Part shown: piece by piece, positions 1 to 64,000 of the stretch
Layout of the letters: every line of letters begins with the position of its first letter
Numbering within the stretch: position 1 is the first letter of the stretch
Source of the DNA: Lagopus muta
Lineage: Eukaryota; Chordata; Aves; Galliformes; Phasianidae
Assembly: GCF_023343835.1 (NCBI RefSeq)
Contig: NC_064437.1
Span: 1,126,001 to 1,190,000, forward strand
Length of the DNA stretch: 64,000 bases
Direction of reading: 5' to 3'
The notes under the pieces: model-generated
Told to the model about the DNA's origin: nothing
The model's input: the letters and a program-made list of their open reading frames with translations, nothing else
The model's database searches: none
Translations under genes and position numbers: made by a program

Positions 1-785
1 ATGATGTGATAATTTTCAGTAGGCTGTGAATTCTACTTAAGACTCCTAATCAACCTTCCAAAGGAAAGCAAAGGATACAACCAGAATATCTCTAAAGCCA
101 GAGATTTCTGTCCATCCTTGTCTCTGCAGGAACTGAAAATAACTCCTCTGAAGTAGTTATCTCTCTGAGAGAATGCCTGCAGAAATCTTCTGCATCCTAA
201 CTTCTTTTTGGTGAAACATGTTCATCATCATGGTTTTTTCTGTTTGAAAGACTTGTCCAAGCATAAGCCAAGTACATACCCATGCTGACAGCATGTCTTC
301 AAATGGTGACCGCTAAGTCCTACTTATAGGGTAAAAACTGGTCACGGTGTTCAGGATGAAATGGCTGGGGACAGAGCTGTGTTTGCTTTTATTCAGTTGT
401 TCACCATCATTGCAAGCAGCTGCCATTTCAAATGGAGATGAGGGCAGGCGGTCGCAGGTTGGAGATGGAGTGGTGTGGGTCTGTTGGAAGCTGTGCTGGT
501 TACCACAGCTGAGAACCACGAGAATCAAATGACTTCTCTCACTTCAACAGCAGATGAAGGTCTGACAGAACTTCTCATTCACTGTTTATCAGTCAAGCTC
601 AGGAGTGCAAAGGGCTGCAGCTTTGGTCAGGTGTCACAGCAGAGGTGTGACACAGCCTGATGCCTTGCCCTTCCTGCTGATGTATCTGTATGCAGTCATT
701 CCTGCTTGCGTCCTGCATCGCTGGCTTGCATGTGTTTTTGTTGCCTTTCTTTGTCTGATTTAATGCTTTCTTGTGTACCCTCTAG
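1..785 (+). other. DEPDC1: DEPDC1 last intron (partial)
   Basis: This stretch runs up to the acceptor ending ctctag at 785 that precedes the recognised DEPDC1 terminal exon. I found no convincing second exon in it. The short open frames at 313-660 have no recognisable protein similarity and no supporting splice signals. No clear repeat was recognised. Confidence 0.6.
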
Positions 786-926
786 TTCCAGAAGGAATAT
801 CCTCTGATATACCAGAACAGATTTCCAACCACAGAAAATGAAGCAGTGCTGTTTGAGAACAAACCTACCATCAAACAACCCATGCTCAGCCTAAGGAAAC
901 CCAAATTTCGCAGCCTGAGATATTAA
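786..926 (+). CDS. DEPDC1: DEPDC1 C-terminal coding exon (partial gene)
   Basis: This is the last coding exon of DEP domain-containing protein 1, a mitosis- and proliferation-associated protein with DEP and RhoGAP-like domains. Only the C-terminal 46 codons are in the window; the gene begins to the left. After the acceptor at 784-785 the frame reads FQKEYPLIYQ and ends in KPKFRSLRY before taa at 924-926, with KPTIKQPML between. I recognise this as the conserved DEPDC1 tail (the human protein ends KPKFRSLR from memory; the extra Y is a small difference). The next gene on the same strand is RPE65, as in the human order. The catalytic or DEP parts cannot be judged from this fragment. Confidence 0.86.
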   Translation, partial: FQKEYPLIYQNRFPTTENEAVLFENKPTIKQPMLSLRKPKFRSLRY

Positions 927-1494
927 TGTCTGCTGCACATTGCCTGGGGGTGTGCCTGACCAAGGGGTGCTTGCAATGGAAGGGAGTCTGCAGTGGCTGT
1001 GCATGCAGAAGGAAGGAATGTTTACATGAACACTATGCTGAGAAGTGCCAAATAACTTGGTTTTTTGTTTTTTGGAAGTTACTTATATTTATTGTTTTCC
1101 TAGAAGTTATTTAACTGTTTACAAATTAATCAATCTATTGTGCCAAGCGAAATAAGCGTGGAAATGAAGCTACTAATTACCAAAAATTTGTATATGGTTT
1201 TTATATGGGAAACTAATGATGTGCATATTGTAATGTCTGTAATGTTTATTCAGGAGCTGGTGCCATGAGTTACAGTTTGTGTGCACTCCTAATTGTTTGC
1301 TTGGTGTGAATAAGTGCCTGCCTTGTTTTGTTTAAAGACAAACATTTTGAGAAAGCAAAGTTCAGTTTGGAACTAAACTAAAACTTGTTTTTGTTATTTC
1401 TAACGGGGCCAGAAATTCACCAGAAAGGGATTATCTGGCTCCTTGAAATTCTTGTTTCCTCTCATCCAAAACAGTTCTTAAAATATTTATTTAT

Positions 1495-1500
1495 ATTAAA
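1495..1500 (+). other. candidate DEPDC1 polyadenylation signal ATTAAA
   Basis: ATTAAA lies about 570 bases after the DEPDC1 stop, in AT-rich sequence. A second, canonical AATAAA lies at 2248-2253. Which one is used cannot be told from sequence alone. Confidence 0.4.
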
Positions 1501-1724
1501 GCATTCTGTGTATTTCTGCTGTTTCCCTGAATGCCTATTTTGGGTGTAATGAGACACTTCTCAAACAGCACTGGGTGACATCAGCTGGGACAATGAACAG
1601 AATCCTGATGCACTGAGCTTCCCTGTTTTGTTCCCAGAAGTAAGAAGTGGATCTGTGTCAGTGCTTCTGTGAGAGAGCAGCTTAAAGTGTTTCCATAATA
1701 AGGTTCCAACTCAGCATTTGTATT

Positions 1725-1729
1725 TACAT

Positions 1730-1767
<38 letters not shown>

Positions 1768-1778
1768 ATGTATGTATG

Positions 1779-1813
<35 letters not shown>
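1725..1813. repeat. (TA)n/(TG)n compound microsatellite
   Basis: Runs of TA, TG and TATG dinucleotide or tetranucleotide units extend for about 90 bases and end in CACACA. It is nearly self-complementary, so it can form a hairpin and is likely length-polymorphic. Confidence 0.95.
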
Positions 1814-1814
<1 letters not shown>

Positions 1815-2924
1815 TTAGTGTTATTCATAAGGCTCTCAGCTCACGATTGTCACTTCTCCATTGTACATCATTCCTATGTGGTTTTGTCCTTTGGGTGTTC
1901 CTGGCTTAGAGTGTTCACCCTTAATTTCAGCCAATATTGGTCCCACTTCACTGTCCTGTGGTACCCTGGTGCTCACACAGCTGCTGGACAAACCATTTGT
2001 AATGCCTGTGGACAGCTGCTAAGCATCCCCCACCTGCAGAAACTTGCTTCTGCTCCTTGGACTGTTGGGTGTTTCATAAATGCATTAGTTGTGTTCTAAT
2101 TAAGCAACTTACCAGGCTCACGTTTCTCAGGACTTGCCTTTCAGCAGCTTGCCCTCATTGCTCAGTCCTTGATCCATGTTATTTAATGTCATTTAATTAT
2201 TTAATGTTCCCTTCTGAGCTTTTAACAAACTTAAGAAAAACTTAAACAATAAACAGAAGCTGACCAGCAGTGGGCAGTTTCCACAGATGGAAATAGCCAA
2301 GGAGGGCTTACACTAAAAATCAATCATTTTGTCTCCAGTGAGCTTTTAACCACTCTTTCCTTTTGCGTATCTGTAATTCTGTTTGGGGAGCAGCTCATCA
2401 GGCACGAAATGGCAGGCTGTAACCTGTCAATGAGGTGTAAAAGGATTATCTGTTGCTTGGAGCATAGCTTTGCTCTAAGAGCAGTGATAGGAGGAAGGAT
2501 TCATGGTTGCCTTCCATTCACTGGGGAAGAGAAAATGTTTTGGTGTGGCTGTACCAGCACACACACACACACTGCCAATGAGGGCTCAGTGCTGCACAGC
2601 TGAGCAAAGGTTTGGTTCTGCTCTGCTCCCCTTTGCTCTGAGAGGGGATGCTGGTGTGAGCAAAGGGCTCAGGGCTGCTTCTTAGGTTCCACCCCACACT
2701 TACCAAAGTCCACGTGTTCCTGTATCCGCACTGTGGCTTTTTAATTTGCTTTCATGTGAGAATTAAACTCCTATAAGCGTGTTTAGTTTGCTTTTTTTAA
2801 AGCCCTCGACTGCGTTTGAGTGTCATGGTGTGTTTGGAGAAGATTTATTTGAAAAGCATGTTAAGCTGTCACTTCCAACAAGGGTTAGATCTCATGGATA
2901 GCTTGGGTTGGGTATTTGGAGATG

Positions 2925-3064
2925 CTTTTTCTCCAAAGAGTGCTCAGCACTGCACGACTGCCTGGGGTTGGAGGTCAGCATCCTGGGGGCGTCCCACAGC
3001 TGTGGGGGTGGCACTGGGGGTGGCTGGGGAGCTTGGAGAGCTTTTCCAACCTCAGTGATTCTGT
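2925..3064 (+). repeat. CR1 LINE 3'-end fragment
   Basis: The segment from ctccaaagagtgctcagcac to ttccaacctcagtgattctg matches the internal family seen at 4440-4640 and 31790-32010. It reads in the same (plus) orientation with the typical CR1 3' terminus. Confidence 0.85.
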
Positions 3065-3423
3065 GGTTGTAGGAGAGAGGAGCCAGCAGTGCCTGGTGAT
3101 GCTGGCAGTGACACCTCTCCCCTGCCATCACTGGTGTCACCTGGTTTCTCAGCACGGCGCAGGATGGGGACTTGGTGACTGCAGCGCAGAGCTGAGATGA
3201 AGTGCAGCTCCAGTTCCTCTTTTTGGTTGTGTTTTTTTTTCTTTGTAATCTCTTCTGCTCGGGAAGAATTTAGGTCTCTGAAAAAACCCTCAAAGCTGCT
3301 TTTTGTGTGAACAGCAAGACAAAGCCCCGCAAGGCATCGGGAGGATTTTGGCCTGAAAGCCACCTCTGTTCCAGCACTGAGCCCGTTGGCTGCACGCAGC
3401 TCCCAGCACTCCTTCCTGCACAC

Positions 3424-3474
3424 CCATAAAAACCCCCATGTGGCTCCAGGAGCCTCAAATCCTGCAGCGAGACA
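3424..3474 (+). promoter_or_regulatory. RPE65: RPE65 core promoter candidate
   Basis: A TATA-like CATAAAAA lies at 3424-3432, about 45 bases upstream of the RPE65 start codon. That fits the short 5' UTR known for this gene. A CATGTG E-box (about 3438-3443), the type bound by MITF in pigment epithelium, lies between them. The transcription start is inferred, not shown. Confidence 0.5.
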
Positions 3475-9339
<5,865 letters not shown>

Positions 9340-9460
9340 GTGCTGCCTGCAACACACCGTGTGAGGCTTCTTCCAGCTTCAAAAAGATGCAGTCTCCATT
9401 TGCAAGCACACAGAAAGTGACATTGAAGGCATTTAGGACATTTATTTGTGAGTACTTAGT

Positions 9461-9540
9461 TCACAGAACTATGGAATGGTTTCAGTTGGAAGGGATGTTA
9501 CAGCCCTTCCAGTTCCAAACCCCTGCCTCAGGTACCCACA
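9461..9540 (-). repeat. CR1 fragment downstream of RPE65 stop
   Basis: The minus-oriented 3' end (cacagaactatggaatggtt, then ttggaagggatgttacagcc) lies 120 bases after the RPE65 stop, so it is probably inside its 3' UTR. Confidence 0.75.
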
Positions 9541-9662
9541 GGTGCCTCACTGCCCTAATTGAGACTGAACATTTCAGTTTGGTTGCTTATTTCTCAGAAT
9601 ACTCACCCAGACATTTCTCAGATGTACTCCACAGCCTAATTGCAAGATGTACAATGCAATAC

Positions 9663-9668
9663 AATAAA
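9663..9668 (+). other. RPE65: candidate RPE65 polyadenylation signal AATAAA
   Basis: AATAAA lies 324 bases after the stop. A second AATAAA occurs at 10053-10058. Either may be used. Confidence 0.5.
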
Positions 9669-10052
9669 CCACACGGTTTCTTTTACAAAATTAAATGTTG
9701 TAGATGCAACAGAGAGAAAGATGCACAAAATAGCACAGTGCAACCTCAGTCTCTCTACACATGGTAACATGTAGAAGACAATGTGCTGTTGCATCCTTTG
9801 AGAAGAGGTAATCTGTATCCTATGGGGGTGTTTTGGATTGAACTCACCTCCTGGTCACTGCACCAGCATCCTCAGAGCAAGCTGAGGGGAGCCTTTCCAC
9901 GGTGCTCTGGCAATCTCACTTTGCAGGCAGCATTCTGTGCTTTGCTAAATCTTACATGCATTAATCTTGTCTAGTTTTCAGCCACGTGTGTCCTCTCTCA
10001 TTTCTTTGCTCAAAGTGCTGTTTGAGTTCTGCATATTCTTAATATGAAAAAA

Positions 10053-10058
10053 AATAAA
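10053..10058 (+). other. RPE65: distal candidate RPE65 polyadenylation signal
   Basis: AATAAA sits in an A-rich tract about 190 bases before the opposing polyadenylation signal of the minus-strand gene. Use of this site would bring the two convergent 3' ends almost into contact. Confidence 0.4.
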
Positions 10059-10246
10059 AACAAAAAAATCAAGCAATTGTTACAGCTTAGGGTGAATGTG
10101 CTTTGTTAGAGTGCTACAAAATCAAAACTTAATCCCTTCTTTCCACAAAATGACTGTGCAGTACTAACAGACTATGTCCCAAAATACAAACTTCTTTGTA
10201 AACAGACTTGAAATCCAGGATTGTTTGTTTGCAGTGGTTTAACATT

Positions 10247-10252
10247 TTTATT
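10247..10252 (-). other. polyadenylation signal of MCCC2-like gene
   Basis: TTTATT on the plus strand is AATAAA on the minus strand. It lies 93 bases after the minus-strand stop codon, a normal spacing for a short 3' UTR. Confidence 0.65.
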
Positions 10253-10344
10253 CATGGTATCAAAGAATTAGAAAATCATTTACATTAAAGCTTTCCAATA
10301 TAAGGTGCTATCTTCAAAGGGTGATTACTGGAGAAGGGCTGCAT

Positions 10345-13300
10345 TTACATCCTTATCACAGGATACTGGTAAGGAGGTGGCACCTGGTACTTCTGCTGCT
10401 CTATGATCTGCAAGCACTGTGCAATTACCTGATTAAAACAAAAACAACCACAAACAAGATAATGAGCCTCTGAAACAGAAGTCAGGAAAGGTTACCAGCT
10501 AAGCAGTTATTCAATAATACATTTGTTCTTATTGCTGCAAATCAGTGTGCATTTAAAATGTACAGCTGCAGTTTGCAGAAACAGACATCAGTGTGATGTG
10601 TCACTGGGTCATAGGAAATGCAAAGAAAAAAGATGCCTGAAAGTTTCTTTCAGTTATTTCATAGCTACACGCCTAAGATTTCCAATATCAAGATGTTCTG
10701 CTCTTCTCCTTAAGTGTCCATCTTCTAATAGGTGATATTTCTTGGTGCCTCGTGAGAGCAGGGAAAGAATACACACAACTGGTTTTGGGCCTTGAACAAA
10801 ATCTCGGAGCGGTTTAACTTTCATCACCTGGCACACGCAGAGTTGGCTTTGCCAAAACCTTTTCTCTGGAAAAGCTTTTTGCTGAAAATTTAAGAGTTGG
10901 GATAAGGATTTTCCCAATTTCAGTGTGTATTTGACTGCTGGCACAGCAGCATGCGTTGTCCTGAAAAAAATATTGCTTTTAAAGGCATGCTAAATACAGG
11001 CACGTGCTGTCAGTTCAGACAAAGCTAAACTGAAACCCCATCTAGGAGCAAGAGCCAGGATAAAATAGCAAAACCACAGTGTTAAATAAATGACTGAACA
11101 ACTAAATTTGTGAACATGAATTGTGGCATGCTGGTGAAACCTGTACTGCCTGAAGAGAATCACAGCAATTCAGTCCAACTGTCACACTTTTCTTCACTCA
11201 AGGGGTTCCCAGAGAAAGGCAGGGTCTCAAGCACTAGGAAACGCTTCTCAGGGCAATTCCATTATCAAAGTCCCTATATACACTCCAGAAAATATTGAAC
11301 ATGGGTTGCACCATAAATATGTGCCCTAGTTAGAAATATGAATTGGTATCAGGGTGCATTTGTGATCGTTTGGGGTTGGGTTTTTTTTGTTTTGTTTTTT
11401 AAAGAAAGCCTTCAGAAGTGCAAAGAACATCCACACACTGCTAACAAACAGTGCAACACTGCAAAACAGCAGTGGTGGCTTTTAGAAAGAACATCTTGGA
11501 GAAGATGCCTACCAACTGAGAAAACATCCTGTAACAAAAGAACAAAAACAATGCAGGCAGTGAAGAGGAAACTTAAGAGAGCAAACATGGGTCATGTGCA
11601 AGACCATAAAAAGGAAGGAGTGGGAGACTGAACCAAACTGGAAAGTCAGTTGAGGTTCACTGAGGAAATCCTGTAGTCAGAATGCACCCAGAGTTCAACA
11701 GAAATTTTTAGAAGAACAAATAGGTCTATATCTTCAGATAGGGTAGAAACAGATGAGAATCCAAAGCTAAATACCAGGAAAAACAGAGTAAGAACTCAGA
11801 GAGCTGGTTCTGGAAATCAGCACGCTAGCTGACCGCAAGTGAACGAACCAGAGGCTTGCACATTCATCACAAGGTGAGATCTGGGGATGAAAATGTATTA
11901 CAGAACATACACTGGGAAAAAAACAAAGCCAGCTACCTTCCTGGTATCCTGGGGGAGAATTACACCATCATCCCAGAGTCTGGCAGAAGAGTAAAACGCA
12001 CTGCTCTCTTCCTCTAGCCTGGAGAAGAGAGAACATGAAACACACTTAGAAGCAGAAAAGTTTAACCAAAAGAGCAGCAGGCTGGTAAAACAAAGCTGAA
12101 GATAAAAAGGCATACGTTTCTATTTCAAGTGAATGTGCTGTTCTAGTGTTAAAATCCACTAGGATCCAGCAAACACATAACAGATCCGATCCTTCTGTAG
12201 CTCAAAGATGATCCTCTGCATTCAGAAGATCACTACAGGTTAATTTACAGCACTGACTTGTTTTGTGATTGCAGGATTTTCTAAGTAAAAGTTTTGCATT
12301 TCCCTGGCAAGATCCTAAGAGTAGACATAAAATTATACAGAATTCTAAAATAGTTTTCATCAAATCCAGGTCTGTTTCAGTTGTTTGGGATGTGTTGACC
12401 TGAAATATGAGCATAGGTAGGTATAAAAGTCAGCATAACTGCAGGATTTTACTGCTTAATGTCCTTACTTTTGTTTCAAACGTTTTAGCTCAGATTCATC
12501 TGTACAATCGCTGTCTCCAGCTTGTGGGACCATGGACAAATGTCTTGAATCCACAAGACCAACTCTTGCATTAGGCCATAAGAACAGAAAGTTTGGACTG
12601 AACGACCTCCCACACTGCAAAAATAAAGCAGTAAAAAAAATACAGTAGAAATTCACCGAATTTAATCACCAAAAAAAAAAAAAAGGGCCTACAGTGCCAC
12701 TATCAAGTTAGAGACAAAATGTAACAGTTACATTTGTAAAGCAATAGGGATGCAGATCCTTCCCCATTACAGCTACAGGTTCTCTATTAGTACAGATCAC
12801 AGAATGCTAGAATCCTTAGAGCTGGAAGGGACCTCTGAGGGCCATCAAGTCCAACTGCCCTGCAGTGCACAGGCACACCACAGCTAGGTCAGGATGCCCA
12901 GGGCCTGATCCAGCCTGGCCTTGAAAGCCTTCCAGGGACGGGGCATTAATCACATCTCCGGCAGCCTGTTCCAGTGCCTCACCACCTCACTGAAAAAGAT
13001 TTTTTCCTTATATCTAACCTAAATCCAACCTCCCTGAGCCTGAAGCCATTTCCCCTTGTCCTGTCACCACAGACCCCACCATCAGTTTGTCTCCTTCTTT
13101 CCTGTAGCTCCCCTTTAGATACTGACAGGCTACCATCAGGTCACCTCACAGCCTTCTGTTCTCCAGAGCCCTGCAGAAGTAACCACCACATCCCACTGCA
13201 TTCAATACTGGTGTTTATTTCACCCTGTCTAATCCCAGGTGAGCAAAGAGCCCAGTGCACCTCCTAGTGGCGTAAGTAGCACACACAGCAACACAACTGA

Positions 13301-16300
13301 AAAGATGCAGTCCTCGACCACTGAAAACAGGTGTGTGCAGAGCAAACAGCAGTGCTGAATCCTCAGTACTGACATTTTCAGACAATCTGATTTTCAGAAC
13401 CCGCTCCAGGTTCAGTGCAGATCAAATCTGCTGTAATCACGCCTTGTGATGCAGTTCTTATTTAAAATTAATTAGGATCACCAATCAAGATAAATGTCTG
13501 CACAGCAGCTGACGATGCTGAAAAGATGAAAGCGCCACGAGTGCTGGGCAAAGCGTTAAGTCGAGTGCCAACCCCCCTGACCTCCATGGCATCCTTACCA
13601 TCGCATAACTTTCGCTCCCAAAACAGCCACCAATCACTATGGTGATTTTGGGAACAGCTGCACAAGCGACAGCAGCCATCATGGAGGCCTGGGCTTTCAA
13701 CCTGTTGGCCTGAGCCTCTGCCTGAAATGAAAAGAAGCATTTTAGTGCTACGCTTTTTTAGATTCCTTCCACTTCCCCCAAACTTGCAACCTACTTCTAA
13801 AACAATTCTTTCTTCATGATGCCATGTGATCGTTTCTTCCAAAACAGCAAGGTGGGATCAGTGAACTAACCACCAGGACCCACAGTGCTACTTATTTTAC
13901 AGTGTAAATCAGCAGAACTGTTACAACCAGTGTGCAGAAACCTGCGATACAGAGCAACTCCGGGTCTCTCAGGCATCAGCAGAGCTCAGATACAACAGAA
14001 TTGCAGCAGGGTTTGTCTTAAGTGCTGGTGACAGCTGGGGGAATGGAGCTGCAAAAGTCTCTTAACATAGGCTCTACAAGGAGGCTTTCTAAAGCCCAGG
14101 ACACAGCATGCTGTACTTCAATGCCTTCACTTTAGAAAAGGGAAATATTATTTTCTGTGGATCACAGTGGTAGCAGAAGAACCAACAGGCTCAAGAACCA
14201 ACCATCTCAAAGGGAAGAGCACCACAAATTCTGAATGTCACAGCCTGCACTACCAGCCTGGCTGCAGACCTGCATAAAGGCCTGCCTAAAATCAAAATCA
14301 AGTGAGAAAGCAAAGGGAAGATTTAAGAAAGTTAATTATGAAACTTCTTGATTTGACCACCAAAAGTGGATTAAAAATTAGTTTTCCTCGTAATTAATAG
14401 TTTTCAAAATGCGTGTTAGTTAAAACAAGAGCCAGGCATTGCCTGAATGAAGCAGGGCAGATTGACAGGCCATACCTGAGAGATGCTGGTTGGCTCTGCT
14501 GCATGCGGAGCAGTATTTTGGAAGAAGAGGATGGGAATGCCCCGGTGACTGCACAGCTGTATGAAATGGCTGCCCTTGAGAGCAGCATCATGAGAAAGCT
14601 CCCCATTGTTAGCCACCACTCCCACCAAGTGCCTACAAAACAGACACATGAATGTTTTCCCCAGAAATGAAGAAAAGGTAGCATGCAGCGTCCTGCTGAG
14701 GGGTGGAAACATAAACGGATGGCGTGGATCTGCCTTTTTGCAAAGATCCAGACTCTAAAAGGATGCCATCACATGCACCATTTCATTCATGGAACCTTCT
14801 ATCCCTAACAAATGAGACTTTTTATAGCACTCCCTATGTACAAAGCACAGAAGCATTAACACTCACAAGAAGGCAGGTAAGGGTACAGGTGATCTGCCAC
14901 AGCTCACACTGCAAGATGGCAATCTAGGTGCCAGGATCCTGGGTGCCCTCTGTTTCCTCTAACATATATCCCAACAGTCAAGATGAAAAGTTCATATTTT
15001 TTTGCCAAAAAACTCCCTAAAGTACATTTTACTACTTTTTTTTTTTTAATTAAATATTTGGCTGGAATGTTGTATGTTTTATGAGTGTGCTGTAAGACTG
15101 AGTCTGCCCTGAACTATGCTAGGTTCTACAGTACAGATACTGTTCCACTATTCCCTCTCCATCCTGCAGGAGATGGGATAACTTTGGGCTCAGTCTAGGA
15201 AGGAACACTTACAGATGCTGTTTCTTACTTCTCAGAGAATCTGCTGAAATGTCAAAGTTCCAGCTGTCCAGTGACTTAAGTGCCCAAATAAATAATTTCA
15301 CAAAGTCATGAAACGATTCATTTGTAATCCCTCTGCTGCAATCAGCCTGAGACACAGCGAATGTGGGGCCCAAAGACAAAGGATGAGGCTTTCTGGAAGT
15401 ACTTATCATCAATTCCTCATTGAGTCAGAACTCCTTAAACATTGTTCTGGGAATATTGTAGATCCTGATAGTGGTACGAAAGCTATTTGGACATACACAT
15501 CCATGCATAGTGATGGTGAATCTCATAGCCTTACCCTTCCACGTGGCCAAATCCTGTTACTAATGTTGTTCCATAGTCAGCCTTGAACTCCTGGAACCTG
15601 CTTCCATCCAGCAGGCGGCTCAGAACCTGCAAAGAAACACACAGTCTTGCCTATAGAAATCTAGGTGAAAACAGACAGTCCTGGTGAAAGATATGCTCTG
15701 TTCAAGCAGTGGAGAGACCTCTATTACACAAATAGTCAAACGAAATGATCACAGCGCTCCTTTCATGTCTTGTGCTCCAATAGATACTCCATATGCACAA
15801 AGCATCAAATCTGTGTTTCTGTTTGATTACCAACCATATCTCCTGAGACACAGTTCAACCCCACAATTATTTCAAAGTTACAGACCACAGCTGCTCCTGT
15901 GCATAAAAGCCTTGCTAAAACAGCAGCACATACAGTTGCAGTTTGCCTGCCTGAGGACACCCAGCAGCATAGTGCTCACACTTCTGAATGCAGATTTAAG
16001 AGCTGCTAGTCAAAGCTACAAAGCTACACTGCTGATTACAGCCAATCCCCTTAACTCCAGGAGCTTACCACTGGTAAAGATAAGGGGCTCACATCCTCAG
16101 AGAGCCCAAGCCTCACCTAGAACCACACAATAACCACAGTGCTGTGCAGTTCTGCATGTCTCTGCAGAGGTGGTTACCCCAACCTCAAACAGATCTAGCT
16201 TCAATTTCTTTGTTTTTGCATTTTTCATTAGGCATTTGATTTACACATAGAGCCTAGACCCCTTAAAAAAAGAAACCAACAACACAGACATGGGAGACAG

Positions 16301-19300
16301 GACACAACAGGACACAAGCCCCTTTCTAAAGGGATGCATGTTCTAAAGCAGCCAACAGAGCACAGAAACAGATGGGTATCAGCTGGTGTGATCTGTAATC
16401 ATCTTGTCTCTAGCAGGCTTTCTGTTAAAACATTTTCAACAACTACAGAATCAGTGCAATTCTGTTTTGCAGCAGACTCAAGACTGGGTGGCAACTGATT
16501 AGGCAACTATATGAAATCTCTCAGGTACTTTGTGATTTCCCTATGGGGGAAGAACTCCTGATTGCCTATCAGTCTGAAGATAACAGCTAGAGCAGACCAA
16601 AAGAATGAAGGAATAATGGGATCTGCCAGCCTACCAATTTTACAGGAAGAGTACAGCCATAATCTCGTGGTGCCAGCCCCAAGAGCTCATCAGAGCTATA
16701 GAGAGGATGGTCATGCTCCACGAGCTCTTCTGGCACGGGCTCATAATTCAACGTTGAGATGATATTTCGAACACACTCGTAGGCTTCCTTTTCTGAAGAT
16801 GCAAAATGGTCACTGCAGCCACTGACTCTAAGAGAGGAAGCAACATTAATTAGTAGTAATGAAATCTGAATTCTGATAGAAAACCCAAACTAAAGGAAGA
16901 ACCTTCATCTCTACGTGAATATTTGACATCTCTGACAACATCGTGCACTTTTGCTCCTGTATGAATGAGCTCAAAACATTACAGTCAGTGGGATTTCTGT
17001 GCAAACCAACCCAAAAATCAAGTTACGCCCCCACATGTACAACTGAATATCACTAACTTTTGTCATAATTCACCTATCATTTTAACATCTTTTTCAAGTC
17101 CTTGAGAACCACAGCAAGTTCAGTCACTGGAGACAGCTTCAGTCATGTCAATTTGGGATGGAATGGTACTTCCTTAAAGCTAAGTGTGCTCAGCTCTCTA
17201 CAGTTTTCATGCATACCTAGAGTGAAGTGTAGCTCCTCCTAGGTCCTCTGGAGACACGTATTCTCCAGTAGCAGCTCTGACCAGAGGTGGGCCAGCAAGG
17301 AACAGAGTTCCAATTTTATCTACAATCACCGCTTCTTCTGCCATGGTTGGGACATAGGCACCTCCTGCTACACAGGAGCCACACACCACTGCCACCTGGG
17401 GGATACAGAACCAAGACCAAACCAACATGCTAAAGAGAGCAGAGTGGAAGGCCAAGTCATTACCTTTACTTCAGAAATGTTCAAGAGACTGAACCACAGC
17501 CTGCAAAGCCATGAACTAAAGGTACAAATACCAGCATGGACGTGGCTGCTCTTGGCAACACAGAGCTCAATGTTTACTCTGAAACCACCTGATGATTTGA
17601 TGCTTCCCATGCAAACCAGTCAGTAAGCACTCAGAACATTCTTAATGCTGAAGTGTTCTATTATGTGAGATGCTATTTGCATCACTCTGCCCCGCAAATA
17701 GAAAAGGTGAGCTTTCAAAAATGTATTGCACATTTTAGAGCTGCTCCTAGAAGCTGTATTAGAAGAGAATTTTACTACACATACTTGCATTCAAAATGAC
17801 ACCATACCTGAGGGATTTTCATAGCAGATATTATTGCTTCATTGTAAAAAATTCTTCCACCATGCAGCTTGTCAGGGAACAGCTCTGACTGATGTTAGAG
17901 AAGAGACACAGTGAATTTCAGTATCAGCTACAAAAGACAACACTTCCTCTTCGTTCATTCACAAAAGCATTGTAACAATTTTGAGAAGGCCACCACTAAC
18001 AGTCACACCTGAAAGTTTCATGCACAGCATTCTCTGCTGCATTTGTTGTCCCTACACGTCGTGCAGTTCCACAAAAATACCCCTGGCCTCTGTGTTTCAA
18101 AAGCACAGGAAAGTTTCTTGTGTTTTGTGAAACCAATTTATTCCACAAAAGCTTCAACTGTAACCATGGGGAAGGGTAAGCTCATGTTCACACTTAAGCT
18201 GTGAAATGACTTCAGGAGTTTCCCTTTTTGCATAGTTCTTGGTTCAGTTCAGATAAAACCTTTTTCTACCCATTTGCTTTCAGTCTGGAGAGGGAACAAC
18301 CAGTCTGTGATAACATGACCTCTGTGCATGGGGAAGCAACCTGTTCAAGTCTTCAAGGCCACTATAGCAAGAATTCTAAATATTCTATTTTCAGAAGCTA
18401 TGGAGGTTTGCACATCACTATCACAGACTTTGTAACAGAACACAGTAACTTCAAAGATTCTGAAGTTGAAAACAGGTATTTCAAACAACGTTTCTGAGTT
18501 ATTAAGGGCATCAAAGCATTTTGGTGCACTGAGAAGCAGCCATGCTGCCTGCTTGGTCACCAATTCCTCCCAACACTGATATTAAAGCTGCCACATTTTG
18601 ACACTAGATGCAAAATTAGCCAAAGCCATCACTGCTGTTATGTGTCTTGAAATCACCTCCTGGGCTCAGATTTTCAGACAAAGCTCAACACAGTGCAAGC
18701 CAGCCCACCAAGAAAACACAACAGAAATCTCAGATTTCTACAGAATCAATATGATGGAGACAAGAAGTGAGAATATTCCTTCGCAAAGTGGTTCTGGAAT
18801 TACCTGCAGTGGTAGGAACGCTCCCCCACTGTCAACAAGGTACACAGACACCAGTCTGTTCTGCATGGCTATTTCCTGAGCTCTCAGCTGTTTCTTCACT
18901 CCTATTGGATAAATAGTTCCTCCTTTTACAGTTGCATCATTTGCTATGAAGACACACCAAATCCCACAGATCTTTCCAATTCCTACAAGAGGCAACACAG
19001 AAATGTATCAGACTCTGAGACACTGTAAATGAAACGAGGAGGCCAAGTTATAACTAGGGCATTGTTTTGTTAACACTGTTTCAGGAAGCTGCAAATTAAC
19101 TTGCAAATACCAAACCTAGAAGAAATCTATAGCTCTTCTCCGGAATAAGAAACAGGGGGATAATGACATACAGACAACAAACAAACAAATACATCTAAAT
19201 TACACAAGATAGAACTTAAAATACAGCTTTCACCTGGTGACAGTATAAGAGGAAAAAAAAAACAGGTGACTTCCAGCTCTTGGACTGAGTTAACAGGGAA

Positions 19301-21828
19301 GGGAATTAAAAACTACTGATAGAAAACTGAAGAACATAAGGCTGTGGTTAAGGAAAGGCAGGATTTCACAATCCACTCTTCTAGTCGCTTTGTAAACTGG
19401 AACTGCTCCTCAAAGAGCAATGAACTTGAGAAACCATTACAAAACAAATGCCACAGGGGCTGTGCCATGCAGTAACTTGGTCACCTCTCATTGCACAGAC
19501 ATCAGTGTATGTGACACACCATTCTAAATCTTTTAGACGACTTTTCAGCCTGCAGACTGCAACCACTGCACACTGCCTACAGCCACTGACAACACATTCA
19601 AACATCACCTCTCAAATTACTTTGGTTCAAAACCCTCCTCCTTCCCAAGCTGCATCTCCAGCATGGGCTTATCCCAACAATACCCTCACCCCACATGCAT
19701 CTCGAGATCTAATACGAAACGTAATTAAAGATTCGAACAATTAAGCAAATGAACTTCATGAATTTCCCATTACATTTCCTAGCAATTACCAGTGAGGCAT
19801 CCAGCAGCAGGGACGTCACCATATGGCAGACTGAGGCCTGCAAGGGGGGACAGCTCGAGGAAAGACTCCTCATCCAGAAGCAGCTTCAGGCGCTCCCGAA
19901 CAAACAGCTTCTTGTTTCTCTGGGTGTGACGCAGGACGGCGTTCTCTCCCCCTCCTTTACTGACCACCTGCAGCAACTCTGAGTGTCTGGTTTGAAAAGA
20001 AAGTTCCAGTGAATGAAACCTTCCCTTACACGTTAGCTTTCCATAGGTTTTGCACAGTACTTCAATGTATTGCACAGGTTTCATCCCAGTGACATGGGAA
20101 CAAAGATGAACTCACACGACCTGGTAATGACAGAGAAGAACTGGCCCACAGGCCACACTATTCATAGCTATATATATTCACTAGATACAACAAAAAGCAG
20201 AGATATGTTATTTCAAGCAAATAGTTCAGTTTCATTCTTCAGAAGTCACCTCTCCAAGCCTAGCAGCAACCCACCCCAAAAAAGTGGAGTAATACAAATG
20301 TTCTATTTGGAGCTTATGATCAGCTAGTAGACATCATTAAGCCCACTCCCCTCCCAGCAGTTGCCTTGTGCCTCCAACACATTACTTCACAATACATGTG
20401 ACCATACTTGGCTCCTAGCAGCACACCCATGAATGGAGCACAGTGAAGGGTCTGACACCAGCCACCAAAGCACACTTTGAGAGATGCTGCCTTACAGCAG
20501 CAACCTGAGCCCCTAAGCTTGCAGATAGGAGTAAAGCTACCACAATGTGCCAGTCCTAATTCAGCACAGACATCGACCCCAGGTTCCAACTGCTCCAGGG
20601 CACAATCCAGCCGAGGGTTTCCTCTGCTGCTCCCCCTCAGCAAGTGCTGAAAGTTTACCTGGCAGGCCTAATGAGCAGCACAGAGAATGTGCTTTAATAA
20701 CACTGAATATTGCACTGTCACTAGGATCATCAAACAGAGAAACTCATTACCATTCATTACTGGAGAACATAAATTGCAGAACGGAATAAAACTGGAAACA
20801 AACGTGGTACTTCAAATAACTTTGATCTGAAACAAACCAGGTTGTGTATTTAAAGTAAAACATTCTTTTTCACCAAGACGCATCATCTGTAAACAAAAAC
20901 ACCTCCTGACACAACTACTTACCAACCACTCTGTGTATGACTCCAGCACCTTACTAAGGGTTCCTGCAGACTGCAGAGGTTGAAAAACCTCAGGAAAAAA
21001 AAAGGGCAAGGGTTTTTAGCAATATTGCAAACGCCACCACAGGAGGGCACAGTGTGTTTTCCATAGCCGTGCTTCCAGCTCAAGCACCATCCCTCTGAAC
21101 AAAGGCCTTTGAATTCTGCCACCAGATCCACAAGAATATACATTTTCCTGTTTTGCTAACAAATCGCAATTCTTCAAATGATTAAGTTTTCACTCAAAAT
21201 TAACTGTGAAACTTACCTCATGAAGGCCCAGAAAATAATTCTTGGCAATACATGCAGAACAATGTCATAGGATAACATTGAGATACAATGCGAACCCAGA
21301 TTTGGGCACTGCAGTCAAGAGGAACTGCCCAGGAAGCAGCACAAAGGAAAACAGCCAGGGCTTCAAAGCGGGCAGGAGAAAAAACAACCAACAGGTTGTT
21401 TGCAGCTTCAGTTTTTAATTAGCAATCTAGGTTAAAAGCTCCTAAAAGCACCCGTGCGTAACTCTCCCATCACCTCACAGGTACCAACCATGCTGAAAAC
21501 ATCACAAAAGCTACTAGTACCTTTTAATGACAGCCTCACTGTTCCTGACGTTCTCCTCAAACACGTGTCGGTGCACAGGCAGGACGCGTCCATCCAGCAG
21601 TGGGTACATCTGAGCACAACGCCTGCGTTTGGCTTTGCTGCCTCCCAAGCAGCCGGGCAGCGCGCCGCGTGTCCCATTCTGTGCTATCCGTGCCCACTGC
21701 CTATCGCTGCTGGAGCCCAAGCACATCCTTTTGAAGGCATGAGTTAGGGGTGGGAGTCTCGGCAGCAGTAATGATGCTGGGTGAGGGGAGTGCTTGCAAA
21801 CAGAGCACAGGGCGACCTTGTTCCACAT
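10345..21828 (-). CDS. MCCC2-like acyl-CoA carboxyltransferase paralogue (12 coding exons)
   Basis: Divergent relative of the beta subunit of methylcrotonoyl-CoA carboxylase, a mitochondrial biotin-dependent carboxyltransferase of leucine breakdown. Coding exons in transcript order: 21828-21521, 19986-19790, 18982-18804, 17888-17808, 17395-17217, 16827-16635, 15626-15535, 14632-14476, 13721-13599, 12614-12469, 12018-11937, 10428-10345. All are GT-AG with matching phases and no stop, giving 606 codons (572 if the second Met at 21726 is used; human MCCC2 has 563). The N-terminus is Arg/Ser-rich, like a transit peptide. Conserved: [41 protein letters not shown] and [13 protein letters not shown] with the first oxyanion-hole glycines (about 266-267). 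Diverged: NITGFMVG is replaced by [16 protein letters not shown] by GSESYAM (497-503), and GGEQAA is missing. The end is VIRM instead of FRM. It is an intact, selected gene; catalytic activity is doubtful. Confidence 0.92.
12663..12685. repeat. poly-A tract in MCCC2-like intron
   Basis: A simple A run just upstream (in transcript terms) of the exon at 12614-12469. It reads as a T tract on the coding strand, but it is about 50 bases from the acceptor, so a role in splicing is uncertain. Confidence 0.7.
12798..13190 (-). repeat. CR1 LINE, about 390 bases, minus orientation
   Basis: One of the longest CR1 pieces here. It begins cacagaatgctagaatcctt and ggaagggacctctgagggcc, and continues through ggccttgaaagccttccagg and cagcctgttccagtgcctca to ccccttgtcctgtcaccaca. 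It lies in the intron between MCCC2-like exons 13599-13721 and 12469-12614, in the same orientation as the gene. Confidence 0.92.
20320..21450. other. MCCC2-like first coding intron (3' part)
   Basis: This is intronic between coding exons 21521-21828 and 19790-19986. Apart from a decoy exon-like segment around 20926-20992 (see rejected items), nothing coding or recognisably repetitive was seen. Confidence 0.5.
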
Positions 21829-22639
21829 GACCCTGGGAATCGAAGCGCAATGAAAGGGTGCTCACTTCCAGCACGACCATTCAGATCCCCCATGTGGGAA
21901 TGGAACCTTGTTTCTGCATTTGATACTGAAAAGAGCAACTGGTTTGAAGAAGTAGAACATAATGCATTTGTATTCTGTAACTTATCCTTAGAAACAGTTG
22001 ATCTAAGAAGTAAAAGTACTGCATATGTTAGCGGCATGTTTTAAAAACATTATTACTGAATTATGTGATTAATTCTTCCTTTTAAATGTTCCAAACAATG
22101 CAAGTATAGGGTTTAGGGATTAGAAAACATATTGTAGCGTTGTTCTGTTAGGATAAGAAAATCCCAGCAAAAGAAAAACAGATTTAGCAAACATCAAAGC
22201 AGCCAGGGCCTCTACACAAGGCCGAACTGCCTCACTCTGTGAGAAGGTTGGGACTGACAGCCAGGCACCGAGATACTTCCCTGTCTTTCTCGCAAGCTTA
22301 TCTGTGTGGAAAGGACAAGCAGATATTTGCAAAGTAGTGATCAAGTGTGCAATAAGTTAATTAATTAACTACTGATTTGTGCTTAGGCAGCAAAAATTTG
22401 TATTTGTCCAGTGTTTGCATGTTTAGTGAAGCGTCGAGAAGGTTGTGAACCTGCAGTACTCAGCCAGTGAGGAAGCAGGGGAGAAAGAGATCAGCGTCAG
22501 GCGATAGGGAATCAAGGGTGTAACGCCGTTTTCTGGGCACTCTCCTGCTTGCAGGAGGCCCACCATCGCAACTGCGAATAAAATCTGCTTGATCAGAGAT
22601 ACCGTCCTAGAAAATTATTTAGGTGTTTCCACCCGAACT

Positions 22640-23150
22640 CCGTGCACGCAACAGAGGCCCCAGGTTCGCTGTAACCCGGCATCGCCCCGCGGGCGGGCAG
22701 GGCAGGAGGGCCGGCAGGGACCGCAGCGCGGCCTTCCGCCCAGCAGCGGCAGGGCCCAGGGTACCGGGGGTACCGAGGGTTCCTGGGGGCGAGCGGGGCC
22801 CACCGGGCCCGGCGCCGCGCTGCGGGTCGCGGATCGGCCCGGGCCCTGCACGCCCTGCGCGCCCGCCTCCTCCCGCCTCAACCCCGCACCCCGCCGAGCC
22901 TTACTGGCAGCCAACGCCGCGCCGACCGCTCCGGGCCCGCCCCGAGGGCGGCTCCGCCTCCCGAGGCCTCTGCCCGGGCCCGCCTCCGCCGCAGGCCTCG
23001 CACAGCCCGAAGGCCCCTCCGGCCCGCGGCCCTGCCCGGCCCCGGCTTCCCCGCCTCGGTCCCTCGCGGCCCCGCACGCCGCCTGCCGCCCCCCTGAAGG
23101 CCCAGCTCTCCGAGTGCGAACGTCGCGGCGGCACGGCGCGGCACATGGCT
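22640..23150 (-). promoter_or_regulatory. CpG island, likely promoter of MCCC2-like gene
   Basis: About 500 bases of very GC- and CpG-rich sequence sit 0.8-1.3 kb upstream of the first coding exon of the minus-strand gene. A good minus-strand donor (GTAAGG, plus strand ttac at 22901-22904) would end a 5' exon at 22905. The acceptor ttcccag at 21833-21839 would place only GGTC before the first ATG. Both fit a non-coding first exon inside the island. Open frames across the island on either strand are composition artefacts. Confidence 0.65.
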
Positions 23151-23299
23151 GCACACACACGCACTGCACGTATTTGGTGTTTCAGATCATACGGCGCAGC
23201 CCCAGGAGCACCGCGCTATAGAGCCTCACCCGCCGTTAAGCACGCAAAGCTGGAGTTTCAGGGCCGCAGTCCACCGTGTCCGCTCGCTCCATCACTGGG

Positions 23300-25660
23300 T
23301 GCTGCAGCACTTGGCCCAGGGGTGCCGGCGCTCCCTGTGCTCTGTGTCACAGAAATACCCCGGGAATTTGCTTCCCTTCCACGCCCCACGCTGTCCCCGG
23401 GCTCTGACAGCCCCTCTGCCCTCCTTAGTCCTGATGTCGCCTGGAGCTTGCTGCTCGTTGCTGTCGGCAGCCTTGTTAACACGTGCCGGAGCTCCTCCGC
23501 CATCCTTGTTAATTAGGCTCCGCAGAGGTAATTAAGCAATGACTAATACAGCAGCGAACGCAAGTATCCAGCATAAGCATGAGAGAGATTTTGCAGGTAG
23601 ATACATTGGATATGTAATTAAAAAATCTTGATGATAATAATCAAGACTGGATGCGCTATAGTAGTATAAAACGTTCTATTTTTTTCTCTTATGCACAAAA
23701 CAGGTAGGATCACCTTTGATGTTCTTTCCCTTTGTGCTGAGAATGGGGTTGCTGGAAGCAGCATCCCGCTGCCCTGAGGAGCTGCAGCTCAGCAGGCAGG
23801 GTTTGGGAGGATCCATCTGGTGGGGTGCCCTCTGCAGCCTGGAATGGCTGCATGGCACTGCCAAGGGATGTGTGGGGCTGCAGGCACTTGTGGGCACTGC
23901 ACAGCAAGAAGAGGTGGTGCCTGAACTGGGAATGCAGCCCTTGTTTGCACGTTCCTAAAATTCTCAGTAATACTGGACCAGACAAACTGAGGTGAGCAGT
24001 GGGTGTATGTTACTGATGCTCATGGAATCATCCAGGAAGGATCCCCAACCCAGCCCCAGCCCACCCCCTGTTCCCACTGCCCACGTCCTTCAGTGCCACA
24101 TCCCCACGGCTCTGAACACCCCCAGGGACGGTGACCCCCTCGCTCCCTGGGCAGCTGTGCCAATGAAACTGGTGAATGAATAATCCCACTCAGAAAGTGT
24201 GCCACAAGCACTGGTGCAGCCACAGAGGGGTTCCTGGCACAGCCCATGAGGAACATCAGCAGCCTGTTACACCATCCAGGCCGATACGGGGCATTCCTTG
24301 TTCTGGGGTTTAGAATTGGAACTGGAATTGATTATTCCAGTTCATTCAGTCTCTACTTCTGTGGTGCAATCTCTCCCACTGATTTGAGCAACTAGTAGAG
24401 AGCTGAAGATGGGAGGCAGAAGGCACTTAGCAGCTTTCTGTGGATCGTTTTGATGTCCTGGGGCACCTCCTGTGAACGCTGGAGCTCTCTGTGGAGCAGG
24501 TGGAGACAGGGAAAGAAAGTGGTGACAGAAATGTGTGTAAAGCAGGAAATACAGCAGAGGTCAGAGCTGCTGAGATGTGTGGATGGCAGTGATGGTGCTC
24601 AGCTTTTTGAAGAAGGGAGTGCTGATGAAATGCAGTGAAATGCTCAAATATGCATTTAATGTGAGACTTAGGGTTCTTTTTTTTCTTGAGTTGACCCATA
24701 TATAATTTCCCTGCATATTTTCAGTATTCTGTTCTGTGAATGCATTAGAGAGACGACTATTCAATTATAATCTTGCTTCTTATTTCATTTTCCATAGCTG
24801 TTAGACTTTTGTGAGATCCCTTATCTCTGAAATGCCAGCGATTTCATTTTAATTTGGGGATATATATATATTTTTAGGAATGCCTTTTGCAGTTGTAATG
24901 AGTTATCTTGTGATACAGGTTTCCCAGCATCTGTGTTCACAGTCAGAAGATGCTGTATGTAATACAGGTTGCTTTACTCAGGTATGGAAGGGACTAAGCA
25001 TTCTCACGCAGGCTGAACGCTGCTTGATAAAGCAAACCTTTCTCTTTGCTGCATTTGAGCCTTGGTGTGTGCTTGTGTGTAAGTTTATCAGGAAGATTCA
25101 GCACCTGTCACTCTTTTTTTGTAGCAAGAGGCAGCCTGGTGTGAAGGCAAATCCTGTAATGGGATGCTAATTTATCTTTGGTAGTCCTCACGTGGAGCAC
25201 CCTGTGTTTAATGGTCACCGAAGGTAAATGGAGTGAGGTGGTTAAAATAGCTGTTCTGGATGGGTGCAGCCTTGTGCAAGTGTTTGCAGTCGTTACTTTA
25301 AGCGCTTATTTTGGAGACTTTTGAGTGCTGAGAATTCAGAATATATAGGGCAGCATTTAGGAAAAATGTTAGCGTGGTTGCCTGCTTTAACGTGAACTGC
25401 AGCTGTGCCAAGGAAGGAACGTGCCATTTAAGGAGCACTAAAGATCTGAGTGAAGTTTTGGCTCCACTTTATTTAGAAACTTGCTGGAGTGCACCGGATG
25501 CCGGGGGAAACCAGAACACACTTCTTAGATTGTCAGACCAAAGGCAGGAAGGTTCCCACAGGGCCCTGCTCCTGATGCAGCTTCTGTTTCTTATTTAGGT
25601 TTTGTTTCTTAATACCAAAAAGCTTGTAGTGGCATTCTGACAGCTGTGGCCTGGAAATTT
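23300..25660. other. intergenic, no gene recognised
   Basis: Apart from the CR1 fragment at 24022-24165, I see no exon, RNA gene or other repeat. The open frames are short and overlap on both strands. Confidence 0.5.
24022..24165 (-). repeat. CR1 fragment, minus orientation
   Basis: Reads gaatcatccaggaaggatcc, then the shared cactgcccacgtccttcagtgccacatccc-type segment and acacccccagggac, as in the other minus copies. Confidence 0.85.
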
Positions 25661-25664
25661 GTCT

Positions 25665-25897
25665 AAATTAAAGCGGGTCTTGTTTATTTACTTAAAACTA
25701 CTGACAGACAGCATTTTTTAGGGGTTGCATAATCCTGAAATAGGTTCAGTTGATTCAGAACAAATATGACAAAAAGTCTTTTTCTTTGGCCACTCGAAGT
25801 ATTTGTACGTACACAAGTGGGACGTCTATGAAGTTGTAGGTATGCTGGGCATAGTGTCTGGAATCGGTAGGAGATGCGATGGGCCTCACTTCGGTTG
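25665..25897 (-). other. candidate terminal exon of an undescribed minus-strand transcript
   Basis: On the minus strand an excellent acceptor (pyrimidine-rich ttgcttctcttccag) ends at 25898. It is followed by 230 bases with open frames and by AATAAA at 25688-25683. One frame reads to a stop at 25755 and includes PTDSRHYAQHTYNF; the other stays open to 25684. I do not recognise the protein. It may equally be an untranslated last exon or chance. Confidence 0.25.
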
Positions 25898-26845
25898 CTG
25901 GAAGAGAAGCAAGAACAGAAATTAAATGAACTGAAGGTAGAGGAGTTAGGAGACAGCTCCCCAGGCAGGGCATGCTGTCGCTCTGGTCCCACAGGACACA
26001 TCAGGTAGATATGTGGCTGCTCCCATCCTATTTAGCTTCTTGTTCTTGGTCCTTTAAACCCCACATCTGCTGTTACTGGAATGTCCTGTGGCAAAGTGTT
26101 AAATCTGTTGGAGGAGGAAGATAGAAGGTTCAGTAAATGAGAGATTTTGGGACTTCATCATTTATCTTTCGAGCTAAAGGACATCAGGTAGGCCTACATA
26201 TGTATTGCAAGTATAGTAAAAGAGAAACACCTGAAAGAATGAAGTCCTGTGCAACTCAGTTCATGCCTGGAAGCTCCTCTGTCTCAGTCTCTGCTCCCTC
26301 TGGGAGACTGAACTGCAGGGGGAGATTCCTGGGATGAGGAGGAGATGTGACAGTGGCAATCAGTTCCACAGCAGTTGGAACTGTGATGCAACACAGATCC
26401 AACTGTGATCCAAAGATCGTGTGTTTGTCTCGTGCCACAGAGAACTTACAAAACCGTGAATAATGACATAATAATTATAATTATGGAAATGTAACTCATA
26501 TAGAAATGACCAGGAGAGTGTACACTTGCCATGTTGCTGAGAGATGTTAGACACTGATTTGTCTGATTCTCATACCATGCAGAGAATTAAAGGAGTAGAA
26601 TTATATCCCTAGCGGTGCGTACAGTTCCCAGCTGCAAGGTCACAGTTTGTCCTGAGCTGCACCAACACAAACTGGTGAGGAAAGGATTCTCTTCTGAGGC
26701 CCCAGGTAGCTGGTGTGACAGCCAAAGCAGGGGAAGAACAAATGCCTCTTTCGTGGTTTGGGTTGGAATGGCAGAGCTGGCAAAACACATCTAAAATCAT
26801 GGGGTGGCTCCTGAAAAACTGTCTGATAGATTCAGCATACAGCAC

Positions 26846-27069
26846 CTATGAGAAGGTCTGCTGCTTCTCCCATGTTAATGGTGGAACCAGGAGTCTTCTA
26901 AAGTCATCTGAAAGCTCTTTATTGTTTGGAGGAGATGTCAGTTCCAAGCAGCTGGGTTTATTGCTGGGCCTATATTCTAGGAAATCGCTGATGGATTTAT
27001 TATGCCGTGAGTGTTTGCTGCTGAGTGGTGACACCAAAGCCTCAGACCGTGCTGGATGTTTACTGTCCC
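26846..27069 (-). other. candidate internal exon of the same minus-strand transcript
   Basis: On the minus strand, acceptor ctgccttcag is followed by 74 open codons including NKSISDFLEY, SDDFRRLLVPPLTWEKQQ and a Ser/Pro-rich start. It ends at tcatag followed by a moderate donor gtgctg, so the last codon is a stop exactly at the splice point. A plus-strand frame overlaps it (26715-27086), which lowers the weight of the open frame. No family was recognised. Confidence 0.22.
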
Positions 27070-27200
27070 CTGAAGGCAGTTTGTAAGGCTGTAATAGCTA
27101 GTAATCAGAGACTGGATGTGGTCAGGGGAGTTAGATCAACATGCAGAGGAAGAAGATGAATCATGAAGTAAATCCGGTATTGATGCTGTAGGAACAGCTG

Positions 27201-27887
27201 ATGTACAAAATGTTTGTGGCAGATGTGGATACCTCCTTAATGACTTCTTGGACTTCTGTGGCCCTACGGTTCAGGTTGCAGCCAGCTCGTCTTTGTGCTC
27301 CCAAGATCGGCTGCACATTCTGTGCATTTTCCCATCCTTGCACTGATGAGCACTCCCAGCTGGGTGAGCCACAGTGTGCTTTGCAGATCACCAGCCCAGC
27401 TGCAGTTTTTCCCCGTGCCCATAGCGTGCAGAGAGCAGAACAGCAGCCGTGGGCACAGCAGAGCAGTTTCCCTGCCCATTACATCACTTTGGTGCTGCAT
27501 GCTGGTTATTTGCTCTCTATATCACTGCCCCCCAGGAGGCCCAAAGAAATCAGCAAATCTCCCCCAGCAGAGCCACGAATACCTCTCACAATTCATTCAG
27601 GCGCAGCAGGAAGGCCGGGGATTAATCCGAGGGGGAATGCTGTGAATTCCAGCACGCTCTTTCTTCCCCTGGCACAGCTGGTGGTGGGGATCTTGCCACA
27701 TGAAAGCCATGCTGTCACTATCCATCATCGTTACTTGGGCGGCCGCATTCCAGGGCATGAATTGGCCTCATTTGGTAACTCTGGTGCTGTTTCCTTCTGC
27801 CAGATGATACGCAGGAGGAATCCAAATTCGAGTACACCTCTATGTTCCAGTCCTCCATCTATTTTTAGGGGTTTCCAGATTCCCTAA
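27201..27887 (+). other. long open frame without recognised similarity
   Basis: 229 codons are open on the plus strand with an ATG start and no low-complexity bias. I see no domain, no obvious splice sites at the ends and no promoter. It may be chance or a remnant of a repeat or retrocopy; no function is proposed. Confidence 0.12.
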
Positions 27888-28619
27888 GACAAATTAGAAT
27901 GGATGTGTTTCTGAAGATTGGAGCGCAGCATCGCAGGGGCTGGAGGTGGGGCGGTTTGTTCACAGCCCATTTGCTCAGCACCACAGAGGTATTCTCTTTC
28001 TGCTCTTAAATTCCCTAAATGAGGTTCCTGTGATGTAACAGGAAAGCTATTCTTAAGGAGCTTTTTATGGGAAATTGTTTTCTATAGGATGTCATTGTTT
28101 GGCTGCAACTTATTGTCGTAGCTTTCAGTCGTGGTAAAATACCAACGGATAAAGCTGATTTTTTCCTTTTCTTTCTTCATAGAATCCCACTATATGTACT
28201 AATCTTTTTCTTTTCTCCAGCCCCACCATCTTGCCCACTATTACCTAGCTGTGCTGCCATCACGTACGGAAGACACTGGGTAGAACCCATGCTGCTAGGA
28301 GATTTTTGTTGTGGCATATTTGTCACAAAAGTGCTCTACTGAAATCCAACGGTGAACAGTGCTCAGAAATGAATGCAGAACAGCAGGAGAAGAAGCAATG
28401 CCCAGCAGCCTCCCTGCTACGGCTCCTGACTGGGCTCTGCAGCAGTGCTGCCTCTGATCCTTCCATGTTTTAGGCACAGCAGTGCACAGGGATCTCCTGC
28501 TGTGCTGCCCACATCAGAGCTGTTCTGGGCCAGCAGCAGCATCTCATGGACAGTAGTGATCCTCCACAGGGAGCAGAGAGGCAGGGGGCTGCTGGGAAAC
28601 AACACTGCCAAGAAGTGTG

Positions 28620-28830
28620 ATGAAAAGGCTGTGGATGCCCCATCCCTGCAGGCATTCCAGGCCAGGCTGGATGTGGCTCTGGGCAGCCTGGTCTGCTGGT
28701 TGGTGACCTGCACATAGCAGGGGGTTGGAACTGGATGAGCACTGTGGGCAGTGGGCTCTGGGGCTGGGCTGGAGTGGGCTTGGTGGTCTTGGAGGTCATT
28801 TCCAGCCTTACTGCTTCTATGGTGAGCCTT
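28620..28830 (+). repeat. CR1 LINE 3'-end copy
   Basis: Contains gtggatgccccatccctgca, ccaggctggatgtggctctg, gggggttggaactggatgag and tggaggtcatttccagcctt in plus orientation. It is closely related to the copy at 42740-43105. Confidence 0.9.
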
Positions 28831-29091
28831 TGTACAGCTGCTGGTTCACAAGTACAGCATCTGGTGGGATGGCACAGTGCGTGGCCCAGGAGTGGATGTG
28901 GGCTGGCTGCGTCCTGAAGAACACAGCTGAGAGCCCTGCAGTCCTGGGTCCAGGTGCGTGTGCCCATCCGTGTGCCTTCCTGCTGGAACCTCCGTGTCCT
29001 CAGGCCTCTGACCTTTGAGTGCAATGAACTCTTTGCTATTCAGTGGCTTTTCTTGCTTTCCTGTGATTCTCTGCATACACTTCTCTCATAC

Positions 29092-29220
29092 GCACAGGTA
29101 TAAAAACCTCTCCTTCCAGTGATTGTTCTCCTTTCTGATGCGATGCCTCCTCCGCTGCCAGTCGTGCTGCTGGAGGTGGAGGAGCAGTGTTGAGGCTCTG
29201 CTGGAGCTCCTCAACCCGCC
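29092..29220 (-). other. candidate exon of the same minus-strand transcript
   Basis: On the minus strand the acceptor tttctctttggcag at 29221 is followed by an open frame reading RVEELQQSLNTAPPPP and EEASHQKGEQSLEGE, charged and coiled-coil-like. A donor c|gtatga after 129 bases gives a phase that joins in frame to the candidate exon at 27069-26846. The donor is sub-optimal and the frame also continues past it to a stop at 29036. Confidence 0.24.
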
Positions 29221-29499
29221 CTGCCAAAGAGAAATGATAGCTAATCATTGCTGGTGTTTTCAGAACTCCTGATTCTGACAGGGAAAGCAACTCGTGTGGC
29301 TTAACTGTGATTAACTGTGATCAACACTTTCCTCCCCTTGATTTGAGTCATACCACCTTATTTTATCCCCGTTCTTCGAAATAACTCTCCAAAAGGTTAA
29401 TCTTAGTTTAGCAATTGGGGTTTTTGAAATTAGTGGGAATGACCTCGATCCAAATAATACGCTGGGACAACGTGTCATGTCAGGAAGAAAAAATAACTC

Positions 29500-29780
29500 C
29501 CCTCTCGTCTCCTTCCCCCTGCCGGCCCTGCGGGGGCTGCCGCGGGTCTCTGCGTGGCACCGGGAGCAGCACACGATGCCTCCCAGCCCGAGCCGGGGAT
29601 AACGGCTTCCTGCAGGTACAGACCGGCAACGCATGCGAACGCCCCCAAGAGTCTGGAAGGAACGGAGGAGCAGTGAGTCACAAGTGAGTCATGGAGCCTG
29701 CCCGGATCTATCCCGGGACAGGGACGGCGTGCGCCGCGCCTTCATCTGCTCCGTCTCGAAAGGACGGGCCAACAGCCCCG
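29500..29780. promoter_or_regulatory. small CpG-rich cluster, orphan promoter candidate
   Basis: CpG density here is well above the surroundings. It includes two close TGAGTCA (AP-1 type) sites, at about 29675-29681 and 29685-29691. It lies just upstream of the candidate minus-strand exons, so it could be their promoter. No TATA box was seen. Confidence 0.3.
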
Positions 29781-30371
29781 ACTATAATTGTGGAAAAATA
29801 AATGTTAGCGGCAACCATCCGTTGGCAGCAGCAGACTGCTCTGTTTTGTAAGATCTTCCCTGTGCTCATCACTATTATTCTGATAAGAAACGGGGAAAAG
29901 TGCAGGGCGGGATGCAGGCAGAGGGGTTTTGCTGCAGCGGTGTGCAGTCGCCCTGCTGTCACCCTGGGCACGAGCTCTGGGAGCTGTGCTCCTTTCCTCT
30001 CCATGTCTGACTGCACAGAGCATTGCTGCTGCCTGGCACAGGGTTTGGGCTCTGCCTCGACCTCCCACCCAGCCCCGTGCCGTTCTGTGGCCATCACACA
30101 GCAGCAGCACCTCCAGGAATGCACGGCTGGAGGAAGGAGCGGCGCCTCCCCTTGAGGTACCATCAGCTCACATCTCCCATAACTTCACCCTGAACTTCCC
30201 ACCGTGTGCCTCACTGGAACAGTTGGCTGGTTGGTGACAAGGGAACAGGCTGCCAGAGCCACAGGCTGGGCAGGGAATCTCAGCTGCTGATGCCAGGAGA
30301 GTTTTCTTTCTTCCCCAACAGCTCTCTCTTGGCTTGTTCTGTGTATTTCCTTGTTTTAGTTCCATGAATAA

Positions 30372-30690
30372 TATCACAGAATCATAGAATCCTCAGTCAG
30401 AAGGGCCCTTTGGGGGCAATCTGGTCTCACTCCCTGCAATGAACAGGGACACCCACAGCTCCACCGGGTGCTCAGAGCCCCATCCAGCCCAACTTTGGGT
30501 ATCTGCAGGGATGGGGCACCACTGCCTCTCTGGGCACTCTATGTCCTCAGCACCCTTACTGTATATATTTCCTTATATCCAGCCTAAATCTCCCCTCTTT
30601 AATTCTGAAACCATTTCCCCTCATTCTAGCACCACACAGTCTGCTAAATAATCTTTCCCCTTCTTTCTTCCAGCTCCCCTTTAAAAGCTG
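30372..30690 (-). repeat. CR1 LINE, minus orientation
   Basis: Begins tcacagaatcatagaatcct, passes ccatccagcccaactttggg and atctgcagggatggggcacc, and ends ttccccttctttcttccagc. This is the standard CR1 3' third. Confidence 0.92.
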
Positions 30691-30883
30691 AAATATGTCG
30701 TGCATTCATTAAATTTCAGGGATTTTGGCAGAGCTCCTTCAGAGCAGCAGCTCAGCTTTAAACATGATGAATATCTACCGTAAAAATTCCATTTCATCAT
30801 TGCCTTTGGCTGAGATAGGAGTTGATAACAGCCTCAGAAGAGAAAGCCTTCAGTCCCTAAATGGTCAGAAACACGAGAAATCA

Positions 30884-30966
30884 CCGAATCTCAGGGGCTG
30901 GAAGGGACCTCAAGAGGTTATTGAGCCCAACCCCCTGCTAAAGCAGTTCCCTACAGCAGGCCACCT
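30884..30966 (-). repeat. CR1 fragment, minus orientation
   Basis: Short 3' end: caccgaatctcaggggctgg, then aagggacctcaagaggttat and gcccaaccccctgctaaagc. Confidence 0.8.
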
Positions 30967-31589
30967 CCATTTCTTTCCCATTTCTATATTCCTATTTCTT
31001 TTGCACACATAAAACGATGGCATACAATGATGGGCTAAAAGTGAGTGCTAAGTTTGATGTGAGCAGAGGGGATGAGTTCAGCGCAGCAGGCACGCTGGGC
31101 CGCACAGCATCAGCAAAGCACACACATCTGGATGGGAGGGCAACTTTCACGAGAGGCAGCCCTGCAGAAGGACTCCATTTCTGCCACGTTTTCAGCTTGG
31201 TGTCAGACGGAGCAAATCCAGAATAAGCTGCCACACCTACAAAACCAGGCAGACTTTCAGATCATGACACATGTCCCATGAGACATTATCTGCGGGAGGG
31301 TCCCACTGCAGAGTGCTGTGCCATGGGAGCACGTCCTGTGCTCCCCTCGTTCTGCAGAGTTCCCGCTGGATCTCCTTTCCAAACAGAGGAGACGTGAAGT
31401 CACTGAACTCGGCGAGGAGCAGCAGCAGCACAGAAGCTCCCAGCCCGCAGATCGCACGGTGGTGTCCTTCACTCACTCGAAGGAAATGACCTTTAACTTC
31501 GCTTTTGCCTTATGAAGCAATTTTCATTCCAAGAGCACTTGCGTTTATGCAACTGTAAATCAGCAGATTAGAAACAGGGAAAACTGCGT

Positions 31590-31780
31590 GCGTACGTGTT
31601 GCACAAAACGTGCGGCTTGCGCAGCGATAACAGCTGCGGAGCTCCGGGACGCGGCGTCGGGTCCGGGTCCGCCTGCCGTGCTGCCCTCTGCTGCCCGCAC
31701 AACCCGCTGCGGGATCCGGGTGCAGCGCGGGCTGGTTGGGCAACGGGAGGATGGGGAGAGATGGGGGAACAGCCGCGGAA
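31590..31780. promoter_or_regulatory. CpG-rich patch, function unknown
   Basis: CpG-rich sequence including gcgtgcgtacgtg and gacgcggcgtcgggtccggg, directly before a young CR1 copy. A second patch lies at about 32130-32400. No recognised exon adjoins either one, so these may be orphan CpG islands or ancient GC-rich sequence. Confidence 0.25.
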
Positions 31781-31784
31781 TGAG

Positions 31785-32012
31785 AGGTGACGGCTCACGC
31801 TGTGCAGGGCAGGGCAGGCTGGGTGCTGGGGGACATCTCTGCTCCAAAGAGCGCTCAGCACCGCACAGCTGCCCAGGGGTGGGGGGTCAGCATCCCTGGG
31901 GGTGTTCAGAGCTGTGGGCATGTGGCACTGAGGGACGTGGGCAGTGGGCACGGGGTGGGCTTGGAGATCTCAGAGGGCCTTTCCGACCTAAACGATTCTG
32001 TGGTTCCACGTC
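31785..32012 (+). repeat. CR1 LINE 3'-end copy (near-twin of 4435-4641)
   Basis: Shares ggctcacgctgtgcagggca, ctccaaagagcgctcagcac and ggtcagcatccctgggggtg with the copy at 4435, ending ctaaacgattctgtggttcc. Confidence 0.9.
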
Positions 32013-33237
32013 GTGGCTGCTGCAGCACCAGAGGAGGAACTCGGGCTATGAAGGCGCTTGGCACCGGCTTTGGGAGAGGAGCAGCAATTCTCATTCCATC
32101 CTTCTGCCCCCCCAGCATCAGCCAGCAGAGACCCCCGGAGGCGGCTCAAGTCCCGGCGGATCACACGCAGCGCCGTGGCTGAGCGCTGAGCGCTGAACGC
32201 TGGCGGCTGGCGGCGTCCCCTGGGAAAAAGAGCTGCGGGACTTCCAGGAGCCGCCCGGTTAGGAAAGCACCCAGAATGGACAAGCGGCTCTGCAGGGTGC
32301 GACGTGCGGCTGGTTCTGCAGCCGGGGCCGCGCAGGACGGGCGCTGCCTTGGAGCGGGGACGGGGAGGCAGCCCTGCGGCTCTTGCTCGTGTCACGCTGC
32401 AGTGCTGGTTGTGTCGCTGCGCTGCGAATTAGGTTGGAAGCACTAAAACATCACAGCTCGTCCTCCCCTTCTTTGTCTGTAACGCGGATGGATTCCTCAC
32501 CCTGTTCACCCCACGAAACGTTCGTGCAGGAATTGGCGCAGCCTCTGGCTGAACCAGATGGGAAAGCAAAACAGCTGCAAAAACACATCTACACCCCCAT
32601 CCCGACACAAAGACCAGCCTGCGGCCGGATCAGCTCCTCGGCCGTCCCACGCGGAGCCGAAGGAGAAGCTGCGCACCGACAGGGCGAAGGGAGAGCCGCA
32701 CTGCCGCAGCCCGGCCAAATGAATATGGAACAGCCCGGGGCCACACCTGGCAGCAATTTTCTCTCCCCCTCGATTTTTGATTTCTTCCTTTCTCTGCAGC
32801 GACCTTTAAGGCTCGGCGTGGCTGCGGGGTGCTCTGCCCGTGGGAGCAGGGTTGTGTGAGCACGGCTGGGAGCGCAGGGGCTGCCTGAGCCAAAGCCCTG
32901 CCAGCTGGAGTGCCTTTGGACATGGGGAGGTGGGCAGGTACGGTCTTTCTTTCTCCCTACTTCAAACAGTGCCTTTTTGTTATTCTCCAAATATTTATGT
33001 CTCTGCAAAAGGCATAAACATTTCAACAGCGGCCTCTCTAGCGCTTTGTTCCAGCACTTAATGCAAAGTTGCTGTGAGGTTCCGTGGCCTTAAACCTCAG
33101 TAAATAGCACGGACTCACGCAGGGGAACTCGCCTGGCCGGCCCGAGGCACACAGCCCCGTGGTGTGAGAAGCAGTGGGGAGAGGTGGCACTGAGCTGCTG
33201 TGCCTGTGTGCATCTGCCCTTGGTGTTCTCATCTTCC

Positions 33238-33315
33238 ACAGAATCCCAGCATGGTTGTGTTGGAAGGGACCCACAGACCCGGCCCCAGCTGGGTGCCCAG
33301 CACCTCTGGAGCTCA
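33238..33315 (-). repeat. CR1 fragment, minus orientation
   Basis: cacagaatcccagcatggtt followed by gttggaagggacccacagac. A short 3' terminus only. Confidence 0.78.
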
Positions 33316-33930
33316 GTGGGGAGCACACACATGGCAGGTAACAGCTGAACAGTGCACCCCCAACAAGTTTCCTTAATATGCATGAATATTTCTGGAACTC
33401 TTTCCTGAGGTTTTGATGCAGGGCAGTGATTTCAGGTTTCTTTTTTGCCTTAAGGCAAAAACGTGGGCCCAGAGTGACATGTCACACCTGGTTTGGGTTG
33501 TTCTTCAGTTACAGACATCCTGAAAATACACTGCCTTTGTAGGTAGACTGGAGCAGAATGTGTTCTTTCAGCTCTCTCCATGCACTTCCACTCTTGACAC
33601 GGCTGTTACTGCAGCAGAAGTCTCTCCATGAGTTTATTCATTCTCTAAACTCATGAGCAACACTGGAGTTAAGGAACTGAGTTATTTTCTCACCTTTCAT
33701 CTCATTCTTTTCCCCCACGTGAATGGGTAAATGCACACCAACAGAACTGTGCATTGGCAGCAATACAATATATAACCAAATGGGTCTTTTCCAGGTGAAG
33801 TGAGTGCATGAGAGGTCAATATTAAGAAGTATCTGGGTCATCACATCTTGCAACTGGAGCGGAGAGCTCCAGGAATGCTGACAGACAGCCCCAGCTGCTC
33901 TGTGTGCTGCACTGTAACACACTGCAGCCT

Positions 33931-34015
33931 TACAGCTGACCTGGGGGGGTTGCAGCAGTCCCAAACCTGAGCTGTGCCCCTACAGCTGACCTGTTGGGTT
34001 TGCAGCAGTCCTGAC
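33931..34015. repeat. tandem duplication with 50-base period
   Basis: tacagctgacctg plus ggttgcagcagtc at 33931-33960 recurs exactly 50 bases later at 33981-34010 with few changes (1.7 copies). The overlapping 257-codon minus-strand frame is not recognised as a protein. Confidence 0.75.
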
Positions 34016-36006
34016 ACCGACGCTGCCATTCTGCTGCCCTGGTGTCTGGGAGCAGAATGCAGAGCAGGCATTGGGCTGGCTGGTAATTCACAGTGCTGTG
34101 TATGGATGTGAACCTCTGCATGATGACCAGAGACCACAGAGCTGTAATTTTTTTCCTTGTCAGCTCTGTCTTTCATCACCTGTTTTAGAGTCTGTGTAAA
34201 ATAAGGATAATGAGGTCCAGCCCTGCAAATTCCCACAACCCTTTTTCCTATAGGCGCAGCAAATGTTTTGTTTCTTAGCTGAGCTGAATGCTGGTGGAGC
34301 AGTTGGTGGCACAGACCACAATCTACAGCTCCAGGTGCAAGGCAGTTCAGTGCCCTGGGACACAGAGGCAATTGAAGGTGGATTAACTGTGCCAACAAGG
34401 CAGCTGGCACTGCTGGCTGCTGCGTGCCCTGTGCCAGGCTCCCCTCCTTGGTGTTCCCTACCAGCTCCAGCTGCAGTTTGGTGTGCTGGTATGGAGGGCA
34501 GTGGGTGAGAGGTGCAGCCAGGCCCTGAGGGGCTGCAGAGCAGGAGGGGATGTGGAGCAGGAGATGTGTGTCTGCGGGGCAATGCTGCAGCCACCTCTGC
34601 CCATCTCTGTGCACAGCCTGCGCCTCGCATGGAAAGTGAAATTAGAAAGAGAACTGTTCTTCTTTCTAAGTATTTCCCTCTGTAACGGACACACACTTGT
34701 ATTTTAAGGGAACAAAACCCTCTCTTACTCAAAGGCCGTCCCTCGTCTGGAGCAGCTTGCCTTGATTACATCGTACTAAATTACTCATCTTGGATATATG
34801 ATTCTCTTTCTTTTCTCTGCCAAGAGCAAAAATATGAGATTATTTGGCAAGAGGAATGTGTATCTAAAACGTCAAATTACAGCTCATAACTATTACGGGA
34901 TGGTTCTGGCGATGGCCCTTTGTGGTGCTTCCAAAACAGATGTCTCTTTCTAGGAGATCTCCAGAACCAACCCGTGCCTTGTCTTTGCTTTCAAAGGGTG
35001 CTTTGAGAACGCCTCACCAGCACACAGCTGGCTGAATGTACTGCTTTAATGTAACTTTCCAGCTTCTCAGGACTTCCGTCTCTTCCAATTGCATTAACTG
35101 ATAGATCTCTGCACAGAATGCAGTCAGGCAGACGTTGGGAATCTGCATGTTTGTTTTCCCAATAACTGATACAGGCGAGCTCCATCGCTTGCTTAGCAGA
35201 GGAATGGAGCAGTAAAACTAATCCATGTTTGTCACTGTTTTCAGTCAGCATTACAGAGCTGTTACCAACCAGAATTTGATTCGTTCCGGTAGATCTCTCC
35301 TGATTCCATCTTGCTAATTAACAAATGCCATCAGCTTCTACTGGCACTGAATAGGAGTGTGATCCTTGGTGCTGTGCCTCCAAAGCAGGTACTGCAACAC
35401 GTCCCCATGTGGGCGCATTTCACTTCTCATGGGGCTAGGAAAGCTGGCTTCAGTTTTTACGTTATCTGCTCATTTGGTCTTCTCCACTGAATGGATTGGA
35501 TTGGATGTTTGGGAACATAAGGGTTTAACAGGGAAATGGCCAGAGGAGGTTGAAAAAACCTCTGCAATGTGTTCTTTGTGTTCTGGTGGAAGTGATGGCA
35601 GCATGAAGACTTGAGTGCAAACAACTGTGTGGTTCAGCTGGTAGAAGGAATTGGATGACATTAAGCTTATTGTCCTATAATAACAAACTGAGCATCACTC
35701 TGTCATACTCAAGTGTCCATATGTGGTACACAAATAACATTCTTTGCTTGCTTTTGAGGAGGACACAAACCCGGAAAGGCCCCCCGGTCTGGCAGCACAT
35801 CTGCAGCCCTTCTGACATCTGCCTGCCCTGCACCTGGGCTGCCACCTCCTTGGGGCTGCTGCTGCTGCCCTGCACCTGCTTTGGTCATACATCAGCGATG
35901 CCCATTGCTGGGCAGAAAGGAAACACGGGCACCTACAGAGAGAAGTGCCAGGCTGCAGCAGTTGTGAAGGAAGGTGAAACATGCAGTCTGACAGCTGGTT
36001 TTCGTA

Positions 36007-36122
36007 GAAGCATAGAATCATTCAGGCTGGAAAAGCACTCTGAGGCCCCCAAGCCCACCCCATGCCACCACACCGTGCTCACTGCCCATGTCCCTCAGCG
36101 CCACATCCCTGCGGCTCTTAAC
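36007..36122 (-). repeat. CR1 fragment, minus orientation
   Basis: catagaatcattcaggctgg, then cactctgaggcccccaagcc and tgcccatgtccctcagcgcc. Confidence 0.85.
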
Positions 36123-37342
36123 GTGTCAATACAGTACACAGTAATTAATAAAGCAGATCTGACAGGGGCTGTCTGCTCTGTGCGGGCAGGGGAGAAAGCA
36201 AAGCGTGCACATCTGGTTTGCAGAAGTCTTGCTGCGGTCTTGATTCTCTGTAACCCTGTAAGGGTGGCAGCGTGGAGCCGGGGAAGCTCAGGGCTGCTTT
36301 GCATGAGTTAAACCTAGGGAGCCTCTGCATCATCACTCAAGCAGACAGGAGGGTTTGAGCAGAGCCACGCTTGCTGCCAGATGAGCTCAAGGTCAGGGGA
36401 GAGGTTTGGAAGGAGGAACTTGGAAAAGCAGTGATGGATCTGCCCCAGCCATGCTCACAGGTCCTGCTGCAGCAGCTCTGCTGATTGGAATGATGCTCAA
36501 AAGAGTTGGTTTGGCAGGCACAGAAAAATGCTGAAAATTTGGGCTTTCTGCAGCTTTGCTTTTGATGGCTTGCGCCTTCTAACCACACAGTAATGGTAAA
36601 GACTATAAATAAAATTTAAAAATCCAGTTTAAGCAGCCTTTAATAAAATATAATTTATTTTAATACTCTGTTATTGGCTCCTCCTTCGGGGTGTCACAAG
36701 TCTGCATTTTTGGCCTGACAAACCAAGATGTGCTCTCTGTCAAATGGTGAGCTCCATTTTGTCTTCTCTGCAGACTGGAAACCTCACTGTCCCTACTGGA
36801 GCTCCATACTGGTGCATTTCAGGCACTCTGTGATGCAGGGAAGGCTTTGAGAGCATATCAGAGAAAGGCCATCAGGACAGTGATCTCGGACACTGCCTTC
36901 TGAGCAGTTCCCAAGTTCACACCATGAGTGGGTTCACACCCATGGCTCTGCTTGTGCAGCTGCTCATGGGGGCAGGAGGGCAGGTGAGGGCATGCAGGGC
37001 AGAGATGCTGAGCAGTGAGAGCTGTCATGGGGATGCTGCCAGTGCCCACTGCTGCCCATGCAGTGCCCTACATCTGTTCTCAAGCAGCTGTGGTTGCTTG
37101 CAGGTTGTAGCCATAGAGGGGAGGTGATTCCTTTCCTAAGGTTGTGTTCTGTTCAATTTTTGCTCTGTTGGCATCAGAGCAGCTGCACCAGGAGCCCATG
37201 CCCCGTGCTCATGTACAGGAATTAATTAACCAGCAGCATTCCTCCTGCTCAGCTGACACAAGGACTGCCAGCAGGGAGTGCAGCACGGCTGCTGTGGCAC
37301 AGCTGCCCCGTTTGTGCAAACCTGGGGTGCGAGTCAGAGAAC

Positions 37343-37515
37343 CATGGAATCACTGAGGTTGGAAAAGCCCTCTGAGCTCCCCAACCCACTGCCAGCCCAC
37401 CACCCACATCCCTCAGTGCCACATCCCTCAGCTCTGAACACCCCCAGGGATGCTGACCCCCCCACCCCTGCTCACTCTGTGCCGGTGTTCTTTGCAAGAA
37501 GGAATTTCCCCTGAA
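37343..37515 (-). repeat. CR1 fragment, minus orientation
   Basis: accatggaatcactgaggtt, aaagccctctgagctcccca and acacccccagggatgctgac, as in the related minus copies. Confidence 0.87.
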
Positions 37516-38871
37516 ATCCAACCTGACCCTCCCTGGCTCTGTGAGGCCATCACCTCTCGCTGTTCCTGAGATGCTGATTGCTGTTCCTACAAACGGGTGC
37601 ACGCTTCGCACAGATGCCTACCCTGTGGGCTGGGAATTCTGCTGGATATTTGCAGCCCAGGCAGGGCTTGGATGGAGTGGTGCACAGCTGTTGGTTTGCC
37701 TCGATCCCTGAGCTGTGGGCAGTCGCAGGCCGTGGATCTCTGCCAGCTCGTTGGTATGAACCCTCCCTACCAACACTTCCTTTTTAGATGGGTGCTGCGT
37801 TACCAGCCATAGAATAGGGTTTTCTTACAAAGATAACATTTCCCTCCCCATCCATGAACTGGAAATAACACAAAACGCCCTTTTCCCGTTCTTTGAGAAA
37901 ATGTTTCATGCTACTACTTAAAGAGACCAGGAACACATCACCCACAGGAGCAGTTATGAGAAGCAAGGCCGTTGCCTTGGCCAATATCCACTGACAGCCT
38001 TTGGTCCTGAAAGCACATCTGTGTCAGCGATCCCACTGCCTTTATAATGGGCACAAAGCACGTGTGCATTAAGAGCTATTTTTAAACAGTGAAGTCATAA
38101 CTGTAATGTAAAAGTAAAGCCAAAACAAAGCTGAAACAGTTGAACTTGTGGTGATTGAGAAGATTGAACCGTCTCACTGTCACAGGATGCCTGCACCCCG
38201 ATGGGATCATTAGCACCACGGAGGGGGAGAAGAACTGGTCAGCCCTGCTAATCAGAAAAAGATTGTGGAAGTAGAAAGCAGCAGCAGCAGCACGATGGCA
38301 TCTGGTGGTCTGAGGTCAACAGCGGGAGCCAGAGCCACGGTGCTGGAAAACCGGCATAGCCATGGGGGATGGTTTCTGCTGTCCTCTTCAATTGGATTTT
38401 GGGCTTGGCAGTGTCAATTCCGTGACATCACCCAAAATGCTGCACTGCTGTTGGCCTCCAGCAGTGCATCCATGCGGTGGTTGGGCAAGGGTCAGGCACT
38501 GGTTGCTGCAGTCTTTCCTTTTGAGGCAGAGCTTGCACTCTGCTTCTCTACCACGCAACTCTATGACCAGAAGTGTTTGCTGTCACTGTGCCCTGCCTCT
38601 TGTGGTGCACAGAGCTGCCGTGGTGCTGTGCAGTGTGGATGAGCACCCAGAGGTCTGCATTCCATGTGGGCATGGTGCTGGGAGCCCGGGGTTGGGTGGG
38701 CAGCAGCTGCATTGCACCGCCAGCGCTGCACCTTTCCTGCCTGGGAGGATCGTTGGTTTGGGTTTTTTTTTTTGTGTTTCTTCTAGTTTTTTTTCTTGAT
38801 ATTGACTGTTTGCTTCAGGTTATTATTTGTTGTACCTCCTAAATATTTGACCTGTCCTTCATTTGATGTGT

Positions 38872-38956
38872 AGGTGGGGCACTGAGGCACATGGTCAGTG
38901 GGCAGGATGGGTTGGGGATCTCAGAGCTTCTCCAGCCTAAATGGTTCTATGATTCC
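38872..38956 (+). repeat. CR1 fragment, plus orientation
   Basis: ggtggggcactgaggcacat, then ttggggatctcagagcttct and cctaaatggttctatgattc, a clean CR1 terminus. Confidence 0.85.
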
Positions 38957-39169
38957 TGCCCATTGTTTGTTAGTGACTGCATCCCTTTGTGGCATAGTTG
39001 TCCTCGAGGAGTGTTTTCAGCCACTCCCCATTGGACCCGTCCTACACAGAGCCACAGGACTCTTCGGAAAGGACCCACAAGGGCCATCCTGGCTCCACGT
39101 GGGACCACCTAAAATGCAAACGCTCTGTCTGAGGCAATGTTCTTCATCCTAAGTCCGACAGCAGCGTGG

Positions 39170-39758
39170 CGCGGACCTTCGCGGTGCCCCATCAGTAGCC
39201 GCAAGGCGCAAACGCTGCAAAGCAGATGACGGCAGTGGAACGAGCTCGTTCTTACGGGGCACGCACGGGGACGCGCCCGGACTGGGGGCAGAGCGGCACC
39301 CACATCCCCGCGAGCCCGCAGCCCCGCTCTGAGCTTCGGAGGGCAGCGGGGCTGGGAGGGACTGCCGGTGCGAGGAGGACAAAGCAGCACGGGGACACCG
39401 GAGCGAGACCGGGACGCAGGGGGTGCGGTGACCGCGTCCGGCCCGCGGGGGTTACGCGCCCCAGCACGGTGCCGCGTTTCAGAGCGTCGCGGAACCGCTC
39501 GGGTCGGCGGGGCCCTCCAGAGGCCACGCGGTCCTCGGCCGCCCCGGGGCCGCCGCACCCCCAGCGCCCGCAGCTCGAGCGGCGCGGGGCCGGGCCGGGC
39601 GGGGCGGCGGTGCGGGGCCGGGGAGGGGCGGGGGAGCGGCGCCACGTGATGCGCTTCCCCGCTCCTTAAAGCCGCCCGCCGCGCCCGCCCCGCCACAATC
39701 ACGGCCGCACGGCCCCGCCGGCAATCAGTGCCGCGCCCGGCCCGGCCCCGCCGCCACC
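39170..39758 (+). promoter_or_regulatory. WLS: WLS CpG-island promoter and 5' UTR
   Basis: Very CpG-rich sequence runs from about 39170 through exon 1 and into intron 1 (to about 40700). It has GC boxes (ggggcggcgg, gggaggggcggggg) near 39600-39632 and a palindromic CACGTG E-box at 39643-39648. The start codon has an ideal Kozak context, gccgccaccATGG. There is no canonical TATA box, as expected for a housekeeping CpG promoter; ttaaag at 39664 is the only weak candidate. Confidence 0.8.
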
Positions 39759-42700
39759 ATGGCCGGGGCCATCATCGAGAACATGAGCACCCGAAAGCTG
39801 TGCATCGTCGGCGGGATCCTGCTGGTGTTCCAAGTGATCGCCTTTCTGGTGGGAGGTCTGATCGGTGAGTGCCGCCGGGGCAAACTTTCTCCCCCCGCCG
39901 CGGTGCCGGTGCTCGTTCCGGTGTCAGCGCCGCGCCTCCATGAGCTCATTAGCGCGGCATTGTCGTTAAGCAAACAGAGCTCCGCGGGCCCCTTTGTGCG
40001 TGCCGGGCTGGAGAAGGGGCAGAGAAAAGTTTGCCCGGCCTGCTCGCGGCGTGCCTGAAGAAAGGCAGGGGAGCCGTCAGCATGGCGACCGGTGCCGCGG
40101 GGCCCTGGAGCTGAACGTACCATCGAACCTTTTTTTTTTTTTTTTTTTTTTTTTCTCTTTATTTTTTTTTCACTTTTTTTTTTTTTTTTTTTTTTATTGT
40201 TAATTCTGCTTTCCCTCCTTCCTTACCGCCTCCCCATCTCCGGGCCGCGGGAGGAGGGAGCCTTCCTGCCTGCGGCAGCACTCGCCAGGCGTAAAGCGAT
40301 GCTAGCAGTCATAAGGAAACCGGGGAGGGGGGATGGAGAGGGGGCCGCCTGTCCCGGGGCTGAACACCGAACCCGGAGCGCGCAGCGCGACGTCGGATAG
40401 CGCTGGGGAATGGAGGGAGAAAGATGGAGGAGGGCGGGCGGGGGGCAGAGCCGGGACTGGCGGTGGTACTGGAAGGCACAGCGGCGGGGATGGGGTGGGG
40501 TGGGATGGGGTGGCTCGGCTCCGGGCGGGGATGGCGCCGCCCCCCGCGGTTCGCTCTTGGGGTTCCCTCCGCCCGGCTCCCCCCTGCGCTGCGGCCCGCG
40601 GGGTCCAGCAGCCCGGCTGCGTCCCCTGGCCGCCTCTGCGCTCCGCGGCTGAGACGCGTCGTCCTTTTTGTTGAGGGGAGCGTGGCTGGAACGTTCTTGC
40701 AGCGATCTTCATTTCAGAGGCGCAGAAGAAAGAGCTGCAGCCGGCGTTCCGAAGGCAGGTCCATTGTTCTGCGTTCCTATCCCTGCGAACTGCTGCTCTG
40801 TGGGAGCTGGAGAAATTCTGCTAAGTGTAATGCGCAAAACTTTGCTTTCATCCTTCTGGTGCTCGATCACAAAGCAGCCCCTGGCAACATCGGGTTGGAA
40901 CCTGAGTTTTCTGCTCCTGTAGGCCCAAACCCGCTCGACACCAGGACTGGGTTTTCTACCCAGTTTCTTCTGAAGGAGCTGGTTTGGATGGAGCTGGTTC
41001 AGATGCAGGTTACTGAACCCGATGCTGATTCACTGGATGCGTTTTCTTGCCCCATGTTGTGCAGAGAAGCTGTGCTCCATGGTCATGAGGATGTCTTTGT
41101 TCCTAGAAGGGTTTTGCAGCAGAGCTCTCCAAGTTCATAAAGCATGAGCTGTGTGTACAGAGCAAACCTACTGAAGGATCTGTTTCTGTCTTCACCTGGG
41201 AACAGGTGTGATAAACAGATGTATTCGTGTTTAGGATTGCATGGGCTACACAGGCCTCTTTCTTTCATCTTGAAATTCCTTTGAACCCGAATGGAGCTTG
41301 GATCTGCCATACATACACCATACACGCCTCCTGCATTAGGGCCCAGCCCAGTGCTGGGCTCTGGGACCTGCAGGCAGTGTGGCAGTGGCTCAGGGCTCAA
41401 TGCCTCTTTTAGACCTAGGGTGACGTTTGTTGATCATACGGGGATGCCTTCTGCCTGCTGGCAGGTCCTAGGGGGTGCTATGGGCAGACCTTCCATGGCT
41501 GGAAAACCCCACTTTGAGTCTTCAGGCAGATCAAACTGCGTTATTGCCTCACCCAGACTGGGTCGGTGGCTGTTCTGCAAAGTGCCGAGCCCTCCAGGAT
41601 GGTGCTGGGACAGCTGCTGGTAGCCTCAGGGCAGGGCTGTGAGTAATGCTGCTCCTGTAGTGCATGGGGGGATGAGAGCTGAGGTGCCACTGAAATAGTG
41701 ACCCGGTCTGGTTTGATCCAGCACGCCAAACAGACAACAAGAATCCGGTTATTTTAGTTTGTTCAGGTCTAGACAAACCAAAATATGTACACAACGGGAG
41801 TGCAGCTACAAAGCGAGCTCTGCCGTTCCTCTAGCAGGGAGTCAGGTCATGTTTCAAAACAATGACTAAGTGCTCTATTTTAACAGATTATTTTGCAAGT
41901 AAAAAAATACACAAATGCGACACATTCGTACCTGATACGGCCAGAAAGCTTCGTTCCTCTGGAACTGTGTTTTCTGCCAGTGCTGGTCCTTGATGGAGTT
42001 TGTGAACAACAAACTATTTATGCGAGCTTTATTAAACTCGAACGTATTTCTGCTGGCACTTTTGTCCAGGTGCAGAACTTCAATCAGCATCCCCGTGGGC
42101 TTTGGTTAGAAATGTGCATTGGCAAAACATGGGATGAAGGCATACAGGAGTCAGAGCTTGCAGAGCAGAGCTCCAGCAGCATCTATGGGAGCTCAGCGAA
42201 GCTGAGGCATGAGAAGTGCCGTAAGGGGTGATTTTATAGGGCTGTTTCTTTGCTGCTCTCTGGGGCAGAAGCTGCCCCCAAAGCCCTCCTGGAGCAGCTG
42301 CTCAGTAACACGCTTGGAGGCGCTTCAGATGGCCTCAGGACGGACAGGATTCCCTCTGTCCTGCTCCAGAGCTGGCTTTGTGTACCAGCACTCAGTAGTG
42401 GATACAGCAGCTGACCATACATTCTGCACACGTAACTGGTTGGAGAAGTGAAGGCGTTTATTTCCTCGCTGGGATGAAGGCATGCATTTGGGAGCGAGCG
42501 GCTCTGCTGCTTCCTTCTCTTGCTTTAAGACCGAGGGGGGGAAAAAAACGGAGTTGTTTTGACTGGAGCCAATAAAACTGCTGCTCGTGTGTCTTGCCCA
42601 GAGAGATAATGAGTCATGAGTGCAAATGGCTGAGCAGCTATCAACAATCCCGGCTCATTATCTACATGTCGGGTTTGGCTCCCAAGCAGTGCCTTTCCAG

Positions 42701-45700
42701 GATTTAATTTCCTTTCCTGGGATTTCATTACCTTCCTTGGGCTGAGGTGGGGGCAGGAGGCAGCAGGGCCCACCAGGCCTACCACGGTAGGGAGCGTATG
42801 AACAGGAGGGCAATGGCTGCTTATAAGGGTGGATAGTGATAGGACAAGGGGGAATGGCTTTAACCTGAGGCAGGGGAGATTTGGGTTGGATATGAGGAGG
42901 AAGTTTTTCAGCCAAAGCTGGTGAGGCACTGTTCACAGGCTGCCCAAGGAGGCTGTGGATGCCCCATCCCTGCAGGCATCCAAGGCCAGGCTGGATGTGG
43001 CTCTGGGCAGCCTGGGCTGCTGGTTGGTGATCTGCACACAGCAGGGGGTTGGAACTGATGAGCGCTGTGCTCCGTTGCAACCCAGGCCATGCTGTGGTTC
43101 TATGGCAGCTTCCAGTGTCCCCTTCAGCACCCCCCCCCCCCCCTCACTCCTCCAGCACAGTGCTGCTCTATGGCCATCAGTGCCAATGCTGCGCCCTGTG
43201 CAGTGCGTTCCCTGCACTGTGGCCTTGGCAGAGCTCTGGGAGCAGTGGAGAGCGGACGTGAAAGGTCATCGCTGCCTGATTCCTCTTTGTAAGAGCTGCA
43301 ACTGTAACAGAATGGGCAAATGTGCCAGGAATTGGCAGTTCCCAGGCAGAGGGCCATGCTGAGGCTGGGAGGAGCGGGCTGTCAGGGCTGTAAATCCTTT
43401 GGGGTAATCTTTTTCTTTGTATTTTCTTCCCCCACTCTTCTCACAGTTGCATCACTTTCAAACTAGAGCTCTCTGGGGAGAGCTGTGTCAGAGAAATGCT
43501 GTCCCTCACAGCTGATGTACAGCAGGAGCTGCTCCTGCACCTCTGTTTGGTGCTGCCTGCGCTTGGCTTTATCAGATGTGGGCAGGCTGCCCTGCAGGGA
43601 GAACTGCTCAGCAGGAAGTGTGCTGTGCAGCAGGTAACAGCCCTGGCCTCTGAAGTCGATGCACCAGTCCTGCAGGGTGCCTGGGAAGGAGGAAGGGGTG
43701 TCACAGCACTTCTGTGCCAGCTCCAGCCCTCGGGTGTCACCATGGGGATTGTGTGTCTGACGCCGATGGCACTCATGGCATCTGGGCGGCTGCAGCTCTG
43801 TGACAATCAGCTCACGGCTCCTCCTGCTCCAAAGGGGCACCCACAGCTTCTGACTGCAGGGAAGTGCAGAAATCCTGGATGCAGGGTGCAGATGTGGGTT
43901 GGGAATCACACAGACAGGCCGTGTGTGCTTGGACAGGTTCATTCCTACGGCCCAGCAGTGAGAGATGTGCTGGGGGAGGCAGAGCCAGCAGTGCTCATCT
44001 GCCCCAGCAGCTCCACTGGAACCACGTGCAGAGCTGGCGCCCTTCTGCAAACACCGCTCTCCCTCTTGACCAGGAGTGGAATGGATTTTCCTATTGTGAG
44101 CCTTACCTGTACTGCATTGGACAGAAAAAGCAGTTACAGCTCCAGAAGTGGAGTAAAAGGTGATGAAATATCACAAAATATTTGCTTTTCACAAGGGCAA
44201 GGGGCTTCTTGGATAGCATGGTAGCTTAATGGATACTGAGAAGCAGTAGTGAATTAGGAACTCAAAGTAAATCAGTGGGGAACTAAGAACCCAATTTTGG
44301 GACAGCAGTACTGAGATTTCCTTTGTTTTAGAGATCCATTCGATTATTTAAATAGACAGCAATTCTGTGTGCAAAATCTGCCGTCAGTCTTAAGAAAAAT
44401 GGCTTTTATGTAGGCTTGTGAAAACAGTAGCTAGCATTAAACGAGAGGAAAGGAAGGATTTCTGTGGTGGGCAGTCATTAACACTGGATTGGTAGCAGTA
44501 AGGTTAGCGAAGAGGGAGGCAGAAAACTTTTGTGCTGTAATAAACATGTATTTATAAGTAAATATAACGTTATTCAGGTTCTTACTGCTCTCGCTGGAAA
44601 ACCTCAGTCTGTTGGATGATAAATTAGCTTGTTTATTCCTATCCTGCTGTTGGTTAGTGTAATGAAGCAGAAGCCCATTGTGTGTGCTCATTGGGTAGTG
44701 ATGGCTCTGCACAGAAGGGGGTAATTGAGTAGAAAAGCAGAATGCTCCCGGTGCATGGGAGAAGTTAACACTGCATGAGGTCAGTGGGATTCAAGCTTTA
44801 ATCAATGTAGACACAATGCAATTGAGATTTTGTAAAGGGTTTGTTTATGGTGCGAGAGCAAGGGTCAGTAGTTAATTGGAAATGCTGTAGGTGTTCTAGA
44901 TGAGAAGGTGCAAAATATATATCCCAGAGGTAAGGACATGCGTGGGAGAAGAGGATGCTGCTGTGGTGCGTGGGCTGAGCGCCCTGTTTGCAGGGCTAGG
45001 GAGGAAGGAAAGATTTGTTTGAGAATTCATTGCATTCATCTTTAACAGGCTGGCCGAGGAAGCACAGTTCTGTAATGTGAAGCTTTGGTAAGTATTTGTA
45101 TACAAAAAAACCTGAGAATTGTGGGTAGGATTTTGCCATTAATTGTGCTCACGTTGGCTGGGGAATGGGCACTCGCCTTTTTAAGCAGCCGAGCTGGGAT
45201 GGCTGTCTGTGAACTAAAACGTCTGAAAAACAGATGGAAAAGAGCTGTTTGTTTCACTGAATCTGCCCCTGGCTGAGCAGCTCGAGGCACCTGCAGCCCA
45301 CCTGCCCCTGTCCTGCTGGGGAAATGGCTGTCACTGCTCCCCTGGGTGCGTGGCAGGGGATGCTCCGTTCCTGCAGAGCTTGGCCAGGCGGTGTGGGGGT
45401 GGAGGCAAAGGCAGGGCTGGATGCAGGGCTGGTGAGCTGAGAGGTCCCAGCTGTGCGGTGGGTGCTCCCTCCTGCTCTGTGTAGTCTATGGGAAGTGGAA
45501 GAATTTTGATTCCACTTGAGATGGAGGAGAAAAATCCTCACTGTTTGGCAGTGGGATGGCTGCCAGCGCTGATGAAACGCTGTGCTGAATCAGCTTGCAG
45601 GATCTCTGGCTTCTCTGACCACTGCTGTCAGTAGATGTGAAGTCTGCTGAGATGCCTCCTTCAGCTCCTCTACTTTGGAGCATTTGTGTAACCTTGCCAT

Positions 45701-48700
45701 CTTCTGAGTCTCAGATGAATCACAGCTCATGATTCAACACGAGGCTGAGCAGATTGGGATCATTCAAAGCTGAAAGCGATTCAGCTTCTGATTTCCTGTG
45801 TCCTTTTTAGGGGCCACTTTGTCCTGCGGACAGAGTTACACCAGCTTGAGCATACAAACTTCCTCATAGGCAATGGCTTGGAGGGTTTCTTGGCACCCAT
45901 GGAGTGGCCCCAGCCCTTGGAGCCGGGATGTCCTTGGGGCTCCCGTGGGTCCCAGCAGCCCCACAGGGCGGAGGCTGCCTCCAGCCCTGCAGCTGGGGAA
46001 GGGCCTGACTTCTCATCCCAGCCAGCACAGCAGGAGCACGGCTGGGGCTTATCTGCTGTTGAGCAAAAAGTGCCATGGCACTATTTCTGGGCAGGCATAT
46101 ATCACATAATACGTCAGTCAGAGCCACCCCACCTCGCAGCCCACGGATGGAGCAGGCGGAAGGCAGCCTGCTTGGCACCGCTGCCGGCTGCAATCCCTTG
46201 ATGCTCGCTTTGTTTTGCATAGCACTTTGTAATGCTGTTAGTTGACTTGGCTGCAGTTTCCCAAAGTGTTTTTTTTTTTCCACTGGGTTCAACACTTGCT
46301 TGAATGTAATGGGAATGGAGCCAGACAAGTAACCCAAGCCAAGTGCCGACGTTTGTTTGGTGCGTGGCTCCCGACAAGAAGAATGTATAGGAATTGTCTC
46401 TTGCTCCTCAAAGCTGTAACTTTGGCAGGGAGATACTTATGTTAGCATGCCAGGGCTTTAAAATCGTAATCAGCCCGTGATGAAAACGTGTATTTATGGC
46501 TGTAATGAGCTGCATCAAAGTGGGAAACGTGAGCCTTTCCTGCAGAAGTAACTGTATCTCTTAATTCAGAAATGCCTACTTCTAAATCACATAGATCTTA
46601 CGAGGTTGAGAAGCTCTGAGAGGGCTTGGCCTGACTATCTGGCTTATTTCTCAGAGCATTCTTCGTTCTTGCTCACAGCTGCAGTTTTAGGCACTGCTAT
46701 TGGGTTCTGCATTGAGTCATGGTAGGAGAACATTGCACCGTATGACTTTTGTGTTTAATGCACTGTTGGTCCACCTTGAGTACATTCAGTACATTCTGTA
46801 ACCCTGGACTTGCAGTGAAGCTATTTATTTTTTTATTTATTTATTGAATGCTCAATATATTTTCTTTTACTGCTTCATTCTGGCATCTGAGGGGTGCTGG
46901 TGCATTGGCTTGTTCCATTTGTCTAATGGAAGGGCTTGAGTTGGTCCATTGGGTGCCATTACCTGATGGGGGGTGTTTTTGTTGGGCTAGAGTCTGCACG
47001 GAAGTCCTGGGCTGTGTGTCAGAGGGATGATGGTCACAGCATGGAAGTAGTTCTGTAGGAGCCCATGGGCTGGCTGGCTGATTGCAGACCATTCCTGGCC
47101 TCCTTGGCCCCCTTCTTCCCTGCAGGTGTTGACATCCAGTTGTCTGTTGCACTGTGTGCTCCTCCTGCTTTAATTCACGGTGTAGGAATGTTTCAGTGCT
47201 CCTCGCTCTTCATTGGAGCACTCTCACATTATTGAATTTGCACCTGACTTTCTAACTTCTCTCTGTTTTCCTTTAAAAAGGGATAGAACAGGTTTGGTCA
47301 GACTCAGAAGTTCAAAGAAATAAATACAATTCTTTAACAGCTTAAGAAGAGCTTACCTGTTCTTTCTGCTTTCCAAAGCCTGTGAACCTGGAAGAAGTCA
47401 GTGAGAGCATGTGATGATGCTTCATGAATAATACTTTGGAAAATAAGACAGCCCTGTTTCAGTGGCAGCAGAATGCATTGCTTTGTGTTGCCTCTTGTGA
47501 CCAAGGGCTGTGAGGGGCAGGAGAACTGTCACTGAGCTCTGACTGCTGGCACCCCCAAGTTGCATCGGCTGCAGTCAGAGTTCACCAGTTCTGCAGTGCA
47601 TGCAGGTAGCACTGAAATGCTGATTTACCAAAGGGCGACAGAAGCAAGGCTGAACTGCCTTCACATAAAGGCTTTGAGGGGCAGAACTGTGTTAGAAAAC
47701 GCATTTCAGTCTTCAAAAGCCTTTTCTTAGGGAGATGTGAAGGTGTTTGTGCTGGCATTTGGTAGTGGAGGCCTGGTTGATGGCTGAATGCATTTCTCTT
47801 CTTCTTTTATCCCTGTTTGCACTCTGCATTTCCAACCATTTCCTCCTGGATGTAAAGCCAGAGCAGGCTGATTGCCCACAGCTTAGCTATCTGATGTGAG
47901 ATGTTGGACATCTCCCTGATACAAGGTGGATGGGTGCCTGCACCCCTGCTGGTGGGGCAGGGCAGCTCTTGGAGCAGCCTCAGAGGATTCCCAGTGCTTG
48001 GGCTAAATTCTGTTTTGATAACGCTGCAGAGTCAGTAATACACCTGCAGGCATAATAAGGCTAACTAACTGTGGGATCAAGGAGCTGTGAAGGAGGATCA
48101 CTCCATGCATTTGTTTTGAGTTGCCTTCAAATAGCTGAAAAGGGAGCTGCGTGTTTTGGTGGGGAAACCACTGCACGAGATGCTGATTCTAAAAGCACGA
48201 TTCTTTCACTTGCAGCTCCCAGCCCCACTACAGCTGTTCCTTACATGTCAGTGAAGTGCATTGATGTAAGAAAAAACCACCACAAGACCAAGTGGCTGAT
48301 GCCCTGGGGATCCAACCCCTGCGAGAAGCTCAAGGACTTTGATGAGGCGGTCAGCAGGCAGATCGAGGCCAATGACATCGTGTTTGCTGTGCACATCCCT
48401 CTCCCCAACAAGGAGATGAGCCCCTGGTTCCAGTTCATGCTCTTCATCATGCAGCTAGACATCGCCTTCAAGATGGACAATGACCTGAGTAAGTTGCACC
48501 CTGCCCTTTATTACTTACTGTGCATAGGCTTTGCAGCATCAGTTTCATGTTGCCTTTATGCAGTGCCATATGCTAATTGCTGAGTGCCCAAACTCAGGGA
48601 GACGATGCAGAAAGGTGGAGGTTAGCAATGAGATGGTACAGTGTGGGCCCTTCCATAACCCAGGTGCTCAGGGCCCCATCCATGGCTTGGGCACCTCCAG

Positions 48701-48914
48701 GGATGGGGCACCCACAGCTCTGGGCAGCAGTACTGGGGCCTGGGCCTCACCACCTTCTGAGGGAAGAACTTTCCAGTAATATCTAACACAAGCCCCTTTT
48801 TTTAGTTTAAAACCATTCCCCCTTACCTTATTGCTCTCAGACTGTGTAAAGTTAAGACCTACCCTGGTTTAAATTCAGCAATTTGCTTTCATAGTGTGCA
48901 CTCTTGTGTGTGTG

Positions 48915-48952
<38 letters not shown>

Positions 48953-51900
48953 GAAAACATATACATATATATATATATATATATATTATTTTTTTTTTTT
49001 TCTTTTTTTCTTTTTTTTCAGTTTTCCCAGGTAGTTCAAGTTGTGGAGTGCCCAGCTTGCAGTAGATCAAGTCCCTGTGAGGGCAATTTTTGCCTCCAGT
49101 CATATAGTGATAGGATCACTGAGGTTGGAAAAGACCTCTGAGGTCATCCACTCCAACCATCCACCTCCCACCAGTATTTCCCACTGAGCCATGGCCCTTT
49201 GTACAACTTCTGAGTGTTTCATGAACGCAAGACAGGTTCTGTCAGGTGCTGAGATGCATTTGTGCTTGGGTTGGATTTGAGAAATGTGGATGCAAAGTAG
49301 TTCACCTTGAAGCTGCAGTGGTCAAAATGAAATGGCCAAACCACACCAGTATGGGAACCGTGGAAGAAGCTTACTGGGATTTACCCTGTGCCTGGGAGAA
49401 GGTGAAGTGTAACACACACACACACACACACACAGTCTGCTCTGCCCCTTACCAAAAGACAGCTGTAGGTGTGTCTGTGTGTTCTGAAGTTGTGGAAAAT
49501 CCCTCTCTTAACAATTACCCGACAGCAATCCAACAATTTGCCTCTCAAACTGGGCTGAACTGGGGCGTGGGCAGCTGTTTTGCTGGAGCAGCCATGTAGC
49601 TTATGGTCACCAAGAGAAGTTAAAAACTGGGCTTTCTAAAGCTTGCAGATGCTCTTAACCCTATAATCATCTCTAACATATAGAGAAGCTTTGTGCCTTC
49701 CTCACTTCCCAGGCTTCACCGGGCCGCTGCACAGAGCCATCACTGTTCTCAGGCTGGAAGCACTGAGCTGGAATAAGCACCTGGCCAGCACCTGGGGCAG
49801 GCTCTTAAAATGCTAAACGAGCTTTTTGACAGTCATTTCTCTTGCAATTGCAGAGCCTTTCCTTCCTCTTCTTACTTAAGCAGCTCGGTGACCGACTCCT
49901 TCAAGGCTGGAACTGAAAGATTGAAAGCAGAGCAGGTGGTCTGGTCTTGTTTTGGGGGTGGGCTGTCCCAGTCCCCAGCGCTGGGGGCTCAGCTGGGGCT
50001 GCTGGTGCTCCCAGGTTGTGAGAAGTGTTTGGAGAGAGGCGTGCCAATACTGTGCATTGTGTGAGCTTACTGGCACATCCTGAAGGTTTCCTTTCATTGG
50101 CTGAAGAAAGCTTAGAAATGCTGCTTTCCTCCCCTTTTTGTCAAGCTGAAGTTAGATGCAAATGAAGTGTGAAGTCTACAAAACAAGCGAATAACGCTTC
50201 TTGCTTGCTAAATCGTGTTGTAACAGATTTAAAAAAAGAAAAAAGCAAGGAACTTCTTAACCTAAAATAATCACGTGTGTCTGAATCTTGCCGCTAACTT
50301 AGCTTCGAGAGCTTCATTTAATGTACATAGGAACTGGCTCTGCAGAGCAGGAGGGATCACTTCACCTCCTCTTTCCCAGTGACACAGAATGGTGCTGCTG
50401 TGCACATGGGAGATTTATTTTCGACTCATTCTCTGACCTGCACTGCCACAGGTTTGGGCTGTTTGCACTTAATGGGGTGCACCAGCCCTGCTGAGAGCTG
50501 GGTGTCAGCTACAGGCACCTGTAATTGTCAGAGGGCAGAACAGTATGGTATGTATCAAGTTTTCTGTCTCCAGAAGAATGTTTATCTCTCTTTTTATATC
50601 CAGTGAATTTAAAATATTAATAAGTGAGAGACTTCTGGCTGCTTTGCTTTAGAAAGAAATTGTGCACAGCTGCATGTTCCTGTTCAAATCTGTGTGTTTT
50701 GGGTCTGTGGTAGGTTTTGTAGTTTTTGAGTTAGTGAAGTGTGGAAGCATAATGCAAATGATAGTGAAGTTTCTTCTGTTTGCTTCATGAGCTTCTTCCC
50801 AGATAGCTGGATTAGCACACAGCTGGCACACAGCTGTCTCCCAAACAAATTCTGTCTTTCTAGACTATTGTAATGGGAGGGAAGATGCCCTGAGTGAGTA
50901 CTGTGCTAGAGTGAATCCTGGGGGAGTTTTGGGTACTGCACAGTCAGCAGTAAAATGCTCCAAAACTCTGGCAGTGCTGAGAGCACAAGAGGCACAAAGC
51001 AGCCCTGTGCCTGCGTACAGAACCAGGCACACCTCAAAGATGCCCAGTCCATCCCCCCACATCCCCACAGCTCTGCAGCACCCCCAGGGGCAGTGATTCC
51101 CCTCACAGCTGGGTAGCTGTGCAGTGCTGAGCATTCATTGGTGAAGAGCTGTTTCCTAACAGTCCTGTGATGGGGGTGTCAGATCTTTGGGCTGGGAGCC
51201 CCAGCAGGATGGCATCTTCTCATGGTTGGCCATCCGTGGAACACACAGATAGTAAGACCAATCAAACACATCACAAAATGAACACAGGCAAGCTTGGAAG
51301 TGTTTTCAGATAAACCCGTGATGCTGGTGAGGGTGTCACTCTGCTTCCAACCCCAGAGCTGGTTTGCCAGGCTGTGGATGACCCAGGCACTATCTCCATG
51401 CTCTGTGCTGGCCAGGATTGCTGAGGCTTTGCCGTGCACAGCTCTGGCTTCTGGTGCTGGATAAGCAGATCTCTGTCTGCATATTCATACCTTTTGTTTT
51501 GGGAATTTCTGGAGGATCTTGTTTGGCATGCATGGAGGAACCAAGCAATGACTTTCCTTGAATGCCTTAGCATCTGAAAGGCGGAGTGTAGGTGCCTGCC
51601 AGCTTGTCCTCCTCCTTCCTTCCGCGGTTCTCCCCCTCCTGCTGTGCCTCAGCCTTGAATAATTAAAACACTGCGCTCTGTCCCTGCTTTTCTGAGTCTG
51701 TTCTCAGCCTGAATTCACTTTTTTTTTTTCTTTTTTTTCTTTTTTTTTTTAAAGCAAAATAACCAATTGTTTGCTTATCTGTCGGCAAGGTGGCAATACT
51801 CACCCTGTACCACCGGCCAGAGATCTCTTGGGATGTGGCTGCTCTCATGCTTTCTGGTCCCAGAACTGTCCCATATAGGTTTGTGTGATGGGGTTGAAGA

Positions 51901-52874
51901 TGCCAGAGGTGCCTGGAGGTGGACGCCTCCATGGAACAGTGCAGTACAGCAATAGGAACTCTTCCTCATTCAGTTTCAGCCGAACAGCAAGTCATGGTCC
52001 TTGGTTGTTCCCCTACAGAGATGTATGTATTGATCCCCAGAGAGGGTATTCACACCAAACTCTAATCTAAGGGGAGATGTTACCCTGATGTAGAGAAAGA
52101 TGGAAATTCAGGCATGGATGATAATCTATCATTTCACAAACATACGCTGGTATATATTTTCTGCTGTCTGGTTTTCATCCTCAGTGGCAGCAGCAACACT
52201 TGGATTACAGAGATGAAATAACGAAAGCTGTTTTTGTTGGATTTAGTCCCAAGCATTCCAGTTGGTTTTATGGCTTCTGAAATGGAGTTTGCAGTTCTTT
52301 CTAATTGGGCCAAGTTCAACCTTATGTTCCCATTTATCTGTTTGCACTGGTCTTCTAAATAGCGGATCTGAGATGGCAACTGCTTGTTTCATGGAAACCT
52401 AATCAGTGCCTGTGGGAAGGAGCTCGATATCAGTCAAGATGGTATAGATCACATGTGTGCAAAAAAAATGCTCAGAAGAATCGAGTTGCATCCACATTAA
52501 GACCTAACAGAACCACCTCCAAAAGCTACACAAATAGCAAGCTGAAACCGCTGATCCCATCCACGGCCCTTCCCATCCTTTTGGATGGGCATGCCACCAC
52601 CTAGTCCCCACACAAATGGCTGAAGAAGTTGACAAAGATATGGGATGTGCATATCCCATACACACAGTTCTTTGTGGACGTGCAAGGTTCCCCTGCAGCA
52701 TTATGAAGGCCAGATTCTTTTGGAGTAGCAGAGCGTTCTGTGCTGCACTTCAAAGCTCACCAAGCACTCGTGTTTCGTTGCAGCCCATTCCTGTGCACAG
52801 CCCTTACTCAGGAAGCTCTGGTTGGTGCCCACAGCTTTGCACACCTCCTCATCTCCCTGCACAGGGCAGTGGGA

Positions 52875-52920
<46 letters not shown>

Positions 52921-55900
52921 CTCACCCACAGGCTGCTGGCCTGGAGCCACAGGCACGCTGCTGCATGTTTCCAGGGACCTGCGAGTGTGAGCAATTAGCA
53001 GCAGTGAAAGCATGAGCAGCTTGCAGCAGGAGCAGCATTTGGGCCCTGGCACAGCAAGCAGCAGGGCACGTGAAGCTCCAGCAGCTCTCTGAGGGGCTGC
53101 TGATGGATGGAAGCAGCTAGGTTGTAGCACGCACATGCTGCAGAACGCGTGCCTCTTTCAGAGCCTTCCCTTGGAGCCGTGCCTGGTAAAGAGGAGGATT
53201 TTACATCTGGTGGAGCTGGTACAGGCTTGCCTTGGGTTTTTAAGCTGTTTGTGTTGCTGCTTGGCAGACTTCAGCTGTAACTCTTTCAGTTTCATGAGCT
53301 GACTCGCTTAGAGTCCCTCAGTAAGTGTTCTAGCCTCATTTCTTCCTTACAGCAAGATCCTAGCAAGAGCATTTTTAAAGGCAGGTATGCCCCATATTCC
53401 CAATATTCTTCCTAGGAAGAGGTCCAGGAGAGACATGAAGCCCAGGAACCCTCCCCTCCTAATTCATTATTTGCCCCTCTAGTTTTCCCTCCAGGTAAGG
53501 GAGAGTATGAACATGCTGTGTGGTTCTGTAGCTGGATGCATCAGCTCTGTGTGTTTGATGTGCAAGCTGGTGCCTCTGTGCAGGAAGAAAGCAGTCAGTG
53601 CTGGGTTGGGGGGACCTCAAAATCCTGATGTAGAAAGGCTTCACTTACATGGTATGTGTAGGAGTCATTTCTGAGGTTGCAGCCTTTCCTTTTTCCAGCA
53701 AGAACAACATAGCTATGTTGCAATTTTTCTCTTTTTTCCTTATTCTTTTTTTTAAGGTACTTGGGGTAATGCTTTCACATCACTCCAAGAACCCTGATTT
53801 ACCTTCTGAGAGCAGTTATGGGCAGTTTTAAGTGATTTGTGCTTGTAGTGCATTGTGACTCTCCAGCAGTGTCTCCATGACCCCTTCCCCACCCGAGGAT
53901 CAGTGCAACCCTTTTATTCTTCCATTTAAGATCTCTGGCAGAAAACTGCTGTGTTAAGGAGCGTATTCCAGGCCTTTTTATTTTAGGTGTTGGGCCTTAA
54001 TATTTATGGTAGGTGATCTGCATCCAGCAGAAACCCAGCATTACGCTGATGGATGACTAGTGCTATCAGATGAACAAGGGGTACCACTAGTTGCATAGTT
54101 TCTCCTTTACACGGTTCATCTAACCGTGTACAGCACATGCAGTTGTGTGGTTCATCTTATTTTGTGGCTTTCTGTAAGCAAATGCTGCTTCAGTGTCAAC
54201 TGGAAGCAAATGCTGTGATGCAGTCTGCCACGTCCTGATGTGGAAGGGGCTGTTGTGTACCCTGTGCTGCCTGCAGCAGCAGTGTGTGCCAGCCTGTCCT
54301 TCTGTCCCCCTGCCAGCCCGCAGTGAGGGCTGCTGATGGCTGGCTGCCTGCCTGCCTCTCTGCAACTGTCTGGATTCCAGATTATTGCTCCTAATGCTGC
54401 ATGAATAAGTAATGCTCTTCACCCACACCCATAGCACAGCTATGTCATGGTATGTCAGCAAGATGCCAGAGCTTCAGGTTCTTTCTTCTCTACCATAGAG
54501 GAGATAAATGTTTTGGTAAAGATCATTTGAACTGTGACATTTGGAGTGCAAAAATTTCCATCCTTTGTAACTGTGTGCCTCTCATAGGTCCTTTCAGCAT
54601 GCTGGGGCTGTCCTACCTTTGTGGTGGTCTGTAACACTCCTAAGAATCTCCATGTTTCCTCTCTCTTACAGAAGAAAATGCAGAAATTACCCTGGATGTG
54701 TCCTTAGCGTATCGTGATGACATGTTTAATGAGTGGGAAGAAATAGCACATGCAATAGAGATCAGGAAGCTGAAATGCACCTTTGGCTCCCCAAAAGTAA
54801 GGTGTTCTGGTGATGCTGGAGGTGGGGAGGTGTGGGAGAGCAGTGGGAATTGTTCTCTTGCTTTTCTTTCTGGTGTTTCTTAGAATTGTTCACCTGTAGC
54901 TTTCAAGCTTGTTGCCATTCTTGGCTCCAAAGCTTTAAAAATCGAATGAGCTCCACATGCAGTCTGGTTCTGTTTGGTGATGTAAGAGATGAGGTCAGAC
55001 AGTAGGTAAGAGAGGTGTGAGGTCAGTGCATAAATCCAGCTGCAGGCAGAGTCAGAGGCTTTAGGATCTGTGTACCCCACACTGCTCTAAAGCAGTTAGA
55101 CCTTTCTGTCTCCTGCTTCTGTGATGCACAAAAGCTTGTTATTCAGGAGTGGCAAAGAAGCATACTGCAGCACTCACAGAATGTGGCAGGGTGGGAGTTT
55201 CTTAAAATAACTTAATGCCTCAAGCTACAAAGCTTATGCATAAAAGCTACAAAGCTTATAAGTAATGAGCACAACGAGCAGTGAGAACAGAGCATCTTGT
55301 TTGAATATGTATTTCTTCTCATGCTGCAGACTGTAATTCCTGTGCTGAAATCAATCTGGTGTCTTCGGCATGCTTTTCAGCCCTATGCCTTGTTCTCCTG
55401 TCTCATAGTCTCTTTCAGAAGTTCACCTCTACCTCCAGTAACCCCTTTGCTCTTCCATAGAGCCATACGTGCACAGTAAATATGTATAAGGTGTGGAGGG
55501 GAGTGCTGCTGGTAAAACAGGACTGCAGACACTCCAAATTCAATCATGTGGGAGAGGTTGCAGATTTGGCTCAAGCTATATTTGCTGGTGGAGGTATTTG
55601 GGTCCCAAAGTAATCTTCCATCTTGAAAGGCTGCACTTACTTGAATTCGGGCTTAGGAGCCTGACATGTGAACCTGTTTGAGTTTGAATGCTATCGACTC
55701 AATGACCCAAAGCAACAGAAAATCAAAGGAAAAAGATCCCTGCGTCCTCAAACGGCTGTGACCCGAGGCTCTCCCCAGGCCTTAGGATAGGATGGGAATG
55801 AGCAGGTGATCTCAGCACCAGTGATGCTCGGTTTGCTGCTGGGGCTCGCGTGGCCGTGTGCTGTGCGGGGCGCAGCTGACTGTGCTGCCACCTCCCTTTC

Positions 55901-58900
55901 TTTAGACCCTGGAGTCTGAGGGCCGTCACTACGACTGCGACTTCCTTCCCTTCATGGAGATCGGCAGCGTGGCTCACAAGTACTACCTCATCAACATCCG
56001 CCTGCCCGTGAACGAGAGGAAGGGCATTAATGTGGGCATCGGGGAAATCAAGGACATCCGCCTGGTGGTGAGCCGGCCGCTGCTGGTGGCTGCAGACGGC
56101 GGTGGGAGGACTTGTGTCTGGAGAGCTGCATTAATTTGGCCTCTGCTTTTCCCACCCGTGGTGACTTAGCTGCATGAGTATCTTGTTACTTGTCTGAGAG
56201 CAGTTCTGTCCGTTTTTTTCCACGCTGTGTCAGAAGTGCCTCTCTGACCGCTTTCTGCCTCATGATGGAAGCTGTGGGTTTTGGCTTTTGTTTCCGGGAC
56301 TTCTGAGGCCTCCTCGGATGGTCTGGGTGCTAAGCAGGCAGCTGCTCCCTTCCTGCCTTGGCCAGACCACGACTTTCAAAGGGTGCTTGCATCTACGTGT
56401 GCTTGCGCAGTAAATGCATGCCTCTCCTGCCAGCTCCCCTAAGCATAAACAGTCATGATACCAAAAGTCATACAGATGTCACACTGCACCTTGTTTCTCC
56501 TCAGGGTATCCACCAAAACGGCGGCTTTACAAAAGTGTGGTTTGCCATGAAGACCTTCCTCACCCCCAGCATTTTGATCATCATGGTCTGGTACTGGAGG
56601 CGGATCACACTGATGACACGCGCTCCTGTTCTGCTGGAGAAGTGAGTGAGGGCACTGCGCTGGGAAGGGTGGCCCTGAGGCAAAGAAGAACCATGCTGAG
56701 CAGCTCCTGACCGTGCCAGTCAGTGTGCCAGGCAGGGCAAACAGCTGAGGATTGGGAACTGTCTCTTCTCCCTCCTGTCCACTCCAGCAGATGTCCATAG
56801 CATCTCTCTACTGTTACACAAACCCCTCAGAAAAGGAATAGCTGCATTTACCCCAGAGGAGCTGAGTCCCTCCTTGACAATCTGCTGCTGCTGCCCAGTG
56901 TGGGGTTTTCTTGTCCCTCGCTGGGAACAGCTCTGACTCTGGCTCCAGGTCCCCTCCTTGCAAACTGGACAGAGATGGTGTTTCTGTCTCTGCAGGGTCA
57001 TCTTTGCTCTGGGAATTTCCATGACATTCATTAACATCCCAGTGGAGTGGTTTTCCATCGGATTTGACTGGACTTGGATGTTGCTCTTTGGAGACATTCG
57101 ACAAGGCATTTTCTATGCCATGCTGCTGTCGTTTTGGATCATCTTCTGTGGAGAGCACATGATGGTGGGTATGACAGGACAGAAGGCATTTCTGTGCCCC
57201 CTTGTAGCAATACCAGAATCCCTCGGTGGGCATTGCAAATCATGCTCTGGGGACTTGTTCCAGGTGAGAGGACTGCAGGCTAACTTGTTCTTTCTCATGT
57301 CTTTTCTCCTCCCCATCCTTCCATTAGGACCAGAATGAGCGGAACCGCCTCTCGGGGTACTGGAAGCAGGTTGGACCCATAGCTGTTGGCTCCTTCTGCC
57401 TCTTCATCTTTGACATGTGTGAGAGGTAGGTGTCACTGCCCTCCAGCCACGTGCCCCAGGAGCCTTCCCTGAGCAGTGGGCAGAGGTTGGGGTTTGACTT
57501 CAAGCACATAGGTTTATGGTGCCTTGGGAGCAAGGAGCTTGTGGGTGGATGTGCAGCCCTGTCTCATGAGGAGGGAGTAGATTCCTAGTGAAGATGCTGA
57601 GGCTTTTGGGCTCCTCACATCTGTGCATCTTGTCCTGTAGGACATGCCTCCCACCTCTATGTCCTCCTCCCCCACGGGGACAAGCAGCAGGGGCAGCTCT
57701 CTGCAGACTGCAGAGCAGATGTGGGGTTCTCTGTAAGCCTCTTGGCTTCTATGACAGCTCTGTGTCTTCTTTTTGCAGGGGAGTGCAGCTGAAAAATCCC
57801 TTCTACAGCATCTGGACCACCGAGGTTGGCACAGAGCTGGCTGTATCCTTCTACCCAGTCCAGGCCCAGCACACATTGTTGGTGGCTGAGGGAGGTGGGC
57901 TTGCCCTGTGGGTGCTGCTGCCTGATAGCTGCAGCCATAGGAGGCCTTTTTCCTCCTGGCTGGTCAGAGCCGGGCACTGCAGGGTCCCATGGTGGACAGT
58001 GAAGCTGTAGTGGGAGGTTTGGTGCCAGATGCTGGGACTGGTGCTGTGCTTGGAGGCATCGAAATCTGTGAGGCAGCACAGGGGGTCCAGGTCCTGCTGT
58101 TAATGCAGACTTCCCACCAGGAGGTTAACAATGACTCTTGGGATCATGTTAGAAGTGAATCACCCAAATAATCTTTTCTGTTATTTCATGCCATTTTCTT
58201 TTGACTCTGCCACTCAGATGGCCTTTATTATAGTCGCAGGAATCTGCTTGTGCCTCTATTTTCTCTTCCTGTGTTTTATGGTCTTCCAAGTGTTCAGAAA
58301 CATCAGTGGAAAGCAGTCCAGCCTGCCAGCAATGAGCAAGGCCCGCCGCCTGCATTACGAGGTAGTCACTCCTTGCTACATGGAGCCTTTGTTTTTAAAA
58401 TGGCTTTTCACCTGAGGGCTCTACTGGAACCTTCACTGTTACTGCAGGCCTGAGCTGGGAGGTTTGATCCTCGTTGGTTTTCTTATCTGCTCAAATCTCC
58501 CAGCTGCCTTTTTGTTCCCTTTGACTGCCATGGCATCTTTTTCTTTCTGGGGGTCCCTGGCTGTGATCCTTTTAATCTCTCAGGGTATGTAAACCAGCTC
58601 TTGGTTTGTCAGTGGTGGTTGTCTCCCAGCTTGCTGAACTCTGTTGGGGGATAGGTTAAAATTGCCCATACCCCCATTTAAAGTGATGAAAGTGCTCCCT
58701 GGTTTCTCCTTGTCTAACATTAATTATTATGTTTAATGGTAAATATTACCAACACCACCCTCTTTTTTTAATGACATGAATTCAGATTTATGGGGCTGTC
58801 TTTTCCTAACCAAAGTGCAGGAGGGAAACTGTCACACTAGGGTCAAAATCAGACGCATTCAGCTTATTTTCCCCCCTCTGTAGCCCCTGAGTCTTGTTTC

Positions 58901-61900
58901 TGTCCTAGCTCTTTACCTGCTGTGCAGCATGAGCAGCTCACTTCAGGTACTTGAGCTGAGAGAGCCTGTTGTTTTCACGGCTCTGTAAACATCTGTGACC
59001 AGCATCTTTCTGTATAGTATGGTCAGCTTTCAGCAGGTTGGTTATCACTCATCAGGAATGCTAGTGAACACTAGAAAATGGCACTTGAAAGAATTTTTCC
59101 ATCTTTCTCTTTAGCAAGAGGCAGAGGATGTTAGCTTTTGTTATAGAGCTGTTGTGGCCGTAGAGCCATCTGGCAAGCACGAGCCTGGTCTGGGAAAGTA
59201 AAACTAATGGTCATTTATTGTTACTCTATAGCCCAGTAATTGTGTACGCACAGACGTTACCATCAAAATTCCAGAAGTTGTTTAAAATATACGAATATTT
59301 TTAAAGCAAAAACTTAGCTGGCAAAAGCAAATGCAGAATACGGTAGGATTCCCAGCTGAGAGCCTTAAATAGTTGGTCTTGCTTTTTGCATTGCAGAAGA
59401 ATGTAAATTGTAATTCTGGTGAGCGTTCAGCAGTGCTGCAGCTTCCTGCAGGCTCTGGGGTGGGAATTGGCCCAGCAGACCCCTGCCATCACAACTCAGT
59501 GTCCTGTTGTCTTGCTAAAACCTGAATACTGCGCAGTGTTTGCTTAACAAAGACTGGGAGCCCTCAGGTAGGCTGTCCCATGGATGGAACCCGTAGCTCA
59601 GCCTGCCCTGCCTCCTCTCCCACGTTAACTCTTCGTCAATCAGTCCCAAAAGCGGCTGTAATGGAAAGCAAGAGCTGTCAGGACACGCACGGCTGCTCGG
59701 AGCATTGGGGAGGAATGCAGACGTGTGGGGAGCGGAGAATATTGGCTGTCATGAATGCAGCGCAGAGGAGTGGGTGGAGGTTGTTTTGGTTTGGGGTTTC
59801 GTGGGTTGGACCCTTTTTTTCTTCTTTCTTTCTTTCTTTCTTCTTTTTTTTTTTTTTTATCCTTGCGTCCTTTACACGCTAAAAACAAGAACGTGTTTTT
59901 GTGGATTCTGTTAATGTGACCGGTGACATTTCTCTCCAAACAGGGGCTGATCTTTCGGTTCAAGTTCCTGATGCTCATCACCCTGGCCTGTGCAGCTATG
60001 ACAGTCATTTTCTTCATCGTGAGCCAGGTGAGTGTGACAAAACCCAGCTGTGCTGGGGAATCTCACCCCCAGTTTCTCCAGTGGCTGATGAGGTGGAGTC
60101 ACTTGAGGCTCAGAGAGACCAGGTGTGCATCTTATAGGCACGTTTGGTAATCAGTTGCTTTTCAAGAAATTGTTTTTGTGTATTTGAAACACTGCCATGA
60201 AGTTGCTTCAGCTGAAAGTTCCCCCGAGGCCTTTGGCTCGCAGGCTCTGTTGTTTTTTGAAATATCAGCCATTTCTGAGAACTCAGCAAGAGCAAAATCG
60301 TTCTGTTCACATTAAAAGAATCTGGTGGCTTTCTGTACCCACAAAGAAATGCCAGAATTCGGTCTTTCCGGGCTCTGACTTTACAGCCCTGTTGTTTCTA
60401 GCAGGATATATACCTACTTATTCTGAGCTATGATGCAGTCTCTCTGCATCATGCATGAGCTTATATAGCTGTTTAAATATACTTTGATGGTTTACTTCAA
60501 GTAACAGTTTGTAGTTAAGATTGCATCTGTTTCAAAGCTGCCATTTATGGCTGTTCCTAAGCATAAGCAGCTTGCAGCTTCAGGAGAACAGTGGTGTACA
60601 GCCTTGCAAATCCAATCCAATGGAATTATCCCTGGAGGAGTAGGTTCTCTTTCGCTGCCCTGCTTATGCTGTGGGGTACATGGTGGGTCCCAATGGCAAG
60701 CACAGTAGCAAAGGATTTTGTTCTTAAAAGCCTGCTAGGCTGAAGCAGTCCTTAGCAATGCCAGTTGGTGATTTGGTTCATCACTGAGTATCGGTGACTT
60801 TAGGTATAACACAAAGGCTCTTGTCCAGCAGCTCTTCTCAAGGTGAGCTTTTGTCTTCCCCTGAAGGCGAGGTTGTGCTGCTGTGGCTTCTCTTTGGAGC
60901 AGAATGTCCTGTCATTTTCATATCAGGAGAAGGCATGCTACTGTCACATGTCATTTTCATTAATGGAAAGACAGCATTTCAGTGCGAATGGTCCATGTAA
61001 TATTAGCATTGGTTGGGTAAGTCCTGACAAATCCCTGTGTGTTGAGGGCTGCTGCAGGCAGCCTGGGCCTTACAAGAGAGAGGCAGCAGGAAGGCACCCA
61101 GCACATCACTCTTGGCATTATTCATGCCACTTCCCCTTGTACAGAAGGTCTATTTATAGAAGTCTCATGTTCTCAGATGTAAGTGGCTGTCTCTGAGGTA
61201 CTGCCCTTTCTGTGGCGGCCTTTGCTGAACACATCAGCTGTGGCAGCCACGTATTGCAGAACGCGAGGGATTTGATCTCGTGTAAGAATGATAAACTAAA
61301 GAAAGCCTGATGCAGTCCCATTGTAAGCAGTGTTTTTTCCTTGCAGACTGGGACTGAAGCAGAGAATTCCAGCCTAGCTGCACTGCTTTGTACCTAGAGC
61401 CCTGGTCTCACGGAACTGACACTTCTCTCATTTCTCCAAGTTGGAGCTGTAGCATCACATCTGCATTCTAGCAGGCTGAATTCATAGCTCAGCTAACTCA
61501 GCTAACTGACTGCTTTCTTGTGGGCAGGTGACAGAAGGCCACTGGAAGTGGGGGGACATCACAATACAGGTGAACAGTGCCTTCTTCACCGGCATCTACG
61601 GGATGTGGAACCTCTATGTCTTTGCACTCATGTTCCTGTATGCGCCGTCGCACAAGAACTACGGGGAGGATCAGTCGAATGGTAAGTGGCCCCGAGTGCT
61701 CTGTTTGCAAACGTTACATTGGAAGAAAGATGTAAAGTGGGTGATGCTTTTTGTGCATCCTTATTGGCGAAGTTGCACATCCAGCACACTGAAATGTTGT
61801 ACAGATGACGGCTTGTTCTTCAGAGCACTGTTGTCTTAGCAGACATCTAATTATTGACTAGCTTAGACAGGTTTAAGTATTCAGCCATAGCTGTCTAAAA

Positions 61901-62394
61901 TCTCGTGGCTTGGTTTTTTGTACTTTTTGGTGTTGCCCAGTTGTAACCGCATAGCTCCAAAATGAAGGGAACAGAAACTTGGGCAAGTGGAGAGTGGCAG
62001 TGCTCTTGTTTGCCTTTCAGTGACCTACAGTAGCACTGAGATCTTCCTCTGCCCACATGCTGGCACTGTAATGGCCTCAGATAAAAGTGTTCACACAAGC
62101 ACAGATTGGGTTGGAAGGGCCCTCAAAAATCACCTAGTTCCAATCCCCTGACACAGTGTTCATAGAATAGCCCGTGGCTCAGCTAATTCCTGAGAGCCCA
62201 GAGTGAGTAAAACAGATCTTTTGCCTTGGAACCTTGCAACAGTGCATTGTGAGGACCATCTGATGGCATCGCTGTGTTTTGCAGGTGACCTGGGGGTGAG
62301 CAGCGGGGAGGAGCTCCAGCTCACCACCACCATCACCCACGTGGATGGCCCCACAGAGGTTTATAAGCTGGCTCGCAAGGAGGCTCAGGAGTGA
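39759..62394 (+). CDS. WLS: WLS (Wntless/GPR177), Wnt cargo receptor, 12 exons
   Basis: Carries lipidated Wnt proteins from ER/Golgi to the cell surface and is recycled. Coding exons: 39759-39864, 48216-48488, 54672-54796, 55906-56067, 56505-56641, 56996-57164, 57328-57425, 57779-57842, 58218-58361, 59944-60027, 61528-61681, 62285-62394. All are GT-AG with matching phases, giving 541 codons, the vertebrate length. Starts [19 protein letters not shown]. Membrane segment 1 is near 16-36, then a lumenal Wnt-binding region to about 230. Seven further hydrophobic segments follow at about 233-254, 269-288, 300-322, 339-355, 379-404, 431-453 and 473-493. The endocytosis motif YEGL (425-428) spans the exon 9/10 junction, and the C-terminus is KEAQE, a known ER-retrieval signal. 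Intron 1 is 8.35 kb. The exon 8 donor (gtatcc) is weak. No defect was seen. Confidence 0.99.
40130..40195. repeat. double poly-T tract in WLS intron 1
   Basis: A T run of about 25 bases, a short ctctttat interruption, then further T runs, 265 bases after the exon 1 donor and inside the GC-rich island. Confidence 0.95.
40700..48215 (+). other. WLS: WLS intron 1, distal part
   Basis: Holds one CR1 copy (42740-43105) and otherwise no recognised exon. Overlapping long open frames at 43463-44224 on both strands have no recognisable similarity. Confidence 0.6.
42740..43105 (+). repeat. CR1 LINE, about 365 bases, in WLS intron 1
   Basis: Reads tcagccaaagctggtgaggc, gtggatgccccatccctgca, tccaaggccaggctggatgt and gggggttggaactgatgagc in plus orientation. 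A C-run (about 43131-43142) follows shortly after it. Confidence 0.92.
48640..48845 (-). repeat. CR1 fragment in WLS intron 2, minus orientation
   Basis: gggcccttccataacccagg, ggcacctccagggatggggc and gaagaactttccagtaatat, ending ttcccccttaccttattgct. Confidence 0.85.
48905..49019. repeat. (TG)n(TA)n and poly-T simple repeat
   Basis: TG then TA dinucleotides, an AAAAAGAAAACAT break, a second TA run, and T tracts follow one another, in WLS intron 2. Confidence 0.95.
49108..49195 (-). repeat. CR1 fragment, minus orientation
   Basis: gtgataggatcactgaggtt, aaagacctctgaggtcatcc and actccaaccatccacctccc. Confidence 0.85.
49411..49434. repeat. (AC)n microsatellite
   Basis: About 11 AC units in WLS intron 2. 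Confidence 0.95.
50960..51180 (-). repeat. degenerate CR1 in WLS intron 2, minus orientation
   Basis: Weak but ordered CR1 matches: ccccacatccccacagctct, gcagcacccccaggggcagt, and later gaagagctgtttcctaacag. It is older than the other copies. Confidence 0.55.
51719..51750. repeat. poly-T tract
   Basis: A T run with two C interruptions in WLS intron 2. No flanking retrotransposon end was recognised. Confidence 0.9.
52879..52918. repeat. (TG)n microsatellite, about 20 units
   Basis: An uninterrupted TG dinucleotide run in WLS intron 2; likely polymorphic. Confidence 0.97.
59813..59858. repeat. pyrimidine tract with (CTTT)n
   Basis: T runs and CTTT units in WLS intron 9, about 85 bases before the exon 10 acceptor. 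It might strengthen that acceptor, but it is probably simple repeat. Confidence 0.85.
62103..62165 (-). repeat. CR1 fragment in WLS intron 11, minus orientation
   Basis: gattgggttggaagggccct followed by aaaatcacctagttccaatc, about 120 bases before the last coding exon. Confidence 0.7.
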
Positions 62395-62777
62395 CACCGA
62401 GGGGTGCAGTGGCAGGCACAGGACGACGCAGTGCTCTCCTGCAGGGGCCGTGTCTGATGTACCTTGCCTCTTAAGCACCACAGCTTGTGTATTTTCACAG
62501 AGCAGTGACACCGAGCAGAACATTTGTAAACTTTAATATGGTGTAGTTATTTCTGGGGGAGGGCTGTGTATATTGTGTTACTCTCAAGCACATAAATATC
62601 TGCTAGAAAAGCATTAATGTCGCAAAGTCGCACATTCAGATGTTAGGAGGTGGCAGACCTGACCTCAAGTTTTTGTTGGGCAGCACAAAGCTGGTGCTGA
62701 TGGTGAGTGGATGAGCACTTCTGCTCTTCTCCTTGTGTGTGACTTCAAACAAGGGCTCGGGCTGGCCTCATTTTTCA

Positions 62778-62850
62778 TAGAATCATTAAGGTTGGAAAAA
62801 CTCATCAGGTCCAACCATTGACCCATCCCCACCGTGCCCAGTAAAACATT
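62778..62850 (-). repeat. CR1 fragment in WLS 3' UTR
   Basis: catagaatcattaaggttgg, then aaactcatcaggtccaacca. A short terminus in minus orientation inside the presumed 3' UTR. Confidence 0.8.
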
Positions 62851-63587
62851 AAAAATAAAGAGGCTGCCTGTTTAAGTCCTAGAAGAAGAACCCCCGTGCT
62901 CCATCAGTGGGCTTCACACCTGTTTGTTGAATACAGGGGAATGTGAAAACCAGATTGCAGGAGCAGCGTGTGCTCCTGCCCCAGTCCTCATTGACCCGAG
63001 CTGTGGGCGGTGTTGGGTGCCCCGCTCCAAGTGAAGGTACTCATCTGCTGCTGTGTCTGAATGACTGAAATCACTGTAGCACAGATGTGCTGAATGCTAC
63101 TTCCAGAAGTCCCTTTGGATGGGTTTGGATACTTGAACTGGAACACTGAGCGTTTTTGGTAAGTTTGTGTTTTTGTGAGGTGGGATGCTGGTGCTCCTGT
63201 ACTGCTAGTGCAAGTGCTGGGGCCTTCAGCTCAGGTGGCAGAGTGAAGCTCATGAGCCACGTGCTGAAGGAAACAAGTGCTAGGCAGAGCAGCAGGACGC
63301 ATGGCAGCAGATCTGTCACACAAAGTGAGTTAAATGTACGCACGCAGCCCCAGCTCCTGCATTTCCCTCAGCTGAGCGCTCGACTTTGCAACTTTAATGT
63401 TCTTCTTAGGCTGGGTTCTTATGTGATATTTATGTTGTTCCCATAGATGTGTCCATGGTTTCTTTTACAGCGTAGTATAGCATTGCATTTTTGTAAAGGC
63501 TCTTTACAGATGGGGCATTGCAGCTTTCAAGCCAAATTTTGTGTCAAACACTAACAACTTGTTTACGGGGCGTGTGTATGTGTGAGC

Positions 63588-63590
<3 letters not shown>

Positions 63591-63620
<30 letters not shown>
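63591..63620. repeat. (GT)n microsatellite in WLS 3' UTR
   Basis: 15 GT units. A (UG)n tract in a 3' UTR can bind CUGBP/TDP-43-type proteins; that role here is only inference. Confidence 0.95.
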
Positions 63621-63621
<1 letters not shown>

Positions 63622-63775
63622 TCCTTTTTTATTTCTTACTTCCTAAGCCCTACTCATATGTCTCAGAAATAGTTCCTGGATCTTATGAAAGTATATCCTT
63701 TTTTTGTTTAGGTTGAGTTCACTTTTTACAGAATGCTTTTAAGCAACCTGGAAAACATGTAGATTTGTTAATTTA

Positions 63776-63781
63776 AATAAA
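63776..63781 (+). other. WLS: WLS polyadenylation signal
   Basis: AATAAA in ttaaataaaatatac, followed by a GT-rich stretch (attgtggtttttgc), as expected downstream of a cleavage site. Confidence 0.7.
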
Positions 63782-63879
63782 ATATACAATATTGTGGTTT
63801 TTGCAGGCCTGGTCAATGGCTGCAGAGCTACCGCCTTCCCACTAGGGTTGCTCCTTGCATTTGGCTCTCACTGCAGGCA

Positions 63880-63950
63880 GCAGCTGTGCAGCGTGGTGCT
63901 GGGAAAACGTTTGGCCCTTCCAACCAAGCCATTCTATGATTCCATGACTC
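63880..63950 (+). repeat. CR1 3' terminus, plus orientation
   Basis: cttccaaccaagccattctatgattccatg carries the diagnostic CR1 3' tail repeats, just downstream of the WLS polyadenylation site. Confidence 0.85.
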
Positions 63951-64000
63951 ACTTGAATGATTCTCTTGCATCATTTTTCAGACGCTTTGGGCTGCAACGC

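Follow-up and report, generated by a model that had tools for sequence, protein, structure and literature searches.

In the window analysed here, a stretch of 64,000 nucleotides of the Lagopus muta genome, RPE65, a gene similar to that of the methylcrotonoyl-CoA carboxylase (MCC) beta subunit, MCCC2, and WLS follow in a row, and the question is whether the middle gene still encodes a working MCC beta subunit. From sequence comparison, we estimate at roughly 55% the probability that it is an intact, ancient relative of MCC beta, corresponding to chicken MCCC2L, whose product may bind a CoA thioester but would have lost biotin-dependent carboxylation. The biotin-handling part is seemingly lost and, therefore, the job of this protein probably differs from that of the MCC enzyme, which takes part in leucine degradation.

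Locus, gene structure and record

Twelve coding exons on the minus strand join into a rebuilt spliced frame that runs from the ATG at 21828 to the end of the stop codon at 10345 and comprises 1821 bases, i.e., 606 codons, without internal stops, in full agreement with the preliminary description of this locus; the phases are continuous and 11 of the 11 introns have GT-AG boundaries. Exon 1 (21521..21828) encodes a leader (residues 1-87) and the start of the N-terminal helix region, and is followed by exons 2 (19790..19986) and 3 (18804..18982), the latter encoding a 24-residue block that, along with an 11-residue block, had been named in that description and is present in the rebuilt protein. 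Exon 7 occupies 15535..15626, exon 11 (11937..12018) encodes a block of 11 residues, and exon 12 (10345..10428) includes the stop codon, with an AATAAA poly(A) signal on the same strand 92 bases past it (10247..10252). RPE65 is read from the plus strand, its C-terminus lying in a frame that stops at 9339, so that the two genes are convergent, as had been noted.

A CpG island at 22600..23400 (GC 0.65-0.84, CpG observed/expected 0.74-1.03, in 200-base steps) is likely to contain the promoter and a non-coding first exon, and a narrow donor pattern finds one candidate splice donor in it, at 23229. A non-coding exon upstream of the ATG exon would also fit with an acceptor-like minus-strand stretch at 21833..21855 (15 of 20 pyrimidines, then CAG), which would let the coding exon begin at 21832, four bases ahead of the ATG. 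Within 500 bases upstream, further acceptor-like sites have a comparable pyrimidine content. An Rfam search gave no match within the window, and a scan for bacterial-type promoters found nothing relevant. The leader contains 15 K/R and 2 D/E among its 87 residues, and this basic composition is the feature from which mitochondrial targeting is predicted.

The locus had been called little described. A chicken symbol, MCCC2L, is already on record, listed together with RPE65, WLS and DEPDC1 in one region of chromosome 8, 28.6-30.1 Mb (PMC8469556, in the portion available), so the gene is not new, although in the literature searched we found this name nowhere else. The gene studied here is probably MCCC2L, an identity that rests on name and region given that the accessible part of the chicken list is alphabetical, shows no adjacency, and provides a bare symbol with no protein sequence or function. 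Entries named "methylcrotonoyl-CoA carboxylase beta chain, mitochondrial-like" in the available parts of an alligator (PMC4727388) and a turkey (PMC8424120) source may or may not represent the same gene. The literature searched contained no published description of the altered state of the protein reported below.

Family membership and age

The Pfam domain Carboxyl_trans (PF01039) covers residues 128-596 (E 6.8e-105), including both the N and C halves, and the top solved structure is the mitochondrial MCC beta chain 8j4z (E 4.7e-154, residues 88-582), which we take to be human. Scores decrease from 517 bits for 8j4z to 354 for the geranyl-CoA carboxylase (GCC) beta chain 5ikl and 140 for the mitochondrial PCC beta chain 7ybu; all five NCBIfam models listed score under their own cut-offs, the best being mmdA (231 bits vs 999). 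The extended N-terminal helix region of MCC beta, about 30 residues, aligns with residues 88-115, and a few joined bacterial tblastn matches begin as early as residue 16. The end-to-end MCC beta homology previously proposed holds over most of the length, except that the structural match begins at residue 88 and ten MCCC2 alignment columns are absent near residue 539.

The ordinary MCCC2 of this genome, of which exon 2 through the stop was rebuilt, is located on another contig (C59), which rules out that the gene under study is MCCC2 itself; the C59 protein is 86% identical to 8j4z MCCC2 and only 50% identical to the MCCC2-like protein. No third copy was matched in a genome search with residues 169-606 of the latter. 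The 11 introns rule out a processed pseudogene; both exclusions had been anticipated in the preliminary description. Three of these introns coincide with MCCC2 introns in position and phase, with a chance probability of about 1e-4 under a simple placement model, whereas the other eight are not among the 15 introns rebuilt in MCCC2. Exons 5 (17217..17395), which encodes an 11-residue block, and 6 (16635..16827) are each flanked on both sides by such shared central introns. Bacterial transfer or contamination is unlikely given the introns, three of which match MCCC2 exactly.

In the tree, bird MCCC2 and 8j4z MCCC2 group without the MCCC2-like protein (support 100/100) which, together with only 3 of 11 matching introns, suggests that the gene is old. 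Of the earlier proposal of an old, still-selected duplicate, the age is thus supported, whereas for selection the evidence consists of the intactness of the gene. Without selection, both the frame and the splice sites would stay intact with a calculated chance of about 0.02 if neutral divergence is 2% and of about 5e-5 if it is 5%, under an assumed indel rate. Trees neither establish nor reject a clade of the MCCC2-like protein with vertebrate MCCC2: the free tree gains 9.5 log units (AU p 0.08) and, for the N domain alone, 15.0 log units (p 0.19); in the N-domain tree, bacterial rows are the nearest by branch length. Rare residues are shared with vertebrate MCCC2 and with pooled single bacterial sequences, respectively, in 1/8 and 55/1005 cases at frequency <=0.02, 1/14 and 157/2056 at 0.05, 4/33 and 314/3773 at 0.1, and 12/53 and 793/6285 at 0.2, counts that at best slightly favour kinship with vertebrate MCCC2. 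What sequence comparison says of the ancestry is accordingly weak.

Replacement of the C-domain loops

The blocks that differ greatly from MCCC2 had been recognized correctly, but not their concentration in glycine-rich loops of the C domain, in view of which the protein probably does not work as an MCC beta subunit. Altered loop 1 is split between the last ~48 bases (by arithmetic) of exon 8 (14476..14632), where GFMVG is replaced by a ten-residue stretch, and exon 9 (13599..13721), which also encodes altered loop 2 (GAGNYGM to GSESYAM); in loop 3, encoded by exon 10 (12469..12614), VMGGEQA has become LVDSRHL. A five-residue insertion accompanies these replacements.

Across 79 MCC-beta sequences, 174 columns are near-invariant (at least 95% identical), and 40 of these are changed in the MCCC2-like protein compared to at most six in any family member, a low count that is partly due to construction because these 79 sequences also served to define the columns; the bacterial rows, having been fetched with short patterns from the MCCC2-like protein, bias the set towards it. 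The three loops (8j4z positions 401-426, 444-449 and 470-482, limits set after inspection of the data) account for 24 changes in 29 such columns, against 16 in 145 elsewhere, and clustering as strong as that observed arose in 3 and 2 of 20,000 shuffles. The N domain is largely conserved, and the C domain outside the loops (positions 427-443, 450-469 and 483-563) shows 0 changes in 23 near-invariant columns.

These patterns bear on the possibility that the gene is losing function, selection having been relaxed recently and the loops being the first casualties. The branch of the MCCC2-like protein is very long, at 4.77 changes per column vs a median end branch of 0.17, which is compatible with such decay. 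Decay is nevertheless improbable: the 606 codons and 11 introns carry no stop, frameshift or splice-dinucleotide lesion, and the changes fall in clusters instead of being scattered, with the remaining C domain mostly conserved.

The three loops presumably bind biotin, as in the MCC and PCC structures. Main-chain contacts to biotin could outlast side-chain changes in these loops; the accessible text of PMC11735997 contains nothing on the loop residues. We propose that the MCCC2-like protein would enter mitochondria, fold as an MCC-type beta subunit and bind a CoA thioester, probably bulkier than 3-methylcrotonyl-CoA, but, having lost the loops expected to hold biotin, would no longer perform carboxyl transfer from it; the protein might then catalyse a biotin-independent reaction on acyl-CoAs or serve as a non-catalytic (pseudoenzyme) subunit. 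Biotin-independent malonate decarboxylase (MdcD-MdcE) combines a carboxyltransferase-like fold with CoA thioesters and no biotin (PMC5534430, available portion), and provides a precedent for biotin-free working only, not a relative by membership, the similarity being much weaker (NCBIfam malonate_beta, 26 bits vs a cut-off of 278).

A special case of the loss of biotin-dependent carboxylation is a non-catalytic subunit that is incorporated into MCC beta hexamers, or joins MCC alpha, and tunes ordinary MCC. The top match is indeed MCC-type, and nothing points to an alpha partner of its own, given that none of the seven regions with 22 matches to PF02786 (ATP-grasp biotin carboxylase) could be singled out as a second MCCC1, in an insensitive search. 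However, the alpha-subunit searches miss exons, PF02785 yielding three regions only, and we regard this role as unlikely.

Humans have a small, well-studied set of carboxyltransferase-domain proteins (MCCC2, PCCB, ACACA and ACACB), from which, to our knowledge, an MCCC2L-type protein is apparently missing. A broader possibility, which we consider doubtful, is that an ancient mitochondrial protein with the carboxyltransferase fold has been retained in birds, and perhaps also in reptiles and other vertebrates, and that it has discarded its biotin site and uses bulky acyl-CoAs independently of biotin, or senses them. If so, a carboxylase has turned into something else inside vertebrates, and a fifth intact member with replaced biotin loops would be a natural loss-of-cofactor experiment and a caution against annotation as MCC.

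Position 191 and the substrate

Exon 4 (17808..17888) carries Gly238 (codon 17859..17861, by arithmetic from the rebuilt exons), which aligns with Phe191 of MCC, a residue found in bird MCCC2, in 8j4z MCCC2 and in 77 of the 77 bacterial MCC-beta sequences used. According to the accessible part of PMC4673880, Phe191 distinguishes methylcrotonyl- from geranyl-CoA carboxylase, GCC beta having Gly at this position, and MCC beta carrying F191G has essentially no activity on 3-methylcrotonyl-CoA, yet does act on geranyl-CoA. Position 191 would therefore offer a concrete, testable substrate hint.

This Gly also speaks for a beta subunit that remains part of a biotin-dependent acyl-CoA carboxylase, with compensating loop changes and a new substrate choice like that of GCC, for a larger acyl-CoA that is perhaps isoprenoid or branched. 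Such an enzyme would agree with the conservation of the C-domain segments that separate and follow the loops but is unlikely, given the replacement of near-invariant glycine-rich loops and the added insertion. Furthermore, the PCCB-like and ACC-like genes of this genome carry GFxxG and/or GG[AS] in the fetched exons (GFLPG and GGAYDV in the PCCB-like C12, GFSGG and GGSWAV in C23, GGSWVV in C20); the motif listing includes no GFxxG for C20, and one GFxxG hit in it (L019) is due to chance.

The Gly shared with GCC beta is probably convergent. The MCC-type three-residue insertion just before position 191, which GCC beta lacks, is kept, as judged by alignment with MCCC2 (no gap relative to the bird or 8j4z sequence); because this mark of MCC rather than GCC persists, the pocket of the MCCC2-like protein need not be GCC-like.

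Structure and setting of the gene

The MCCC2-like gene lies on contig C8, of which the window covers bases 1126001-1190000 (genome of 1.03 Gb in 165 contigs), and comprises 12 minus-strand exons, running from 21828 to 10345, that join into 606 codons with no internal stop. All 11 introns are GT-AG and the phases agree throughout, so that the initial claim of an intact gene holds. Under a Poisson calculation with an assumed indel rate of 0.08 per substitution, the frame and splice sites would survive without selection with p ~0.02 at 2% neutral divergence and ~5e-5 at 5%; this calculation is a bound on how recently constraint ended and is distinct from a dN/dS test. A poly(A) signal is located 92 bases 3' of the stop codon. 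Given the presence of a CpG island (~22600-23400) upstream of the ATG and of an acceptor-like site directly 5' of it (exon start 21832), one of several such upstream sites, a non-coding first exon is likely to reside within the island.

The gene order in the window is RPE65, the MCCC2-like gene and WLS. RPE65 (plus strand) ends at 9339, i.e., the two genes converge, as previously described, with stop codons ~1 kb apart (9339-10345). Plus-strand AATAAA signals occur between the two stops at 9663 and 10053, and therefore the 3' end of RPE65 may approach or overlap that of the MCCC2-like gene. A Wntless (WLS) exon is found inside the plus-strand frame 48065-48583, and the GC-rich reading frames on the 5' side of WLS (39100-40800, plus strand), one of which contains a stretch similar to the beginning of the WLS protein ([19 protein letters not shown]), probably represent its promoter together with its first exon. 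A segment of intron 9 of the MCCC2-like gene (12800-13150) looks by eye like the 3' end of a bird CR1-type LINE.

A gene named MCCC2L is already annotated in chicken: PMC8469556 includes it, alongside RPE65, WLS and DEPDC1, in an alphabetical list of genes from chromosome 8 (28.6-30.1 Mb). Among the 5.39 million open-licence papers searched, the symbol was found in that paper alone, “MCCC2-like” was not found, and neither was any functional description of MCCC2L.

Separation from MCCC2 and age of the gene

A genome search with the Pfam Carboxyl_trans family yielded 27 exon matches in five regions. Contig C12 presumably carries PCCB, and C20 and C23 the two acetyl-CoA carboxylases, these labels being assigned from motifs. 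On C59, ordinary MCCC2 was reconstructed from its second exon through the stop codon (520 residues); it shows 86% identity over 499 positions to the mitochondrial MCC beta chain of structure 8j4z (residues 40-542 used), which we take to be the human protein. The MCCC2-like protein shares only 50% identity (506 positions) with this bird MCCC2 and 51% with 8j4z; the possibility that the gene is ordinary MCCC2 is therefore rejected, as the preliminary description had also concluded. In a genome search with residues 169-606 of the MCCC2-like protein, all 14 matches fell on C8 and C59, and at the sensitivity of this search no third copy or pseudogene was seen.

Several observations bear out the suggestion that the duplicate is old, and it is also fast-evolving. 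Against 77 bacterial MCC-beta sequences (80 fetched, 3 dropped), median identity is 67.5% for bird MCCC2 vs. 47.8% for the MCCC2-like protein, and the terminal branch of the latter amounts to 4.77 changes per column, where the median is 0.17; bootstrapping of this tree had not fully converged. In this tree, bird and 8j4z MCCC2 form a group (100/100) with the MCCC2-like protein outside; a clade joining it to vertebrate MCCC2 was not rejected (AU p 0.08; N domain alone, 0.19) but was not demonstrated either, and the sharing of rare residues at best slightly favours such a common clade. When its 11 introns were compared with 15 introns of MCCC2, three, flanking exons 5 and 6, coincided in both column and phase, and three or more shared introns are expected under random placement in ~1 of 10,000 draws. 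The simplest reading is that the MCCC2-like gene arose by duplication once introns existed, long before birds.

Altered loops of the C domain

An alignment of 79 MCC-beta sequences, 77 of them bacterial and the other two those of bird and 8j4z, has 174 near-invariant columns (>=95% identity). The MCCC2-like protein departs from 40 of these, and family members from at most 6 (median 1), low counts that arise partly by construction given that the columns were defined on the same 79 sequences, the bacterial ones having been chosen with patterns taken from the MCCC2-like protein. The N domain, with 96 such columns, accounts for 12 of the changes and the C domain, with 78, for 28; they concentrate in three loops (8j4z 401-426, 444-449 and 470-482) with 24 of 29 columns changed, compared with 16 of 145 in the remainder. 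These boundaries were set after the data were seen, so that more weight belongs to a loop-independent shuffle test: the densest 15-column run (12 changed, positions 401-426) was reached in 3 of 20,000 shuffles and the number of neighbouring changes in 2 of 20,000. Between and after the loops, none of the 23 near-invariant columns is changed; the C domain is therefore not merely decaying.

In the first loop, a five-residue insertion accompanies the replacement of GFMVG by [10 protein letters not shown]; in the second, GAGNYGM becomes GSESYAM, and in the third, VMGGEQA becomes LVDSRHL. From MCC and PCC structures, all three are expected to line the biotin site. The fetched exons of PCCB-like C12 carry GFLPG and GGAYDV, those of ACC-like C23 carry GFSGG and GGSWAV, and those of C20 carry GGSWVV; among the motif matches listed, no GFxxG came from C20, and one was a chance match (GFWWG, L019).

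Position 191 and predicted function

According to PMC4673880, geranyl-CoA carboxylase (GCC) has Gly in place of Phe191 of MCC beta, and the F191G mutant of MCC acquires geranyl-CoA activity, about fivefold below that of wild-type GCC, and is essentially inactive on 3-methylcrotonyl-CoA; the marks proposed there for annotation are Phe191, a three-residue insertion preceding it and an N-terminal helix. With the published Phe191 equated to alignment column 191 by residue and number, this position is Phe in 77 of 77 bacterial sequences and in bird and 8j4z MCCC2, and Gly (Gly238) in the MCCC2-like protein. The protein retains the MCC-type insertion. Under the published rules, it fits neither MCC nor GCC cleanly. 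No account of the loop loss or of Gly at this position was found in the open-licence papers searched.

We propose that the CoA-thioester half is mostly retained and may accept larger acyl groups, and that the biotin half has been rebuilt. Biotin-dependent carboxylation was probably lost, and the protein is predicted to serve either as an enzyme that acts on acyl-CoA without biotin or as a subunit with no catalytic role. PMC5534430 describes a biotin-independent relative of this fold, MdcD-MdcE. The leader (15 basic and 2 acidic residues among 87) is that of a protein probably located in mitochondria.

No second MCCC1-like gene stood out in genome searches of a kind that miss exons and in which the matching places were not individually identified. 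A lone weak ATP-grasp match (PF02786) with two stops, apart from the other places (G000:C2:108022011-108022142, minus strand), may represent either a relic or a single exon of some other gene.
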